Assembly (NCBI RefSeq): GCF_900184685.1
Contig: NZ_FXXL01000006.1
Location: forward strand, 1,116,001 to 1,180,000
Direction of reading: 5' to 3'
Source: Butyricimonas sp. Marseille-P3923
Lineage (GTDB): Bacteria > Bacteroidota > Bacteroidia > Bacteroidales > Marinifilaceae
DNA length: 64,000 nt
Positions 1-64,000 of this stretch are shown here, in pieces. The translations under genes were made by a program, and so were the position numbers. The notes under the pieces are model-generated. The model ran no database searches. It was not told where the DNA came from and saw only the letters and a list, made by a program, of their open reading frames with translations. Position 1 is the first letter of the stretch. Each line of letters begins with the position of its first letter.

Positions 1-824
1 TACCTGTTGTCGCCCGAATTGAGCCGGGAGAATATAAAGCAACTTTAATAACAGCTTCAGGAAGTACGATCTCTTTGCTTCCTTCGAATCAAGAAGATAT
101 TCAGGTGGACGAGAATATTTCGGTGACGAACGGACAGGACGGAATAGCTTATGACAATGTAAAAGGTTCGGTTGGGTCATTACAATACAATACGTTGCAG
201 ACGTCCAGGGGTGGAGAATATGCGGTGACATTATCGGACGGTACGCGGGTGTATTTGAATGCCGCATCGGAAATGAAGTATCCCGTGATGTTTGATGAGC
301 GAAAGAGAGAGGTGTATTTGTCGGGAGAGGCTTATTTCGAGGTGACGAAAGACACGAACAGACCTTTTTATGTTGTAACGGATGCTGTACGGGTGAAAGT
401 CTATGGTACGAAATTTAACGTGAATACATACAGTACCCGGGGGATTCAAACCGTGTTGGTCTCCGGTAAGGTGGGGGTTCGTGGAAAAGGTTCGAGTGAA
501 GAATATATGATGAAGCCTTCGCAATTGGCAGAGTTTAATGACAAGGGTGTGTTTAAGGGTATTCGGGAGGTGAACCCCACGGCTTACACGGCCTGGCGAG
601 ACGGGCGTTTTGTTTTTGAAAACGAGAGTCTGGAAGAGATATTGAATAGCTTGTCCCGTTGGTATAATGTAGATATTATCTACGGAAATGAGGAAGTGAA
701 GAGGTATCATTTTACCGGGCATATGGAAAAATATGAAAGTATAGATATTTTTTTAAGGGCGATTAGTAAAATGGTGGGGGTAGATTTTACTATAAAAGAT
801 AAAATAATAATAGTGACAGAATAA
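1..824 (+). CDS. FecR-family anti-sigma factor, 5' end outside window
   Basis: C-terminal part of an inner-membrane anti-sigma factor that holds an ECF sigma factor until the partner SusC receptor signals. The frame is open to the left edge (from base 3 it reads PVVARIEPGEYKATL), so the first ATG- or TTG-like codon at 75 is not the start. The FecR core is visible as 'RGGEYAVTLSDGTRVYLNA', then 'GEAYFEV', 'VYGTKFNVNTY' and 'LVSGKVGV', followed by the C-terminal STN-like domain (DUF4974) from 'RFVFENESLEEILNSLSRWY' to the stop. It closely resembles the complete FecR at 14571. The N-terminal cytoplasmic part and membrane helix lie outside the window, as must its sigma factor. Followed by a hairpin and a SusC gene. 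Confidence 0.93.
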   Translation, partial: PVVARIEPGEYKATLITASGSTISLLPSNQEDIQVDENISVTNGQDGIAYDNVKGSVGSLQYNTLQTSRGGEYAVTLSDGTRVYLNAASEMKYPVMFDERKREVYLSGEAYFEVTKDTNRPFYVVTDAVRVKVYGTKFNVNTYSTRGIQTVLVSGKVGVRGKGSSEEYMMKPSQLAEFNDKGVFKGIREVNPTAYTAWRDGRFVFENESLEEILNSLSRWYNVDIIYGNEEVKRYHFTGHMEKYESIDIFLRAISKMVGVDFTIKDKIIIVTE

Positions 825-829
825 AGAAA

Positions 830-857
830 AACGGAGAATGTTGACGCATTCCCCGTT
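830..857 (+). other. hairpin between fecR and susC
   Basis: Arms AACGGAGAATG (830-840) and CATTCCCCGTT (847-857) pair over 11 bp with one G:U pair and a 6-nt loop. No T-tract follows, so it is more likely an attenuator or an RNA-processing site than a full terminator. The second FecR/SusC junction (15709-15737) also carries a hairpin directly after the fecR stop. The role is inference. Confidence 0.5.
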
Positions 858-927
858 GTAACAACAGCGGCAGAGTAGTCCTAGAAAAACGCACTGTCGC
901 TAATAATAATCTTAATAATGCAAATAT

Positions 928-3900
928 ATGAGAAAAAAATGGTTATGCCAACTTCTGGGTGGGCATAGAAAACGAAAAGTCTTATTAATGATGAAACTTT
1001 GTATTTCTTTGATGCTGTTTTTCACGTTAGGTTTGTCAGCATCGACATTAGGTCAACAAGAACGAGTAAACCTTAATTTGAAAGATGTTTCCATTAAGGT
1101 ATTGTTTGATGAGATTCAAAAACAGACGGATCTGTCTTTCGTGTTTAACACGGAACAGACGGAGAAGTTAGGTGTGTTCTCCGTGCAGGCAATAAATGAA
1201 ACGGTAGAGAGTGTATTGCGTAGGGTATTAAAGAATATCGGAATGATGTTTGAGTTTGACGGGGGATTGATTATTGTTCGTCCGGAGCCGGAAAAGAAAA
1301 GCGTGGAGAAACTTGCGCTTACCGGAAGCGTGAAGGATGAAAAGGGAGAAACGCTGCCGGGTGTGACCATTCGGATTAAAAACACCACATTAGGATTCGT
1401 GACGGACGTGGATGGTAATTTCAAATTTGATATTCCAAAACAGGATACGATTATCTTGATTTTCTCTTTCGTGGGGTACAAAACGCAAGAGTTTCAGGTG
1501 AAGAACGAGAAGCCGATCGTGATCGTGTTGAAAGAGGATGTGGCGGTGATGGATGAAGTGGTTGTTACCGGTATCTTCACGAAAGCGAAGGAGAGTTACA
1601 CGGGTGCCGTGACGACGATTACTGCGAAGGATTTGCAGCGGGTGGGAAACCGGAATCTGGTGTCTTCCATCCGGAATATAGACCCGAGTTTCAATATCGC
1701 CGAGAATATCACGATCGGTTCGGACCCGAATAAGTTGCCCGATATCACGGTGCGCGGTACTTCCAGTTTGGATGTCGGGGTGAAGGATTTACAGGAGGGA
1801 ACGCGAAGCACGGCGAATCTGCCTTTATTTATCATGGACGGGTTCGAAATTTCATTGGAGCGTATGATGGACTTGGATGAGAATCAAGTGGAGAGTATCA
1901 CCTTGTTGAAGGATGCGAGTGCCACGGCCATGTACGGGACGCGCGGGGCGAACGGTGTGGTTGTTATCGTGACGAAAAAACCGGAACCGGGACGTATCCG
2001 GGTGACTTATAAAGGAAGTCTGAATATAGAGGCTCCGGATCTAACCTCGTATAATTTGCTGAATGCGCGGGAAAAACTGGAATACGAATGGGCTGCCGGT
2101 TTGTACGATGACGAGGAGCCCGAAACGATGCAAGAGTTGTGGAATCTCTATAACCAACGTAAGATGGATGCGGAAAGAGGTGTGAACACCTATTGGTTGA
2201 AATACCCGGTAAGGACAGGAGTCGGACATAAGCATAGCTTGCGTGCAGAAGGAGGCGATGAAATCTACCGTTACGCTGTCGGATTGTCATATAATGATAT
2301 TGCCGGAGCGATGAAAGGCTCTAACCGGAAGACACTAAACGGGAATGTATTTCTCTCGTACAAGTATAATAATTTGACATTCCAGAATGATCTACAGGTA
2401 TCTTTCAATCGTTCTTATAACTCACCTTACGGCACCTTTAATGACTTTGCGAAAATTAATTCTTATTGGAGCCCGTATGATGAAGACGGGAATCTCGTAA
2501 TGACATTGGAAGATTATCAATATGCGACGGTTAAGGATAAAAATACCGTGTATAACCCGCTTTATAACGCGAAATTACCGAGTAAAGACGAGAGCCGGTA
2601 TACGCAAATTCAAAATAATTTTGCTATAGAGTGGCAGGTACTGCCGGAATTATCTTTGCGAGGACGTTTGGGTATTACTTCCAGAACAGATCGTTCGGAT
2701 AAATATAAATCTGCCAAACACACGGATTTTGCCAAATATTCGGAATCGGATTCCGATCGGAAAGGGACTTATACTTACGGAACGGGTGAAGCATTTAATT
2801 ATGAGGCGGATTTCACACTTAACTACTCGAAGGTCTTTGCAGAAAAACATCAGGTGTATGTTGGTTTGGGATATAATTTCGCGCAAGAGAAAGATGAGTT
2901 TTTCACGATTGTGGCGGAAGGGATTTCCAATATAAATATGGATTTCCTGGGTATGGCAAGTAAGTACGAGAAAGAAGGTAGCCCGAAGGGTACCGAAAGT
3001 TTTTCAAGGCGACTTGGAGGTCTTGCCAATGCGAACTACACGTATGACCGTCGTTATTTTGTGGACGCTTCAGTCAAAGTGGAAGGCTCTTCCAAATTCG
3101 GTAGCGATAACCGTTTTGCTCCTTTCTGGTCGGTTGGTATCGGGTGGAATATGCATCACGAGGCATTTATGGCGGACAATAAGATACTGAATGTCGCCCG
3201 GTTAAAATTGTCTTATGGTACTTCCGGTTCGCAATCTTTCAACTCTTACCAGGCAATGACAACGTTTAAAGATTACGGTGGTGGTGGTTACCAGGGATGG
3301 TACGGTGTATATATGATTGCTTTAGGTAATGAGGATTTGGGATGGCAGAAAACAAAGCAGTTGAATATCGGGACAGAGTTGGAATTCTTTAATGGTCGGG
3401 TGCGTATCAATGCTGATTACTATAACAAAGTGACGGATGATTTGTTATCCGACATCACGTTGCCTTCCGCGAGCGGTTTCGACAGTTATAAGGCAAACGT
3501 GGGAAAAGTTGCCAATACCGGGGTGGAGTTAGGCGTGAACGTCTACCTGATTCGGGATACGAAACGGGATTTGATATGGCTAGTCGGGGGTACGTTGGCT
3601 CGTAACAAGAATGAAATTAAGAAGATTTCAAATTCATTGGAGTTCTTGAACGAGCAAATGAATAAAGAAGCCGGAGGGAATCCGAGTTTCCTATACAAGG
3701 AAGGACAGTCGATGAACACGATTTTTGCCGTGGAGTCAAAGGGAATCGACCCGAGTAATGGAAAAGAGATTTTTGTTAAGCTGGATGGGACGGAAACTTA
3801 TAAATGGGATGCAAAAGATAAAGTTCCTTGCGGCATTGAAGAACCGAAAATTTGGGGAAATCTGAACACGATGCTTCGCTTCAAGGGTTTCACGTTGAAT

Positions 3901-4293
3901 GCTATTTTCGGTTACCGTTACGGCGGCCAGATGTATAACTACACGTTGGTGAGCCGGGTGGAAAATATTAAACCGTATAATAACGCGGACAAACGCGTGT
4001 TGTACGATCGTTGGAAGGAACCTGGTGATAACGTTTTGTTCAAAAGTGTGCGAAATACTGAAACGACGAATGCTTCAAGTCGTTTCGTGATGGATGAGAA
4101 TACGTTGGAATGTCGTTCTATTTCATTAGGATATGATTGGGATGCACCCTGGTTGGCGAAAGCCGGGATTTCTTATTTGACTGTAACGGGATACATGGAA
4201 GATGTGTTTAGAGTTTCGTCCATAAAGCAAGAGAGAGGTATGACTTACCCCTTCTCGCGTAAGTTCTCACTGGCATTATCCGTTAGATTTTAA
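928..4293 (+). CDS. SusC/RagA-family TonB-dependent receptor with N-terminal STN signalling domain
   Basis: Outer-membrane importer, 1121 aa, powered by TonB and forming a lidded complex with the SusD protein next door. Order of parts: a long basic N-terminus and signal peptide (about 1-43, hydrophobic 'LCISLMLFFTLGLSAS'), an STN domain (about 47-118, 'VNLNLKDVSIKVLFDEIQ'), a carboxypeptidase-D-like repeat (about 130-210, 'LTGSVKDEKGETLPGVTI', ending 'FVGYKTQEF'), the TonB-box-like 'DEVVVTG', a plug domain with 'SITLLKDASATAMYGTRG', then the beta-barrel ending in aromatic 'FSLALSVRF'. The STN domain marks it as a transducer that signals to FecR and an ECF sigma factor. ATG at 928 is used. The substrate cannot be read from the sequence. 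Confidence 0.96.
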   Translation: MRKKWLCQLLGGHRKRKVLLMMKLCISLMLFFTLGLSASTLGQQERVNLNLKDVSIKVLFDEIQKQTDLSFVFNTEQTEKLGVFSVQAINETVESVLRRVLKNIGMMFEFDGGLIIVRPEPEKKSVEKLALTGSVKDEKGETLPGVTIRIKNTTLGFVTDVDGNFKFDIPKQDTIILIFSFVGYKTQEFQVKNEKPIVIVLKEDVAVMDEVVVTGIFTKAKESYTGAVTTITAKDLQRVGNRNLVSSIRNIDPSFNIAENITIGSDPNKLPDITVRGTSSLDVGVKDLQEGTRSTANLPLFIMDGFEISLERMMDLDENQVESITLLKDASATAMYGTRGANGVVVIVTKKPEPGRIRVTYKGSLNIEAPDLTSYNLLNAREKLEYEWAAGLYDDEEPETMQELWNLYNQRKMDAERGVNTYWLKYPVRTGVGHKHSLRAEGGDEIYRYAVGLSYNDIAGAMKGSNRKTLNGNVFLSYKYNNLTFQNDLQVSFNRSYNSPYGTFNDFAKINSYWSPYDEDGNLVMTLEDYQYATVKDKNTVYNPLYNAKLPSKDESRYTQIQNNFAIEWQVLPELSLRGRLGITSRTDRSDKYKSAKHTDFAKYSESDSDRKGTYTYGTGEAFNYEADFTLNYSKVFAEKHQVYVGLGYNFAQEKDEFFTIVAEGISNINMDFLGMASKYEKEGSPKGTESFSRRLGGLANANYTYDRRYFVDASVKVEGSSKFGSDNRFAPFWSVGIGWNMHHEAFMADNKILNVARLKLSYGTSGSQSFNSYQAMTTFKDYGGGGYQGWYGVYMIALGNEDLGWQKTKQLNIGTELEFFNGRVRINADYYNKVTDDLLSDITLPSASGFDSYKANVGKVANTGVELGVNVYLIRDTKRDLIWLVGGTLARNKNEIKKISNSLEFLNEQMNKEAGGNPSFLYKEGQSMNTIFAVESKGIDPSNGKEIFVKLDGTETYKWDAKDKVPCGIEEPKIWGNLNTMLRFKGFTLNAIFGYRYGGQMYNYTLVSRVENIKPYNNADKRVLYDRWKEPGDNVLFKSVRNTETTNASSRFVMDENTLECRSISLGYDWDAPWLAKAGISYLTVTGYMEDVFRVSSIKQERGMTYPFSRKFSLALSVRF

Positions 4294-4305
4294 ATAATTT
4301 AGATT

Positions 4306-5814
4306 ATGGGAAATATTATAAAAAAGAAATATGGCTATATTCTGTTGGTGTTGTTTGCGATAAGCTCGGGATGTAGTGATTGGCTAGATGTAAGTCCTCG
4401 TAATGAGATGAAAGAGGAGGAGATGTATAAAAATGAGGAGGGGTTTAAAAGTGCATTGATGGGGGCGTACGTCCAATTGGCAGAAAAGGATCTTTATGGT
4501 AGGGATGCTTCGATGTATTTGCCGGAGTTGTTAGCACAGCATTGGACGATTCCTACAAGTAATACTCAATTAAGATACAATATGAGTAATTTTAATTACA
4601 CGCACGAGACTGTTGAAAAAGCTCTTGAAACGCTTTGGAAAAAGTATTATCAATGTATTGTGCATTTAAACAATGTGCTGGGTAATCTGGAAACGACAGG
4701 GGTGAGTTTCAGCAACGGGAATAAAGAGTTGATTAAAGGTGAAGCGTTGGGATTGAGGGGCTTTCTTCACTTGGAGATTTTACGTTTTTTCGGGCCTATC
4801 CCTGGCGATGGGGCAAACGGATTGCCGGCTATCCCGTACCAAGAAGAGATGACGAAAGATCCCGGTAAGTTGGTATCAATTACTTACGAAAAGGTATGTG
4901 AAAAGATCATTCGGGATTTGAACGCTGCCGAGGAGTTCTTGAGCAAGGATCCTATCGTGTTCGGTTCGAACGATCAGTTGAACCGGATGTACGCAGATTC
5001 TGAATGGGAAGGAAAGCCTCAGGACGAGTGGCAGTTTTATCGTCAGGTACGTTTTAATTATTATGCTGTAAAAGGAGCGAAAGCCCGATTCTATCATTGG
5101 ATCGGGGATAAAGAAAATGCGGTGAAGTACGCGAAAGAGGTGATTGAGGCTAAAAATACGGATGAGACCTCAAAGTTCGAACTGACGACGGAATCAATAT
5201 ATAGTACGATATTCAAAGGAAGTAATCTGGTGATGAAGTCGGAACACCTTTTCGGGGTACATAACCCCAAACATCAAACTATTTTGCAATCTTTGTTTAA
5301 AGATGCACCCCCTTTATTAACTCAAACTGTGGCAAATATCAATACAGCATATGAAAGCACAGTACATCCGGATGATATAAGATATAAGGTGAATGTTAAG
5401 CCCGGGCGTTATTGGGAAGAAAAGACCTATCAGAATAATGTAAAAGCAGTCCATTTCTGGAAATATACCGGAAATGACCTATACGCTCCGTTAAATGTAG
5501 TGCCATTGCTTCGTTTGTCTGAAATGTATTTAATATTGATTGAGGATTTACCATTGTCTTCTGTCGGAGAGTATTTTAAAGCGTATCGCGTGTCGAGAAG
5601 TTTGGATGTCTCTATTGATAATTCGTTGATAACGGAGCAAGATGTTTCGGAGCGATTGGAGAAGGAGTATCGAAAAGAGTTCTTCGGTGAGGGACAGATG
5701 TGGTTCTTTTACAAGAAGCATAATTTTACCAGATTCTCTTGGCCTAAGACTAGAACGATTAAAGAAGAGGTTTATATGTTGCCTATTCCTAAGAGTCAAA
5801 GTGTGTTTGAATAG
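4306..5814 (+). CDS. SusD/RagB-family nutrient-binding outer-membrane lipoprotein
   Basis: Surface lipoprotein of 502 aa that forms the lid of the adjacent SusC channel and binds the ligand. A lipobox ends at Cys23 ('LFAISSGCSDWLDV'), followed by the SusD start 'DWLDVSPRNEMKEEEMYKNE'. TPR-like helices follow ('KGEALGLRGFLHLEILRFFGPIP'), and the family's C-terminal signature is seen in 'RLEKEYRKEFFGEGQMWFFYKKH'. It starts 12 bp after the SusC stop, so the two genes are surely cotranscribed. Length is normal for the family. The ligand is unknown; the neighbouring genes argue against a plain glycan locus because no glycoside hydrolase or lyase is present. Confidence 0.95.
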   Translation: MGNIIKKKYGYILLVLFAISSGCSDWLDVSPRNEMKEEEMYKNEEGFKSALMGAYVQLAEKDLYGRDASMYLPELLAQHWTIPTSNTQLRYNMSNFNYTHETVEKALETLWKKYYQCIVHLNNVLGNLETTGVSFSNGNKELIKGEALGLRGFLHLEILRFFGPIPGDGANGLPAIPYQEEMTKDPGKLVSITYEKVCEKIIRDLNAAEEFLSKDPIVFGSNDQLNRMYADSEWEGKPQDEWQFYRQVRFNYYAVKGAKARFYHWIGDKENAVKYAKEVIEAKNTDETSKFELTTESIYSTIFKGSNLVMKSEHLFGVHNPKHQTILQSLFKDAPPLLTQTVANINTAYESTVHPDDIRYKVNVKPGRYWEEKTYQNNVKAVHFWKYTGNDLYAPLNVVPLLRLSEMYLILIEDLPLSSVGEYFKAYRVSRSLDVSIDNSLITEQDVSERLEKEYRKEFFGEGQMWFFYKKHNFTRFSWPKTRTIKEEVYMLPIPKSQSVFE

Positions 5815-5827
5815 TAAATGAGATATT

Positions 5828-6580
5828 ATGAGAATAATTAATGCAAGTATATTGATATTCCTGCTGGTTGTTAGTATCGCCGGTTGTGAAAAAGAGACGG
5901 GGTTGAGATACGGGGATGTTCCTGCGCTCTATTTTAAGTATTCCGATAATTTGGATGAAATCTACCAAAGAGATAGTTTGGACCATTCTTTTTTCTTGGT
6001 ACCGAAAGAGGAGATGCGGGATACCGTTTTGATTTATATTCTCACCATGGGCAATCCGGCGGATGATGATCGACCTTTCGAGTTGGTACTGGCAAATGCC
6101 GGACAACCGAAGGCTGCCGTGCCGGGAAAGCATTTTGTCGCTTTCGATGATCCGGAAATGAAGGAGCATTTTAAGATTTCTAAAGGTGCGGTAGGTGTCG
6201 ATTTCCCGTTGATCGTTTTGCGTGATCCTTCTTTAGACACGGATACGATACGTTTTGAGTTGAAACTTGTGGAAAACTCTTATTTTAAAACGGGTATTGA
6301 TGCCTGGACGCGGTTTGTTGTAAAGACAACCTCTCAGGCAACAAAACCGGCGAACTGGAATACGCTTTGGAGGTATCATTTCGGGTTGTCATGGGGAACC
6401 GAAAAGATGAGGTTTATTATAACGATGGTCGGTTTGACAGATTTTGATACAAGGCCGGAATCGGGGTATGCCGCTTATTTAAGTGCCAAAGCAAAGCAAA
6501 AGTTGTTAGAGTATAACGCCGCGCATCCTAAGAAGCCGTTAGCAGAGGCAGATGGAACATTAGTAACCTTTGATAATTAG
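5828..6580 (+). CDS. DUF4843 domain-containing lipoprotein
   Basis: Surface or periplasmic lipoprotein of 250 aa with a lipobox at 'LLVVSIAGCEKETGLRYG' (Cys20). The start of the mature protein, 'YGDVPALYFKYSDNLDEIYQRDSLDHSFFLVPKEEMRDTV', and the later 'LVENSYFKTGIDAWTRF' match the DUF4843 family, which accompanies SusC/SusD pairs in Bacteroidota. The fold is predicted to be immunoglobulin-like beta; no enzyme motif is seen. The ATG lies 14 bp after the SusD stop, and the gene stops 7 bp before the next start. It is probably an accessory ligand-binding subunit (inference). A paralogue sits at the same place in the second locus (20664). Confidence 0.85.
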   Translation: MRIINASILIFLLVVSIAGCEKETGLRYGDVPALYFKYSDNLDEIYQRDSLDHSFFLVPKEEMRDTVLIYILTMGNPADDDRPFELVLANAGQPKAAVPGKHFVAFDDPEMKEHFKISKGAVGVDFPLIVLRDPSLDTDTIRFELKLVENSYFKTGIDAWTRFVVKTTSQATKPANWNTLWRYHFGLSWGTEKMRFIITMVGLTDFDTRPESGYAAYLSAKAKQKLLEYNAAHPKKPLAEADGTLVTFDN

Positions 6581-6587
6581 AAGATTT

Positions 6588-8093
6588 ATGAGACTAAGAA
6601 ATATATTAATAGCCTTGGTAATGGCTGTGTTACTTCAAGGTGTATATTCATGTATTGATGACAAGGGAAATTATAGTTATATTGACAAGGAGACTTTATT
6701 CCCGGTAACTATTTCCGGTTTTAAAGATACGACCGTGGTCATGCGTACAGTTTTGAATATAGATCCGGTATTGGACAATATGGATGATACGTCGCGTTAT
6801 ATCCATTTATGGTATGCTTTACCCACTGATGTGGCGGGATACACCCCGAAGCGTGACACCTTATCTTTGGAGAAAAAACTATCATTTACAGTAACCTATG
6901 AGACGGGTACTTACAAATTAGTGTACGAGTTGCGCGACCCGAAGTTGGACATCTACACGTATAAAGACGTACGATTGACGGTACAGTCGGATCTTGGTAC
7001 CGGATGGTATATATTGAAAGAAGAAAACGGAGAGACAGATATTGATTATGTGACAGAAGAAGGTGTGCTGAAAGAGAATCTGCTTGCTTCTTCCGAGCAG
7101 GAACGTATGAAGGGGAAACCTGTAAAGATGTATTATCAATCTTCACGTTATTCTGTTGACGTGGAGAATCCGGACGGGACAGTCACGAGATTATCGAATC
7201 AAAGAGCATTTCACGTGTTGAGCGATCAGGACATGAGGACTTTTAATGCGGATAACATGGGGATGTTTTATGATTATGAACATTATTTTTATGAAACACC
7301 TGAAGTATGCCATCCTCAAAATTTCGGTGTGGGAGGTAGTTATTATTATTATGCGATTAACGCGGGAAAACTTCATTCGCTATATACTATGTCCGCTAAT
7401 AATGGTAAACTGGGGTATGCGAGACCGGGAATGTATGAATTGCATTCTGATATGTTACTAAGTATGAATGCTGCAATGGTATTCGATAAAACAACTTCTA
7501 CATTTTATAATTCATCGGCCGGGGGCACAACAATTGATGTATTCGGTAATGCCCCGGCGGGTAGTGTTTCTTCTACTGAAATGGACACGGATTTGATTTG
7601 TTTGCTGACGAAAAAAATAGCAAACACCAGTACAGGTTATGCCCTAATGAAGAATAAGAATAAAGATGAATATTATTTGTTTAATGTCTCGCATTCCATG
7701 TCGGGATATCCCTTTACGTCAGTTGATACGGTTCCATTGAATTGTGAAATACTAGATGCCGAGGTGAGGGGAGCTTCAATATACGCGAGTGCGATATATT
7801 ACGCGAAGTCGAAAGGTGACGGTGATGTGTTGAAGGTGTATAAAGATTCTCGTGAAGAGATTCGTGAGAGTGAATTAATCTCCTTCCCGGGAGAAAAGAT
7901 CGCTTATATCGAGAATATAGAATCTCCTTGGGGAGTTACGCCGGCTTATAATCGTTTACTTATTTTGACAAATAGTTCTGCAGGTTGGAAATTGTATCTG
8001 TATGATACGGTAGGGCAAACCCCGGAACTTGAGGAAACCCCTGTACTCGTTTATTCGGGTAGAGGTAAGGCAGGGTACGCGATATTGCGTTAA
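6588..8093 (+). CDS. PKD-like family lipoprotein
   Basis: Lipoprotein of 501 aa with lipobox 'LLQGVYSCIDDKGNYSYID'. The ATG at 6588 gives a proper signal peptide (MRLRNILIALVMAV); the in-frame TTG at 6570 lies inside the upstream gene and is rejected. The N-terminal 150 residues look like the PKD-like beta domain ('VTISGFKDTTVVMRTVLNIDP', 'TGTYKLVYELRDPKLDIYTYKD'); the rest resembles a beta-propeller-like surface protein ('GTGWYILKEENGETDIDYV'). Such lipoproteins travel with DUF4843 and SusC/SusD genes and are thought to sit on the surface complex. No catalytic residues are recognised. The paralogue in the second locus is at 21416. Confidence 0.8.
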   Translation: MRLRNILIALVMAVLLQGVYSCIDDKGNYSYIDKETLFPVTISGFKDTTVVMRTVLNIDPVLDNMDDTSRYIHLWYALPTDVAGYTPKRDTLSLEKKLSFTVTYETGTYKLVYELRDPKLDIYTYKDVRLTVQSDLGTGWYILKEENGETDIDYVTEEGVLKENLLASSEQERMKGKPVKMYYQSSRYSVDVENPDGTVTRLSNQRAFHVLSDQDMRTFNADNMGMFYDYEHYFYETPEVCHPQNFGVGGSYYYYAINAGKLHSLYTMSANNGKLGYARPGMYELHSDMLLSMNAAMVFDKTTSTFYNSSAGGTTIDVFGNAPAGSVSSTEMDTDLICLLTKKIANTSTGYALMKNKNKDEYYLFNVSHSMSGYPFTSVDTVPLNCEILDAEVRGASIYASAIYYAKSKGDGDVLKVYKDSREEIRESELISFPGEKIAYIENIESPWGVTPAYNRLLILTNSSAGWKLYLYDTVGQTPELEETPVLVYSGRGKAGYAILR

Positions 8094-8144
8094 TCGTTTT
8101 ACCTCTGTTGAAAGCGCTAGAAATTCAAAGAGAAACAGGATAAG

Positions 8145-8180
8145 AGGAGGGAGTAAAATATTATTTTTAAACTCCCTCCT
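8145..8180 (+). terminator. hairpin after the first SusC/SusD operon
   Basis: Perfect 10-bp arms AGGAGGGAGT (8145-8154) and ACTCCCTCCT (8171-8180) with an AT-rich 16-nt loop, 52 bp after the PKD-like lipoprotein stop. The following T-run is weak (AGCTTTACT), so termination may be partial. The next 140 bases to the TlpA-like gene hold no gene that I can see. Confidence 0.55.
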
Positions 8181-8320
8181 AGCTTTACTCTATTGATCTC
8201 GAATAGTTTGAGCCGGTTTGAGGTTGATAGGCCGTGAAGCCGGTGAAGATTTTTTTATGTTAGAACGGAATTTAGGACTCTCTATTAATTCTTTTATTTG
8301 AAATCTAATCAATACGGTTT

Positions 8321-9679
8321 ATGAAGAGAATCAGTTTGTTATTGTTATCAATTTGTATAGGTACAGTCGTGTGTGCCCAAAAATACACGGAAATAAAAGG
8401 TTTTGTGAAAGATGATCGTTTGAAAGAGATCCATCTTTATCGTGTGGCGGATGGTGTCTCTCATCTTTATGCTTCCACGAAAGTGGCGGAAGACGGATCG
8501 TACGGTTTTCTCTTTTCTCCGCCGGGACCGGCTTTTTATACTTTGGGTAATGATCAAATGGATTTTGTGATTTACGTGAGGGGGAACGACAAGATTCATA
8601 TTGATATCTTGGAGAATAAAGCTGAATTGGGGAGGAAAAGCACGAAAGAGAATATCGCTTTATACATGTGGGAAGATTTTGCTGCCGACGTGCGATTAAA
8701 AGCAGTTTATTTTAACCGGACTAAAAGTGATTACAGGGATTTCTTCCCGGAATTCACCGTGTTCGTGTCTAAGATAGATTCAATCAAGAGGAAGATTAAA
8801 AGTAAAAATGCTGCATTTGACGCTTTATTGAAAAAGAAAATTGATTATGACGTTGATTATTACGCGGCTTATTTCTTGCGAACACCGAGAGTTGTTCATC
8901 CCGAACGTGCGGATTGGCCGGAGTTTTATACCACGATTATTTCTGACGATAAGTTCACGACAGACGAAGTGTTGCAGTTCCCTCAAGGAGTTCGGATGCT
9001 TGATATGTATGCAAACTTTGGGCGGATTTCTTCGGATAAGAAATATTCGAGTTTGGAGGAGTATCAAGATGCCTGTTTGGGATATTTAAAAAACGATCGC
9101 TTGAAAGGAGAATATTTGGTGCATAATGTTTTCCCGGGTATAAAGAACTATAATCAGTATTTGAGTACGTTGAATCGTTTTGAAAAATATTTGGCTACTT
9201 CTTCTCAAAAGGCTCGCGTGGAAGCTATCGGGGCCGCGTTATATGAAACGGCTCCCGGTAAAACGGCAGCAGACTTTACTTATCCGGATGTGAATGGAAA
9301 AGACGTGTCATTATCTGATTTTAAAGGGAGAGTGGTATTGGTGGATGTGTGGGCAACGTGGTGTGGTCCGTGCCGAGGTGAAACTCCCCATCTGAAGAAA
9401 CTTGAAGAAGAAATGCACGGGGCAGACATCGTTTTCCTTGGCGTATCCGTGGATGAAGCAAAAGATAAACAGAAGTGGCTGGACTTTATCCGAAAAGAAG
9501 GCATGGGAGGTATTCAGGTACACGCCTCGGGATGGAGTAAAATCACGAAGGATTACAAGATAGAAGGTATCCCCCGCTTTATGGTCTTCGATAAAAACGG
9601 GAATATTGTTTCGATAGATGCCCCTCGTCCGTCTTCTCCGGAATTAAAAAAGATGTTGGAAACGGAATTAAAAAAGTGA
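8321..9679 (+). CDS. TlpA-like thioredoxin-domain protein, periplasmic
   Basis: Exported thiol-disulfide protein of 452 aa. An ordinary signal peptide ends at about residue 19 ('SICIGTVVCAQ'). The N-terminal 100 residues ('TEIKGFVKDDRLKEIHLYR') are a beta-rich region like the DUF4369-type domains that precede TlpA in Bacteroidota, then a helical linker of about 180 residues. The thioredoxin-like domain runs from about 315 to the end, with 'AADFTYPDVNGKDVSLSDFKG', the redox motif WCGPC (Cys348/Cys351) and the cis-proline stretch 'IEGIPRFMVFDKNG'. All catalytic features are intact. It sits 227 bp after the PKD-like gene, beyond a hairpin, but on the same strand and in the same cargo position as the thioredoxin of the second locus, which suggests a reducing step on imported ligand (inference). 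Confidence 0.9.
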   Translation: MKRISLLLLSICIGTVVCAQKYTEIKGFVKDDRLKEIHLYRVADGVSHLYASTKVAEDGSYGFLFSPPGPAFYTLGNDQMDFVIYVRGNDKIHIDILENKAELGRKSTKENIALYMWEDFAADVRLKAVYFNRTKSDYRDFFPEFTVFVSKIDSIKRKIKSKNAAFDALLKKKIDYDVDYYAAYFLRTPRVVHPERADWPEFYTTIISDDKFTTDEVLQFPQGVRMLDMYANFGRISSDKKYSSLEEYQDACLGYLKNDRLKGEYLVHNVFPGIKNYNQYLSTLNRFEKYLATSSQKARVEAIGAALYETAPGKTAADFTYPDVNGKDVSLSDFKGRVVLVDVWATWCGPCRGETPHLKKLEEEMHGADIVFLGVSVDEAKDKQKWLDFIRKEGMGGIQVHASGWSKITKDYKIEGIPRFMVFDKNGNIVSIDAPRPSSPELKKMLETELKK

Positions 9680-9709
9680 TTGTTTCGTACGATAAAATTT
9701 AGAATTTTC

Positions 9710-9808
9710 TCAAAAGTCTATAAGGGTTATAATGTCAGATTACGATAACATTTAACGTGTAGGCATATTGTTATTGTTGAAGGCTTGATGGAACTTATAG
9801 ACTTTTGA
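9710..9808. repeat. 15-bp perfect inverted repeat with 69-bp spacer
   Basis: TCAAAAGTCTATAAG at 9710-9724 is repeated as its exact reverse complement at 9794-9808. Inside the spacer CGATAACAT and TTGTTATTG can also partly pair, so the RNA could form one long branched stem. It lies 31 bp after the TlpA-like gene. It may be a terminator, a small mobile element or an operator; no other copy was seen in the window. Confidence 0.55.
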
Positions 9809-9909
9809 TTTGAGTTTTTGGGATTAGTTATTATTCATGAATCACTTCTCTTTTCTAAAGAAATCTAAAACTTTGTTGTTTTCAATGCAGGATATAAATG
9901 ATTATTTCG

Positions 9910-9917
9910 TAGCTTTG
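9910..9917 (+). promoter_or_regulatory. -7 promoter box upstream of the sensor kinase
   Basis: TAGCTTTG fits the Bacteroidota -7 consensus TAnnTTTG and lies 26 bp before the kinase ATG. No TTTG is present at the expected -33 distance, so this is a half-match and could depend on an activator. Confidence 0.4.
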
Positions 9918-9942
9918 AGGCTTAGTGTAGGATTATTTAGCT

Positions 9943-12627
9943 ATGAAGAGGAGAATATCGGCATTGTTTATCTTTTTTTGTTCGTGTATTAATGTATTCG
10001 CGGGAGATACACGAGAGAAAGATTATATACTTATTTTGAACTCGATAAATTTTAACGAGGCATGGGCAAATAATTTGTATCAAGAAGTGCTGGCTGATGT
10101 TTCTTCGGAAAAGATAGAGGTTCGGGCGGAGGAGTTGTTGATACCAATGATAAAAACGCTGGAAGAGGCGGATTTGAAGAAGGCGGATTTATCGCGGAAA
10201 TACACGAAGCCGCCCAAGGCTGTCGTGTGTATAGGGGATCCCGCGTGGCTGTTGTGTCGTTCTCTGTTTGACCGGGAGTGGAGGGATGTGCCTACTGTTA
10301 TTTGTTTTTCTAGGGATTCGATGCCTTCTCGATTAGAGGATTTGCTTTTGGGTGATTTGAATAATGAGGTGGAATTTGTGCCGACGGAGGAGATGATCCG
10401 TTCGTATAACGTGACAATCTTGAAGCAGCCTTCTTTTATAAAAGAGATGGTGGAGTTGATGCAAGGGTTATTGCCGGGTATGAATAAGGTCGCATTTATT
10501 TCAGACGGGAGGTATATTAGCTCGATGATACGTAAAGAGGTGTGTCAGGTGATAAACGAGAGCTTTCCATACTTGCAATTAGAGTTACTTTCCTCTCAAG
10601 AAATCACGACAGAGAATCTGCTGGATTCATTGATGCTCTATGATGAACGGGTGGGAGTTATTTATTATTCTTGGTTCATGGGACGTCAGCAAGGGGATAA
10701 TCGGTACTTGGGAGATAATCTCCAGAGGATAATTTATGGTTTCTCGAAGTCACCTGTTTTTACTTTGTCCGAGATGGATATGAATACGGGAACCTTCGCG
10801 GGTGGTTATTTTATTTCTTCTTCGGAATTCGGGCAAACAGTGGTTGCTGCGGTTAAGGAAATATTGAGTGGTAAAGCTGCCCGTGATATACCGGTTCAGA
10901 ACGGGGGAAAACCTCGTGCGTATCTGAATTATCATCATTTGGTGCATCACGGGGTAAAGCCGGATTTATTTCCCCAAGATGCGGTATATTACCAGATGCC
11001 ATTGGATTTTTTCCAGCGCTATAAGATCTATTTCGTGATAGCTATTGCTGTAATTATCCTGTTCGGGGCTCTGATTTTAATGCGTTTTCATCTTTTGTTG
11101 CAGCGACAGAAACAAAAGACCCGCGAGTATCAATTACTTTCACAATATCGCTGTCTCGTGGATAATATGCCTGTGATTTACGTGAGAAAACAGTTGTTGC
11201 CGGATAAGGAAGGACATATTTCCGACTTCATTTTCTTGGACGTGAATTCTACTTTCGAGAACGTGTTCAAAACGACACGGGAGCAGGTTGTGGGTAAACG
11301 GTTATCGGAAGCTGACGTGGATAATCAGTTGCTGGATTACATGATGGATAAGGAATCCGGACGGTTGGCTTCTTTTGTTTTCCCCGGGGAAGGCAATGAA
11401 ACGCGATATTTTGATAAATTGACTTTCCCCAGTACTGAAAAAGGGGTGTGGGATGTATTTTTCATTGATCGGACGGATGAATATTTTGCTTCATTGGCTT
11501 CCCGGGAATACCAGCGGTCGTTGGAAAGATTGAACCGGCAATATGATTTGGTACTGGATGCAACCGGATTGATACCTTGGACTTGGGATCTTCGGAAACA
11601 CACGGTGGAATACAATACTGCCTATATTTCAAATCAATATATTGAAGATGGGAGCGATCAGAAAATAATGTCGGAAGCGGATAGCCAGTCGCGAGTGCAT
11701 CCGGATGATCGAGAACTGATTCAGAAGGCGTATGACGATTTGCTAGGGGGACGGGTGGATGTGATAAAAGAAGAGTATCGGGCTTCATTTTCCATCAAGG
11801 ACCCGGTTTATTATTGGTTCGAGAGTTTTGTTATCGTGGGGGAACGGGATGAATCCGGTCGACCGAGCATGTTAGTGGGAGGTTCTATAATCATTGATGA
11901 CCGCAAGAAATTGGAAATGGATCTCGTGAAGGCGAAAGAACAGGCAGAAATCTCGAATCATTTGAAATCGGCCTTTTTGGCTAACATGAGTCACGAGATT
12001 CGTACTCCGTTGAATGCTATCGTCGGGTTCTCGAACGTGTTGGCGGAAACCGTGGACGAAGAAGAGAAAAAAGAGTATATACAGATTATCGAGAGTAATA
12101 ATACCCTGTTATTGCAACTGATTGGGGATATTCTCGATTTGTCAAAGATAGAGGCGGGGGTATTCGAGTTCGTTTATTCTAAGGTAAATCTTAACTTGTT
12201 ACTGGTAGAAATGGAACAAACAGCCCGGTTACGCCTGAAGAATGACGCGGTGTCCGTTGAATTCACGGAACGCCTGCCGGAATGTACAATTTACTCGGAT
12301 GCCAACAGATTGATGCAGGTTATGAATAACTTGATCACGAACGCGATAAAGTTTACCAAAAAAGGATATATCCGTTTTGGGTATAGAATGTTGGACGATG
12401 AGAAAATCTATTTCTTTGTTTCCGATACCGGCTGTGGGATTCCTGCTGATAAAACGCGAGAAGTGTTCGGGCGTTTCGTCAAGTTGAATCCCTTCCAACA
12501 AGGCACGGGGTTGGGACTTTCCATTTGCGAGAGTATCGTGGTAAGACTGGGTGGGAAAATCGGGGTGAACTCGGTAGAAGGCGAAGGTTCTACATTTTGG
12601 TTTACCTTGCCGAAAAATTCGTGTTAA
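9943..12627 (+). CDS. sensor histidine kinase with ABC substrate-binding-like periplasmic domain and PAS domains
   Basis: Inner-membrane sensor of 894 aa. A signal peptide or first helix (1-20) leads into a periplasmic region of about 330 residues whose pattern ('[20 protein letters not shown]', '[18 protein letters not shown]') resembles ABC-type solute-binding sensor domains. A transmembrane helix follows at about 362-382 ('[18 protein letters not shown]'), then two PAS-like domains (about 395-500 and 530-665). The HisKA box '[19 protein letters not shown]' carries the phospho-accepting histidine near residue 684. HATPase_c motifs are complete: N-box '[14 protein letters not shown]', G1 'DTGCGIP', G2 'GTGLGLSI'. 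The protein ends straight after the kinase core, with no receiver domain and no response-regulator gene beside it, so its partner must be elsewhere. Confidence 0.92.
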
Positions 12628-12665
12628 AAGTATTCCAAGAATAGATGAAAAATCAATATTTTATT

Positions 12666-12673
12666 TACATTTG
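12666..12673 (+). promoter_or_regulatory. -7 promoter box upstream of ECF sigma gene
   Basis: TACATTTG matches TAnnTTTG exactly, 22 bp before the GTG start of the sigma gene. A TTTG -33 box is not seen at about 20 bp upstream, so only half of the promoter is supported. Confidence 0.4.
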
Positions 12674-12695
12674 ACCAATATTAAGCTATTGTGCC

Positions 12696-13259
12696 GTGCG
12701 TGAAATTGGAGACGTGAATGAATACTTGGTCAACGGGTTGAGAAATCAATCGCATGAGGTCTTCGAGGTAATCTTTAAAACCTATTATCCCAGCCTCTAC
12801 AGGTTGGCTTATGCCTATTTGATGAATAAGAATTTAGCGGAGGATATGGTGCAGGATACTTTCGTGTCCCTTTGGTCTGCCGCACCTTCATTGCCCGCGG
12901 ATACCCGTTTGAAAAGCTATCTCTATTCATCCGTGAAGCATGGCTGCCTTGATTATATAAAACATCTGCAAGTGATTGATGCCAACAAGGAGAAATTGGC
13001 TGAGGCTTTGATTTTTTCCGGTACGGTGGAGTACGAGGATAATCAAGAATTACTGGACAAGGTAAAACAATGTATGCAAGGATTGCCGGAACAGCAGAGA
13101 AAAGTGTTGGAATTGAAGGTTTTCCAAAAAATGAATTACAAGGAAATAGCGCGAGAACTGGATATTACGGAAGAATCCGTTCATACCTATATTAAAAGAG
13201 CGTACAAATATTTGCGCGAATCCGTGCCTTATAAAGTTTTAATGATTCTTTTCTGTTGA
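12696..13259 (+). CDS. ECF-family RNA polymerase sigma-70 factor (FecI-like)
   Basis: Sigma factor of 187 aa that should direct RNA polymerase to the SusC/SusD locus downstream once FecR lets go. Region 2 is seen as 'FEVIFKTYYPSLYRLAYAYL' and 'AEDMVQDTFVSLW'; region 4 as 'GLPEQQRKVLELKVFQKMNYKEIARELDITEESVHTYIKRA', a helix-turn-helix. Size and order fit the Bacteroidota ECF group paired with FecR. The start is GTG at 12696; GTG at 12714 is an alternative that would shorten the N-terminus by six residues. A Fic-family gene now separates it from its usual partner FecR at 14571. Confidence 0.94.
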   Translation: MREIGDVNEYLVNGLRNQSHEVFEVIFKTYYPSLYRLAYAYLMNKNLAEDMVQDTFVSLWSAAPSLPADTRLKSYLYSSVKHGCLDYIKHLQVIDANKEKLAEALIFSGTVEYEDNQELLDKVKQCMQGLPEQQRKVLELKVFQKMNYKEIARELDITEESVHTYIKRAYKYLRESVPYKVLMILFC

Positions 13260-13286
13260 TGCTTATTTTTCCAAATGCTATCTTTG
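13255..13286 (+). promoter_or_regulatory. promoter of the Fic-family gene
   Basis: GTTG (13255-13258), 20 bp, TATCTTTG (13279-13286) fits the Bacteroidota promoter pattern with correct spacing and an exact -7 box. It overlaps the sigma gene's stop codon and gives the Fic gene its own transcript with a leader of roughly 130 nt. Confidence 0.55.
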
Positions 13287-13310
13287 GGGGTGTTATTTAA
13301 AAAATATTCA

Positions 13311-13342
13311 CTATATTCGTACCCGAAAAGTATCGAATATAG
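13311..13342 (+). promoter_or_regulatory. dyad in the leader of the Fic-family gene
   Basis: CTATATTCGTAC (13311-13322) and GTATCGAATATAG (13330-13342) form 12-bp arms with one bulged base and a short loop. It lies just downstream of the predicted promoter, where an operator or RNA hairpin would act. The winged-helix tail of the Fic protein makes autoregulation through this dyad a reasonable guess. Confidence 0.45.
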
Positions 13343-13423
13343 ATAATCTACCGATAAATGAATATGTGAGAACAAAGCACTTGGATATTCACGTGAAGAG
13401 TTTGCACAGAAAGGGGGGGTATC

Positions 13424-14455
13424 ATGACCAGAGAACAAGAATTATTATCCTTATTGGCTCAATTTAAGGAGTTGGGTATCGATAAGCAGATAGATTACAA
13501 TAAATTCTATCTGTATTCTCTTATTACCCATTCGACGGCTATTGAAGGTTCAACGGTCACTGAGATTGAAAACCAACTTCTATTTGACGAAGGTATTAGT
13601 GCCAAAGGTCGCTCAATGGCTGAGTTGTTGATGAATTTAGACCTCAAAGCGGCATACGAGCAATCGATAGACTTTGCAAAGAGCCATAGCGATATTACGG
13701 TTGCGATGCTTAAGAAGCTATCTTCTATCGTTTTGAAAAATACAGGGACAACTTATCAAACTGCTTTAGGTGAATTTTCGTCAGCCAATGGAGAGCTGCG
13801 TTTACTGAATGTTACGGCAGGAGCCGGGGGGTATTCCTATATGAATTATTCAAAGGTGCCTACAAAGCTTGCGGAACTTTGTGAAAGTATAAATCAGAGA
13901 CGAAAAACTCTATCAAAGGCGAATGTTATTGAGTGCTACAAATTGAGCTTTGATGCTCACTTTGATTTGGTAACTATTCATCCGTGGGCTGACGGTAATG
14001 GCAGGATGTCTCGTTTATTAATGAATCAGTTACAGTTTGAATTTGAGATTATCCCGACAAATATCAATAAAGAGCGTAAAGCTGAATACATTGAAGCTCT
14101 TATTGCTACGCGTGAGAATGATAATATTGAATTGTTCCGTAACTTTATGTTTGATGAACATATCCACAATCTTGAACAAACAATTCGTAATTATCAGGGT
14201 TCAATAGAGAACGAAGGTATAGAATCTCGTTCCGATGTCGGTATAAATGTCGGTATAAATGTCGGTATAAATGAACAACGTGCATTAGAGCTTATTCGAA
14301 TTAATAGTCGAATAACTGCGAAAGAAGTTGCAGGAGCGCTCTCGGTTTCTTTACGACAAGGTGAGCGCATTATGGCGACGTTAAAAGAGAAAGGTCTCAT
14401 TAGGCGTATCGGCTCTAATAAGTCAGGGCATTGGGAGGTAGTTTTATTTTTTTAG
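13424..14455 (+). CDS. Fic-family protein with C-terminal winged-helix domain
   Basis: Probable AMP-transferase of 343 aa that modifies a target protein's hydroxyl group using ATP. The N-terminal helix carries the self-inhibitory motif 'STAIEG' (about residues 37-42, pattern S/TxxxEG), so it is a self-inhibited, class II-type Fic protein. The catalytic loop 'HPWADGNGRMSR' (His near residue 186) keeps the key His, Asp, Asn and Arg of HxFx(D/E)GNGRxxR, with Trp in place of Phe. The last about 70 residues ('ELIRINSRITAKEVAGALSVSLRQGERIMATLKEKGLIRR') form a winged helix likely to bind DNA. Between them sits a VGIN triplicate. The gene has its own promoter and interrupts the usual sigma-FecR order, which suggests later insertion. 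Confidence 0.92.
   Translation: MTREQELLSLLAQFKELGIDKQIDYNKFYLYSLITHSTAIEGSTVTEIENQLLFDEGISAKGRSMAELLMNLDLKAAYEQSIDFAKSHSDITVAMLKKLSSIVLKNTGTTYQTALGEFSSANGELRLLNVTAGAGGYSYMNYSKVPTKLAELCESINQRRKTLSKANVIECYKLSFDAHFDLVTIHPWADGNGRMSRLLMNQLQFEFEIIPTNINKERKAEYIEALIATRENDNIELFRNFMFDEHIHNLEQTIRNYQGSIENEGIESRSDVGINVGINVGINEQRALELIRINSRITAKEVAGALSVSLRQGERIMATLKEKGLIRRIGSNKSGHWEVVLFF
14237..14272 (+). repeat. three tandem 12-bp units inside the Fic gene
   Basis: The unit GTCGGTATAAAT occurs three times without change and encodes Val-Gly-Ile-Asn three times, in the linker between the Fic core and the winged helix. The period is a multiple of three, so copy-number change would lengthen or shorten the linker without a frameshift. 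Confidence 0.9.
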
Positions 14456-14518
14456 CCAAAATTTTTTGCTCTGCTTGTAGCTTTTGAAATTAATTTGAAA
14501 AAAAGTTGGAGAATTTTG

Positions 14519-14547
14519 TCCCCCGGTTTTAAAGTGTGTCGTCTTAT
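14519..14547 (+). promoter_or_regulatory. candidate ECF-sigma-dependent promoter for fecR
   Basis: A C-rich/T-rich block (CCCCCGGTTTT, about 14520-14530) followed by CGTCTTAT at 14540-14547, 24 bp before the fecR ATG. CGTC is a frequent -10 core for ECF sigma factors. This would let the sigma factor at 12696 switch on its own anti-sigma and the uptake genes. The assignment rests on the motif only. Confidence 0.4.
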
Positions 14548-14570
14548 ACATGTAAAGCAAATGATGAATC

Positions 14571-15704
14571 ATGGAAATCGAGTGGAAAAAAATAAAGCGA
14601 ATGGCTCTCGGTGATTCTTCCGAGCGGGAAAAACAGGAAGTGTCGGAATGGCAAGGGGGGGACAAAGAACGAGAACGCTTTTGTAAAGATGCCGAGGCTT
14701 TCTACCGGGAGGGGCAGGAGGTGAATGACCTGTCCCGGGAAGAAATTGAAAGGGCTTGGCTTACCGTGAGGCAGCGGACACGGAAGCATCGGTTTATATC
14801 TCGCCGTGTGGTGGGATGGATTGCCGGGGCAGCTGTTGTTGTCGGGGTATTTTTCGGTGTCCGTTTGATAATGGATGGAGAACCGAAAGTATCACCAATG
14901 GTTAAGATGACTAAGACAGAGGGTGTTCGCTTGGTGTTGTCTGATGGTACAACTCATGTCGTTAAGACGGGTGAAAATACTACCTTGAAGGTGCCGGGTT
15001 TCGAGGTAAAGAACAATGGATTGAAACAGTTGGAACAAAAGCAGGTGCTAGAGTCTGATAAGAAAGAGATAACCTATAGTGAAGTGATTGTTCCCCGGGG
15101 AGCGGAATACCAGTTGACTCTGGCAGACGGTACGCGGGTGATATTAAATTCGGAATCCAGAATTCGTTTCCCCGATGAATTTCAATCGGACGAACGTAGG
15201 GTATATTTGCAGGGTGAGGCGTATTTTCAAGTTGCTCGTGACGAAAACTGTCCTTTTCTGGTGGAGGCGGCAGCGGTAACGGTAAAAGTGTTAGGAACGG
15301 AATTCAACGTGAATGCTTACCGGAAAGACGATGTTTCGACGACATTGGTTACGGGGCGAGTGAGCGTGGCGGCAGGTTCGGATTCTTTGATATTGAATCC
15401 CGGTCAGCAGTGTGTGGCAGGTGGTGGTGCTCTGACTGTACGAGAGGCTGATTTGGTGTCAGTGCTGGCATGGAAGAACGGGGAATTCGTGTTCAAGGAT
15501 GTGACCTTGGAAGATATGATGAATGAACTTTCCCGTTGGTATGATATGGAAGTGGAGTACGAATCGGGGCATTTGAAAACCGATCGTTATTATATATACG
15601 TGGAGCGGAGCAAGACACTGGAGGAGGTATTGGATAAAGTGGCTTTGACCGGAAAAATAAAATACACAATACATGGAAAGAAAGTGATTGTAGGACAGCA
15701 ATAA
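14571..15704 (+). CDS. FecR-family anti-sigma factor
   Basis: Inner-membrane regulator of 377 aa. The cytoplasmic N-terminus (1-80, acidic and helical, 'ALGDSSEREKQEVSEWQ') should grip the ECF sigma factor. One membrane helix follows at about 82-101 ('VVGWIAGAAVVVGVFFGVRL'), then the periplasmic FecR domain ('RGAEYQLTLADGTRVILNSE', 'GEAYFQVARDE', 'VLGTEFNVNAY', 'LVTGRVSV') and the C-terminal DUF4974 STN-like region ('EFVFKDVTLEDMMNELSRWYD'). It is complete and of standard size. It is preceded by a possible ECF promoter and followed, after a hairpin, by the SusC receptor whose STN domain should contact it. Confidence 0.95.
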   Translation: MEIEWKKIKRMALGDSSEREKQEVSEWQGGDKERERFCKDAEAFYREGQEVNDLSREEIERAWLTVRQRTRKHRFISRRVVGWIAGAAVVVGVFFGVRLIMDGEPKVSPMVKMTKTEGVRLVLSDGTTHVVKTGENTTLKVPGFEVKNNGLKQLEQKQVLESDKKEITYSEVIVPRGAEYQLTLADGTRVILNSESRIRFPDEFQSDERRVYLQGEAYFQVARDENCPFLVEAAAVTVKVLGTEFNVNAYRKDDVSTTLVTGRVSVAAGSDSLILNPGQQCVAGGGALTVREADLVSVLAWKNGEFVFKDVTLEDMMNELSRWYDMEVEYESGHLKTDRYYIYVERSKTLEEVLDKVALTGKIKYTIHGKKVIVGQQ

Positions 15705-15708
15705 AAAA

Positions 15709-15737
15709 AGCAAAAGATGCGCGAACATCTCTCGCTT
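15709..15737 (+). other. hairpin between second fecR and susC
   Basis: AAGC (15709-15712) plus AGATG (15716-15720) pair with CATCT (15726-15730) plus GCTT (15734-15737), leaving a 3x3 internal loop and a 5-nt loop. It begins four bases after the fecR stop, as in the first locus (830-857), although the sequences differ. It may set the ratio of FecR to SusC. Confidence 0.45.
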
Positions 15738-15777
15738 TAAGGCTGAATTATTCATTAAATAAGTCAAGTACAAAGTT

Positions 15778-18700
15778 ATGCAAAAAAATCGACGAAAATG
15801 GTTTGGGACGAGCCCAAACAGGAAATTTATTTTCCTATTGCAAACGATTTTTCTAATCGGCGGGTTGTTATGCGGTGGCAACACCCGTGTGTGGGGGCAG
15901 ACAGAGCCCAAAGTCAGTCTCGATCTGAAACACGTGACATTTGTGAAAGTTATCGAGAGTTTGCGTCAGCAGACGGGATACGAGTTCGTGTTTAACGCAC
16001 CGGATGTGGAACACGTGAAAGATGTGTCGCTTTTGTTGAAAGATGTTTCGCTACGGACAGCAATGGATTCGTTGCTGCGGGGGAAAGGTTTGACATACAA
16101 TATCACAGGACAGACAGTTGTTATAAAAAAGCAGAAGGCGGAGCTGAACGTGAAATTAATTCAGATCAGTGGTCGAATTGTGGATGAGAATGGGAATCCT
16201 GTTGCCGGAGCGACAATTATGGTTGTGGGTACAACGCAGGGGGTTGCTTCTGATGTTGAAGGACGTTACACGATAGCCGCAAAGCCGGATGACGTGTTGC
16301 GGGTTTCTTTTATTGGTTATGAAACAAAGACGGTTAAGATCAATGGAAAAGATAAGATAGATTTTCGTATAATTCCCATAGAGGAGAATTTGGAGGAAGT
16401 CGTGGTGACTGGTGTTGTAAATAGAAAGGCGGAAAGTTATACTGGAGCAGCAGTGTCGGTAAAGGGTGATGAATTGCGAATGGTGGGTAATCAAAATGTA
16501 TTTGCAAGTTTGAAGAATTTGGACCCGACGTTGTATATAATGGATAATTTGGATTTTGGTTCGGACCCGAATGTGCTACCAGATATGATGATGCGTGGGC
16601 GTACGGGGACACAGGAGGGGCTGCCAGTGCAGGACTTGAAAGGAAATTATGACAATAAGCCAAATCAGCCGTTGTTTATTTTGGATGGTTTCGAGGCGAG
16701 TGCGGAGCGTATTTTTGACTTGGATATGAATTTGGTGGAGTCATTGACGATTTTGAAGGATGCTGCGGCAAAAGCATTGTATGGGTCGAAGGCTGCAAAC
16801 GGAGTGGTAGTGATAGAGACGAGGAAATTAACTTCAACAAAGCCGCGCATTACGTACACGGGTAGTATAGATTTGCAGATGCCTGATTTGTCGAGTTATG
16901 ATTTGGCTCATTCATTGGAGAAGTTGGATGTGGAGTATAATGGTGGTGTGTTCGATGATGACAGCTATTCGGAAGTAGCGCGCTATGCGACGTTGAGAAG
17001 GCAGGTGGCTTCGGGACTGGATACGTATTGGTTATCGAAACCGGTGCGTTTCGGTTACGGGCAGCAACATTCGCTGTATGTTGAGTTGGGTAAGGATGAT
17101 TTGCGTATGTCGCTGAATTTTTCGTATAATGACAACAAGGGGGTAATGAAGAAATCGGATCGACGGGTACTTTCAGGTGCAGTGAATGTGGCTTATAATT
17201 ACAATAATAAGTTTCGTTTCCAAAATAATTTGCATGTGAATGGGACGAAGTCCTCGGATTCGCCGTACGGAAGTTTTAGAGAGTATGCCGTGTTAAATCC
17301 GTACGAGTATCCGTACGAGAGTGACGGTACGTTGAAAAAAGAGTTGAGCAACGGAAATGCCAATCCCTTGAGTAACGGGTTGTCGAATACGAAGTTATTG
17401 TCATCTTATTCGTCTTTATCGAATAATTTTAATATGGAGTGGACAGTGGTAGAGGGGTTGCGCATACGGGGACGTTTCGGTTTTTCGTATAAGGTGAACG
17501 ATGCGGATCGTTATTATTCGAGAACACATACCATATTTAAGGATGAGAAGAAGGTATTGAAGAGGGGAAGATATGAGGTAAATAATGGTAAAGAGACAAC
17601 ATTGTCGGGTGATATCAATTTGAATTATGCTCGGACTTTTAATGATAAGCATAATATTTTCGTGAATGCGGGGTATAATTTGTCTGAGACTAAAAACCGG
17701 GAAGTCATCCAATATACGGTAGGTTTTCCGTCAGAGCGGATGGATGATATTATGTTTGCTCAGGAGTATGCTGATACTCGTCCGCAGGGAGCTACGCGTA
17801 TCAGTCGTGATTTGGGTATATTGGCAATGTTTTCGTACACGTATGAAGACCGGTATCTACTCGATGCTACTTATCGGGCGAATGCTGCGTCCATGTTCGG
17901 AACCAATAATCGTTGGGGTACGTTCTGGAGTTTGGGCGTGGGGTGGAATATGCACCGGGAGGAGTTTGCGCAGAGTTGGGAGTGGCTGGAGACTTTCAAG
18001 TTACGTGCTTCATTGGGGTTGACAGGTAACCAAAATTTTAGGCAGAATAACTCAATAGCTGTTTATCAGTATGAGTTGGGACGTTTTTATGACAGTATGG
18101 TGGGTAGCCGCTTGCAGAATATGGAGAATCCTGATTTGAAGTGGGAGAAGCGGATGGATTACAATGTGGGGATTGATGCTGAATTTTTTAATTTGAATGT
18201 ACGTTTAGACTTGTATAATTCGTTGACGGAAAACCGTAATTCTACCATGCCGATTTCTCCTTCGACAGGTTTTGAGTCGGTTGCTACGAATATGGGAAGC
18301 GTGCGGAACAAGGGCGTGGAGGTGTATCTGGCATATACAGTGTGGCAGTCACGGAAGGGATATTTGCGTTTGAATGGTTCTATTGCTCATAACAAGAATC
18401 GATTGGTAACGGTATCGGATGATATGAAGAAAATGTCGGAGGAATACACGAAAGGGGAGGATATGAGTGCAATCAAGGGTGTTTACTCGTATGGAGTGGA
18501 TCCGGCTACCGGACTTGAATTATTTCGGGGAAAAGACGGTTCCCGTACGTTTGTGTATAGTGAAGGTGATCGAATAGTATTAGGTGTTGGTGACCCGAAG
18601 TATCGCGGTATTTTCGGTTTGTCGGGGGAGTATAAGGGGATTGGGTTGAGCGTGAGTTGTCGTTTTTTGGGTGGAGGACAGATGGTCAACCGGACATTGG

Positions 18701-19095
18701 TAACGAAGGTGGATGTAGTGGATATCAAGAATAATGTGGACCGGAGGGTGTTGACGGAGGGGTGGATGAAGCCGGGCGATCATGTATATTTTTTGCGAAG
18801 GATACCGGGCGTTCCTTATCGCGGAACTATGTATGACCCTGATTCACGAGCTTATCCTGAGTTGACGCCGCGAACAACCTCACGTTTTGTGCAAGACAGG
18901 AAGGAGTTAGATATTGGTTCGTTGTCGGTGTATTATGATTTCAACCGGAAGTGGATTAAACATTTAGGGATGGAGCGTATGCGTTTTTCGGTGTATGTGA
19001 ATGATGTTTATAAATGGTCGTCGATGGGCGTGGAGCGGGGGATCGATTATCCGTTTGCGCATATGGTTTCTTTGCAGTTGTCGGCCACTTTTTAG
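15778..19095 (+). CDS. SusC/RagA-family TonB-dependent receptor with STN domain
   Basis: Outer-membrane importer and signal transducer of 1105 aa. A long N-terminus with signal peptide (about 1-40, 'FLLQTIFLIGGLLCGGNTRVWGQ') leads to the STN domain (about 45-118, 'VSLDLKHVTFVKVIESLRQQ'), the carboxypeptidase-D-like repeat ('QISGRIVDENGNPVAGATIM' to 'FIGYETKTV'), 'EEVVVTGV', and the plug with 'SLTILKDAAAKALYGSKAANG'. The barrel ends in 'HMVSLQLSATF'. The region after the plug has unusually T- and G-rich codon use compared with the first locus. Its sigma, FecR and SusD partners all lie beside it, making this a complete trans-envelope signalling locus. Confidence 0.96.
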   Translation: MQKNRRKWFGTSPNRKFIFLLQTIFLIGGLLCGGNTRVWGQTEPKVSLDLKHVTFVKVIESLRQQTGYEFVFNAPDVEHVKDVSLLLKDVSLRTAMDSLLRGKGLTYNITGQTVVIKKQKAELNVKLIQISGRIVDENGNPVAGATIMVVGTTQGVASDVEGRYTIAAKPDDVLRVSFIGYETKTVKINGKDKIDFRIIPIEENLEEVVVTGVVNRKAESYTGAAVSVKGDELRMVGNQNVFASLKNLDPTLYIMDNLDFGSDPNVLPDMMMRGRTGTQEGLPVQDLKGNYDNKPNQPLFILDGFEASAERIFDLDMNLVESLTILKDAAAKALYGSKAANGVVVIETRKLTSTKPRITYTGSIDLQMPDLSSYDLAHSLEKLDVEYNGGVFDDDSYSEVARYATLRRQVASGLDTYWLSKPVRFGYGQQHSLYVELGKDDLRMSLNFSYNDNKGVMKKSDRRVLSGAVNVAYNYNNKFRFQNNLHVNGTKSSDSPYGSFREYAVLNPYEYPYESDGTLKKELSNGNANPLSNGLSNTKLLSSYSSLSNNFNMEWTVVEGLRIRGRFGFSYKVNDADRYYSRTHTIFKDEKKVLKRGRYEVNNGKETTLSGDINLNYARTFNDKHNIFVNAGYNLSETKNREVIQYTVGFPSERMDDIMFAQEYADTRPQGATRISRDLGILAMFSYTYEDRYLLDATYRANAASMFGTNNRWGTFWSLGVGWNMHREEFAQSWEWLETFKLRASLGLTGNQNFRQNNSIAVYQYELGRFYDSMVGSRLQNMENPDLKWEKRMDYNVGIDAEFFNLNVRLDLYNSLTENRNSTMPISPSTGFESVATNMGSVRNKGVEVYLAYTVWQSRKGYLRLNGSIAHNKNRLVTVSDDMKKMSEEYTKGEDMSAIKGVYSYGVDPATGLELFRGKDGSRTFVYSEGDRIVLGVGDPKYRGIFGLSGEYKGIGLSVSCRFLGGGQMVNRTLVTKVDVVDIKNNVDRRVLTEGWMKPGDHVYFLRRIPGVPYRGTMYDPDSRAYPELTPRTTSRFVQDRKELDIGSLSVYYDFNRKWIKHLGMERMRFSVYVNDVYKWSSMGVERGIDYPFAHMVSLQLSATF

Positions 19096-19108
19096 TAACG
19101 AATGATAA

Positions 19109-20629
19109 ATGGGAAATGATATGAAAAGAAGATTATTTGTGTTGCTGACTGTTTGCAGTTTTGCTTTGGCGGGGTGCCAGAAGTGGCTGACAGTGGCTTC
19201 GGATACGGAGATTGCGAATGAGGACCAGTTTCGAGATCAACAGGGATTTATGGATGCTGTAATCGGGGTATATACTTTGTTGGGGCAGGAGGCTCTTTAC
19301 GGGAAGAACTTGACGTGGGGGTATGTGGAGTTTTTAGGACGGAATTACGAGTTGGTGGCTTCTTCGGCATATAAGGACTATTTTGATTATAATTATACTT
19401 CGAGCACTGTGTCTTCAACAATTAGTAGTGTTTGGGGAGCTGCTTACAATACAATAGCCAATATCAACAATTTGCTGAAATGGGAGCGAGAGAGAGGGAG
19501 TGTGATGGTACCTGCTATCGACTCGTTGGTGAAGGGGGAAATGCTGGCCGTGCGGGCGATGTTGCATTTCGATTTGTTGCGGATGCATGGAAAAGGAAAT
19601 CTGGCAAAGCATCCGGAGTATTTGAAAGAGTTGAGTATTCCGTACCAGACGGAGTACCGAAAGGAATTGCCGCCTCGCTATACGTACGGGGAGACGTTAC
19701 AGTTTATTATAGAGGATTTAAGGCAATCGATTGCTTATCTGGAGATGGATCCGGTGAGGAATGTGCGGGGCGAGAATTTTTACGAGAGGTTGTACTTCGA
19801 AGGTTTTCTGACTTCCACGCCCTCTTTGCGTAGCAACCGGATGAATTATTATGCGGCAAAGTTGTTACTTGCGCGCGTACTGATGTGGAGGGGTACGGAG
19901 GAAGATAAGCAGGAGGCATTTGCGTTGACGGAGGACATTTACTTGCATGCACAAGGAAATACGGAAGAGACGTTGACTATGTTGGTTTATGCAACTTCTT
20001 TTAATGCTGCGGAGTGGTGGGATCGGGAGACTGATATGCGGGGAGAATGGATATTTGCCGTGAATGTGGAGGGCTTGGGTGAGTTGACAGGTGGTGTGTT
20101 TGGTGCGAATGATGTGGGTAGTGCAACGCTTTATTTGTCATCTGCTTCAGTTACAGAACGGTTTGAGTTGCCGGATTTACAGTTGGACTATCGTTACTTG
20201 AAAGCATTAGAGGGGGAAGGTTATAATCGGGAGAATTATTCTATTCTAAAGAATCGTAAACCGACGGAGATAAAAAATGCAATGTTTCGGGAAAATACGA
20301 TGTTGATGCGTTTGCCGGAGGTGTATTATATCATGGCAGAGTGTTTGATGACTTCCTCGGAGTTGTATAATCGAGTGCGAGCTGCAAGGCTTTTAAACGA
20401 GATCCGAGAGGTAAGAAATATTAACCGTACTTTGAGTGCGGCGAGATTGCAGGATGCTGAGATTATTGCTGAGATTACAAAAGAGTATCGTAAAGAGTTT
20501 ATCGGTGAAGGGATTCAGTTTTTTTATTACAAACGTTTGGGCATGGAGAGCATTCCTGGTATAAATAAAACGATGACGGATGTGCAGTATGTAATTCCTT
20601 GGCCGGAGACGGAAGCAGAGTATTATTGA
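19109..20629 (+). CDS. SusD/RagB-family nutrient-binding lipoprotein
   Basis: Surface lid protein of 506 aa for the SusC at 15778, starting 13 bp after its stop. The lipobox is 'CSFALAGCQKWLTVASDTEI'. ATG at 19109 is used; the internal ATG at 19121 gives an equally good signal peptide (MKRRLFVLLTV). The helical SusD body ('MLAVRAMLHFDLLRMHGKG') and the conserved C-terminal 'ITKEYRKEFIGEGIQFFYYKRL' are present. It shares only the family pattern with the SusD at 4306, so the two loci probably take up different ligands. Confidence 0.94.
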   Translation: MGNDMKRRLFVLLTVCSFALAGCQKWLTVASDTEIANEDQFRDQQGFMDAVIGVYTLLGQEALYGKNLTWGYVEFLGRNYELVASSAYKDYFDYNYTSSTVSSTISSVWGAAYNTIANINNLLKWERERGSVMVPAIDSLVKGEMLAVRAMLHFDLLRMHGKGNLAKHPEYLKELSIPYQTEYRKELPPRYTYGETLQFIIEDLRQSIAYLEMDPVRNVRGENFYERLYFEGFLTSTPSLRSNRMNYYAAKLLLARVLMWRGTEEDKQEAFALTEDIYLHAQGNTEETLTMLVYATSFNAAEWWDRETDMRGEWIFAVNVEGLGELTGGVFGANDVGSATLYLSSASVTERFELPDLQLDYRYLKALEGEGYNRENYSILKNRKPTEIKNAMFRENTMLMRLPEVYYIMAECLMTSSELYNRVRAARLLNEIREVRNINRTLSAARLQDAEIIAEITKEYRKEFIGEGIQFFYYKRLGMESIPGINKTMTDVQYVIPWPETEAEYY

Positions 20630-20663
20630 TGGGATGAATGTTTATTTTTTTAATTTTATAAAT

Positions 20664-21398
20664 ATGTCAATGAATAAATATATAGCTAGCATAGCTTTGG
20701 CAGGAGGTTTGTTTTTGTTGGCGTCTTGTGAAAAGGAGCCGTTGGTATCATATCACGGTGGAAACTTTGTGAGTTTCCAAAAGCATGATTCGTATATCTC
20801 TTTTTTAGGGTATACGTATGAAGCAAGGCCTTTGGATACTTTGGTGGTGGAACTTGCCATTGGGGGAGATATGGCGGATTATGATCGGTATGTGACAGGG
20901 GTTGTGGTGGAAGATTCGGTCGGAGTGAAGGATGAAGAGAGACGGACGACGGCTACTCCTGATGAGTACCGGATTTTGGGCGGGGTAGTAAAGGCAGGGG
21001 AAGTATACGGAAAATTCGGCATTGAACTGGTAAATAGCGACCGATTGTTGGAAGAGGATTTGAAAGTGTGTATCAAGTTGGTGCCATCGGATGATTTTGA
21101 ATTGGGGTTGCGTCCGAATGTGGAGATGGATATCACGTGGGTGCGGCGATTGGTGAAGCCGGCTACTTGGGAAAGAATGCGTACCTTCTTTTGTGATCAG
21201 TATAGTACGATTGTTTACCAGACGATTATTCAAGTGACCGGTCTGAGTGAAATTCCTATAGGGATGACTCGTGAAGAGTTACGAGTATTAGGACGGAAAT
21301 TCGGTGATTATGTGCGAGCGTATAACGAAGAACACGGGACACCGATGGTGCATGATGACGGAGATGACAAAGGAACTATTGTTCGACCGATGTATTAA
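20664..21398 (+). CDS. DUF4843 domain-containing lipoprotein
   Basis: Lipoprotein of 244 aa in the third cargo position, equivalent to the gene at 5828. The start at ATG 20664 (MSMNKYIASIALAGG) gives a compact signal peptide and lipobox 'LFLLASCEKEPLVSYHGG'; the ATG at 20634 adds ten aromatic residues that do not look like a signal peptide. Family features: 'NFVSFQKHDSYISFLGYTYE' after the lipobox and 'LVKPATWERMRTFFCDQYST' near the end. The function is unknown; it is probably an accessory surface subunit. Confidence 0.83.
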   Translation: MSMNKYIASIALAGGLFLLASCEKEPLVSYHGGNFVSFQKHDSYISFLGYTYEARPLDTLVVELAIGGDMADYDRYVTGVVVEDSVGVKDEERRTTATPDEYRILGGVVKAGEVYGKFGIELVNSDRLLEEDLKVCIKLVPSDDFELGLRPNVEMDITWVRRLVKPATWERMRTFFCDQYSTIVYQTIIQVTGLSEIPIGMTREELRVLGRKFGDYVRAYNEEHGTPMVHDDGDDKGTIVRPMY

Positions 21399-21415
21399 TA
21401 TCAAATAGAATAGCG

Positions 21416-22999
21416 ATGAAGAAGATAAGTTTAAAATATGGTTGGGTAGGCTTGCTAGTCGGTTTGTTTTTTGCCTGTTCGTATGAAGATAAAAGTATTT
21501 ATGTGGAGGAGTTGTTGCCCGAGATTTTCATCGACACGACTGGAGTGTCGGATGGAGCGATGGAGTTACGTGTAAGTAGAGATGCGTTGTTGTCTATTCA
21601 TCCGAAAATTGTGTTTGAGGGGGCGACGGATGAGGATTTTGAGTATGAGTGGCGTTTGGGATTGAATATGGAAGGAGGATCGGCGGCAGGCATGGGCGAT
21701 TATATTGTGCTTTCTACGCAGAAAGATTTGGACTGGGTTGTGGATATTTTTGGGACGCCGCAGTATAAGTTTTTTCCTTTGTGGTATCGAGTGAAGCATA
21801 AGAAGACGGGGATGATTGCCACAATCAAATGGTTACTCACGGTGCATTCGGAAGTACCTTCGGGTATGGTGGTGATTGACACGGAGGATGAGCAAACTTC
21901 TGATTTTACAGTAGTTCGGGACCGTTGTTTTATGAATACCATGGCTGATAAGCCTACTACTTATAACCGTAATATTTATTCGCGTACGCACGGGGGACAG
22001 AAGTTTGATGGGGTGGTGAAGAATATCTTCCATCAGAAGTTATATAAGGGTGCAGAATTGGTGGATTATATGCACGGATTTACCGATAATAACCGTATTT
22101 TCCGTATGGATACTTATAATTTTGATGTTATAGCAGAGGGGAAGGAGTTGTTTTATGATCCGGATATCGTGTTGAATATTGATAATTATGTAGAATTAGG
22201 TACTTGGCACGATGTGAGTGCTTTTTGTATTATCGATGGGAAATTGTATAAGCGTCTTAATGAGAGAAATGGAGATATTGTAATTAGTAAATTCGGTCTT
22301 CCTTTAACGATGGATGAGGGATGTCGTATTCCCTCACAACTTGCTGGAGCTGAGCGGTTGGTCTTTTTGAGCGAGGAGGACGGGAGGTTTTATCGGGTAA
22401 ATATAAATGATTACGTGGATTATAACGCACCTAAACCTTATGCCGATTCGGTGGCTATCGGTGCAGCGTTTGACCCGAATAATTTGAAGGGATATAAAAC
22501 TGTTGCAGCAGAGACCTTTGGGGTGCATGATTTTCGTTTTGTGTTAGAGAAGGAGGGAAAATATTATTTCTGTACGTTGAATAGAGATAACCCCGGGGAG
22601 TGGTATGATTTGTCGAATGCACCCGACATAGAGCATGCGGTGGCTTTTGCTATTGGTAAACAGGCGAATTATATATGGTATGCGACTCCGGATAAGGTCT
22701 ATACAATCAACCGGAATATTGCAGGTAAATTATCTTATAATGAGTTCTATGATCCGGAGGATCCGATTGAGAAACTTTGGCTTCATAAAGGTTCTCTGGA
22801 TGCTTCTAACCAAATGACGACTAGGGAATGTGGATTGCTTATTACGACATGGAACGGGACTGAAGGGAAGTTGCATTGGACAACTACCGGAAATGGTACA
22901 AATGCAACCGGGTATATTCTTTATGATTGGGAAAAACTTCCGGGGGTAGTTGTCTTTGATGGGTTTAAGAGAATTGTAGCAGTGGCTAATATTTGGTAA
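21416..22999 (+). CDS. PKD-like family lipoprotein
   Basis: Lipoprotein of 527 aa with lipobox 'LVGLFFACSYEDKSIYVEE'. It starts 17 bp after the DUF4843 stop. The first 150 residues are beta-rich PKD-like ('ALLSIHPKIVFEGATDEDFE', 'YEWRLGLNM'), and the rest has repeated aromatic beta segments as in the paralogue at 6588 ('GMVVIDTEDEQTSDFTVV'). No enzymatic motif is recognised. Its position next to SusC/SusD/DUF4843 supports a role as a surface-exposed subunit of the uptake complex. Confidence 0.8.
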   Translation: MKKISLKYGWVGLLVGLFFACSYEDKSIYVEELLPEIFIDTTGVSDGAMELRVSRDALLSIHPKIVFEGATDEDFEYEWRLGLNMEGGSAAGMGDYIVLSTQKDLDWVVDIFGTPQYKFFPLWYRVKHKKTGMIATIKWLLTVHSEVPSGMVVIDTEDEQTSDFTVVRDRCFMNTMADKPTTYNRNIYSRTHGGQKFDGVVKNIFHQKLYKGAELVDYMHGFTDNNRIFRMDTYNFDVIAEGKELFYDPDIVLNIDNYVELGTWHDVSAFCIIDGKLYKRLNERNGDIVISKFGLPLTMDEGCRIPSQLAGAERLVFLSEEDGRFYRVNINDYVDYNAPKPYADSVAIGAAFDPNNLKGYKTVAAETFGVHDFRFVLEKEGKYYFCTLNRDNPGEWYDLSNAPDIEHAVAFAIGKQANYIWYATPDKVYTINRNIAGKLSYNEFYDPEDPIEKLWLHKGSLDASNQMTTRECGLLITTWNGTEGKLHWTTTGNGTNATGYILYDWEKLPGVVVFDGFKRIVAVANIW

Positions 23000-23016
23000 A
23001 ATAAATAGTTTGTAAA

Positions 23017-24108
23017 ATGAAAGAGAAGGTTATCATGTTCGTAATGGTGCTGATACTGCCATGTATGTTGTTTGCACAGGGGATTAGGTTTGAGGAGATA
23101 AGTTTTAAGGAGGCAATGACAAAGGCTCGGGTAGCGGGGAAATATTTATTGGTGGATTGTTATACGACGTGGTGCGGTCCGTGCAAGATGATGTCGGAGG
23201 AGGTGTTTACGCAGGCAAAGGCGGGGGAGTATTTTAATGAACGATTTGTGGCGGTGAAGATCGATATGGAGAAGGGGGAAGGTCTAGAGTTAGCTAAGCT
23301 GTTGAAAGTGACGTCGTATCCTACGTTTTTAGTATTTAAGAGCAATGAGACATTGGCTACTCGGTTTTCGGGTTCATGCAGTCTGGATGCTTTTATCGAG
23401 CAGGTGGAGAAGGGAATTGGGCAGGAGTTGTCGTACGAGGAGTTGGGGAAAAAGTATGCGAGTGGGAAGATGACAGAGGATGAGGTGATTGCATACGTGG
23501 GGGTGCTGACGAAAGGGGGAGAGTATGAGAAAGCGGTGGGGGTTGCTAATCGTTTGTTGGCGGAGTTGCCGGAGGAGAAGCATTTTGAGAGGAAGTATTG
23601 GGTGTTGTATGAGAATTGGGAGGTGGCGCCGATGGAGTCGGAGCATTTTAAGTTTATCTTGAAGCACAAGAAGCGGTTTGACGAAGGGGTAGGAAAGAAA
23701 TGGGTGGATAATAAAATTGCGGGGGAGTACGAGGCTTATCTGTACCGGGTGTATGCGGGGAATATTATCCGGCCGCCGAAGTATGACGAGACAATTGTGA
23801 AGGAGATCGAGAAGCATGCGCCATTGCTGGCAGAGGATAAGTGTGAGAAGGTGTTGGCACAATGTGCTTTTGCTCGTGCCCGTGAGCATAAGAATCCGAC
23901 GAAAATGCTAGAAGCGTTGGAACGGTTTGTGGATGAGTTGACAGAGCGTGATTTGTGGGGAATAACATCGGCCTTTTATAAGGCAGGAGGATTGTGGCGG
24001 ATAGAAGACCGAGAGCGGGTGAGGGCTGTGGGAAGGAAGATGGCTGTCAAGGCAAAGGAGGAGGAGCGAGGGATTTATGTGAGGGATTTTTTATTGGAGG
24101 AGAAATGA
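23017..24108 (+). CDS. thioredoxin-fold protein, exported
   Basis: Exported thiol-disulfide protein of 363 aa, starting 17 bp after the PKD-like gene. The signal peptide is 'MFVMVLILPCMLFAQG'. The thioredoxin domain comes first (about 20-135): 'SFKEAMTKARVAGKYLLVDC', the motif WCGPC (Cys53/Cys56) and 'VTSYPTFLVFKSN' with the cis-proline. The C-terminal 220 residues are helical and TPR-like. The order is the reverse of the TlpA-like protein at 8321, where the thioredoxin domain is last. Two unrelated thioredoxin designs in the same cargo slot of two SusC/SusD loci suggest that the transported ligand carries a disulfide or metal-thiol bond (inference). Confidence 0.9.
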   Translation: MKEKVIMFVMVLILPCMLFAQGIRFEEISFKEAMTKARVAGKYLLVDCYTTWCGPCKMMSEEVFTQAKAGEYFNERFVAVKIDMEKGEGLELAKLLKVTSYPTFLVFKSNETLATRFSGSCSLDAFIEQVEKGIGQELSYEELGKKYASGKMTEDEVIAYVGVLTKGGEYEKAVGVANRLLAELPEEKHFERKYWVLYENWEVAPMESEHFKFILKHKKRFDEGVGKKWVDNKIAGEYEAYLYRVYAGNIIRPPKYDETIVKEIEKHAPLLAEDKCEKVLAQCAFARAREHKNPTKMLEALERFVDELTERDLWGITSAFYKAGGLWRIEDRERVRAVGRKMAVKAKEEERGIYVRDFLLEEK

Positions 24109-24154
24109 GGGAATGACATAGTAATCACATTTATTAATATTAAAATTAGAAGAT

Positions 24155-25306
24155 ATGAAAAGAAAAGATTTGTTTTTGGTGTTTGTCACAATCTTATTCG
24201 TTGTTTTCGCTAGTTGTTCTAAATCTGACGAGGTTGTTCCTGAGGAACCGGAGGAACCAACAGCGCCTGGAGATAGTACAAGTATTGTACTTGTATCTAT
24301 TGCTGATGATGCTTTTAAGGCCTATTTAGTTAAAAACTTCGATACGAATAGTGATGGCGCAATCAGCGTTGAAGAGGCTATGTTGGTAAAGAAGATAGAG
24401 TGTGGAGAATTAGGCATCGCATCTTTGGAGGGAATTGAGAATTTTAAGAATTTGACTTATTTGTCTTGTAACAAGAATCAACTTACCGAGTTGGATCTTA
24501 GTTTGAATGAGGCTTTGACTTATTTGGACTGTTCTGAGAATCAAATCACGGATTTGGGGCTTAGTGAAAATGTAAATTTAGAGGTTTTGAAGTGTCAGAA
24601 GAATGAACTTTCTGGATTGGATTGTAGTATACAGACAGAATTAAGCTACCTGAATTGTTCAAATAATCAACTTACGGTTTTGGGGCTGAGTGAGAATGCT
24701 GTTCTGGATACCGTATATTGTGCTGGAAATAAGTTCTCTAAATTGGATCTTAGCGCAAGTACGGGTTTGGTCTACTTGGAGTGTGCTTACAGTGGAATTT
24801 CTGAATTGAATTTGGGTGCAAATACTTCTTTGACCTATTTGTCTTGTGGTGGTAATTCGCTTGCCTCTTTCGATGTCAGTATGTTCTCAACTTTGACTCA
24901 TCTGTATTGTAGCGAAATAGGTTGCATTACCTTAGACCTTAGTAAATGTACGGCATTGACAAAGTTGGAGTGTAGTGGTAATCAGAACCTCACGTCCTTG
25001 GATGTCAGTGCATGTACTGCTTTGACTTCTCTGTATTGTGATAGAAATGCTCTCACGACGTTGAATGTTGTAGGATGTTCTGCTTTGGAATATGTGAATT
25101 GTAGTGCTAATCAACTCACGTCCTTGAGTGTTAAGGGATGTACTGCATTGACCAGCTTGAATTGTTATAGCTGTGGTCTCGGGCTATCAGAAATGATTAA
25201 TATGTGTTTAACTTTGCCTGAAGGGAATGGTGGTACCGTGATCTATCAAGACGAAATTCCTTCTGGATTGTTAGATTCAAAAGGCTGGACTTGGTCACGG
25301 TATTAA
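24155..25306 (+). CDS. leucine-rich-repeat lipoprotein with EF-hand-like segment
   Basis: Surface lipoprotein of 383 aa. The lipobox 'LFVVFASCSKSDEVV' is followed by a Pro/Glu-rich linker ('PEEPEEPTAPGDS'). A calcium-binding-like loop, 'DTNSDGAISVEEA' (about residues 66-78), fits an EF-hand or dockerin loop. Then come about twelve leucine-rich repeats of about 21 residues with the form LTxLxCSxNQLTxLDVS, each with a conserved Cys, ending in a short cap. Such internalin-like repeats bind proteins. It is the last gene of the locus, 46 bp after the thioredoxin gene, and a strong terminator follows. The many cysteines in the repeats, one gene away from a thioredoxin, are notable. Confidence 0.88.
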   Translation: MKRKDLFLVFVTILFVVFASCSKSDEVVPEEPEEPTAPGDSTSIVLVSIADDAFKAYLVKNFDTNSDGAISVEEAMLVKKIECGELGIASLEGIENFKNLTYLSCNKNQLTELDLSLNEALTYLDCSENQITDLGLSENVNLEVLKCQKNELSGLDCSIQTELSYLNCSNNQLTVLGLSENAVLDTVYCAGNKFSKLDLSASTGLVYLECAYSGISELNLGANTSLTYLSCGGNSLASFDVSMFSTLTHLYCSEIGCITLDLSKCTALTKLECSGNQNLTSLDVSACTALTSLYCDRNALTTLNVVGCSALEYVNCSANQLTSLSVKGCTALTSLNCYSCGLGLSEMINMCLTLPEGNGGTVIYQDEIPSGLLDSKGWTWSRY

Positions 25307-25314
25307 ATTATATA

Positions 25315-25353
25315 GCTCCCTCAAAGCGTAATATGGCTTTGAGGGAGTTTTTT
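25315..25353 (+). terminator. rho-independent terminator of the second SusC/SusD locus
   Basis: Arms CTCCCTCAAAGC (25316-25327) and GCTTTGAGGGAG (25336-25347) pair perfectly over 12 bp and are followed at once by six T residues. This closes the long operon that starts at fecR. Confidence 0.93.
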
Positions 25354-25380
25354 AGTTCGTTTAGCATGGGTATATTCTAA

Positions 25381-25918
25381 TGGGTGCAAGTCCCTAACAT
25401 ACCTATAAATATTGTGTTGATTGGATTTTGAAAAATACTTAGACACAGTCAATCACGGCAAGTTGATAGAAGGTTTGTTGCGTGCAGTTAGGAGGAACGT
25501 GTTATTTTTTCATCCATAAATACTTGCTTTGTGGGGTAATGCTAGGCGATTATCACGAAGACCGTGTTCAGGGTATAGTCCAAGAGAGCCCTTTGAGTCC
25601 TTTGTTGAGCAATGTTGGACATAGGGTTGGAATCTCGAGGTCATAGATTTGTGTGTTACACGTATGACTGCATGATTTTCTGCAAGAACAAATGTTCTGC
25701 CTCATGTGTAAAGGAGAGTGTAATTGCTTTTCTTGAGAAGCGTCTTTTCTTAAAAAGAATTTTGCAGATGAATGGCTTCCCTGCGGAATACTAGCTGCTG
25801 TCATGAACAATGACAAATTGAAGCAGTATATTGCATCGTGAATAGAGAACCGCTACGTACTGAACAGTAGGCGTGGTGGCGTGAGATTTGCTTTTATTGT
25901 TTACGCCCGTCGGTGATT
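25381..25918 (+). mobile_element. decayed, internally deleted group II intron
   Basis: Both ends and parts of the middle can be recognised in only about 540 bp; an intact element is usually more than 2 kb. The 5' part has GGGTGCAAGTCCC, as in intron domain I; the 3' part (25845-25886) has GAACCGCTACGTACTGAACA and GGCGTGGTGGCGTGAGA, which match domain V and the following stretch in Bacteroidota introns. Between them lie fragments of the intron-encoded reverse transcriptase in three frames. It cannot move by itself. It lies directly after the terminator of the uptake operon, a usual type of landing site. Confidence 0.75.
25421..25840 (+). pseudogene. group II intron reverse transcriptase/maturase remnant
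   Basis: Three pieces in three frames: 'LDFEKYLDTVNHGKLIEGLL' from 25421, 'GIVQESPLSPLLSNV' from 25572 (family GTPQGGPLSPLLSN), and 'GLESRGHRFVCYTYDCMIFC' from about 25624. In the last, the catalytic YADD has become YTYD, so the active site is lost as well as the frame. The final 'MNNDKLKQYIAS' ends in TGA at about 25840, immediately before domain V, where such genes normally stop. Large parts between the pieces are missing. Confidence 0.8.
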
Positions 25919-25946
25919 TTTTCATGAGACATAAATTTAATTGTCA

Positions 25947-26354
25947 ATGAAAACAGATTTATCGGGTGTAAGTGCACCTTTGAGGGTGTCACCGCTGGTG
26001 GCAGATGGCTTGCTTATTCGTCAGGACGAGTATTACAAGAAATATTTTTATGCCGAAATCCTTTGGATAGAGGCATCGGGTAATTATTGTTATTTTCATT
26101 TTAAAGATAAATCCCGGATTACCGTGGCGTGCCGTTTGGGTAGCGTGGAGTTGCAACTACCAGACGCCTATCTTGTGCGTGTACACCGTGGTTTTATCCT
26201 GAACCTGCGTTATGTCGACACGTGGGCGGGCAACTCCTTGCGGGTTGGGGATAAATGGTTCCCGATGGGGGATTATTACCGGAAAAACGTGTTGGCTTGT
26301 TTTAATATACTGGATACTTCCCGGGAGAACCCGAAAAGGGGGAACGAGGAGTAA
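25947..26354 (+). CDS. LytTR-domain DNA-binding protein without receiver domain
   Basis: Probable transcription regulator of 135 aa. Almost the whole protein is one LytTR domain: 'AEILWIEASGNYCYFHFKDK', 'VELQLPDAYLVRVHRGFILN' and 'KWFPMGDYYRKNVLACFNIL', the family's beta-rich DNA-binding fold. The first about 30 residues are unlike a receiver domain and no phospho-accepting Asp module is present. ATG at 25947 is preferred over the TTG at 25941. It stands alone between the intron relic and decayed ATPase genes, with no kinase beside it. The target genes are unknown. Confidence 0.85.
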   Translation: MKTDLSGVSAPLRVSPLVADGLLIRQDEYYKKYFYAEILWIEASGNYCYFHFKDKSRITVACRLGSVELQLPDAYLVRVHRGFILNLRYVDTWAGNSLRVGDKWFPMGDYYRKNVLACFNILDTSRENPKRGNEE

Positions 26355-26368
26355 TCGTGTAATTTAAT

Positions 26369-26413
26369 ATTCACCGGTCTCGTGGATAGATTTATCGACG
26401 GGTGCCGGTGAAT
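26369..26413. repeat. imperfect palindrome; right arm is a 22-bp repeat
   Basis: ATTCACCGG (26369-26377) pairs with CCGGTGAAT (26405-26413), and the inner parts also pair with a few mismatches, leaving a very short loop. It starts 15 bp after the LytTR stop. The right arm (26392-26413) recurs exactly at 27465-27486. It may serve as a terminator or be the footprint of a small element. Confidence 0.7.
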
Positions 26414-26574
26414 GTTTAGTACAAGAGTACACTCTTGGAGAGTTGATATTGGGTTCAAGCTTAGATGATTATTCTTCTAAATTACAGAAATGTTGTATCA
26501 ATAACTTTGGGTATAGAAATATTTATTATTGTATTTCCGGTCAGTTTGAAGAAAAAAAAGTATTTTTGTACTGA

Positions 26575-27441
26575 CAAAATGGTTGTAATATACAACTAAA
26601 ATTTCAAAAAGTTTATCCGCTATCATTTGCAGAATACTTGTCTGTGGCTCGGATGGAGAAAGCTGATGCACTGGAGGAGTATCTGATGTACGGCGGTATG
26701 CCTTTGGCGGTTCTTGAGCCGGATGAAAAGGAAAAACGTAAATATTTGAAAGGTCTGTTCTCGAATGTCTATATCAAGGACATTGTGGAACGCTACAACC
26801 TAAAGGATGACAATACATTGAGTGCTTTGATTGATGCACTCTCATCGTCAGTAGGCTCACTGACGAATCCGAACAAACTGGCCAATACAGCAGGTTCTTT
26901 GATGGGAAAATTGCCTTCGCACAATACTATCAAAAACTATTTGGACTATGTGGAGGATGCTTTTCTTTTCCAGAGCGCAAAACGATGGGATGTGAAAGGA
27001 CGTAAGTATTTCGACACGATTCAGAAGTATTACGCCATGGATTTAGGATTGAGAAATGCTAGGTTGAATTTCCGTCAGCAAGAGCGTTCGCACCTGATGG
27101 AGAATATGATTTACAATGACTTGATTCGCAGAGGTTATTCAGTGGATGTGGGCATTGTAGAGTTGACACGTGTAATAGACGGCAAGCGTAAGTTGTCGCA
27201 ATATGAGATTGACTTTGTGGTTAACGTGGGCAATGACAAGGTGTATATTCAGTCGGCATTGAATGTGGACACTCCTGAGAAGAAAGCACAAGAGGTTTTC
27301 TCGCTGAGAAACACTGGCGACTTTTTTCGCAAGATTGTTGTGCTGGACGGTAGCCGCAAACTTTGGTCGGATGAAGATGGTGTGTTGTATGTGGGTGTGA
27401 TCCCATTCTTATTGGAGGATGTTGTGGCGGAGGTGATTTAG
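26575..27441 (+). pseudogene. ATP-binding protein (AAA_14/DUF4143), 5' half missing
   Basis: C-terminal part of the Bacteroidota family of ATPases with an AAA_14 core and a DUF4143 tail. Visible are the DUF4143 entry 'YPLSFAEYLSVARME', 'YGGMPLAVLEPDEKEKRKYL', 'LPSHNTIKNYLDYVEDAFLF', 'YYAMDLGLRNARLNFRQQ' and the nuclease-like tail 'SQYEIDFVVNVGNDKVYIQS'. The Walker A and B region that should precede it is absent, and the frame is closed by TGA at 26572. A GTG or ATG start inside gives at most about 267 of the expected near 400 residues. It is a broken gene with an intact-looking tail. Confidence 0.85.
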
Positions 27442-27620
27442 GCGAATTAACGCTTGACGAACACTTATCGACGGGTGCCGGTGAATTCCTGACAATGGTT
27501 GCTTCGGATTACTTGAAGCCGAAAGTACGCGTAAACAACTGGGTGCTGGACGTGGTAGACGCACTGGAGGCGGGTGACATGGAACAATTTCGTGTGCTGT
27601 TGACTTCATTTTCCAGATAG
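27441..27620 (+). pseudogene. fragment of AAA-ATPase-like / PD-(D/E)XK nuclease protein
   Basis: The frame from 27441 to the TAG at 27618 reads 'LTMVASDYLKPKVRVNNWVL', then 'DVVDALEAGDMEQFRVLLTS'. This resembles the middle of the common gut-Bacteroidota family with an AAA-ATPase-like domain followed by a PD-(D/E)XK nuclease (DUF1703 type). Only about 50 residues remain. The match begins just inside the 22-bp repeat at 27465-27486, so the repeat may mark the break. Family assignment is from memory of the pattern. Confidence 0.5.
27465..27486 (+). repeat. second copy of the 22-bp repeat
   Basis: TTATCGACGGGTGCCGGTGAAT matches 26392-26413 base for base. The two copies bracket the truncated ATPase gene, about 1.07 kb apart, in direct orientation. 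Confidence 0.9.
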
Positions 27621-27669
27621 GGATAACTTCTATTGTAATCCCGGTGAAGATAGGGAACAAATTCCTTTT

Positions 27670-27699
27670 AAACTCCTTTCAAACTCCTTTCAAACTCGT
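27670..27699 (+). repeat. tandem 11-bp repeat in the rpsL upstream region
   Basis: AAACTCCTTTC occurs twice in a row (27670-27691) followed by a partial third unit; CAAACTC here can also pair with GAGTTTG near 27719-27725. The 27621-27895 stretch holds no gene; besides this repeat it contains the rpsL promoter. Confidence 0.75.
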
Positions 27700-27821
27700 T
27701 CGGGAAGGTTTTTGAAAAGAGTTTGATGTGAAAGGGAAAGGAAAATGCGAGTTTATTGGTTTATAAGTACGGCTAACCTTCTCACTGTCTTGCCCTTTTT
27801 TTGAAAAAAAAGATAGAATTG

Positions 27822-27853
27822 TTTGGTGGTGAAATATAAAGTTCGTACATTCG
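27822..27853 (+). promoter_or_regulatory. promoter of the rpsL ribosomal cluster
   Basis: TTTG (27822-27825), 20 bp, TACATTCG (27846-27853). Spacing is right for the Bacteroidota primary sigma factor and the -7 box differs from TAnnTTTG by one base. It lies 43 bp before the rpsL ATG and is the obvious entry point for the str operon and perhaps the whole cluster. Confidence 0.7.
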
Positions 27854-27895
27854 CGAGCCAAATTGAATAAAAGTAACTAATTTAAAAGTACTTGT

Positions 27896-28309
27896 ATGCC
27901 AACTATTCAACAGTTAGTAAGAAAAGGAAGAACAAAAATCCAGGACAAAAGCAAGGCTCCGGCTTTGGATGGTTGTCCGCAAAGACGCGGGGTTTGTGTT
28001 CGTGTGTACACGACAACCCCGAAGAAACCAAACTCAGCGATGAGAAAGGTTGCCAGAGTTAGATTAACCAACGGAAAAGAGGTAAATGCTTACATTCCGG
28101 GAGAAGGACACAATTTGCAAGAGCACTCTATCGTTTTGATTAGAGGTGGTCGTGTGAAAGACCTTCCGGGAGTTCGTTATCACTTGGTTCGCGGTACATT
28201 GGATGCTGCCGGTGTTAACGGTCGTTTACAGAGTCGTTCCAAGTATGGTGCCAAGAGACCGAAAAAAGGTGCTGCTCCGGCCGCTCCCGCTAAAGGTAAG
28301 AAAAAGTAA
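27896..28309 (+). CDS. rpsL: 30S ribosomal protein S12
   Basis: Decoding-centre protein of 137 aa. The conserved core is intact: '[20 protein letters not shown]' and '[18 protein letters not shown]'; the lysines classically altered in streptomycin resistance (in KKPNS and GRVKDLP) are both the wild-type lysine. A C-terminal tail, '[15 protein letters not shown]', extends beyond the usual 124-residue length, as in other Bacteroidota. It is the first gene of the cluster, downstream of a good promoter. Confidence 0.98.
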
Positions 28310-28419
28310 GAATTAACAGGAGTTGTTTATGGGTTGTTCCCGAAAAGTTGAGTAAATGGTCGTGAGACCGTTGAAGACCGGAAAGGGCAGCGAACGAACA
28401 AATTCGTAAACTAGAAGAG

Positions 28420-28899
28420 ATGAGAAAGAGTAAACCAAAAAAGAGAATCCTGTTACCGGACCCGAAGTTTAACGATGTATTAGTAACTCGGTTCGTTAAT
28501 GATTTGATGGTAGACGGAAAGAAGTCTATCGCGTTTAGAATTTTCTACGATGCTATTGATATCGTGGAAGAAAAAATGAGCAAAAAAGAAGAAAAGCCAG
28601 CGTTGGAAATCTGGAAACAAGCTTTGGAGAATATCACTCCGCAGGTTGAGGTGAAGAGTCGTCGTGTAGGTGGTGCTACGTTCCAAGTGCCGACGGAAAT
28701 CAACCCGATGAGAAAAAGAGCTCTCTCCGTGAAAAATATGATTCTGTTCTCTCGCAAAAGAAGCGGTAGAAACATGGCAGAAAAACTAGCTGCTGAAATC
28801 ATGGCTGCATACAAGGAAGAAGGAGCGGCTTACAAGAAGAAAGAGGATATTCACCGTATGGCTGAAGCCAACAGAGCTTTTGCACATTTCAGATTTTAA
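28420..28899 (+). CDS. rpsG: 30S ribosomal protein S7
   Basis: Head-assembly protein of 159 aa that nucleates the 3' domain of 16S rRNA. Recognised by '[20 protein letters not shown]' and the C-terminal '[17 protein letters not shown]'. It is separated from rpsL by 110 bp without a gene and starts at ATG 28420. In other bacteria S7 represses the str operon; the 110-bp spacer is where a binding site would be, though I did not identify one. Confidence 0.98.
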
Positions 28900-28918
28900 T
28901 TGAAGGGATAGAAAGAAG

Positions 28919-31021
28919 ATGGCAAAAAGAGATTTACATTTTACAAGAAACATCGGTATCATGGCTCACATTGATGCCGGAAAAACCACAACGACTGAGC
29001 GTATCCTGTATTTCACGGGGGTGAACCACAAGATTGGTGAAACTCACGATGGTACGGCTACCATGGACTGGATGGTGCAGGAGCAGGAGAGGGGTATCAC
29101 CATTACTTCTGCCGCTACCACTTGTTTCTGGAATTATCAGGACCAGCAATATAAAATCAATATTATTGATACCCCGGGACACGTTGACTTTACCGTTGAG
29201 GTAGAGCGTTCATTGCGTGTGTTGGACGGTGCTGTTGCATTGTTCTGTGCCGTGGGTGGAGTGGAAGCACAATCGGAGACCGTTTGGCGTCAGGCAAACA
29301 AGTACGGGGTTCCGAGAATCGCTTTCGTGAACAAAATGGACCGTTCAGGTGCTGACTTCTTCAAGGCAGTACGTGAGATTCGCGAGAAATTGAAAGCTAA
29401 CCCGATTCCTCTGGAGTTGCCTATCGGTGCTGAAGAGAATTTCGAGGGAGTAATCGATTTGATCGAGATGAAGGCTTACGTGTGGGAGAATGGATCGAAG
29501 GATGCTACAATTAAAGAAGTTCCGGCTAATTTATTAGCGGAAGCTCAAGAATGGAGAGAGAAGTTGGTTGAGGCTGCCGCTGTTCAGGATGAGGCTTTGA
29601 TGGAACGTTTCTTCGAGGATCCTGATTCTATCACGGTTGAAGAATTGAAAGCCGTGGTTCGTAAAGCCGTTATCGCTATGGATTTCTGTCCGGTGATGTG
29701 CGGTTCTTCGTTCAAGAACAAAGGTGTTCAGAATTTGTTGGATGCCGTTATCGCTTATTTGCCGCACCCGCTGGATATTCCGGCTGCTGCAGGTAAAAGA
29801 CCGGGAACAGAAGAATCCGTGACTTTCGAGATTGATCCTGATGCTCCGCTTTCCGCGTTGGCATTCAAGATCGCGACTGACCCGTTCGTGGGACGTTTGT
29901 GCTATACACGTGTTTACTCTGGTAAAATCGAGGCTGGTTCATACGTTTACAACCCGCGTACAGAGAAGAAAGAGCGTATTTCTCGTTTGTTCCAGATGCA
30001 CTCCAATAAACAACAGCCTAAGGATGTGATCGAGGCTGGTGATATTTGTGCTTGCGTTGGATTTAAAGATATTCGTACCGGTGATACCTTGTGTTCTGAG
30101 GAAAATCAAATCGTATTGGAAAGTATGACATTCCCGGAACCGGTGATCGGTATTGCTGTTGAGCCGCTTACGCAGAAAGATACGGATAAGTTAGGTATGG
30201 CTTTGGCTAAATTGGCTGAAGAAGACCCGACTTTCCGCGTGAAGACTGACGAGGATTCAGGGCAAACCGTGATTAGTGGTATGGGTGAGCTTCACTTGGA
30301 TATTATCCTTGACCGTCTGAGACGTGAGTTTAAGGTTGAATGTAACCAAGGTGCTCCTCAGGTTGCTTACAAAGAGGCTATCAACGGAACGGTTGAACAC
30401 CGTCACGTGTTCAAGAAACAAACTGGAGGTCGCGGTAAATTCGCTGATATCATCTTCAGAATGGAACCGGCAGAAGAAGGAAAAGAAGGTTTGACTTTCG
30501 TGAACGAGGTGAAAGGTGGTAATATCCCGAAGGAGTTTATCCCGTCTGTAGAGAAAGGATTCAAGGATGCCATGGTAAACGGTGTTTTGGCCGGATACGA
30601 GTTGGTGAGCTTGAAAATTACTTTGCTTGACGGTTCGTTCCACCCGGTTGACTCTGATGCTTTGTCTTTCGAAATGGCCGCTAAGATCGGTTACAAGGAA
30701 GCAGCACAGAAAGCGAAACCGGTGTTGTTGGAGCCGATCATGAAACTCGAGGTGGTAACCCCGGAAGAGTACATGGGAGATATTATCGGTGACTTGAACC
30801 GTCGTCGCGGACAAGTTGAAGGAATGGAGTCAAGAGCCGGAGCTCGCGTGATCGAGGCCAAAGTGCCGCTTGCAGAGCAATTCGGTTACGTGACCGTTTT
30901 GAGAACTTTGTCTTCCGGTCGTGCAAGTTCATCCATGGAGTTCTCGCATTACGCTGAGGTACCGAAGGGCATTGCCAAGGAAGTCGTAGAGAAGAATAAC
31001 GGTAGAGTAGAATTATTGTAA
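28919..31021 (+). CDS. fusA: elongation factor G
   Basis: Translocation GTPase of 700 aa. G1 '[15 protein letters not shown]', switch I '[11 protein letters not shown]', G3 'DTPGHVDF' and G4 'NKMD' are all intact. Domains II to V follow ('[18 protein letters not shown]', '[20 protein letters not shown]'). Length and motif order fit canonical EF-G, not the RRF2 or TetO-like branches. It starts 19 bp after rpsG. No tuf gene follows; the next gene is rpsJ. Confidence 0.98.
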
Positions 31022-31036
31022 GAATTTTGGATTAGT

Positions 31037-31092
31037 GATTTACGATTCAAGAGTGATCGAGAGTCGTAAATCTTAAATCATAAATCATAATT
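31037..31092. repeat. 7-bp-period AT-rich repeat between fusA and rpsJ
   Basis: GATTTACGA (31037-31045) pairs with TCGTAAATC (31064-31072), and the right arm continues as AAATCTT, AAATCAT, AAATCAT units of 7 bp. It belongs to the same family as 36642-36730 and 42795-42877. It could act as a weak hairpin in the cluster transcript. Confidence 0.75.
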
Positions 31093-31098
31093 AAAAAC

Positions 31099-31404
31099 AT
31101 GAGCCAAAAAATCAGAATTAAGTTGAAATCTTACGATCACAACTTGGTTGACAAGTCTGCAGAGAAGATTGTAAAGACAGTAAAGGCTACCGGCGCAGTG
31201 GTAAGCGGACCGATTCCGCTTCCGACTCACAAGGGTATTTTTACTGTAAACCGCTCTACGTTCGTGAACAAAAAGAGCCGTGAACAATTCTTGGTATGCA
31301 CGTTCAAAAGATTGATCGACATCTACAGTTCTACTGCAGGTACGATCGACGCTTTGATGAAACTAGAGTTACCGAGCGGTGTTGAAGTAGAGATTAAAGT
31401 ATGA
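31099..31404 (+). CDS. rpsJ: 30S ribosomal protein S10
   Basis: Head protein of 101 aa and transcription elongation partner NusE. It contains '[20 protein letters not shown]' and '[20 protein letters not shown]', both strongly conserved. It opens the S10 part of the cluster, 77 bp after fusA across a repeat hairpin. Confidence 0.98.
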
Positions 31405-31471
31405 TAACGGCGAAAACCTATGTCGTTATTAGAGAGATTGAAAACCTATTTTTAAAAAGAGAAAAAAAGAG

Positions 31472-32089
31472 ATGCCAGGTTTAATTGGAAAAAAAGTCGG
31501 AATGACTTCCGTATTCAGTGCCGAGGGAAAAAGTGTTCCATGCACTGTGATTGAGGCCGGTCCATGTGTTGTAACTCAGGTAAAAACTGTAGAGAAAGAC
31601 GGTTACACAGCACTTCAGTTGGGTTTTGATGACAAAAAAGAAAAACACACAACGAAGCCGCTAAGTGGACATTTTAAGAAGGCAGGCACAACTCCGAAAA
31701 GAAAGCTCGTTGAGTTTTCAGGGTATGATGTCGAGTACAAGTTAGGAGATGTAATTGACGTGAAACTGTTCGAGGGAACAGAATACGTTGATGTTGTAGG
31801 GACCAGCAAGGGAAAAGGATTCCAAGGTGTTGTGAAACGCCACGGTTTTGCTGGAGTTGGAGAGGCTACTCACGGTCAGCACAACCGTCAGAGAAAGCCG
31901 GGATCTATCGGTGCTTGTTCTACACCGTCACGCGTTTTCAAAGGAATGCGCATGGGTGGACAAACAGGTGGTGATAGAATAACGGTTCAGAATCTGGAAG
32001 TGTTGAAGGTGATACCCGAGAATAATTTGTTATTGGTGAAGGGTTCTATTCCCGGAGCTAAAGGTTCATACGTAATTATCGAGAAGTAA
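31472..32089 (+). CDS. rplC: 50S ribosomal protein L3
   Basis: Early-assembly 23S-binding protein of 205 aa. It starts '[16 protein letters not shown]' and contains '[20 protein letters not shown]' and '[18 protein letters not shown]', the extension that reaches towards the peptidyl-transferase centre. Its stop codon overlaps the rplD ATG (TAATG), so the two are translationally coupled. Confidence 0.98.
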
Positions 32090-32727
32090 TGGAGTTAAGT
32101 GTATTAAACATTGCCGGACAAGAGACAGGCAGGAAGATAGAGTTAAATGACGCTATCTTCGGGATTCAGCCTAACGAACACGCTATCTATCTTGATGTAA
32201 AGCAGTTTTTAGCGAACAACCGCCAAGGAACCCACAAGTCAAAACAAAGAAACGAGATTTCCGGTAGTACCCGCAAGCTGAAAAAGCAAAAAGGTACCGG
32301 TGGTGCCCGTGCTGGTGGTATCAAGAGCCCTCTGTTCAGGGGTGGTGGTAGAGTGTTTGGACCCGTACCAAGAGATTATAGCTTCAAATTAAACAAGAAG
32401 CTGAAAAGATTGGCCCGTAAATCAGCGTTATCTGTGAAAGTTGCTGAAAATGCAGTTACTATTGTTGAGGATCTCAACTTCGAGGCACCGAAGACAAAAC
32501 AGATGGTACAGCTGTTGAATAACCTGAAATTAGGTGATCGGAACATCCTGTTGGTGACGAACGAGATGAACGATAACGTTCTGTTATCCGCTCGTAACTT
32601 GCAATACTTGGATGTGATGAGAGTTTGCGATCTTGCAACTTACAATATCATGAGAGCTAAGAATCTCGTGTTCGTTGAAAGTTCGGTGCAGGGCCTGAAT
32701 GAAATGTTCAATCTTAATGAAGAGTAA
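32089..32727 (+). CDS. rplD: 50S ribosomal protein L4
   Basis: Exit-tunnel protein of 212 aa. The tunnel loop is seen as 'KKQKGTGGARAGGIKSPLFR' followed by 'GGGRVFGPVPRDYSFKLNKK'. It overlaps the rplC stop by one base. In Enterobacteria L4 represses the S10 operon; whether this occurs here cannot be judged from the sequence. Confidence 0.98.
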   Translation: MELSVLNIAGQETGRKIELNDAIFGIQPNEHAIYLDVKQFLANNRQGTHKSKQRNEISGSTRKLKKQKGTGGARAGGIKSPLFRGGGRVFGPVPRDYSFKLNKKLKRLARKSALSVKVAENAVTIVEDLNFEAPKTKQMVQLLNNLKLGDRNILLVTNEMNDNVLLSARNLQYLDVMRVCDLATYNIMRAKNLVFVESSVQGLNEMFNLNEE

Positions 32728-32730
32728 GAC

Positions 32731-33021
32731 ATGCAAGTGATATTTAAGCCCATTTTGTCAGAGAAAATGACAGCATTGACTGACAAGCAGAACAGAGTAG
32801 CGTTTGTTGTAAACAAAGCAGCGAATAAATTAGAGATTAAGAGAGCAGTTGAAGCAATGTACAGCGTGACCGTGAAGAATGTAAACACGATGGTGTACCA
32901 GGGAGATGCAAAATCCCGTTACACGAAAGCAGGTGTTATCTCCGGAAGAACCGCTTCATTCAAGAAAGCAATTGTGACCTTAGCAGAAGGTGATAGTATT
33001 GATTTTTTTAGCAATATTTAA
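32731..33021 (+). CDS. rplW: 50S ribosomal protein L23
   Basis: Protein of 96 aa at the tunnel exit, the docking site for trigger factor and SRP. Family features are '[20 protein letters not shown]' and '[19 protein letters not shown]'. It starts three bases after the rplD stop. Confidence 0.97.
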
Positions 33022-33026
33022 TTAAG

Positions 33027-33851
33027 ATGGCTGTAAGAAAATTAAACCCTGTAACTCCTGGTCAGAGACATAAGGTAGCGATTACCTTTGATCAGTTGAC
33101 TACAGATAGACCTGAGAAATCATTGTTAGGACCGAAGAAAAGAACCGGTGGACGTAACCATTCCGGTAAAATGACAATGAGATATATAGGTGGTGGTCAT
33201 AAACAAAGATACAGAATAATAGATTTCAAACGCGATAAGGATAATGTTCCGGCTCGTGTTGCAACGATCGAGTACGATCCCAATCGTACGGCGAGAATTG
33301 CTCTATTAGTGTATGCAGACGGAGAAAAACGTTACATCGTGGCACCGGACGGGTTGCAAATTGATCAAACCGTGATGAGTGGTGCAGGTGTTGCTCCGGA
33401 AGTAGGTAATTCTTTGTTCTTATCTGAAATCCCACTAGGTACAATCATTCATAACATCGAGTTGAGACCGCAGCAGGGAGCCGTGATGGCTCGTAGTGCC
33501 GGTTCATACGCTCAGTTAGTGGCGAGAGACGGTAAATACGTTTCTATCAAGTTACCTTCCGGTGAGGTTCGTATGGTGTTGGCAGCTTGTCGCGCCACAG
33601 TAGGTACGGTGTCTAACTCCGACCACGCTTTGGAACGTTCAGGTAAAGCCGGTCGTACGCGCTGGTTAGGTCGCAGACCTCGCGTGAGAGGTGTCGTGAT
33701 GAACCCGGTTGATCACCCGATGGGTGGTGGTGAAGGCCGCGCTTCAGGAGGACATCCTCGCTCAAGAAAAGGCTTGTTGGCTAAAGGATACAAGACTAGA
33801 GCTCCGAAGAAGCACTCTAGCAAGTATATCATAGAAAGAAGGAAAAAATAA
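33027..33851 (+). CDS. rplB: 50S ribosomal protein L2
   Basis: Protein of 274 aa needed for subunit joining and peptidyl transfer. It contains '[20 protein letters not shown]' and the highly conserved C-terminal '[20 protein letters not shown]', which includes the histidine linked to peptidyl-transferase function. It starts five bases after rplW. Confidence 0.98.
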
Positions 33852-33870
33852 CTGATTAATTATTGATGTT

Positions 33871-34140
33871 ATGAGTCGTTCGTTAAAAAAAGGCCCTTTT
33901 ATAGATTTCAAGCTAGAGAAAAAAGTATTGGTGATGAATGAGTCCAATAAGAAATCGGTTGTTAAAACCTGGGCTCGTCATTCCATGATTTCTCCGGACT
34001 TCGTAGGGCACACTATCGCTGTACACAACGGTAATAAATTTATCCCGGTATTCGTGACTGAAAATATGGTAGGTCATAAATTGGGAGAATTTGCGCCGAC
34101 GCGTACATTTAGAGGCCATGCTGATAAGAAGAAAAAATAA
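33871..34140 (+). CDS. rpsS: 30S ribosomal protein S19
   Basis: Protein of 89 aa in the 30S head, touching the A-site finger. It starts '[20 protein letters not shown]' and carries '[20 protein letters not shown]' and '[18 protein letters not shown]'. It lies 19 bp after rplB. Confidence 0.98.
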
Positions 34141-34176
34141 TGCATGGTAAGGTTGAACTAAAGAAGATGTATTAAA

Positions 34177-34596
34177 ATGGGTGCAAGAAAAAGATTAAGA
34201 GCAAATCAGAATAAAGAAGCCAAAAAAGAGAAGGCTTTTGCAATTCTTCGCGATTGTCCTACATCTCCTCAAAAAATGAGATTGGTGGCAGACTTGGTTC
34301 GCGGAGTAGATGTACAGAAAGCTTTGGATATGCTTAAGTTTTGTCCTAAAGAAGCTGCTCGTAAGGTTGAAAAGCTGTTGCTTTCAGCGATTGCAAACTG
34401 GGAACAGAAGAACGAAGGGAAGCGTGTTGACGAAGCAGCCCTGTTCGTGAAAGAGATTTTCGTTGACGGTGCAGGTATGTTGAAAAGACTTAGACCGGCC
34501 CCGCAAGGAAGAGCACACCGGATTCGTAAACGTTCAAATCACGTGACGATCGTGCTGGGAAGCAAGACAGCTGTAGAAAACATTACAAAAGAATAG
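34177..34596 (+). CDS. rplV: 50S ribosomal protein L22
   Basis: Protein of 139 aa lining the exit tunnel with a long beta hairpin. Recognised by '[20 protein letters not shown]' and '[20 protein letters not shown]', the hairpin associated with macrolide resistance in other species; no insertion or deletion is apparent in it. The N-terminus is longer and more basic than in E. coli. Confidence 0.97.
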
Positions 34597-34600
34597 TTAC

Positions 34601-35326
34601 ATGGGACAGAAAGTTAATCCAATAAGCAATAGATTAGGAATCATCAAAGGATGGGATTCTAACTGGTTTGGCGGTAAAAACTATGGCGATAAATTGGTGG
34701 AAGATTACAAGATCAGAAAGTATCTGAACGCCCGTCTCGCTAAAGCAGGAATCGCTAAAATTGTTATCGAGAGAACTTTGAAACTCATCACTATCACGAT
34801 CAACACCGCTCGTCCGGGTATTATCATCGGTAAAGGAGGTCAGGAAGTTGACAAGTTGAAAGAGGAGTTGAAGAAGATCACCGATAAGGAAGTTCAAATT
34901 AATATCTTCGAGATCAAGCGTCCGGAATTGGATGCCGTGATCGTGGGCAATAACATAGCTCGTCAGTTGGAAGGCCGCGTAGCTTACCGTAGAGCTATCA
35001 AGATGGCTATCGCTTCAACCATGAGAATGGGAGCGGAAGGTATCAAAATTTTGATCTCCGGTCGTTTGAACGGTGCGGAAATGGCGAGAGCCGAAATCTA
35101 CAAGGAAGGTAGAATTCCGTTGCACACGTTCCGCGCTGATATAGACTACGCTCAGGCCGAGGCTTTGACTACCTACGGTCAGCTGGGTATTAAAGTTTGG
35201 ATTTGCAAAGGAGAGGTTTACGGTAAACGCGAACTGGTTCCGAACGCGCTGGTAAGTGCTCCGAGAGAGAACAACCGTCCGAACAATGCCGGCAAAAAAG
35301 GCGGGTTTAAAAAGAGAAAAAAATAG
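34601..35326 (+). CDS. rpsC: 30S ribosomal protein S3
   Basis: Protein of 241 aa at the mRNA entry channel. The KH domain shows '[20 protein letters not shown]' (GxxG loop GKGG), and the C-terminal domain shows '[20 protein letters not shown]'. A short basic tail ends in 'GGFKKRKK'. It starts four bases after rplV. Confidence 0.98.
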
Positions 35327-35355
35327 TCTTTTAACTTTTAAACAGATCAAGAGCT

Positions 35356-35775
35356 ATGTTACAGCCAAAGAGGACTAAATACAGAAGGTCGCAGAAAGGG
35401 AGAATGAGAGGGAATGCCCAAAGAGGACATGAACTGGCATTCGGATCTTTCGGGATCAAGGCGTTGGAGAACATGTGGATCGAACAACGCCAGATTGAAG
35501 CAGCCCGTGTTGCGGTAACTCGTTACATGCAAAGACAGGGTCAGATATGGATTCGTATATTTCCAGATAAACCTATTACTAAAAAACCCGCTGAGGTTCG
35601 TATGGGTAAGGGTAAGGGATCTCCGGAAGGGTTCGTTGCTCCGGTTACACCGGGACGTATTCTTTTCGAAGCAGATGGAGTACCTTATGCAATCGCTAAA
35701 GAAGCATTGCGTTTAGCGGCTCAAAAGTTGCCCATCGCTACGAAGTTTGTGGTTAGACGTGATTATTCCGAGTAG
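35356..35775 (+). CDS. rplP: 50S ribosomal protein L16
   Basis: Protein of 139 aa contacting A-site tRNA. It starts '[20 protein letters not shown]' and contains '[20 protein letters not shown]' and '[20 protein letters not shown]'. It lies 29 bp after rpsC. Confidence 0.98.
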
Positions 35776-35817
35776 TCGTTGACTATTTGAATTTCGAAAC
35801 GAAAAAATGTAAGAGAA

Positions 35818-36012
35818 ATGAAACAATCAGAAATTTGTGAATTAACCACAGAAGAGATAAAGGAGAAGATCGCTACAGAGCAATCGGCCTTGACGAAGTT
35901 GAAGATGAACCATGCTGTTTCTCCTCTTGAGAACCCGATGTTGATCCGGGCTACAAGAAGAAACATCGCTAGATTGATGACGGAGTTACGCAAGCGTGAA
36001 TTAAACAAGTAG
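35818..36012 (+). CDS. rpmC: 50S ribosomal protein L29
   Basis: Protein of 64 aa near the tunnel exit. Two-helix hairpin with 'LTTEEIKEKIATEQSALTKL' and the family mark 'NPMLIRATRRNIARLMTELR'. Its length is normal. Confidence 0.96.
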   Translation: MKQSEICELTTEEIKEKIATEQSALTKLKMNHAVSPLENPMLIRATRRNIARLMTELRKRELNK

Positions 36013-36018
36013 TAGAAA

Positions 36019-36273
36019 ATGGAAAGAAATCTTAGAAAAGAGCGTACCGGTCTTGTGGTAAGCAACAAGATGGACAAGTCTATCACGGTTGCTGTTCACT
36101 TTAAGGAGAAGCACCCGATTTACGGGAAGTTCGTCAGCAAGACCAAAAAGTTCACCGCCCACGATGAGAAGAACGAATGTAACATCGGGGATACCGTGAG
36201 AATTATGGAAACCCGTCCCTTGAGCAAGACCAAGAGATGGAGATTAGTTGAAATCATTGAAAGAGCTAAGTAA
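36019..36273 (+). CDS. rpsQ: 30S ribosomal protein S17
   Basis: Primary 16S-binding protein of 84 aa with an OB fold. It contains '[20 protein letters not shown]' and '[20 protein letters not shown]', the family signature. It starts six bases after rpmC and ends two bases before rplN. Confidence 0.98.
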
Positions 36274-36275
36274 TC

Positions 36276-36641
36276 ATGATACAACAAGAGAGTAGATTGA
36301 CCGTAGCCGATAACAGCGGCGCCAGAGAAGTGCTTTGTATCCGTGTTCTTGGTGGTACCAAGAAAAGATACGCACGCGTAGGCGATAAAATCGTTGTTAC
36401 CGTGAAGAACGCCATCCCGAACGGTGATATTAAAAAGGGAACCGTTAGTAAGGCAGTGGTAGTTCGTGTAAGCAAAGAGTACAGACGTCCGGACGGATCT
36501 TATATCCGCTTTGATGATAACGCTTGCGTGTTGTTGAACAACGCGGGAGAAATGAGAGGAACTCGTATCTTCGGACCTGTTGCCAGAGAAGTTCGTGAGG
36601 GTTATACCAAGATTGTATCTTTAGCCCCCGAAGTACTTTAA
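36276..36641 (+). CDS. rplN: 50S ribosomal protein L14
   Basis: Interface protein of 121 aa. It starts '[20 protein letters not shown]' and contains '[20 protein letters not shown]' and '[20 protein letters not shown]', all near-invariant. It opens the spc part of the cluster. Confidence 0.98.
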
Positions 36642-36730
36642 GATTTTAGATTTATGATTTTAGATTTTAGATTGAAAAAATGATCGGAAGTCTTGAAATC
36701 ATAAATCGTAAATCATAAATCATAAATAAT
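36642..36730. repeat. 7-bp-period inverted repeat between rplN and rplX
   Basis: Left half: GATTTTA-type units (36642-36672). Right half: AAATCAT-type units (36696-36730), which are the reverse complement of the left, around a short unique centre (TGATCGGAAGTC). The transcript could fold into a long AU-rich hairpin. It is one of several members of this repeat family in the window. Confidence 0.85.
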
Positions 36731-36737
36731 TTATACG

Positions 36738-37061
36738 ATGAGCAAGAAGTTTCATATAAAGAAAGGTGACTTAGTTCAAGTAAATGCAGGAGAAGACAGA
36801 GGGAAACAAGGGAAGGTACTTGAAATGATTCCGGATAAGCAAAGAGCTATTGTTGAGGGTATCAATCTGGTAAGTAAACATACCAAACCCAACGCTGCTC
36901 ACCCGCAAGGAGGAATCATTAAGAAAGAAGCTCCAATCCACATCTCCAACTTGAACGTTGTTGACCCGCAAACCGGAAAGCCGACCAAAATCGGACGCCG
37001 CCGGAACGCAGAAGGAAAATTAGTAAGATACGCTAAGAGATCCGGTCAGGAGTTGAAGTAA
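36738..37061 (+). CDS. rplX: 50S ribosomal protein L24
   Basis: Assembly initiator of 107 aa with a KOW motif: '[20 protein letters not shown]' and '[20 protein letters not shown]'. It is separated from rplN by the 7-bp-period repeat and from rplE by a hairpin and a likely promoter. Confidence 0.97.
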
Positions 37062-37072
37062 GAATAAATAAA

Positions 37073-37102
37073 ATTGCAGGTTGTTATAGAGCAACTTGCA
37101 AT
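37073..37102 (+). terminator. hairpin between rplX and rplE
   Basis: ATTGCAGGTTG (37073-37083) pairs with CAACTTGCAAT (37092-37102) over 11 bp with one G:U. The following bases, TTATGATTTTAATTT, are U-rich but not a continuous run, so it may attenuate and not stop transcription fully. Confidence 0.55.
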
Positions 37103-37126
37103 TTATGATTTTAATTTGTAGTTTTG
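37095..37126 (+). promoter_or_regulatory. internal promoter upstream of rplE
   Basis: CTTG (37095-37098), exactly 20 bp, TAGTTTTG (37119-37126). The -7 box is a perfect TAnnTTTG and the -33 box differs by one base. It lies within and just after the hairpin, 53 bp before the rplE ATG, and could supply the second half of the ribosomal cluster with extra transcripts. Confidence 0.6.
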
Positions 37127-37178
37127 CAGCCGCAAAATGAAAATGATATGCCGTGAGGCATTATAACAAATATTATAA

Positions 37179-37727
37179 ATGAAATACGTACCAAATTACA
37201 AAAAGAAGTATAGCGAAGAAATTGTACCGACTTTAATGAAGGAGTTCGGATACAAGTCAGTTATGCAGGCGCCCAAATTGGAGAAGATAGTAATCAATCA
37301 GGGTGTGGGATCATCCATTCAGGATAAGAAGATCCTTGAGTTTTCAGTGAACGAGATCGCGACCATCACCGGTCAGAAGCCCGTAACTTGTAAATCAACC
37401 AAGGACGTTTCTAACTTTAAATTACGTAAGGGCATGCCGATCGGCGTAAGAGTGACTTTGCGTAAAGAACGTATGTATGAATTTTTAGAAAGACTTATTG
37501 TTTCCGCGCTTCCGCGTATCCGTGATTTCAAAGGAATCAACAATAAGCTTGACGGAAGAGGAAATTACACTTTAGGAATAGAGGAGCAAATCATATTCCC
37601 GGAAATCGTGTTGGACAGTGTTCACAAGATCATGGGTATGAACATCACTTTTGTAACTTCGGCTAATACCGACGAAGAGGCTTTTGCTCTTCTACGAGAA
37701 TTTGGATTACCATTTAAAAAGAACTAA
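37179..37727 (+). CDS. rplE: 50S ribosomal protein L5
   Basis: 5S rRNA-binding protein of 182 aa in the central protuberance. It contains '[20 protein letters not shown]', '[20 protein letters not shown]' and '[20 protein letters not shown]'. It follows 117 bp of non-coding sequence with a hairpin and promoter. Confidence 0.98.
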
Positions 37728-37738
37728 AAAAAAGCGAA

Positions 37739-38008
37739 ATGGCAAAAGAATCAATGAAGGCCCGTGAGGTTAAGCGTGCAAAATTGGTAGAAAAGTACGC
37801 CGCGAAACGAGCTAAATTAAAAGAGGAAGGAGACTACATTGGATTGAGCCTTCTACCGAAAAACTCCAGTCGCGTTCGTTTGCATAACAGATGCAAACTG
37901 ACAGGAAGACCGAGAGGGTACATGAGACAGTTTGGTATAAGCAGAATTCAATTCCGCGAGATGGCTTCAGCGGGACTTATACCCGGAGTTAAGAAGGCTA
38001 GTTGGTAA
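37739..38008 (+). CDS. rpsN: 30S ribosomal protein S14, zinc-free type
   Basis: Protein of 89 aa near the 30S neck. It has the long, zinc-free form: there is no CxxC pair in the N-terminus, and the C-terminal '[20 protein letters not shown]' carries only one cysteine. It starts 11 bp after rplE. Confidence 0.97.
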
Positions 38009-38027
38009 TATTTAAAAATTTGAAGAG

Positions 38028-38423
38028 ATGACAGATCCAATAGCAGATTTCCTTACACGCATCAGAAATGCAGTGAAGGCAGGTCATAAAGTAGTGGATA
38101 TCCCGGGATCAAAGATGAAACGGGAAATGACCAAGATCTTAAAGGAAAAAGGATATATCCTGAATTACAAGTTTGAGCAAGATGGTATCAGAAGCAATAT
38201 CAAAATCGCTTTGAAGTATCATCCCGAGACGAAAATGCCCGCCATTAGAACATTGACACGTGTTTCAAAACCGGGTCTGAGACGTTACACGAATGTAGAG
38301 GACATGCCTCGCGTGCTGAACGGATTGGGTATCGCGATTTTGTCAACGTCATTGGGCGTAATGTCTGATAAAGAAGCTCGCCAAAAGAATGTTGGCGGTG
38401 AAGTATTGTGCTATGTTTATTAA
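38028..38423 (+). CDS. rpsH: 30S ribosomal protein S8
   Basis: Central-domain 16S-binding protein of 131 aa. It starts 'MTDPIADFLTRIRNAVKAGH' and ends with 'GIAILSTSLGVMSDKEARQK' and 'GGEVLCYVY'. In E. coli S8 represses the spc operon at rplE; no test of that is possible from this sequence alone. Confidence 0.98.
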   Translation: MTDPIADFLTRIRNAVKAGHKVVDIPGSKMKREMTKILKEKGYILNYKFEQDGIRSNIKIALKYHPETKMPAIRTLTRVSKPGLRRYTNVEDMPRVLNGLGIAILSTSLGVMSDKEARQKNVGGEVLCYVY

Positions 38424-38438
38424 TAAAAAGGGCGGAAA

Positions 38439-38993
38439 ATGTCACGAATAGGAAAATTACCAATAGATATACCACAAGGGGTTACAGTAACTGTAAATCC
38501 TAACAACACGGTCGTGGTAAAGGGTCCGAAGGGAGAACTTTCTCAGGACGTACACGGAGATATGATCGTGAAGGTGGAAGGAACTCAACTTGTTGTTGAG
38601 CGTCCGTCAGAAGATAAAGCTCATAAAGCCATGCATGGTTTATATCGTGCTTTGATTCATAACATGGTTGTAGGTGTTTCTGAAGGTTACACGATCAAAC
38701 AAGAGTTGGTCGGAGTAGGTTACAGAGCGAATGCTGAAGGTCAGGTTCTTGAATTAGGGTTAGGTTATTCACACGGGATCTTCTTGGTGTTACCGAATGA
38801 AGTGAAGGTGAGTGTACTCAATGAAAAACGTGCTAACCCGATTATTACGCTGGAAAGTTGCGATAAGCAACTTATCGGTCAGGTAGCGGCCAAGATCCGT
38901 TCATTCCGTAAACCGGAGCCTTACAAGGGTAAAGGTATCAAATTTGTGGGTGAAGTTCTTCGTCGTAAGGCTGGTAAATCAGCTAAAGTTTAA
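38439..38993 (+). CDS. rplF: 50S ribosomal protein L6
   Basis: Protein of 184 aa with two copies of the same fold, near the factor-binding site. It starts 'MSRIGKLPIDIPQGVTVTVN' and ends with 'EPYKGKGIKFVGEVLRRKAG', the family signature. Confidence 0.98.
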   Translation: MSRIGKLPIDIPQGVTVTVNPNNTVVVKGPKGELSQDVHGDMIVKVEGTQLVVERPSEDKAHKAMHGLYRALIHNMVVGVSEGYTIKQELVGVGYRANAEGQVLELGLGYSHGIFLVLPNEVKVSVLNEKRANPIITLESCDKQLIGQVAAKIRSFRKPEPYKGKGIKFVGEVLRRKAGKSAKV

Positions 38994-39015
38994 TCACCTG
39001 TAAAAAAGTAATGTT

Positions 39016-39372
39016 ATGGCTTTAACTAAGGTAGAAAGAAGAATAAGAATAAAAAGAAGAATACGTAAAGTAGTCTTCGGAACTGCTGAGAGACCTCGTT
39101 TGACGGTGTTCCGTTCAAACAAACAAATCTCTGCTCAGTTGATTGATGATAATGCCGGAAAGACATTGGTTTCAGCAACTTCACTCTGCAAAGAGATTGC
39201 TGAAAAGAAAGGCAACAAGACAGAACAGGCACAATTGTTGGGTGCAATGATTGCTGAAAAAGCAAAGGCAGCCGGTATCGAAGCTGTTGTGTTTGACAGA
39301 AACGGGTATTTGTATCACGGAAGAGTGAAAGCATTAGCAGATGCAGCTCGTAACGGTGGTCTTAATTTTTAA
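39016..39372 (+). CDS. rplR: 50S ribosomal protein L18
   Basis: 5S rRNA-binding protein of 118 aa. It contains '[20 protein letters not shown]' and '[20 protein letters not shown]'. The N-terminus is very basic, with repeated RRIR/KRR, as usual. Confidence 0.97.
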
Positions 39373-39384
39373 AAGTAGGCGAGC

Positions 39385-39891
39385 ATGGAACAGAAGATTA
39401 ATAGTGCAGACTTGGAATTGAAAGACAGATTGGTGGCTATCAACCGCGTAACCAAGGTTACCAAGGGAGGTAGAACCTTCAGTTTCTCTGCAATCGTGGT
39501 GGTAGGCGACGAGAATGGTACGGTAGGTTACGGGTTAGGTAAAGCTAACGAGGTAACAACCGCTATTTCAAAAGGTGTTGAAGCCGCGAAGAAAAATTTG
39601 ATAAAAGTGCCTGTATTGAAAGGAACTCTTCCTCACGAGCAAGAAGCTAAATATAGCGGAGCAACCGTATTTATGCGTCCCGCTTCTTCAGGTACCGGGC
39701 TGGTAGCCGGAGGTGCTATGCGTGCCGTATTGGAGAGTGCCGGGATTAAAGACGTGTTGGCAAAATCGAAAGGATCATCCAACCCTCACAACTTGGTAAA
39801 AGCTACTTTTGCGGCTTTGAAGTTATTGAGAGATCCCCGAATGATTGCTCAGCAGAGAGGCATTAGTCTTGACAAAGTGTTTAACGGATAA
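39385..39891 (+). CDS. rpsE: 30S ribosomal protein S5
   Basis: Fidelity protein of 168 aa at the mRNA entry. It contains '[20 protein letters not shown]' and '[20 protein letters not shown]', then '[20 protein letters not shown]'. The loop linked to spectinomycin resistance (VTKGGR) looks wild-type. Confidence 0.98.
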
Positions 39892-39904
39892 AACTGAATG
39901 AACG

Positions 39905-40087
39905 ATGGCAAAGATTAAAATTACACTGGTAAAAAGTAGAAGCGGTAGCGATAAGCGTCAGCTTGGTACTTTGAATGCGTTAGGCCTCGGAAGAGTAAAC
40001 AGTAGTGTTGAACACGAAACCTCACCCCAGATCATGGGTATGGTAGCCAAGGTTAAACACTTGGTTCGCGTTGAGGAAGTAAAGTAA
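39905..40087 (+). CDS. rpmD: 50S ribosomal protein L30
   Basis: Protein of 60 aa: 'KIKITLVKSRSGSDKRQLGT' and 'LNALGLGRVNSSVEHETSPQ', then 'GMVAKVKHLVRVEEVK'. Its length is normal and it starts 13 bp after rpsE. Confidence 0.97.
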   Translation: MAKIKITLVKSRSGSDKRQLGTLNALGLGRVNSSVEHETSPQIMGMVAKVKHLVRVEEVK

Positions 40088-40117
40088 TTGTCGAACCTAT
40101 TTTAAAGATAGTATACA

Positions 40118-40564
40118 ATGGATTTAAGTAGCTTAACACCGGCTGCCGGATCAACTCACAGAGAGAAAAGAATTGGTCGCGGTCAGGGTTCCGGAAAAGG
40201 AGGTACTTCTACAAGAGGACATAAAGGTGCGAAATCAAGATCGGGTTATAAATCCAAGATCGGTTTTGAGGGAGGACAGATGCCTTTGCAGAGACGTGTA
40301 CCGAAATTTGGCTTTAAAAATATAAATAGAGTAGAGTATAAAGCTATTAATGTAGGGATGCTTCAGGATTTGGCCGAGAGAGAAAATCTTACAGTAATTG
40401 AAAAAGACGTTTTGATTCAAGCCGGATTAATGTCTAAGAACGATCTTCTTAAGGTATTAGGTGATGGAGCGTTAACTACTAAGTTGGAAGTGAAAGCTAA
40501 TGCTTTCTCCGCTAAGGCTATAGCAGCAATTGAGGCTGCGGGCGGAACGGTAGTTAAATTGTAA
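40118..40564 (+). CDS. rplO: 50S ribosomal protein L15
   Basis: Late-assembly protein of 148 aa. The N-terminal Gly/Arg-rich arm '[20 protein letters not shown]' and '[20 protein letters not shown]' are diagnostic. It ends 100 bp before secY; that spacer contains complementary TTTAAAGTTG and CAACTTTAA stretches that could form a hairpin. Confidence 0.97.
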
Positions 40565-40664
40565 GATTAAAAATTTGGGCGTTTAAAGTTGTTTTTAAAA
40601 TAGAATTACTATTTTTGAAGCAACTTTAACAAAACCCAGATCAATGCCTTAAAAGAAAGAACTT

Positions 40665-42008
40665 ATGAAGTTATTTGATACATTAAAGAACATTTGGAAA
40701 ATAGAGGAGCTCAAGACTAGGATTTTAACTACGCTTGGGCTTATTCTCGTTTACAGGTTAGGAACAGAGATCGTACTGCCCGGTATCGACCCTCATGGCT
40801 TGCAGGCCTTGAAAGATCAAACTTCCAGCGGCGTTTTAGGCTTGTTGGATATGTTCTCGGGGGGAGCGTTCTCGAATGCGTCGGTATTTGCTTTGGGTAT
40901 TATGCCTTACATTTCCGCCTCCATCGTGGTGCAGTTATTGGGAATTGCAGTTCCTTATTTCCAGCGCTTGCAGAAAGAAGGAGAGAGTGGAAGACGTAAG
41001 ATTAACCAAATCACGCGGTACCTTACTTTAGTTATCCTCGTATTACAAGGTTCGGCGTATCTTACAAACTTAAAAGCTCAGGTGCCTGTAGAGGCTTTCG
41101 TGTCTACCGGTTTTTGGCAATTCCAACTTCCCTCTATCGTGATTATGGCGGCAGGCTCCATGTTTGTCCTGTGGCTGGGAGAGAGAATCACGGATAAGGG
41201 AATCGGGAACGGTGTTTCGATCATCATCATGATTGGTATCATCGCTCGTTTGCCATTTGCTTTCGTTGCAGAAGTAACTTCCAGAGTGACTCAACAGGGA
41301 GGAGGATTAGTAGCTTTCCTGATCGAATTGATAATATTGTTTCTCGTGTTCTGCGGTTCCATTCTACTTGTACAGGGAACGCGTAAAGTGCCTGTACAGT
41401 ATGCCAAGAGAATCGTGGGTAACAAACAATACGGTGGTGTTCGTCAATACATTCCGTTGAAAATCAACGCTGCCGGGGTTATGCCTATCATTTTCGCTCA
41501 AGCTATTATGTTGTTGCCGGTATCTTTGATTAATTTCTCCAATGCGGAGGGATTGTCCGGGTTTGCAGCGGCATTCTCTGACTTCACCGGGTTCTGGTAT
41601 AATTTCACGTTCTTTGTATTGATTGTTGCGTTTACTTATTTCTACACGGCGATCACGGTAAATCCGATGCAGATGTCAGAGGATATGAAGAAGAACGGCG
41701 GATTTATTCCGGGAGTAAAACCGGGAAGAAAAACTATGGAGTTCCTTGATACGATTATGTCGAGAATCACTCTTCCGGGATCTATCTTCTTGGGAATTGT
41801 GGCTATTCTTCCGGCTTTCGCTCAAATATCGGGCGTGAACCATCAGTTTGCCCAATTCTATGGAGGTACATCTTTGTTGATTTTGGTGGGTGTAGTTTTA
41901 GATACATTACAGCAAATCGAGTCTCACTTGTTGATGCGTCACTACGACGGGTTGATGAAGTCGGGACGAATCAAAGGTAAAAATCCTGGCGGACCTGCTG
42001 CGTATTAA
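40665..42008 (+). CDS. secY: protein translocase subunit SecY
   Basis: Ten-helix inner-membrane channel of 447 aa that moves proteins across or into the membrane. It has the family motif 'LGIMPYISASIVVQLLGIAV', the plug/TM2 region before it ('GVLGLLDMFSGGAFSNASVF') and the cytosolic loop 'PLKINAAGVMPIIFAQAIML' and 'GFIPGVKPGRKTMEFLD'. Length is normal. It sits in the classic spc position, before map; adk is absent, as is usual in this phylum. Confidence 0.98.
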   Translation: MKLFDTLKNIWKIEELKTRILTTLGLILVYRLGTEIVLPGIDPHGLQALKDQTSSGVLGLLDMFSGGAFSNASVFALGIMPYISASIVVQLLGIAVPYFQRLQKEGESGRRKINQITRYLTLVILVLQGSAYLTNLKAQVPVEAFVSTGFWQFQLPSIVIMAAGSMFVLWLGERITDKGIGNGVSIIIMIGIIARLPFAFVAEVTSRVTQQGGGLVAFLIELIILFLVFCGSILLVQGTRKVPVQYAKRIVGNKQYGGVRQYIPLKINAAGVMPIIFAQAIMLLPVSLINFSNAEGLSGFAAAFSDFTGFWYNFTFFVLIVAFTYFYTAITVNPMQMSEDMKKNGGFIPGVKPGRKTMEFLDTIMSRITLPGSIFLGIVAILPAFAQISGVNHQFAQFYGGTSLLILVGVVLDTLQQIESHLLMRHYDGLMKSGRIKGKNPGGPAAY

Positions 42009-42032
42009 AGAAAAATATTGTACTTTCGCGAC

Positions 42033-42794
42033 ATGATTTTTTTAAAGACACAGGAGGAGATTGAGTTATTGCGGGAAAGCAACCGATTAGTAGGAAAGAC
42101 TCTGGGTGAGGTGTCCAAACACGTTCGCCCGGGTATTTCGACTTTAGAGTTGGACAAGATAGCGGAAGATTTTATCCGTTCCAATGGTGGCATTCCCGGA
42201 TTTCTCGGGTATGGAGGTTTTCCGAACACGCTTTGCATTTCAGTGAATGATGAAGTGGTTCATGGAATACCGTCCTCTCGTTGTTTAGAAGAAGGTGATG
42301 TCGTATCCGTTGATTGTGGGGTTGTGAAGAATGGCTTTTACGGGGATAGCGCCTATACGTTTGCTGTCGGGGAGATTAGCGATGAAGTGAAAAAACTTTT
42401 ACAAGTGACGAAAGACAGCTTGTACAAAGGGATAGGACAGGCAGTAGCGGGAATGCGGACAGGAGATATCGGTTATGCCGTACAATCATACGCCGAAGCG
42501 AACGGTTTTTCCGTCGTGAGAGAATTGGTAGGACACGGGGTAGGGAAGAATTTGCATGAAGAACCTCAGGTTCCGAATTACGGTCGCCGGGGACAAGGTT
42601 GTAAGTTGAAGGTAGGGATGGTGATAGCCATTGAGCCTATGATAAACATGGGAGTGCGTAACGTGTTTCAGATGGCGGACGGGTGGACGATCAAGACAAG
42701 AGATCATTTGCCGGCAGCCCATTTCGAGCACACGATAGCTATCGGAAAAGGAGAAGCTGATATTTTGTCAACATTTGAATATATAGAAGATTAG
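42033..42794 (+). CDS. map: methionine aminopeptidase, type I
   Basis: Cytosolic metalloenzyme of 253 aa that removes the initiator methionine. The five metal ligands are in place: the two Asp in 'VSVDCGVVKNGFYGDSAYTF', His in 'ELVGHGVGKNLHEEP', Glu in 'GMVIAIEPMIN' and Glu in 'AAHFEHTIAIG'. ATG at 42033 is chosen; the in-frame TTG at 42018 is only nine bases after the secY stop and would add five residues atypical of the family. A -7-like box, TACTTTCG (42020-42027), lies just before it. Confidence 0.96.
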   Translation: MIFLKTQEEIELLRESNRLVGKTLGEVSKHVRPGISTLELDKIAEDFIRSNGGIPGFLGYGGFPNTLCISVNDEVVHGIPSSRCLEEGDVVSVDCGVVKNGFYGDSAYTFAVGEISDEVKKLLQVTKDSLYKGIGQAVAGMRTGDIGYAVQSYAEANGFSVVRELVGHGVGKNLHEEPQVPNYGRRGQGCKLKVGMVIAIEPMINMGVRNVFQMADGWTIKTRDHLPAAHFEHTIAIGKGEADILSTFEYIED

Positions 42795-42877
42795 GAAATT
42801 GTAAATTGCAAATTTTAGATTGTAAATTGGGAAATGAAGGGTTAATTTAAAATCTAAAATCTAAAATCTAAAATTGA
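42795..42877. repeat. 7-bp-period repeat between map and infA
   Basis: Left: TTGTAAATTGCAAATTTTAGATTGTAAATTG; right (42848-42873): AAAATCT repeated three times and a partial unit. The left TTTAGATT can pair with the right AATCTAAA. It belongs to the same family as 36642-36730. Confidence 0.8.
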
Positions 42878-42880
42878 ATT

Positions 42881-43102
42881 ATGGCGAAACAGCCTTCAAT
42901 AGAGCAAGATGGAGTGATAACGGAAGCATTGTCGAATGCTATGTTTCGTGTCGAACTGGAAAACGGGCATATCATTACGGCTCATATTTCAGGAAAGATG
43001 CGGATGCACTATATAAAAATACTTCCGGGAGATAAAGTGAGAGTGGATATGTCCCCTTACGATCTCACGAAAGGTAGGATAACATTCAGATATAAAAATT
43101 AA
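42881..43102 (+). CDS. infA: translation initiation factor IF-1
   Basis: OB-fold factor of 73 aa that occupies the A site during initiation. Recognised by '[20 protein letters not shown]' and '[20 protein letters not shown]', then '[18 protein letters not shown]'. Length is normal. Confidence 0.98.
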
Positions 43103-43113
43103 ATTGTAGAGCA

Positions 43114-43230
43114 ATGAAAGTAAGAGCATCTGTCAAGAAGCGTAGTGCTGATTGCAAGATTGTAAGAAGAAAGGGCGTTTTATTCGTCATTTGCAAGAAG
43201 AACCCGAAATTTAAACAACGTCAGGGTTGA
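43114..43230 (+). CDS. rpmJ: 50S ribosomal protein L36
   Basis: Smallest ribosomal protein, 38 aa: it starts '[20 protein letters not shown]' and ends 'NPKFKQRQG'. Zinc-type L36 proteins have three Cys and one His; here the first Cys is Ser and the His is Phe, leaving two Cys, so it is the zinc-free form. It begins 11 bp after infA, in the usual order infA-rpmJ-rpsM. Confidence 0.96.
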
Positions 43231-43262
43231 TTATTAATTAAGTAAAAACGTAAAAGAGTTTT

Positions 43263-43640
43263 ATGGCAAGAATCGTTGGTGTAGATTTGCCCTCAAACAA
43301 AAGAGGGGAAATAGCTCTAACCTATATCTTCGGTATAGGTAGAAGTAGTGCCAGGACCATATTAGAAAAGGCCGGCATCGATTTTGACACTAAGGTAAAG
43401 GACTGGAATGACGATCAACTAGCTGCTGTACGTAAGGTCATCAATGATGGGTACAAAGTAGAAGGAGAGTTGAGAACATCGGTTCAGATGAACATCAAAC
43501 GACTGATGGATATCGGTTGTTACAGAGGAATCAGACATCGTATCGGTCTTCCCGTAAGAGGACAGAGCACGAAGAACAATGCCCGCACGAGAAAGGGTAA
43601 GAAGAAAACTGTTGCTAACAAGAAGAAAGCAACTAAATAA
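43263..43640 (+). CDS. rpsM: 30S ribosomal protein S13
   Basis: Head protein of 125 aa bridging to the large subunit. It contains '[20 protein letters not shown]' (helix-hairpin-helix) and '[20 protein letters not shown]', with a basic tail. Confidence 0.98.
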
Positions 43641-43658
43641 TTGATAAGAGATTGAATT

Positions 43659-44048
43659 ATGGCAAAGAAGTCTACATCTAACAAGAAACGGCTAGTTAAA
43701 GTAGAGGCCGTGGGACAAGCACACGTTCATTCATCTTTTAATAACATCATTATCTCTATGACGAACGCTAACGGACAAGTTATCTCTTGGTCATCGGCAG
43801 GTAAGATGGGATTTAGAGGATCAAAGAAAAACACCCCTTATGCAGCCCAGACGGCAGCTACCGATTGCGGTAAAGTTGCTTTCGACTTGGGTATGAGAAA
43901 AGTTAAGGTATATGTTAAAGGACCGGGTAACGGTAGAGAGTCTGCAATTCGTGCGATCCACGCTTGCGGTATCGAGGTTGCCGAGATCATTGACGTTACG
44001 CCGCTTCCGCACAATGGATGTCGTCCTCCGAAACGGAGAAGAGTGTAA
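43659..44048 (+). CDS. rpsK: 30S ribosomal protein S11
   Basis: Platform protein of 129 aa at the exit of the mRNA. It contains '[20 protein letters not shown]', '[20 protein letters not shown]' and the C-terminal '[18 protein letters not shown]'. Confidence 0.98.
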
Positions 44049-44085
44049 TTAATATATTGGGTGTAATTTTAAAAATCAAATAGAA

Positions 44086-44694
44086 ATGGCTAGATATACA
44101 GGACCTAAGTCTAAAATAGCAAGAAAGTTTGGTGAGCCCATTTTTGGACCGGATAAAGCGTTAGAACGTCGTAACTATCCTCCTGGACAACACGGAATAG
44201 CTCACCGTAGAAAGAAGATTTCCGAGTACGGAACTCAATTGAAAGAGAAACAAAAAGCCAAATATACTTACGGTTTGTTGGAAAGACAATTCCGTATCTT
44301 GTTTGAGAAAGCCGAGAGTAGTAAAGGTGTTACCGGTGAGGTATTGCTCCAATTGTTGGAGTGCCGTCTGGATAACGTCGTTTATCGTTTAGGTGTAGCT
44401 CCTACGCGTGCTGCTGCTCGTCAGTATGTATCTCACAGACATATCACCGTGAATGGTAAAGTATGCAACATCCCGTCATGTCGCATCCGCCCGGGCGATG
44501 TTGTAGCTGTCAGAGAAAAATCCAAATCTTTGGAGGTGATCAATGATTCACTGAGAGGGAATAGAAGTAGCAGATACTCTTGGTTAGAGTGGGATGCTGC
44601 CGCTATGAGTGGGAAACTACTTAATGTACCGGAAAGATCAGATATCCCGGAGAACATTAAAGAGCAGTTAATCGTAGAGTTATATTCTAAGTAG
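44086..44694 (+). CDS. rpsD: 30S ribosomal protein S4
   Basis: Primary assembly protein of 202 aa. It starts '[20 protein letters not shown]', and has the S4 RNA-binding domain '[20 protein letters not shown]' and '[20 protein letters not shown]'. There is no cysteine cluster in the N-terminus, so it is the zinc-free form. It lies between rpsK and rpoA as in the alpha operon. Confidence 0.98.
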
Positions 44695-44710
44695 TAAAAT
44701 AAAAATATAT

Positions 44711-45703
44711 ATGGCAATATTAGCTTTCCAGAAACCGGACAAAGTAATCATGCTTGAATCAACGGAAAGATTCGGTAAATTCGAATTCCGCCCGTTGGAG
44801 CCAGGTTACGGCATCACTATTGGTAATCCACTACGCAGAATTTTGTTGTCTTCTTTGGAAGGCTTTGCGATTACCGGTATTAAAATTCAAGGTGTAGATC
44901 ATGAGTTCGCGACGATCCCCGGTGTCATCGAAGATGTGACCGAGATTATCTTGAACTTGAAACAGGTTCGGTTGAAAAGAAAAGTGGAGGACGTGGAGTT
45001 TGAAAAGCTAACCGTTACTGTTTCCGGACAAGAGACGTTTGCTGCCGGTGCTATGAACCAGTTCCTGAAAAGCTTTGAAGTTTTGAATCCGGAATTGGTG
45101 ATCTGTAACATGGATACTGCCACGAGCCTTGAGATAGAATTAACCATTCAGAAAGGACGCGGTTATGTTCCTGCTTCAGAGAACATGCCTGCAGACGCTG
45201 AAATCGGGGTAATTCCTATCGATGCTATTTACACGCCGATCAAGAACGTGCAATACGAAATCGAGAACTACCGCGTGGAGGGTAAGACCGACTACGAACG
45301 TTTGGTGTTCGAGATCGAAACCGACGGTTCTATCAACCCGACGGATGCGTTGAAAGAGGCGGCTAAAATTTTGATCCATCACTTCATGTTATTCTCTGAT
45401 GAAAAGATTACTCTCGAAACAGAGGATAAATATGGAAACGAAGAGTTCGATGAAGAGGTATTGCACATGCGTCAGTTGCTGAAAACAAAATTGGTGGACA
45501 TGGATCTTTCCGTTCGTGCACTTAACTGCTTGAAGTCGGCTGAGGTAGAAACTTTAGGGGAGCTTGTTCAATTTAACAAGAACGACTTGTTGAAGTTCAG
45601 AAACTTCGGTAAGAAGTCCTTGACCGAGTTGGAAGCCCTTCTGGAGAACAACAACCTTGAATTCGGTATGGATGTTGCCAAGTATAAATTAGACAAAGAG
45701 TAA
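44711..45703 (+). CDS. rpoA: DNA-directed RNA polymerase subunit alpha
   Basis: Assembly scaffold of RNA polymerase, 330 aa. The N-terminal domain shows '[20 protein letters not shown]' and '[20 protein letters not shown]'; the C-terminal domain, which contacts promoter DNA and activators, shows '[20 protein letters not shown]' and '[20 protein letters not shown]'. It is complete and of standard length. Confidence 0.98.
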
Positions 45704-45708
45704 GTAAG

Positions 45709-46227
45709 ATGAGACATAATAAGAAAGTTAACCATTTGGGTAGAACTAGCTCGCACAGACACGCGATGCTTTCTAACATGGCTTGTTCTTTGATTCTTCA
45801 CAAGAGAATCCGAACGACAGTTGCTAAGGCTAAGGCTTTGAAGGTCTATGTTGAGCCGCTTTTGACTAAGGCCAAAAACGACACGACTCACTCTAGAAGA
45901 ACCGTGTTCTCTTATCTTCGTCGTAAAGAAGTTGTTGCTGAAATGTTTAGTGACATCGCGGAGAAGATTGCTAACCGTCCGGGAGGTTACACCCGTATTT
46001 TGAAATTGGGTAACCGTTTGGGTGATAACGCGGAAATGTGTATGATCGAATTGGTTGATTACAACACGACTTACACGGAAGTGAAGAAAGAAGAAGTGAA
46101 GAAAACGACTCGTCGTAAGAGATCTACTTCTGCCAAGAAAGAAGCCGCTCCTGTTGCAGAGGCTGCTGCTGAAACTTCGGTTGAAGAAGCTCCGAAGACA
46201 GAGGAGGAAGCTCCCAAGGCTGAATAA
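45709..46227 (+). CDS. rplQ: 50S ribosomal protein L17 with C-terminal extension
   Basis: Protein of 172 aa near the tunnel exit. The core is standard ('[20 protein letters not shown]' and 'ERFGGY'-like '[20 protein letters not shown]'). After about residue 125 it continues with a basic patch, '[14 protein letters not shown]', and an Ala/Glu-rich acidic tail ending '[14 protein letters not shown]', about 45 residues beyond E. coli L17. Last gene of the ribosomal cluster; a strong bidirectional terminator follows. Confidence 0.97.
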
Positions 46228-46245
46228 TTTGAAATTCAGATATAA

Positions 46246-46277
46246 AGAAACCCCGGACGTGAGTCCGGGGTTTCTTT
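46246..46277. terminator. bidirectional terminator between rplQ and the receptor gene
   Basis: GAAACCCCGGAC (46248-46259) pairs with GTCCGGGGTTTC (46262-46273) over 12 bp, with A-runs on the left and T-runs on the right, so it works for rplQ on the plus strand and for the minus-strand receptor gene. Confidence 0.93.
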
Positions 46278-46293
46278 GTTTGTTGGTTACAAA

Positions 46294-48771
46294 CTAAAAT
46301 TCCTCTTCTATGCCATTCATTTCATTCTGTTGGCGTTGTTGTTTTTTGGGGGTGGCTTTCATGTTGCCGAAATTGTAGCTTAGGGTGAAGCGGAATACTT
46401 GCCCTTTTCTCCAGCTATCGCTATCTTGACGGAAGCCGTTGCCGGAGGTGACACTATGCCAGTTGCGGGAATTAAGGATATCCTGTACGTTTACGCTGAA
46501 AGTAACTTTCCGGTTGAAGAACGATTTCCGGGCACCGAGATCTATGCTGTAATTGGATTTCCGGTGTCCTTGGGCAATGATCCGTCTCGAATTATAATTC
46601 CCCGTTGCCTGTAGGGAAATAGCGTAGGGAAGCATGGCATTGGCGATCATTTTGGCATTCCACGAGAAATTATCATCTTTTTCCCCTGTTACCGGGGTGT
46701 CGGTTCCTTCCGGCGTGTACGAGAAGCCGTCCAGCTTGTTGTAATAGAGATTCATGGTGGTCGTTATATCCAGAAAGCTGAAAAATTTGTTTTTTGCCAC
46801 GATTTCGGCTCCGGTGGACGACGATCGCGTGATATTGGCGGAAGTGCTTTTCATCACGTCTCCCTCGCGGTAGCGGATACGTTGGATGACATCATCCGTG
46901 TTCCGATAGTACGCGGAAAGTGAAAGCGTGTGTTTTTCCCAGTTCTTAATGTAGTTTACCTCGAAGGAGTTGGAGAACTCCGGATCGAGGTACGGGTTGC
47001 CATACGAGATATTGAGCGAGTCAGTCATGTTCACGAACGGGTTTAGCTGCCATCCGCGGGGACGGGAAATGCGACGGGTGTAATTTATTTGTACTTCGTT
47101 GTCTTTCGGCAGGCTGTACGAAAGAAATACACTGGGGAACAGACTGAAGTAATCATTTTTGTAAGGTTTCACCTCGCTCCGGTGTTCCCCGTAACCCAAT
47201 GATTTCGTTTCGGTATCCGTGTATTCTCCCCGTAACCCGACTTGTACCCCGAATTGGTTTAATTTGGTCGAATACGTGGCATATAGAGCCTGTATATTCT
47301 GGTCGTATATGTATTTGTTGAACAATAGTTCGTCCAGCACGGCAGATGCTTCCGTTGCCCCGGAATAGGTTTCCACGGGACTTTTCCGGTTGCTGAGCGA
47401 GCCTTTGTACCCGGCTTCCACTTTACTGTCTTCGCTGAATTTATTTACATAGTCCACTTGAAATTCCCATGATTGGCTGCGGTTGTCGCTTTCCTGTTGT
47501 TGCCATGAAGCGGTTTCTTTTCCTTCCGGGTAAAACGAGTGTTGCTTGTACGTGTCCGTACCGTCCGATTTCCACAAGTCCCATGAAGCGCGGGCAGTGA
47601 TGTTGCTGTTTTTATTGAATTCGTGTTTATAGTCCAGATTGATATTATTGCCGTTCGACGAATTCTTGGAATGCGTCAGTCGTTCGCTCGTGGTGAAAGA
47701 TCCCGGCACGTTGCTCTCGTAACGGATCATATTGTCCGATTTCCGATCCCCGAAGTGCGCGAATGCTTCCAGACTCAAGTGATCCTTGGGGGTAAAGTTA
47801 TAGGTAATTCCCGCGCGGACGAATACCGAGCTACCGTTCCGGTCACTTTTTCCTTTCTGGTTCAAGTAGGAAACGGGGTTACCTGCTTCGTCCGTGTTCG
47901 TGCGGTTGGTATTGTCTTCCCCCTCCGATTTCCTTTGCCGGTATCCGGCGTTCAGGTAGGTTTCCACTTTGCCGCTATTGTAGTTTATATTGGCGCTGGC
48001 ATTATAGCCGCCCTGTGTATCGGCTCCGGTTTGTATGCTTCCGTAATAGCCTGCTTTCCGGTCTTTTTTTAGGATAATATTGATAATGCCTGATGTCCCT
48101 TCCGGGCTGAATTTTGCCGAGGGATTGGTGATCAGTTCTATCCGTTCGATACTTTCCGCCGGAATCTGCTCAAGTATCTGTGCTTGGTTATCCGCGGTCA
48201 AGCCGGATGCTTTCCCGTTAATCCAGATCGTCACGCTGGAATTACCCCGCAGGGAGATTTCCCCCTCGTTGTCCACTTCCACGGAGGGAATATTGCCGAG
48301 AATATCACTTGCCGATCCTCCCGCTTGAGAGATGTTAGAGGCCACGTCAAAAACCTTTTTATCAATCTCGAACCTCATTTGAGCGCGTTGCGCGACTACT
48401 TGAACTTCGCTGATTGCTTGGGTATCTTCCTCCAGAAGGAGGTTGCGCAGGTTGATATTTCTCTCTTTCGAGGAGATCGTGAACTCCTTTTCCAGCGTCC
48501 GATACCCGATATAGGATGCGGAGAGAATATAAGTACCGTTTTTAATTCTACTCAAGTGGAACACTCCGGTGGAGTCGGTCACTGTTCCCGTGACTAACGT
48601 TTTGCCGGAATCTTTTGTCCGGATACTTACGTTTACAAACTCTAGGGCTTCTTTTGTCTTCGCGTCGATAATCTTCCCCTTGATACTTCCCGTTTGTCCG
48701 GTTTGCGAGAACACGGCAGTGCCCAATAAGACAAGGAAGATAGTCAAGACGACATCTTTCATTTTACTCAT
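46294..48771 (-). CDS. outer-membrane beta-barrel TonB-dependent receptor (OMP_b-brl_3 type)
   Basis: Outer-membrane protein of 825 aa on the minus strand. The start at 48771 (MSKMKDVVLTIFLVLLG) gives a clean signal peptide ending 'TAVFSQTG'; the longer reading adds 14 hydrophilic residues. A carboxypeptidase-like repeat follows ('GSIKGKIIDAKTKEALEFVN' to 'SYIGYRTLEKEF'), then a plug-like region ('GGSASDILGNIPSVEVDNEG', 'IERIELITNPSAKFSPEGTS') and a long barrel with 'INYTRRISRPRGWQLNPFVN'. This is the receptor class without an SusD partner. No partner genes adjoin it, and the substrate is unknown. The C-terminus is a short Gln/Glu-rich tail after the last strand. Confidence 0.93.
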   Translation of the reverse strand: MSKMKDVVLTIFLVLLGTAVFSQTGQTGSIKGKIIDAKTKEALEFVNVSIRTKDSGKTLVTGTVTDSTGVFHLSRIKNGTYILSASYIGYRTLEKEFTISSKERNINLRNLLLEEDTQAISEVQVVAQRAQMRFEIDKKVFDVASNISQAGGSASDILGNIPSVEVDNEGEISLRGNSSVTIWINGKASGLTADNQAQILEQIPAESIERIELITNPSAKFSPEGTSGIINIILKKDRKAGYYGSIQTGADTQGGYNASANINYNSGKVETYLNAGYRQRKSEGEDNTNRTNTDEAGNPVSYLNQKGKSDRNGSSVFVRAGITYNFTPKDHLSLEAFAHFGDRKSDNMIRYESNVPGSFTTSERLTHSKNSSNGNNINLDYKHEFNKNSNITARASWDLWKSDGTDTYKQHSFYPEGKETASWQQQESDNRSQSWEFQVDYVNKFSEDSKVEAGYKGSLSNRKSPVETYSGATEASAVLDELLFNKYIYDQNIQALYATYSTKLNQFGVQVGLRGEYTDTETKSLGYGEHRSEVKPYKNDYFSLFPSVFLSYSLPKDNEVQINYTRRISRPRGWQLNPFVNMTDSLNISYGNPYLDPEFSNSFEVNYIKNWEKHTLSLSAYYRNTDDVIQRIRYREGDVMKSTSANITRSSSTGAEIVAKNKFFSFLDITTTMNLYYNKLDGFSYTPEGTDTPVTGEKDDNFSWNAKMIANAMLPYAISLQATGNYNSRRIIAQGHRKSNYSIDLGARKSFFNRKVTFSVNVQDILNSRNWHSVTSGNGFRQDSDSWRKGQVFRFTLSYNFGNMKATPKKQQRQQNEMNGIEEEF

Positions 48772-48883
48772 ACACTTTATACACAATTTTGAACATTCCT
48801 CGGAGAAAGACAAGTCAATTTTAGATTTTAAATTCTAAATTTCAAATCGCTTGTATCCTTGATCTTCCTCCGTGACAATAAGA

Positions 48884-48891
48884 CAAATTTA
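48884..48891 (-). promoter_or_regulatory. -7 promoter box of the receptor gene
   Basis: On the minus strand TAAATTTG fits TAnnTTTG exactly, about 113 bp before the chosen start. No clear TTTG lies at -33. The rest of 48772-49271 holds AT-rich repeat (48818-48845), one element copy (48994-49056) and the enolase leader, with no gene that I can see. Confidence 0.4.
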
Positions 48892-48993
48892 ATCGGAAAA
48901 GGTTTATAATGTCCTTGAAGTTTACTTTATACCTTTCTTTTTTTACGTTAGAAGAGGTTGTTAAAATAAAAAATTTCCCAAAATGAAGATAGT

Positions 48994-49056
48994 AACCAGC
49001 TCTCCGTCTGCTTCGCATCCTCCTTCTCTATAAACAGAGGAGGAGCTGGAATACAG
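48994..49056. repeat. short palindromic element, copy 1
   Basis: It begins CCAGCTCTCCGTCTG and ends CTCTATAAACAGAGGAGG and then AGCTGGAATA, so the ends are inverted (CCAGCT/AGCTGG). The same ends, with a longer middle, occur at 60837-60967. It lies in the receptor-enolase divergent space. Confidence 0.7.
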
Positions 49057-49265
49057 TCTTGAACGTGGGAAAAGAGGTATATAGAGAGGAACTGTTTATA
49101 GTGGAGGTTGTGGTAGTGGTTTTATTCAGAAGTGATGTTCTCGATAGATTCTTGACTTTATGCATTTTATAAACTTTAAAAACTTTATAAACTATTTCGG
49201 GTGACTTTTTCGTTTGTTTTACGTACCTTAGTCACAACAATTTATTTACCAACTTTTTAAAGTAA

Positions 49266-50555
<1,290 letters not shown>

Positions 50556-50572
50556 ATTACGAATTTTATAAA

Positions 50573-50614
50573 ATAGTGAAAGTGTCCTGATGAAGGGCAC
50601 TTTCACTATTTTTA
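50573..50614 (+). terminator. terminator of eno
   Basis: ATAGTGAAAGTG (50574-50585) and CACTTTCACTAT (50598-50609 region) pair, with an inner CC/GG extension, and the right arm runs into ATTTTTAT. Clear rho-independent form 18 bp after the stop. Confidence 0.88.
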
Positions 50615-50763
50615 TCGTGTAACTTGCCATTGGAGATGGTGAAAAATAATGGCAGATGTGAATAATGGAAAGATATTTTTCTTAAACTTGTTGTTTAAAT
50701 GTACAAGTGTGTTGCAATAATCGTGTGTTATTGTAATGATTATCAATCTAAATAGCAAGAATT

Positions 50764-51417
50764 ATGAAAAAGTATTTAGCTGAAATGATCGGAACGATGG
50801 TTTTGGTGCTTATGGGATGTGGAAGTGCGGTGATTGCCGGAAGTGAGATCGGTTTCTTGGGTATTGCGTTTGCATTTGGTTTGTCCGTGTTGGCAATGGT
50901 TTACACGATTGGTAGTATTTCCGGTTGCCATATCAATCCGGCGATTACGTTGGGTGTGCTCTTGGCGGGACGAATGAGTGGCAAAGATGCCGGTATGTAT
51001 ATGTTGTTTCAAGTCATCGGTGCCCTTATCGGTTCGGCGATTCTTTACGTGATTTCTTCCGGAATGGGATTGGAAGGAACAGGTGCGAACATGTACGGGG
51101 AAGGTAATGCGGTGCCTGCTTTCGTGGCGGAATTTGTCTTTACCTTTATCTTTATTCTGGTTGTACTGGGGTCTACCAGTGCCAATGCACCTGCCGGGTT
51201 TGCCGGGCTGGCTATCGGTCTTGCGTTGGTGTTGATTCATATTGTTTGTATCCCCGTGACGGGAACATCCGTGAATCCGGCAAGAAGTATCGCTCCGGCG
51301 TTGTTCGAGGGTGGTAAGGCGTTGAGCCAATTGTGGCTGTTTATCGTGGCTCCTTTCTTGGGTGCTGTTTGCGCTGCCGGGGTATGGAAATATTTCGAGT
51401 GCCAGAAATGTAAATAA
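50764..51417 (+). CDS. aqpZ: aquaporin Z
   Basis: Inner-membrane water channel of 217 aa. Both half-helix NPA boxes are present ('SGCHINPAITLGVLLAGRMS' and 'TGTSVNPARSIAPALFEGGK'). The filter residues fit the water-selective type: His in 'LVLIHIVC', Thr two residues before the second box region, and Arg directly after NPA. Six membrane helices can be traced. It is monocistronic between two terminators. Confidence 0.95.
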   Translation: MKKYLAEMIGTMVLVLMGCGSAVIAGSEIGFLGIAFAFGLSVLAMVYTIGSISGCHINPAITLGVLLAGRMSGKDAGMYMLFQVIGALIGSAILYVISSGMGLEGTGANMYGEGNAVPAFVAEFVFTFIFILVVLGSTSANAPAGFAGLAIGLALVLIHIVCIPVTGTSVNPARSIAPALFEGGKALSQLWLFIVAPFLGAVCAAGVWKYFECQKCK

Positions 51418-51438
51418 GATCAATATGTGATTTGATAC

Positions 51439-51480
51439 GAAAAGTTTTTAGGGCTATAACCCTAAAAACTTTTCTTTTTT
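51439..51480 (+). terminator. terminator of aqpZ
   Basis: GAAAAGTTTTTAGGG (51439-51453) and CCCTAAAAACTTTTC (51460-51474) pair perfectly over 15 bp, followed by TTTTTT. Its loop region, GGGCTATAACCC, is echoed in a second small hairpin right after it (TTAGGGGTATAACCCTAA, 51490-51507). Confidence 0.95.
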
Positions 51481-51508
51481 AGATACTTTTTAGGGGTATA
51501 ACCCTAAA

Positions 51509-51670
51509 TCAGTTTCTCCTGTCCCATTGTCGTTTAAGCCAAGCGACGATGATGGAACTTAGTACACCGCCCAGCAGGCTGACCGTTCCCGCGATCAGAC
51601 TGTCTGCTATTTGCGAGAGAAAGGTGTTGATGCTGAGGGTGAAGAACATGCCGGTAAGAAAATAATTCAT
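51509..51670 (-). CDS. small hydrophobic protein
   Basis: 53-aa protein, 'MNYFLTGMFFTLSINTFLSQ' at the start and 'SSIIVAWLKRQWDRRN' at the end, with one membrane helix from about 22 to 44. The ATG at 51670 is chosen; a longer reading to 51757 would translate a 7-bp-period repeat and is rejected. It follows the DUF6266 gene on the same strand and is probably the last gene of the holin-amidase unit. Small proteins of similar size are common after amidase genes in Bacteroidota accessory regions. The basic tail suggests a cytosolic C-terminus. I cannot name its family. Confidence 0.6.
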   Translation of the reverse strand: MNYFLTGMFFTLSINTFLSQIADSLIAGTVSLLGGVLSSIIVAWLKRQWDRRN

Positions 51671-51753
51671 ACAATTGAAAATTGAAAATGAAAAATTCCG
51701 GCCGCCCGAGAGCGATGCCTGTGCGGCTGGAATCTGAAATCTAAAATCGTAAA
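51671..51753. repeat. 7-bp-period repeat and hairpin
   Basis: ATTGAAA units (51674-51690), then ATTCCGGCCGC and GCGGCTGGAAT pair around a short loop (51695-51733), then AAATCTA/AAATCGT units. It lies between the DUF6266 gene and the small protein gene. Confidence 0.75.
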
Positions 51754-52380
51754 TCACTGAATCAATAAGCTGTCGGAAGCGCTTCTACCGTTTTTCGTGG
51801 TGGCGAAGCAATAGACATGGACTTTTGAGGCATCCCAGTCTTCCGGGAGGGCGTAGCTGGTGCTGCCGCTTTCTCCCCGGTCACGGAGTGCGACCAGTTT
51901 GGTGCGGTTCATGGTTTCCTCGAGCAAGACGGCGTACACTTTGTCATTCGGGAGGGCAAAACCGTCTTCGCTTTCTTGTGTTTCTTGCATGAACGAATAC
52001 TTCTTCGTCTCTTCGGTGTACTCTGCGCTTACTTTGGGAGGGTAGAGCATACCGTTTCCCAGCAATAAATGCTCGTAGTCGATCGTGGTGTTATACTTTT
52101 CGTCAACCACGATAGCGCCCATGTTGGCGGCGGTGAAGGCATTCGAGGGTGAGCCTTTGCCGATTCCCGCGAATCCTTTCCGGATGACGGGCAGCGCTCT
52201 CCGGACGATTGCCGTCAAGGCTTTCATTCGGGCTCGCTGTGCCAGTATTTCCGGGGTTTTGACATCTTTGCGGGCGAAGATTTTCGCCTTTGCAATGTTT
52301 TGTTTGTTCACGTAACATGTGGTTACGTTACCTACTGATTTTCTGATTTTTCCGAGTAAATAGGAATTGAATTTTGCCAT
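51754..52380 (-). CDS. DUF6266 family protein
   Basis: Protein of 208 aa without signal peptide. It starts with the DUF6266 pattern 'MAKFNSYLLGKIRKSVGNVT', then 'KTPEILAQRARMKALTAIVR' and 'ALPVIRKGFAGIGKGSPSNA'. The C-terminal half is beta-rich ('KVYAVLLEETMNRTKLVALR'). The function is unknown in the family, which occurs in Bacteroidota accessory regions, often in several copies. A second member lies at 54859. It is in line with the amidase and holin genes upstream on the minus strand, separated by a repeat and a hairpin. Confidence 0.8.
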   Translation of the reverse strand: MAKFNSYLLGKIRKSVGNVTTCYVNKQNIAKAKIFARKDVKTPEILAQRARMKALTAIVRRALPVIRKGFAGIGKGSPSNAFTAANMGAIVVDEKYNTTIDYEHLLLGNGMLYPPKVSAEYTEETKKYSFMQETQESEDGFALPNDKVYAVLLEETMNRTKLVALRDRGESGSTSYALPEDWDASKVHVYCFATTKNGRSASDSLLIQ

Positions 52381-52389
52381 AACTTAATA

Positions 52390-52420
52390 ATTGAAAGTTG
52401 AAAATTGAAAATTGAAAATG
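52390..52420. repeat. 7-bp-period repeat upstream of DUF6266 gene
   Basis: TTGAAAG and TTGAAAA units, four in a row, directly before the gene at 52380. A near-identical array is found at 60570-60601 and 63303-63330 inside surface genes. Confidence 0.85.
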
Positions 52421-52433
52421 AATTTTGCACCCT

Positions 52434-52476
52434 TTGCATGGATCCGATACATCGGATGCAAATTTTTTAATATTGA
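52434..52476. other. hairpin between amidase and DUF6266 genes
   Basis: TTTGCAT, ATCCGA and TCGGAT, ATGCAAA (about 52434-52466) form a stem, followed on the plus strand by TTTTTTAAT. Its T-run faces the plus strand, where no gene reads into it, so its use is unclear; on the minus strand it would be a plain hairpin in the spacer. Confidence 0.5.
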
Positions 52477-52488
52477 ACCTGTAACTTG

Positions 52489-53079
52489 TTACTCGCTCCT
52501 GCCGAGTAACAAACTCTCCAACGTGATCTCCGGGAGTGCGGGACCCGGATCGAGTTTACGGGAGGTGATGTCCGAGTGGTGCAGGATGTGGTAGATGGGG
52601 TACGCGGAGATTAGCAGGCGACATACTTGGCGCAGGGTTTCAACTTGTGCGTCGGTGTATTTGTGCCAGTACGTGAGTTTGTCGTTCGCATAGTCCGCGT
52701 AGACCTCGGAAGGCATTACTTCCACCCCACATTCGGCGAAAAAACGTTCGCCTTTTCTTTGCAGTTTTCCGAGGTTGTCGAGTTCAATGCCGATAGAGAA
52801 ATGATTGAATTCGGCACGTCCCCGGTAGTAGCTGCGCCCGGCGTGCCATGCCTCCACGTTGAAGGGCACGAGTTGGATGAGCTCCCCGTCACGGGCGATC
52901 ACGAGGTGGGCGGATGCTCCCATGTCGGGGCGGCAAAGATAAAGTGCTGATGATAGGGCGTTTCTGCCTGCCGTGTAGTGTAAGACGATGGTGTCCGGGT
53001 CTTTCAGCAATCTGGTGTTTTTCGAGCAAGTCAAGTGAACTGCATGGCAGTCTACAAGACGATGGTTTAGTATGTCCAC
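52489..53079 (-). CDS. N-acetylmuramoyl-L-alanine amidase (PGRP/amidase_2 fold)
   Basis: Peptidoglycan hydrolase of 196 aa that cuts the bond between muramic acid and the stem peptide. Zinc-site features are 'TIVLHYTAG' (first His) and 'ILHHSDITSRKLDPGPALP' (second His and a third ligand, Asp in place of the usual Cys). The substrate groove shows 'DMGASAHLVIARDGELIQLV' and 'EAWHAGRSYYRG'. No signal peptide is present, so it would need the holin or another route to reach the wall, like a phage endolysin. It lies between the holin gene and the DUF6266 gene. Confidence 0.93.
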   Translation of the reverse strand: MDILNHRLVDCHAVHLTCSKNTRLLKDPDTIVLHYTAGRNALSSALYLCRPDMGASAHLVIARDGELIQLVPFNVEAWHAGRSYYRGRAEFNHFSIGIELDNLGKLQRKGERFFAECGVEVMPSEVYADYANDKLTYWHKYTDAQVETLRQVCRLLISAYPIYHILHHSDITSRKLDPGPALPEITLESLLLGRSE

Positions 53080-53184
53080 GGTAGAAATTTAGAATTTAAA
53101 ATGAATTATTCTGTGATTGTCGATTCAATGATTTTGTGATTGCAAGGGAACGTTGTTGGTGTAACCTCAATCGTAAATCATAAA

Positions 53185-53562
53185 TTAAAACCGGCGTCGT
53201 TTCCGGGTGATGGTTTGTAAAATTTTTTCTCCGCCGCGTCCGATGACATAACCGCCAAGACCGATTTCGAGCAAGTCCCAGAAACGGGAGGTGTCAGCGA
53301 GGGTAGGCAGGCTGACGAATGTGCCCGTGAGGATGATGGTCGCGAATGTCAGCATCACCAAGGGGCGCCACGAGCGTTGCAGCCAATTGCCTCGGGCTTC
53401 TTCCCGGAGTACCGAACTTTGTTCTTCTGCCAGTTTTTCGACGTGTGTCTGGAGTTTTTCAGTCAGTTCCGCTTCCAGTTGTCTTTTTTCTCTCGCGGGG
53501 AGAGTCAGGCGGTCTACTGTTTCGCCAATCGCGTTGATAAGTGTTGTTAAAGGTTTCATCAT
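53185..53562 (-). CDS. holin of the 3-TM superfamily (GTA_holin_3TM-like)
   Basis: Inner-membrane protein of 125 aa. After a charged helical N-terminus ('ETVDRLTLPAREKRQLEAEL', coiled) come two strong hydrophobic segments, 'PLVMLTFATIILTGTFVSLP' and 'DLLEIGLGGYVIGRGGEKIL', and a basic tail, 'RKRRRF'. The pattern 'WRPLVML...GLGGYVIGRGGEKI' is typical of these holins. ATG at 53562 (or 53559) is chosen because it lies 22 bp after a good -7 box; the longer reading crosses that promoter. It is the first gene of a unit with the amidase and DUF6266. Confidence 0.85.
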   Translation of the reverse strand: MMKPLTTLINAIGETVDRLTLPAREKRQLEAELTEKLQTHVEKLAEEQSSVLREEARGNWLQRSWRPLVMLTFATIILTGTFVSLPTLADTSRFWDLLEIGLGGYVIGRGGEKILQTITRKRRRF

Positions 53563-53583
53563 ATCTTTGTTTTTTTGTCGGGA

Positions 53584-53632
53584 CAAAGATATAGCCATGA
53601 TTTTCCTTTCCCGTTACGGGCGATATGTGGAT
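53584..53632 (-). promoter_or_regulatory. promoter A, with shared 16-bp motif, for the holin unit
   Basis: Read on the minus strand: ATCCACATATCGCCCG (53632 down to 53617), 25 bp, then TATCTTTG (53591 down to 53584), an exact -7 box, 22 bp before the holin ATG. There is no TTTG at -33; the motif lies where an activator would bind. The same motif at the same distance occurs at 53991-54039 and 55734-55782. Confidence 0.7.
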
Positions 53633-53695
53633 GTTGGGGGATATGGACAGTGTAGATTATCATACTAAAGGCATCGAATTCGATGCCCTTAAAAT

Positions 53696-53968
53696 TTATT
53701 CCACTAACAGTCTTTCGATATCTTTCAACCGGTAGTAGGATTTTTTGCCTACTTTCCGGGTGGGGATGTTGTATTTTTTGACGTGTTTGTAAAGGGTGTT
53801 GGGTTGGATGTTCAGTATTTTGCACACTTCCGTCGAGTCCACCCATTCGGAGTGTAGCCGGGCGGGGATTTTCTCGATGGTGAGGATGAGTTTGGCGATT
53901 TTGGCAGTCAGGAGCGATACTGCTTTGACGAGAGCGACGATGGCTTCGATTAAATTGATGTTTTTCAT
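53696..53968 (-). CDS. helix-turn-helix protein (HTH_17 type)
   Basis: Small DNA-binding protein of 90 aa. An N-terminal amphipathic helix (1-33, 'NLIEAIVALVKAVSLLTAKI') may mediate dimer formation. The C-terminal part, 'DSTEVCKILNIQPNTLYKHV' and 'IPTRKVGKKSYYRLKDIERL', is the excisionase-like winged helix of the HTH_17 group. ATG at 53968 is set by a promoter 23 bp upstream; longer readings would cross the promoter and a repeat. It has its own copy of the shared promoter motif, so it may regulate itself and the two neighbouring units (inference). Confidence 0.85.
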   Translation of the reverse strand: MKNINLIEAIVALVKAVSLLTAKIAKLILTIEKIPARLHSEWVDSTEVCKILNIQPNTLYKHVKKYNIPTRKVGKKSYYRLKDIERLLVE

Positions 53969-53990
53969 GATATTTATTTTTTTGTTATTA

Positions 53991-54039
53991 TAAAAATAGT
54001 CCGTTGCCACCAGTGAAGGTTCACGGGCGGTACGTGGAT
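53991..54039 (-). promoter_or_regulatory. promoter B, with shared 16-bp motif, for the HTH gene
   Basis: On the minus strand: ATCCACGTACCGCCCG (54039 down to 54024), 25 bp, TATTTTTA (53998 down to 53991), then 23 bp to the ATG. Motif-to-box spacing is identical to promoters A and C. Confidence 0.65.
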
Positions 54040-54135
54040 TTTGGTATTTTTCGGAAGGGGATGTGTGGGGTGAAGGACAAAAAAGTCCGCCATTCCCGGG
54101 GGAGGGCGGACATGAAAGGGGTGGAACATCGGGTG

Positions 54136-54834
54136 TTATTGTCGGTTGCAATCTTTTTGTTCGATATGGTCGAGGTACATTCGTTTTATTTTGTCCAGAA
54201 AGGTGGTTGGGTTCGGTCGACTTTTGACGTGACTCATGAGGGTGTCGTAGTCTTTGTTCGGGGGGAGGTTCCACGCGCGGCAGAAGTAGTGGATGAAGTC
54301 TTTCTTTCGCCATTCTTCACGCGTGCATCCGGCGATGCCCGTGTCGAAGAGGAATGATAGCATCTCGGCAGCTTCCGATTCGGTGACGTTTAGGCATAGC
54401 GGCGAGGGAGGGACGGGAGGCAGCCCGTTCGTCCACCCGTGTAAACGGAGGTAGGCATCCTGTACCACCCGCAGGTAGTCGTCCGCGCGGAAGCGGGTGG
54501 GAGTGTCCAGTTGTTCCGGGGGCAGGGGAACACCGTCTTTCGTCACGCGCAGGAAACGGTGGGTGTAATGCCCGTTGCGGAAGGTGATGGTGCCTTTCAT
54601 GTCGAGCAGGTGTTGCTGTACCATGGAGAGTATCATCTTGTTGTTGGCGGCGGCGAGCACGGTTTGGCAGATGGTGCGGGTTACGATGGCTTCTTTCTTC
54701 AGCAATAGCTTGTAGAGTTCTCCCGGCGATGTGGTGCCGTTGAAACGGAGTTCCGCGGGGGTGTTTCCCGATAGTTCGATGTCGGCGGTCGCGAGAGTGG
54801 TGATATAGTCGGTGATGTATTCTTCTTCGTTCAT
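54136..54834 (-). CDS. RteC-like protein
   Basis: Cytosolic protein of 232 aa. The C-terminal third, 'TESEAAEMLSFLFDTGIAGC' to 'SRPNPTTFLDKIKRMYLDHI', resembles the end of RteC, the excision regulator of Bacteroides conjugative transposons, in order and spacing: a helix for counting, an aromatic-rich helix, then R-x-NPTxFLDxLK. The N-terminal 130 residues are helical and not clearly related to RteC. It starts 24 bp after the DUF6266 stop, so the two are one unit. No mobilisation or integrase gene is in the window to support a transposon. The assignment is from pattern memory. Confidence 0.55.
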   Translation of the reverse strand: MNEEEYITDYITTLATADIELSGNTPAELRFNGTTSPGELYKLLLKKEAIVTRTICQTVLAAANNKMILSMVQQHLLDMKGTITFRNGHYTHRFLRVTKDGVPLPPEQLDTPTRFRADDYLRVVQDAYLRLHGWTNGLPPVPPSPLCLNVTESEAAEMLSFLFDTGIAGCTREEWRKKDFIHYFCRAWNLPPNKDYDTLMSHVKSRPNPTTFLDKIKRMYLDHIEQKDCNRQ

Positions 54835-54858
54835 GGGTGTTCGTATTTTGTTTTGATA

Positions 54859-55503
54859 TTAATCGTTCAATTTGATGTAGGTGTCCGGGGTGTAAGCGTC
54901 GCCCTCGCGTGAAATGAAATAACAGTAGAGATGCGTCGCGATGCCGGGAGTGTTTTCCGTGGTGAAGGTGGCTCGCTCGTCGTCGCGGCATACGGGTAGC
55001 GGATTGACGAACCGGATGGTGAACGACCGGTTCTCGTTCAGGTATGCCACCGCGAGGCGGTCGGTGTTCCGCGGCGATTGTTTTCCGGCGTGGTTTTCCC
55101 ACGTGAGGGTGACCGTGCCGTCGGTGTTGCGGGTGGCAATCATGTTGTCGGCAGTCTTGAGTCCGCTCGCCGGGCAGAGCGTGAGGCGCGAGAAGTCGCT
55201 GATTGTGCCGTCGGGCAGGAATACGCCCATGTTGGTTTTCAAGTAGAGCGAGTAGCCGGATGACGCGGCGGCTTTGTCGGCGGCGGTTCGCCACGCGTCC
55301 CGTAGCGGGGTTTCCCGCAGGCGTTGGTAGAAGCGCACGCAGGCGGTGAGCCGGTTCCGGTTGGCTTGTTGCTCCGGCGTGTTGGCGTCGCGGTATTCGG
55401 CAGGTGCCGTGCGGATGCGGTACTGTTGTTTCACTTTGTAAATGATAAAATTTCCGATTTTTCCCCGTAGGGTTTCCAGTAAACTCGATTCGAATGTTGC
55501 CAT
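54859..55503 (-). CDS. DUF6266 family protein, second copy
   Basis: Protein of 214 aa, paralogous to 51754. It has the same N-terminal plan, 'MATFESSLLETLRGKIGNFI', then 'NTPEQQANRNRLTACVRFYQ', 'AWRTAADKAAASSGYSLYLK' and a beta-rich C-terminal half ('TDRLAVAYLNENRSFTIRFV'). There is no signal peptide. Codon use is much richer in G and C than in the copy at 51754. Its transcript starts at promoter C and carries a leader of about 220 nt. Confidence 0.78.
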   Translation of the reverse strand: MATFESSLLETLRGKIGNFIIYKVKQQYRIRTAPAEYRDANTPEQQANRNRLTACVRFYQRLRETPLRDAWRTAADKAAASSGYSLYLKTNMGVFLPDGTISDFSRLTLCPASGLKTADNMIATRNTDGTVTLTWENHAGKQSPRNTDRLAVAYLNENRSFTIRFVNPLPVCRDDERATFTTENTPGIATHLYCYFISREGDAYTPDTYIKLND

Positions 55504-55727
55504 AGTTCGTGATTTTAAATGAATATTAATCCGTCAGTTAGCGTGGAAATAGGCGGGAGAAAGACCGGAACGCGAGGGGCAACCCCGCTGTATCCCCGGT
55601 GTCAGTCCGTGTTCCCCGCGTTGGCGGGTGGTCGTGTCACGTTTGCAACAAGGCGGTGAATCGAAGTTAATCGCTTATCACCCCTTTTTCTCTCCTTTAT
55701 TTCCCCGGCTTCTGTCCGGTGGTTTTG
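55504..55727 (-). other. long structured leader of the second DUF6266 unit
   Basis: Between promoter C and the ATG at 55503 lie about 220 nt without a credible gene. On the minus strand AACGCGGGGAAC can pair with GTTGCCCCTCGCGTT (imperfect) around a GC-rich core, and GGTGATAAGCGATTAAC... with GATTCACC forms a second stem nearer the promoter. This degree of pairing suggests a regulatory RNA leader. I do not recognise a known riboswitch. Confidence 0.4.
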
Positions 55728-55733
55728 TCGGGA

Positions 55734-55782
55734 TAAAGGTACGCCGTGCCCCGCGGGGCGCCGTTGCGGGTGATACGTGGAT
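55734..55782 (-). promoter_or_regulatory. promoter C, with shared 16-bp motif, for the second DUF6266 unit
   Basis: On the minus strand: ATCCACGTATCACCCG (55782 down to 55767), 25 bp, TACCTTTA (55741 down to 55734), followed by TCCCGACAAAA, the same 11 bases that follow the -7 box in promoter A. Confidence 0.65.
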
Positions 55783-55788
55783 ATTGTT

Positions 55789-55845
55789 TACCTTCGGTAA
55801 GTTGCGGGTTGCATTTGCCTTCGGCAAGTTACAGGTTACAAGTTG
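55789..55845. repeat. TTCGGCAAGTTGCAGG-type repeats
   Basis: Two units here: TACCTTCGGTAAGTTGCGGG and TGCCTTCGGCAAGTTACAGG, each a small hairpin (TGCCTTCGGCA) followed by 7-bp-period GTTGCAG/GTTACAA units. Further copies are at 58167-58213, 60622-60680 and 60790-60816. Confidence 0.8.
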
Positions 55846-55850
55846 GAGAG

Positions 55851-55900
55851 GAAACTGTCCCCACCCCGGGGTAAATACCCGGAATTTCGGGACAGTTTCG
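55851..55900 (-). terminator. hairpin after the fimbrillin-like operon
   Basis: GAAACTGTCCC (55851-55861) pairs with GGGACAGTTTC (55889-55899) over 11 bp, with an inner CCCCGGGG-type stem, 29 bp after the stop of the gene at 55929. On the minus strand the 3' side is TTTCCTCTCC, a weak T-tract. Confidence 0.65.
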
Positions 55901-55928
55901 TTTTCCGCTTGTAATTTGTTGCGGGTGG

Positions 55929-58148
55929 TTAATTCACCGTTGACGTGTTTCTTCCCAATTGGATAAGGCGATAGGTTTTTTCTATCGGTTTACCGTTGTA
56001 CGTGGTGACGGTGAATTCCGTTTCGCGCGGACCGGCTTCGCCAGACGGGTAAACCGGGAAGGGTACTTTATACTCGTGTCCCCAGAAGTTTCCCGAAAAA
56101 TATAAACTTCCGGAGAGTGGTTTTGCCCACCAGTCGCAATTTTCTCCGAATTGCACGATAATGGGTTTGACGGGCTCCACTGTGCTGCCGGCTTGGCTAG
56201 TCGCAATACCGCGGACATCGAAGATGACATCGTCGGCAGTCAGACCGCTACCCGCGATAATGATGGTGCTTAGGGTTTCGTCGAACTTTATCTTTCCTTG
56301 GTTCACGAGGTCGTTGTTCAGCACTATCTCGTGAGTGGGGCTGAGGATTGTTTTGTCAACGGTTCCGCTTTGGATAATGGTGACTTCTCTGGTTGCGAGT
56401 CCACTTCCCCCCGGTATCCATCTTTGCGTCACGACTACTTGGCGCTCGGGTTTCCCTATGTTGTCGGTGATACTGGTGCCGAGGAGATCTCCCATTTTTT
56501 TATTGAAGAGCCACGTGCATCCTTCCGGGATAACGAGGTCTGATGCGCGCATTATTGCAGCGTCAATACCGAACGGGGGCAGGTGGAATACAGGCGAGTC
56601 GCTCATGGTATTCGGGTCCCATATGCTACCTAAGAAGGACTTGTCCAGGTGTGTCATGTCGGTATATTCCTTGTACACGAGGTACTCGTTGATAACCTGT
56701 TTTTTGTTCGCGGCATCGTACGTGATGATTGACAAGTTTACCGTGAGGGGACGTGTTCTTTCGTCGGCGGTTTTGTCGGTAGCTTGAAGCTGGTAGGTCA
56801 TGGGGGTGGTGGCGGTGTTCACCACTTTCAGCCAGTTGCAATCGTCCGGCAGCACGATGCCGATGGGCTTGTCGTTGTCCGTTCCGGTGATGGTGGCGAA
56901 AGGTGTACCCTCGGCGTGGGGGAGGTTGTGGACGTAAAGGTTTTTGTTGTTGTCGCCAAAGAGGACGGCGGCACTCCTTTCTTCCGCGAGGGTAGCGCCG
57001 GAGTTGAGTCGCGCCGCGATGTCGTCGGTGTCGACGGTTTCGCCGTACACCCAGTCGGCGATGGTGATGTACGCGGTGAGGTTACCCTCGGTGTTGATGA
57101 TGTTCACCACGTAGCGGGTGTTGGGTTGCATCCCTTTGGTGGTGGCGGTCATCGGGTCGCCGGCGAATTTGGCGGTGAGGGTGAGTTCGGTGGTACCGAG
57201 TTTTCCCTTGATAGCCACGGTGGGGTATTCCCCGGCGGCGTCGTTGGCGTTCATCGGCAGGGCGTAGAGAGCGGCGTTGATGACTTCGGCGTTCGTCACG
57301 GTTTTCTCCGCGAAGGCAACGGTTTGATTCGTTCCGGCTGCTGCGATGTCTTTGAACAGGGTGGCGTTCTTCGCACCCGTGAGGGTGACGTCGGTGACGG
57401 TGAAGCCCGTGGCTACCGGGTTATTGATGTCGATACGTGCCACGCGGCGGGTGAGTTCGGCGCTGATGCCCTCGGCGAGCTTGGCGGCGTCATACTCGTT
57501 GTTGGTCTTGAGCGTTCCGTCCGTGTCGTATGCCGACCACTGTGCCGTGGATTGCATCACGAGCGGGGTGGCGAAGTTGGTGGCGTTGTCGGAGAGGGCT
57601 GTCTCGAGGACGTTCCATGCCTTCACGGCGCTGAACGCGGTGGCGCCGCCACCCGTGCTCCGGTCGTTGCCTACGGTGATGTCCGGGTTGGCGACTGCGG
57701 TGCGGGTTTCGCCGTCATTTGCCACGAGGATAAAGGCACGCTTGCGGTCGGCGTTTTTCACCACGCCGAACGATGCCTTGTAGCCGTCGCCGTCGGGAGT
57801 GAGCACGATGTCGTTCGTGCTGCCTTGTGCCACGTACTTGTACACGCGCTCGAGGGTGTAGTTGTCGACTCCGGTTACCGCTGCCGACGTGTTTTGGGCG
57901 TCGAGGTCGACGAAGCAGTAGATGTCGAGCTTGTCAATCTTCACTTCTCCGGAGAGGGTGACATTGTCACCCGCCGCACGGGCGAGGCTTTTGCCGTTTA
58001 TCCCGGCAATGTTCATCTGCACGGCGGTTTCGCCGTCTTTCAAGACTAAGTCTTGATTGTCTTCTTGTGACGCGATTTCATCACTACATGCTGTCGCACT
58101 CAACGCGAGCGCTACTACAGCCAATCGAAAAAATTGTTTGATATTCAT
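55929..58148 (-). CDS. fimbrillin-like surface lipoprotein with BACON-like tail
   Basis: Lipoprotein of 739 aa. The start at 58148 (MNIKQFFRLAVVALAL) gives a normal signal peptide with lipobox 'ALSATACSDEIASQ'; the longer reading translates intergenic repeats. The N-terminal half has the fimbrillin plan: 'VKIDKLDIYCFVDLDAQNTS', 'YTLERVYKYVAQGSTNDIVL', 'LTRRVARIDINNPVATGFTV' and 'NTRYVVNIINTEGNLTAYIT'. The C-terminal half carries BACON-like beta domains, each ending with a Val-x-Gln pattern ('REVTIIQSGT', 'KTYRLIQLGR'). It is the last of four tandem paralogues. Likely role: shaft, tip or anchor of a surface fimbria, or an adhesin. Confidence 0.75.
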   Translation of the reverse strand: MNIKQFFRLAVVALALSATACSDEIASQEDNQDLVLKDGETAVQMNIAGINGKSLARAAGDNVTLSGEVKIDKLDIYCFVDLDAQNTSAAVTGVDNYTLERVYKYVAQGSTNDIVLTPDGDGYKASFGVVKNADRKRAFILVANDGETRTAVANPDITVGNDRSTGGGATAFSAVKAWNVLETALSDNATNFATPLVMQSTAQWSAYDTDGTLKTNNEYDAAKLAEGISAELTRRVARIDINNPVATGFTVTDVTLTGAKNATLFKDIAAAGTNQTVAFAEKTVTNAEVINAALYALPMNANDAAGEYPTVAIKGKLGTTELTLTAKFAGDPMTATTKGMQPNTRYVVNIINTEGNLTAYITIADWVYGETVDTDDIAARLNSGATLAEERSAAVLFGDNNKNLYVHNLPHAEGTPFATITGTDNDKPIGIVLPDDCNWLKVVNTATTPMTYQLQATDKTADERTRPLTVNLSIITYDAANKKQVINEYLVYKEYTDMTHLDKSFLGSIWDPNTMSDSPVFHLPPFGIDAAIMRASDLVIPEGCTWLFNKKMGDLLGTSITDNIGKPERQVVVTQRWIPGGSGLATREVTIIQSGTVDKTILSPTHEIVLNNDLVNQGKIKFDETLSTIIIAGSGLTADDVIFDVRGIATSQAGSTVEPVKPIIVQFGENCDWWAKPLSGSLYFSGNFWGHEYKVPFPVYPSGEAGPRETEFTVTTYNGKPIEKTYRLIQLGRNTSTVN

Positions 58149-58270
58149 AGTTATTTGTTTTAAATTGCCTTCGGCAAGTTGCAGGTTACAGGTTTGCAAG
58201 TTGCAAGTTGTTCCTCTGCTTGCTGCCGGGAGGCGTTGTTAATTTTCAATTTTCAACTTTCAATTTTCAA
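58149..58270. repeat. repeat-filled spacer between surface genes
   Basis: It holds a TGCCTTCGGCAAGTTGCAGG unit (58167-58186), GTTGCAAGTTGCAAGTTG, then TTTTCAA units of 7 bp (58240-58270). No promoter motif of the A/B/C type is seen, so the surface genes are probably read through from the right. Confidence 0.8.
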
Positions 58271-60646
58271 TTATTCTGTTATTTTGGTTTGTGTTTGTTT
58301 TATATAGTATGTTTTTGTTTTACCTCCCCGCGTGTGGACGGTGAATGAGCCGACGCGGTCGGGGATTTTCTGGTCGATGGCGGGTGGAAGGTATGCTTGG
58401 GGAAACACGATGATTTGGTTATCACTCGTGTACGTTACGCGTACCCAGTCGTCGTTCGAGGTGACGAAGGCGGGGATGCCGTTCGTCCCGACGACGGAGA
58501 GGCAGGTATTGTTAGCCTCGATGTCTAGGTCGTCGAGGTATGAGTTTAAAGCATGTTCCAGTCTTTGTTTTAGTGCCTCATTATCGGGATTCGCGAGATA
58601 TTGGAGATATAAGTTATAATATTCTGAATGGTAGTTCCCGTGATTCATGTAGATGGTGTCGCCCTCGAGGCGTAGTTCTTTCGCGGGGAGCAGGCGTAGT
58701 TCCAGCGCGTGACCGGTGGCGAGGAGGGCGTCGTTGGGCGTGGCGTCCTGTATGACCGTCCAGCGATTGGTGACGACGGGGCTTGCCGGGTCGCCGTTCT
58801 CGCGGGTACGGACATGGAGGTATGCCGTGCGTTCTTCTCCGTTGTTGTCGGAATTGATGGTGTACATGAGGTAAGGGACGTTTAAGCCGTTATTATTGAT
58901 GTCTATCCACGGGTAGTCCTCCTCCGGGTAGGTTTGGGGAAATGCTAATGATATGTTGTTGTCCGGTAGAAATTCGAGGTTAATGTAAGGCAGGGGCGGC
59001 AGATGGATTACGCGGTTCGCGTTGTCCACGCTCGCGAGGGCGGTAAACGGTTTTATATTGATAATAAATGTTGCGGCGGCGTGAGTAGGATTGTAGTATT
59101 CTTGGTAGACGGTGTATTCCGTGTATTTGTTGTAGCCGCCGGCATTCCGTGTGACGATGGTGATGACTGCCTTGCGGGGACGTTTTAGGTAGTTCGTTTG
59201 GGGTCTGCTTATAGCCCGCGATGCGGAGGATATATCGTCAGGGGCGTACAGACCGAGCAGGCAGGTGTAGGTGTTGTCGGCATCGGTTTTCTTGTCGGCG
59301 ACGTATATCCACGTGCAGTCGTCGGGGATGATGATGCCGACGGGGTTCGCGTCACCCGCGGCACCCCGGATTTCGAGGAATCCGCCGCCGGAGGTGAACA
59401 AATCCGTGGTGGCGTAGGTGATGCGGTTGCCGTCGATGGTGGTAGAGTCCCCGTGGGGTATCTGCCCCGCGTAGAGGGTGGAGGTCGTGGCGAGGTGATA
59501 CTCGCTGTTGAGCGTGCCGGCGATGTCGGGGGTGTCGATGGTGCCGCCGTCGTTCCACGGGGCGACGGTGATGTCCAGGCGCAGGTTGCTGCCGTCGTTG
59601 CGCACGGCAATCGTGTAGCGGGTATTGGGGAGTATTTTAGCCGTGATGCCGAGCGTGACGGGGTTGCCCGCGTAGGTGCCGGAGAGGGTAATTTCGGCGT
59701 TGTCACTATCGCCGGATACCGGATAGAGATATATGGCGGCGGGTATGGCGGCGGCGTTAGAAAGTGTTATTTCCGGGTAGTCTTGTTGCATATAACCGCT
59801 GAAATCATCGATGAACAGGGGCACGCACGGGTTGCCCGCGGCTTTTATGCCCGTGACGGTGAATCCGGTGGTGACGGGGTTGCTGATATCGATGCGCGCC
59901 ACACGGCGTATCATGCGGGCGGAGATACCTTTGGCAAGGTCTTCCCGCGTGAAGACGGGGTCGTCGATGTATTCGCCTGCCCCGGTAATGACGGTGTGGG
60001 TGGCACGTGCGCTCATGAGCAGCGGGCAGGTGAGATTCTTGCTGTTGGGGAGGGTTGCCGAGGCTTCGGCGAGGGCGGCGGTGTAGGTGGTTGCCGAAGT
60101 GCGGTCGGCACCGCTGACGGGGACAGCGGTGTAGGTGACACTACCCGCGGCGGTTTCATTGGCTTTGAGCAGGAAGGCTCGCTCGCGGGTGTCGTCCTTG
60201 GGGACACCGATGGCGGCACGGTAGCCGTCGGCGTCGGCGACGAGGGTCATGTCGTTGGCGTCGCCGCCGCTGGCGTAGGTGTACTCGCGTTCGAGGGTGT
60301 AGTCGTCGAGCGTGGCGGCGTCGGTGCCGCTCGCGGTGAGGTTGACGAAGCAGAGGACGGTGAGTTGTTGGATAACATTCTCGCCAGCCGACGCTATGTT
60401 GTCGTCACCGGCACGGGAGATGTCCGTGGCGGCGTTTGCCGCCGTGCTGCCCCCGTGGGAAAGTCCCGGCAGGGCGATTTCCACGAGCCGCTCGTTGGCG
60501 GCAAGGTGCGGCGTGTCGGGCTGGTCGACGGTTTCGTCGGAACAAGCTATTAGCGCGAGCGCTAATAGCAATTGAAAATTGAAAATTGAAAGTTGAAAAT
60601 GAGGGGTTCGCCAAAGGGTTCGCCTGCGGCGAGTTGCAGGTTGCAT
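58271..60646 (-). CDS. fimbrillin-like surface lipoprotein with BACON-like tail
   Basis: Lipoprotein of 791 aa, paralogue of the genes at 55929 and 61021. The lipobox is 'LLLALALIACSDETVDQ'. The ATG at 60646 begins inside a repeat unit; residues 1-25 ('MQPATRRRRTLWRTPHFQLS...') are encoded by repeats, and the only other possible start (TTG near 60570) leaves too short a signal peptide. Shared blocks: 'YTLEREYTYASGGDANDMTL', 'MIRRVARIDISNPVTTGFTV', 'NTRYTIAVRNDGSNLRLDIT' and 'NPVGIIIPDDCTWIYVADKK'. BACON-like segments end with 'RWTVIQDATP' and 'KTYYIKQTQT'. It is GC-rich. The start is less certain than the rest. Confidence 0.72.
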   Translation of the reverse strand: MQPATRRRRTLWRTPHFQLSIFNFQLLLALALIACSDETVDQPDTPHLAANERLVEIALPGLSHGGSTAANAATDISRAGDDNIASAGENVIQQLTVLCFVNLTASGTDAATLDDYTLEREYTYASGGDANDMTLVADADGYRAAIGVPKDDTRERAFLLKANETAAGSVTYTAVPVSGADRTSATTYTAALAEASATLPNSKNLTCPLLMSARATHTVITGAGEYIDDPVFTREDLAKGISARMIRRVARIDISNPVTTGFTVTGIKAAGNPCVPLFIDDFSGYMQQDYPEITLSNAAAIPAAIYLYPVSGDSDNAEITLSGTYAGNPVTLGITAKILPNTRYTIAVRNDGSNLRLDITVAPWNDGGTIDTPDIAGTLNSEYHLATTSTLYAGQIPHGDSTTIDGNRITYATTDLFTSGGGFLEIRGAAGDANPVGIIIPDDCTWIYVADKKTDADNTYTCLLGLYAPDDISSASRAISRPQTNYLKRPRKAVITIVTRNAGGYNKYTEYTVYQEYYNPTHAAATFIINIKPFTALASVDNANRVIHLPPLPYINLEFLPDNNISLAFPQTYPEEDYPWIDINNNGLNVPYLMYTINSDNNGEERTAYLHVRTRENGDPASPVVTNRWTVIQDATPNDALLATGHALELRLLPAKELRLEGDTIYMNHGNYHSEYYNLYLQYLANPDNEALKQRLEHALNSYLDDLDIEANNTCLSVVGTNGIPAFVTSNDDWVRVTYTSDNQIIVFPQAYLPPAIDQKIPDRVGSFTVHTRGGKTKTYYIKQTQTKITE
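60546..60569. repeat. 24-bp palindrome in the signal-peptide coding region
   Basis: GCTATTAGCGC and GCGCTAATAGC, perfect 11-bp arms with a GA centre. It encodes LLALALIA of the signal peptide. The same 24 bases occur at 63275-63298 in the same position of the next paralogue. Confidence 0.92.
60570..60601. repeat. 7-bp-period repeat inside the start of a surface gene
   Basis: ATTGAAA, ATTGAAA, ATTGAAA, GTTGAAA units. On the minus strand they encode 'FQLSIFNFQ', the first part of the signal peptide of the gene at 58271. The array is the same as the intergenic one at 52390. Confidence 0.9.
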
Positions 60647-60680
60647 TTGCCTTCGGCAAGTTGCAGGTTGCAGGGGGCGG
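60622..60680. repeat. two TTCGGCAAGTTGCAGG-type repeats
   Basis: CGCCTGCGGCGAGTTGCAGG (60622-60641) and TGCCTTCGGCAAGTTGCAGG (60648-60667), the second continuing GTTGCAGG. The first contains the start codon of the surface gene on the minus strand. Confidence 0.8.
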
Positions 60681-60836
60681 CGGGTATGGTAGGGTGTTGT
60701 TTCATGGTTTGCTTATTAATTTAGTTTGATGATTTTAGATTGAATGACTTCTCGAAGCGGAAGGCTATTTCTGCTCTCCCTCTGTTTAGAGTCGCCTGCG
60801 GCGAGTTGCAGGTTGCTTCCCTCGCATTAGTGACTG

Positions 60837-60967
60837 TAATCCAGCTCTCCCTCTGTTTATAGAGGGAGTACGGCGAAGCCGGGAGGGAGTTTTTGTATAT
60901 CGTGATAAGAACTCCTCCGGCACTCCGTGCCACCTCCTCTATAAACAGAGGAGGAACTGGAATAGTC
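60837..60967. repeat. miniature inverted-repeat element, copy 2
   Basis: Left end ATCCAGCTCTCCCTCTGTTT (60837-60858), right end TATAAACAGAGGAGGAACTGG (about 60940-60960), inverted relative to each other with some mismatches; in the middle GTACGGCGAAGCCGGGAGGG. It is a longer form of the element at 48994-49056; a partial third copy, GCTCTCCCTCTGTTTA, lies at 60773-60788. The 374 bases between the surface genes at 60646 and 61021 hold only repeats. Confidence 0.75.
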
Positions 60968-60988
60968 TTTGGCTTCGGGAATTTTCTC

Positions 60989-61019
60989 ATTTTCAATTTT
61001 CAACTTTCAATTTTCAATT
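60989..61019. repeat. 7-bp-period repeat after the third surface gene
   Basis: TTTTCAA, TTTTCAA, CTTTCAA, TTTTCAA units directly downstream of the stop codon of the minus-strand gene at 61021. Confidence 0.85.
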
Positions 61020-61020
61020 G

Positions 61021-63447
61021 TTATATCGTTCCCCCGCCGGCGCCTTGCGTGACGCGGATGGTTTTGCGGGCGATATTGCCGCCGGCATCCCGGTAGAGGA
61101 TATTGATGTTGGCGGAGCGTTCCGCCCCTCCTGTATTGGTGTCCATGCGGATGCGGCGGACGTATTTTCCGTCGTGTGCCGGGTAGTATTGCATCGTTTC
61201 ATATAGGGGCACTTCCAGCCAGAGCCAGTCTTGTTCCGGGGGGACGGTGGCGATGAAGCCTTTCTCGTCCTTGCCGACAAGCAGCAGGGCGTCGGCGTAT
61301 GAGGGATTGGTTGTGCCGGAGTTGTAGTTGTCCGGGATCATGACGGCATCGTCGGTCACGGTAATGCCGCTGAGCGTGGTGCTGTTCACCGTCACTCCGG
61401 TCGTGAGGAGGGCGGGAGCGAAGTTCCCGGCGGATTGGGTAATCGTGTAGTCCTCGGTGATGATTCCGGAGGTGGCATCGTCCCATACCCGTATGGTCAG
61501 CGTGACGGAGCGGGGGGAGGAACTTTGGAAGTTATCGTCGGCGTTGAGGTTTACCCTGAGATTTTCTCGTTGGGGGTGGAGCCAAGATTGGTCTTTCAGT
61601 ATTCCGGCTACCGGGTCTCCGGTATAGTAAAGATATCCTTTCTGGAAGGGCGGGAGGGTAATCGTCCGGGTGCTTTGATCGAAGGTGCATCCCGCGGGTA
61701 CCGCGAAGGTTCCCCGGGCGAGTTGCGTGCTTAGCGTGAATACATTGGGGAATATCCAATCCTGTACTACCCGGTACTCGTGATGTATGTTTTTCCCGTC
61801 GGCGTTGGTGACAAGGGTAAGGGTGGTTTCCCGGGGCGGGGTATAGGGCGGGGTGGCTTTATCGTATTTTTTGCTCGTGCTGTATGCTTCGCTTTCGCGT
61901 TCAGGATTTTCGGCAACCGCGGTGACCGTGACAGCGTAGCTTCCCCCGGTGGTGTTCTCGCTTGCTTTGTCTGTGACAAGCCATTTCACGTCGTCGGGAA
62001 TGATGATACCCACGGGATGCGTGTCGTACGCTGCACCGCTGATGTTAATGCCCGGGAATGGGTTCGCGTATGAGGTGGCATCATACAATATGGTAATCAC
62101 GTTGTCTTTTTTACTGATATAGCTGTCGTATCCCTTTCGCGGAATGGAGATGTTGGCTTCCGGGTTGAGCCTGCCGTAGAGGTCGTCGCTGTCGATGTTG
62201 CTGTTGGAGTCCGTCCAGTCGGCAAGGGTGATGTTGGCGGAGACGTTGGTACCGGAGTTGATGATGTTGATGACGTAGCGGGTGTTGGCATTTATCCATT
62301 CTGTTGTCGCGGTCAGTTCGATGTCGACGCCGTGAAAGGTGCCGTTAATGAAAATGAAGAGCGGATTGCTGCTGCTGTAGTAGCCGTAGGGAAGATACAG
62401 TGCTGCCGGGATGAAAGTGGCGTTGGCTAGAGGGTGCTTGTAGAGATACGTCCTGTCCCCCTCCGATATAGAGCCCCCGAACAGGAAGCAGTTCTTGTAG
62501 TCGACGTTGGCGGCGTGGATGCCGGTGATGGTAAATCCTGTCGCGGCGGGGTTGCTGATATCGAAGCGTGCCACTCGCCGGGAGAGGGTAACGGTCAGTC
62601 CTTTGGCAAGGTCGTTGGCGGAGAATATATCGTGCTCCTTGAAGTAGCCGCCCGTGAGTTCTTCTTTCCAGAAGGCTATGCCGCTGGCGGGAAGGGGCGG
62701 GCGTATGGCGTCTGCCTGGTCGGTGGTGGGGAGGATAAGTTTGTCGGTATTTGTTAACAGATTAGAGTGTGTGTGACTCATCTCGTTGCATCTGTCCACG
62801 GTGGCGTTTGTCCGGTCGGCGAAGCTGGGGGTACCCGTTTGGTATATCGGGACGGCAACTGCCGAGGCGGGGGCATCGCCGGCGTTCGCCTTGATGTAGA
62901 AGCGGCGATAGTACGAGTCCTTTTGCACGGGAATGGCGACGGAGTAGCCGTTGCCGTCGGCGGAGGGGAGCATATCGTTGTTGTCGCTGCCCGCCTTGTA
63001 GCGGTACACCCGCTCGAGGGTGAAATCGAATGTATATAATCGACCGTTTTCCGCTGCCGCGGGGTCGTAGGTGCCGCCCTCGGGGTTGATGCCGACGAAG
63101 CTGTATATGGTGAGTTCCTCGATGGCGTTCTCGGCAGGGGTAGCCGGTGCGTCGTCGCCTGCGCGTCCGACGGGTACGGCGGTGTTGCCCATGCCGTCGA
63201 GACGAATGGACACGAACTGCTCGCCTTCGCGGAGGTCAATGCCGTTGTCGTCGATGATTTTCTCGGAAGTGCAGGCTATTAGCGCGAGCGCTAATAGCAA
63301 TGCAAAATTGAAAGTTGAAAATTGAAAATGAAACCGCTTGGTTGTTCCTCGCGTTGTGCCTCTCCCCCTGTGTAAGGGGGAGTTGGAGGGGGTAGTTCCC
63401 GTTTCTATATTAGGTCTTTTCATCTTTATGTTTTTAAATCTTTTCAT
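61021..63447 (-). CDS. fimbrillin-like surface lipoprotein with BACON-like tail
   Basis: Lipoprotein of 808 aa. It starts at ATG 63447, 12 bp after the stop of the upstream gene. The N-terminus is long (about 60 residues) and partly repeat-encoded ('SNSPLHRGRGTTRGTTKRF', 'HFQFSTFNF') before the lipobox 'ALLLALALIACTSEK'. The core shows 'IEELTIYSFVGINPEGGTYD', 'FTLERVYRYKAGSDNNDMLP', 'LSRRVARFDISNPAATGFTI' and 'NTRYVINIINSGTNVSANIT'. The C-terminal BACON-like domains end with 'DYTITQSAGN' and 'KTIRVTQGAG'. It is a paralogue of the two genes that follow. Confidence 0.75.
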   Translation of the reverse strand: MKRFKNIKMKRPNIETGTTPSNSPLHRGRGTTRGTTKRFHFQFSTFNFALLLALALIACTSEKIIDDNGIDLREGEQFVSIRLDGMGNTAVPVGRAGDDAPATPAENAIEELTIYSFVGINPEGGTYDPAAAENGRLYTFDFTLERVYRYKAGSDNNDMLPSADGNGYSVAIPVQKDSYYRRFYIKANAGDAPASAVAVPIYQTGTPSFADRTNATVDRCNEMSHTHSNLLTNTDKLILPTTDQADAIRPPLPASGIAFWKEELTGGYFKEHDIFSANDLAKGLTVTLSRRVARFDISNPAATGFTITGIHAANVDYKNCFLFGGSISEGDRTYLYKHPLANATFIPAALYLPYGYYSSSNPLFIFINGTFHGVDIELTATTEWINANTRYVINIINSGTNVSANITLADWTDSNSNIDSDDLYGRLNPEANISIPRKGYDSYISKKDNVITILYDATSYANPFPGINISGAAYDTHPVGIIIPDDVKWLVTDKASENTTGGSYAVTVTAVAENPERESEAYSTSKKYDKATPPYTPPRETTLTLVTNADGKNIHHEYRVVQDWIFPNVFTLSTQLARGTFAVPAGCTFDQSTRTITLPPFQKGYLYYTGDPVAGILKDQSWLHPQRENLRVNLNADDNFQSSSPRSVTLTIRVWDDATSGIITEDYTITQSAGNFAPALLTTGVTVNSTTLSGITVTDDAVMIPDNYNSGTTNPSYADALLLVGKDEKGFIATVPPEQDWLWLEVPLYETMQYYPAHDGKYVRRIRMDTNTGGAERSANINILYRDAGGNIARKTIRVTQGAGGGTI
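63275..63298. repeat. 24-bp palindrome, second copy
   Basis: Identical to 60546-60569 and again encoding the hydrophobic core of a lipoprotein signal peptide. Confidence 0.92.
63303..63330. repeat. 7-bp-period repeat inside the start of a surface gene
   Basis: AATTGAAAG, TTGAAAA, TTGAAAA units encoding 'HFQFSTFNF' on the minus strand, next to the palindrome at 63275. Confidence 0.88.
63357..63394. repeat. C-rich/G-rich palindromic repeat in coding sequence
   Basis: CCTCTCCCCCTGTGTAAGGG and GGAGTTGGAGGGGG form a hairpin-like unit (CTCCCCCTG.. with ..AGGGGGAG). On the minus strand it encodes 'PSNSPLHRGR'. Units of this form are widespread as intergenic repeats in Bacteroidota genomes, so its presence within a gene is odd. 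Confidence 0.6.
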
Positions 63448-63459
63448 TCTAAATTTCTT

Positions 63460-64000
63460 TTACATTTCTTCTCCGACATCCGTATCTCTTTCGGGTTCGG
63501 GGTGCTGTATGACGCGGTAGGTGGTGGTTACCTGTTTGCCGTCGACGAGGGTGATGATGTCGAAGTATGCTTGGCGGTCAGCCCCCGTGATGTTCAGCTG
63601 GAGTAGGAATTGCCGGAAGAAGCCGGGAGGTGTTTTTTCGTTTTGGGAAATCATTCCGTCCGAAGGGATATGCCGGGACGGGTAGAATGAAGTCTCGAGT
63701 GTAATCCAGTCCACGTCCGGCAGGTTGATGATTACCGGTTTGCCTCCCGGGGTAAGGATGGAGAATGGCGAGAGGTTGTCCGATAATGTTGAGATTCTTG
63801 TTGCCGAGGGGCGTATGCCGCCGCCACTACTCATGTTCGAGTTTAACGGGGACACGTGGATGGTGTTGTCCTTGATGTACAACTCGTCGGTTTTGTGCCC
63901 GCTTTCGAGGCGGATGGTGGCGGATGATGCCATTCGTGCCTCGTCTTCGGCGGTGACGGGTTGCTGTATGACGGTATAGCGGCGTTCTTCTATGATGGTG
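63460..64000 (-). CDS. surface protein C-terminus, BACON-like; 5' end outside window
   Basis: Open on the minus strand from the right edge to TAA at 63460: 180 residues. The visible part starts 'TIIEERRYTVIQQPVTAEDE' and contains two BACON-like beta domains, each ending in a Val-x-Gln pattern ('YTVIQQPVT', 'TYRVIQHPEP'), as in the three genes that follow. 'PDVDWITLETSFYPSRHI' is similar to their C-terminal domains. The ATG at 63933 is internal. It is probably the C-terminus of a fourth paralogue and the head of this operon lies beyond the window. Confidence 0.7.
   Translation of the reverse strand, partial: TIIEERRYTVIQQPVTAEDEARMASSATIRLESGHKTDELYIKDNTIHVSPLNSNMSSGGGIRPSATRISTLSDNLSPFSILTPGGKPVIINLPDVDWITLETSFYPSRHIPSDGMISQNEKTPPGFFRQFLLQLNITGADRQAYFDIITLVDGKQVTTTYRVIQHPEPERDTDVGEEM

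Follow-up and report, generated by a model that had tools for sequence, protein, structure and literature searches.

A 16-base site at fixed distance from the -7 boxes of three promoters in a lysis-like cassette of a Bacteroidales chromosome

Three promoters (P1, P2, and P3) of a lysis-like gene cassette share the site ATCCACRTAYCRCCCG, which is found on the minus strand with 0 mismatches in all three and whose first base lies 41 bases before the first base of a -7 box (Table 1). All coordinates are positions within the window, i.e., the 64,000-nucleotide stretch of a Bacteroidales chromosome (5.3-Mb genome) that was analysed. Support for a cis-acting promoter element with constant spacing is good. 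According to our preferred reading, to which we assign a probability of roughly 0.6, the site would be the operator of an activator encoded by the cassette itself, driving three units from primary-sigma boxes.

Table 1. Sites, -7 boxes, and genes of the cassette (window coordinates), and two probable further promoters (contig coordinates).
Feature	Sequence	Position	Strand	Remarks
Site P1	ATCCACATATCGCCCG	53617..53632	-	
Site P2	ATCCACGTACCGCCCG	54024..54039	-	
Site P3	ATCCACGTATCACCCG	55767..55782	-	about -53 to -38
-7 box of P1	TATCTTTG	53584..53591	-	TAnnTTTR ending in G
-7 box of P2	TATTTTTA	53991..53998	-	TAnnTTTR ending in A
-7 box of P3	TACCTTTA	55734..55741	-	TAnnTTTR ending in A
P4 (probable)		C1:1241382-1241430		intergenic; different contig from P1-P3, about 1.24 Mb
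P5 (probable)		C1:1653328-1653376		intergenic; different contig from P1-P3, about 1.65 Mb
DUF6266 protein a, 214 aa		54859..55503	-	Pfam PF19781, E 8.8e-8; first gene of P3 unit
RteC-like protein, 232 aa		54136..54834	-	C-terminal domain, hhalign; second gene of P3 unit
HTH_17 / excisionase-like protein, 90 aa		53696..53968	-	Pfam PF12728, E 6.3e-9; sole gene of P2 unit
3TM holin, 124 aa		53185..53559	-	Pfam PF11351, E 2.6e-8; PHROG 3427 holin, E 6.5e-21; alternative start ATG at 53562
N-acetylmuramoyl-L-alanine amidase, endolysin-like		52489..53079	-	Pfam PF01510, E 6e-28; PHROG amidase/endolysin families
DUF6266 protein b, 208 aa		51754..52380	-	Pfam PF19781, E 1.8e-6
Small cassette protein, 82 aa or shorter (ATG near 51671)		51509..51757	-	phmmer

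On a scale in which the -7 box is taken as -12 to -5 (PMC9723704), the site spans about -53 to -38 with its centre near -45, and 25 bases separate its end from the box. The primary-sigma (sigma-ABfr) promoter of Bacteroidetes, as given in PMC7366714, has TAnnTTTG at -7 and TTTG at -33. P1-P3 resemble it in their TAnnTTTR boxes and, at P1 and P2, in short A-rich leaders before the first gene, but they have no TTTG at -33 and carry a 16-base site that ends upstream of the position expected for that element. TTTG is absent within 30 bases upstream of the boxes of P1-P3 as well as of P4 and P5. Each of the three intergenic regions contains exactly one TAnnTTTR on the minus strand, which is the box at +41. 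The sequence-only reading of this DNA is thus borne out with regard to the exact 16-mers, their 41-base spacing, the missing -33 boxes, and the sequence common to two promoters after the box (TCCCGACAAAA, downstream of boxes 1 and 3 only). The leader from the P3 box to the start of the DUF6266 gene is about 226 nt long. Neither a palindrome nor a clean direct repeat is visible by eye within the motif, which counts against the operator reading. Directly upstream of the P1 site, GTCCATATCCCCCAAC (53633-53648) resembles by eye the motif start TCCAYRT, and may be a second half-copy of the motif or a chance likeness.

One site precedes each of the three units, which jointly make up a single lysis-like cassette that looks phage-derived. 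The P3 unit consists of DUF6266a and the 232-aa protein, the P2 unit of the HTH_17 gene alone, and the P1 unit of the holin, probably together with the amidase, DUF6266b, and the small protein; the within-unit gaps (24, 105, and 108 nt) contain no TAnnTTTR on the coding strand. The holin adjoins the endolysin/amidase gene, as in phage holin-endolysin cassettes, where a 3TM holin is likewise followed by an amidase (PF11351, PF01510, and PHROG lysis families). In contrast to these, the present cassette is chromosomal, exists in many copies per genome, and includes two DUF6266 genes and, mostly, regulator genes. Two large lipoprotein-like genes occupy 55929-60646 of the window, the second of them weakly matching the Mfa1-type fimbria entry NF038041 (E 2.9e-6, below cut-off).

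In a box-anchored alignment 13 of 16 columns are invariant across the three sites. When the upstream sequence was dinucleotide-shuffled with the box fixed (n = 20,000), the best result was 8 columns, reached in 5 shuffles, and among 300 unanchored shuffles the best was 12 and none reached 13. A blind repeat search of 53100-56100 reports a motif block (31 nt) and a box block (29 nt) as the first two direct-repeat families, the copies of both being spaced 407 and 1743. The window's three pairs also stand out in an equal-offset repeat test applied to each of 41 cassette loci, in which 11 other pairs of 3,765 reach 13/16; by eye these are A-rich tracts or long repeats, and none reads as a common promoter site. 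The exact 16-mer has 3 occurrences genome-wide, all at P1-P3. At up to 3 mismatches, 5 matches fall in the window versus 2.5 expected. What sets the motif apart is thus its exactness and its spacing, and not the loose count. An invertible promoter was rejected, as no inverted-repeat pair flanks P1-P3 in 53100-56100. No known structured RNA was reported at E 0.5 in 51000-58500, and no tRNA in the window.

According to the preferred reading, ATCCAYRTAYNNCCCG would be a single, non-palindromic predicted site (about -53 to -38) for a sequence-specific transcription activator. The putative activator would replace the absent -33 TTTG element, and primary-sigma RNA polymerase would then start from the downstream TAnnTTTR box. 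Three separately transcribed units would be driven in this way, namely DUF6266 with the RteC-like gene, HTH_17, and holin-amidase-DUF6266-small protein. Most likely the cassette itself encodes the activator, as either the RteC-like or the HTH_17 protein, which would then also boost its own expression; because the three sites cover the whole cassette, such a self-reinforcing activator is the simplest source. The motif, its spacing and chance level, the gene content, and the homologies to RteC and HTH proteins are observed, whereas binding, activation by binding, and the identity of the binder are inferred.

The RteC-like label given earlier to the 232-aa protein holds over its C-terminal 90 residues. 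Comparison of 8 homologues with 12 RteC-family proteins by hhalign yields a probability of 97.3 and E 1.9e-11 for residues 138-230, i.e., homology to the RteC family (PF09357) over about 90 residues of the C-terminal domain. The window protein, however, has no Pfam match at E up to 10, and likeness to full-length RteC was not found there; 2 of 7 homologues scanned show RteC, both below cut-off (E 0.0027 for L128 and 0.09 for L108). A fold search of the model in PDB gives nothing at E 0.001 (best 1.2). A profile of the RteC C-terminal domain, built from 12 RteC-family and 9 cassette proteins, finds ORFs in 26 of the 43 loci searched, window included, in a search that is partly circular because the 9 cassette proteins are part of the profile. 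The profile likeness makes this protein at least equal to the HTH_17 protein as a candidate regulator. Like CTnDOT, which also has small excisionase-like HTH genes near its RteC-family gene, the window places an RteC-family gene near such an HTH gene, and positive control is supposed in both. In CTnDOT, RteC controls excision and transfer genes (PMC1976400). The window protein, in contrast, matches RteC by profile only over the C-terminal 90 or so residues, the proposed targets are holin and amidase, the cassette shows no genes for conjugation or excision, and no inverted-repeat operator is seen.

As for the HTH_17 protein, which had been named as the candidate regulator, it matches PHROG excisionase families and its model (pLDDT 84.6) combines a long N-terminal helix with a MerR-like winged helix. 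The nearest folds are those of BldC and the excisionase RdfS (E 0.03-0.06); a PDB sequence search gives nothing at E 0.1. The predicted fold of the protein matches these small MerR-like DNA-binding proteins (Foldseek probability 0.99-1.00, TM by target 0.57-0.77), but identity is 16-22%, E values are only 0.03 and higher, the long N-terminal helix is extra, and no recombinase partner is seen. Both candidates, according to these comparisons, belong to DNA-binding families. An HTH_17 protein is present in 11 of the 41 cassette loci, and that of the window shares 20-32% identity with the 11 others compared (23-34% in a second alignment); the site and this HTH_17 protein are both peculiar to the window cassette. 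Among other loci, L094 and L112 have HTHs 86% identical and, by eye, different upstream regions, whereas L095 and L112 have HTHs 47% identical and promoters that look alike. That promoter type does not track HTH likeness in these three argues against a simple rule by which each HTH binds its own cassette promoter. Regulation of the site by the HTH_17 protein is possible.

Holin matches number 61 and are spread over 18 of the 56 family genomes; this genome has 11, one of them a 34-residue fragment, and the 5 congeners have 3-6 each. The best matches reach 32-34% identity in 3 phage records and 41-44% in two IMG/VR contigs; 15 plasmid records match the holin, at best with 34% identity. Of the 61 matches, 41 loci were examined, i.e., the window and 40 others (L091-L130). 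The recurring gene order is DUF6266 - [RteC-like] - [HTH] - holin - amidase - DUF6266 - small protein; in some variants the amidase precedes the first DUF6266 gene. DUF6266b has a match in 40 of 41 loci and the small protein has phmmer matches in 21, window included, while an RteC-like or HTH_17 gene is found in 33. Some RteC-like ORFs stand apart from their cassette, by about 4.5 kb in L101 and by 1-2 kb in several other cases. Many copies have a holin start that abuts the preceding gene or overlaps with it. Because other copies are thus often packed as one operon, the window copy, in three units, is unusual.

In none of the other 40 loci is ATCCAYRTAYYDCCCG followed by a box at +39 to +43 when up to 3 mismatches are allowed (best 4). 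L103 and L108, from two congeners and with the nearest layout, seem to have no TTTG at -33, and their likeness to the motif is by eye little, if any. Other elements were seen by eye upstream of several copies. L100 (upstream of 4201) and L117-L119 have an inverted repeat, e.g., CTACACGTG-TGCTT-CACGTGTAG, upstream of a TAnTTTTG box, which is possibly another control site, and L094, L105, L110, L111, and L114 have direct repeats of about 20-22 bp before the cassette promoter, unlike the window motif. Separately, an intergenic repeat with units CAAAGACGTTT...CAAAGACGTTC... occurs in the window (27652-27716), in L149 (13255-13355), and in L150 (11666-11813), and also in L105, L110-L112, L114, L094, and L095. 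Units within one copy tend to one variant (GACG, GTCC, or CTCC), as if homogenised within the copy, and some copies adjoin an IS3-type insertion.

In the 5.3-Mb genome the 16-mer has 39 matches at up to 2 mismatches versus 7 for the reversed control, and allowing up to 3 mismatches in the motif-gap-box pattern adds P4, P5, and L148 (reversed control 1), of which L148 lies inside an 870-codon frame. P4 and P5, first found at 3 mismatches, are probable further sites of the same kind. A loosened 49-base pattern, ATCCAYRTAYNNCCCG-N25-TANNTTTR, has five exact matches in this genome (P1-P5), which are not independent proof because the pattern was drawn after P4 and P5 had been seen, and none with 1 or 2 mismatches. 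At exactly 3 mismatches there are 12 more versus 2 in the control. Nine of the 12 sit in open frames of at least 140 codons; the remaining three are one with a broken box, one that is hairpin-like by eye, and L185 (C1:2352610-2352658), where ATCTATGTATTTGTCG is followed by TATTTTTG at +41 outside long reading frames, a weak candidate for a sixth site. The motif is not scattered at random spacing: of the 8 exact matches of the loosened 16-mer alone, 5 are followed by the box at +41, and the other 3 lie inside frames of 736, 447, and 343 codons and have no box. Of its 32 one-mismatch matches 24 were examined, and the box is at +41 in 0/24; of the one-mismatch matches that read ATCCACGTACCACACG, the three checked (L004-L006) lie in frames of 819-847 codons, again without a box at +41. 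A genome-wide regulon beyond the five sites was rejected, as loose matches exceed the control but none convinces.

Among relatives, the loosened 49-mer at up to 2 mismatches is absent from 5 congeners and has 8 matches in the other 50 family genomes versus 5 for the control across all 56. In about 85,000 species genomes, an index that may omit the window's own genome, there are 5 single matches in different organisms, versus about 7 expected by chance (a rough hand estimate with uniform base composition), i.e., the matches in other species are chance-like. A phage promoter was rejected, viral contigs having a single, chance-like motif match. Of the regulon proposed by the sequence-only reading, what stands is the same site at the functional position before three units here and probably two elsewhere, with the box at +41 in all; conservation in the five congeners does not stand. 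The regulon as a whole is weakly supported and tiny, with three sites in one 2.2-kb locus and two probable ones elsewhere.

P4 and P5 bear on the reading, unlikely in our judgement, that a regulator encoded elsewhere in the genome has P1-P5 as its small species-specific regulon. The five exact loosened matches, two of them on another contig, would fit it, as would the 24/26 bases at which P4 and P5 agree, a form that even with up to 3 mismatches allowed has no further copy in six genomes of the genus. It counts against the preferred reading that both lie outside any cassette, with no RteC-like ORF nearby according to the C-terminal profile, and that an XRE-like HTH ORF (L150 16096-16503, our own reading) is found about 2.7 kb from P5. 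However, P4 points towards an IS3-type transposase, and P5 enters the back of another copy of that IS about 35 nt beyond its box, so that with the insertion downstream neither drives an obvious target gene; furthermore, the 3-mismatch level at which they were found gives 12 matches in the other 55 genomes, versus 4 in the reversed control. P5 adjoins ychF, and the closest congener, the one read here (YchF 99% identical), has other sequence there. The insertion sequence as carrier of the motif was rejected, since P1-P3 have no IS3-type copies nearby and since in the repeat copies L194 and L195, the latter less clearly insertion-adjacent, every site has at least 2 mismatches.

Still less probable is a repressor operator, or one of both functions, through which a cassette protein would hold the lysis gene set off. 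Lysis genes are commonly kept silent, and HTH_17 / excisionase-like proteins are often repressors, which suits that role. Activation is, however, a better fit to the absent -33 element and to a site lying upstream of the core promoter, and an operator for repression would not require one exact distance to the -7 box.

An upstream element of an alternative (ECF) sigma factor, the other possibility raised in the sequence-only reading besides an activator site, is very improbable. The -33 box is indeed missing in all five promoters, but all five have the standard primary-sigma TAnnTTTR as their downstream box, whereas the alternative-sigma motifs described for Flavobacterium psychrophilum in PMC9723704 deviate from TAnnTTTG in the -7 region. 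In addition, the motif ends 25 bases before the box, a gap exceeding the distance between -33 and -7 elements. With its centre near -45 and an ordinary -7 box downstream, the site fits an activator operator better, and of that earlier pair of possibilities the fixed-spacing, activator-like cis element is the one retained. It is equally hard to credit that the three promoters are functionless copies of one by shared descent: box blocks are 66-72% alike over 29 nt and P1 and P3 share TCCCGACAAAA, but recent copies should be alike throughout and old ones nowhere. With 6, 6, and 10 of 25 bases identical the spacers are close to random, yet the sites agree at 14/16, so that site and spacing look selected.

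The site looks like a real but small control element, ordinary in kind and new in sequence. Neither the site sequence, the split cassette, nor repeated lysis sets were found in the open-licence PubMed Central literature, and no mention of DUF6266 or of the three 16-mers was found there. More tentatively, the preferred reading may be extended to a species-private pair of a cassette-coded activator (RteC-like and/or HTH_17) and a 16-base operator known from nowhere else, in which a domesticated, many-copy cassette would in one copy have had its operon broken into three units, each with an operator, and the split operon would act as a self-reinforcing lysis switch. The different upstream elements of other copies look as if each cassette had its own control code. 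If the site works as proposed, it would offer a switch, open to testing, that controls a chromosomal holin-amidase set of which the genus has several copies per genome, and whose conceivable purposes include lysis, vesicle or particle release, or something else. If true, it would also show an RteC-type protein at work outside conjugative transposons.
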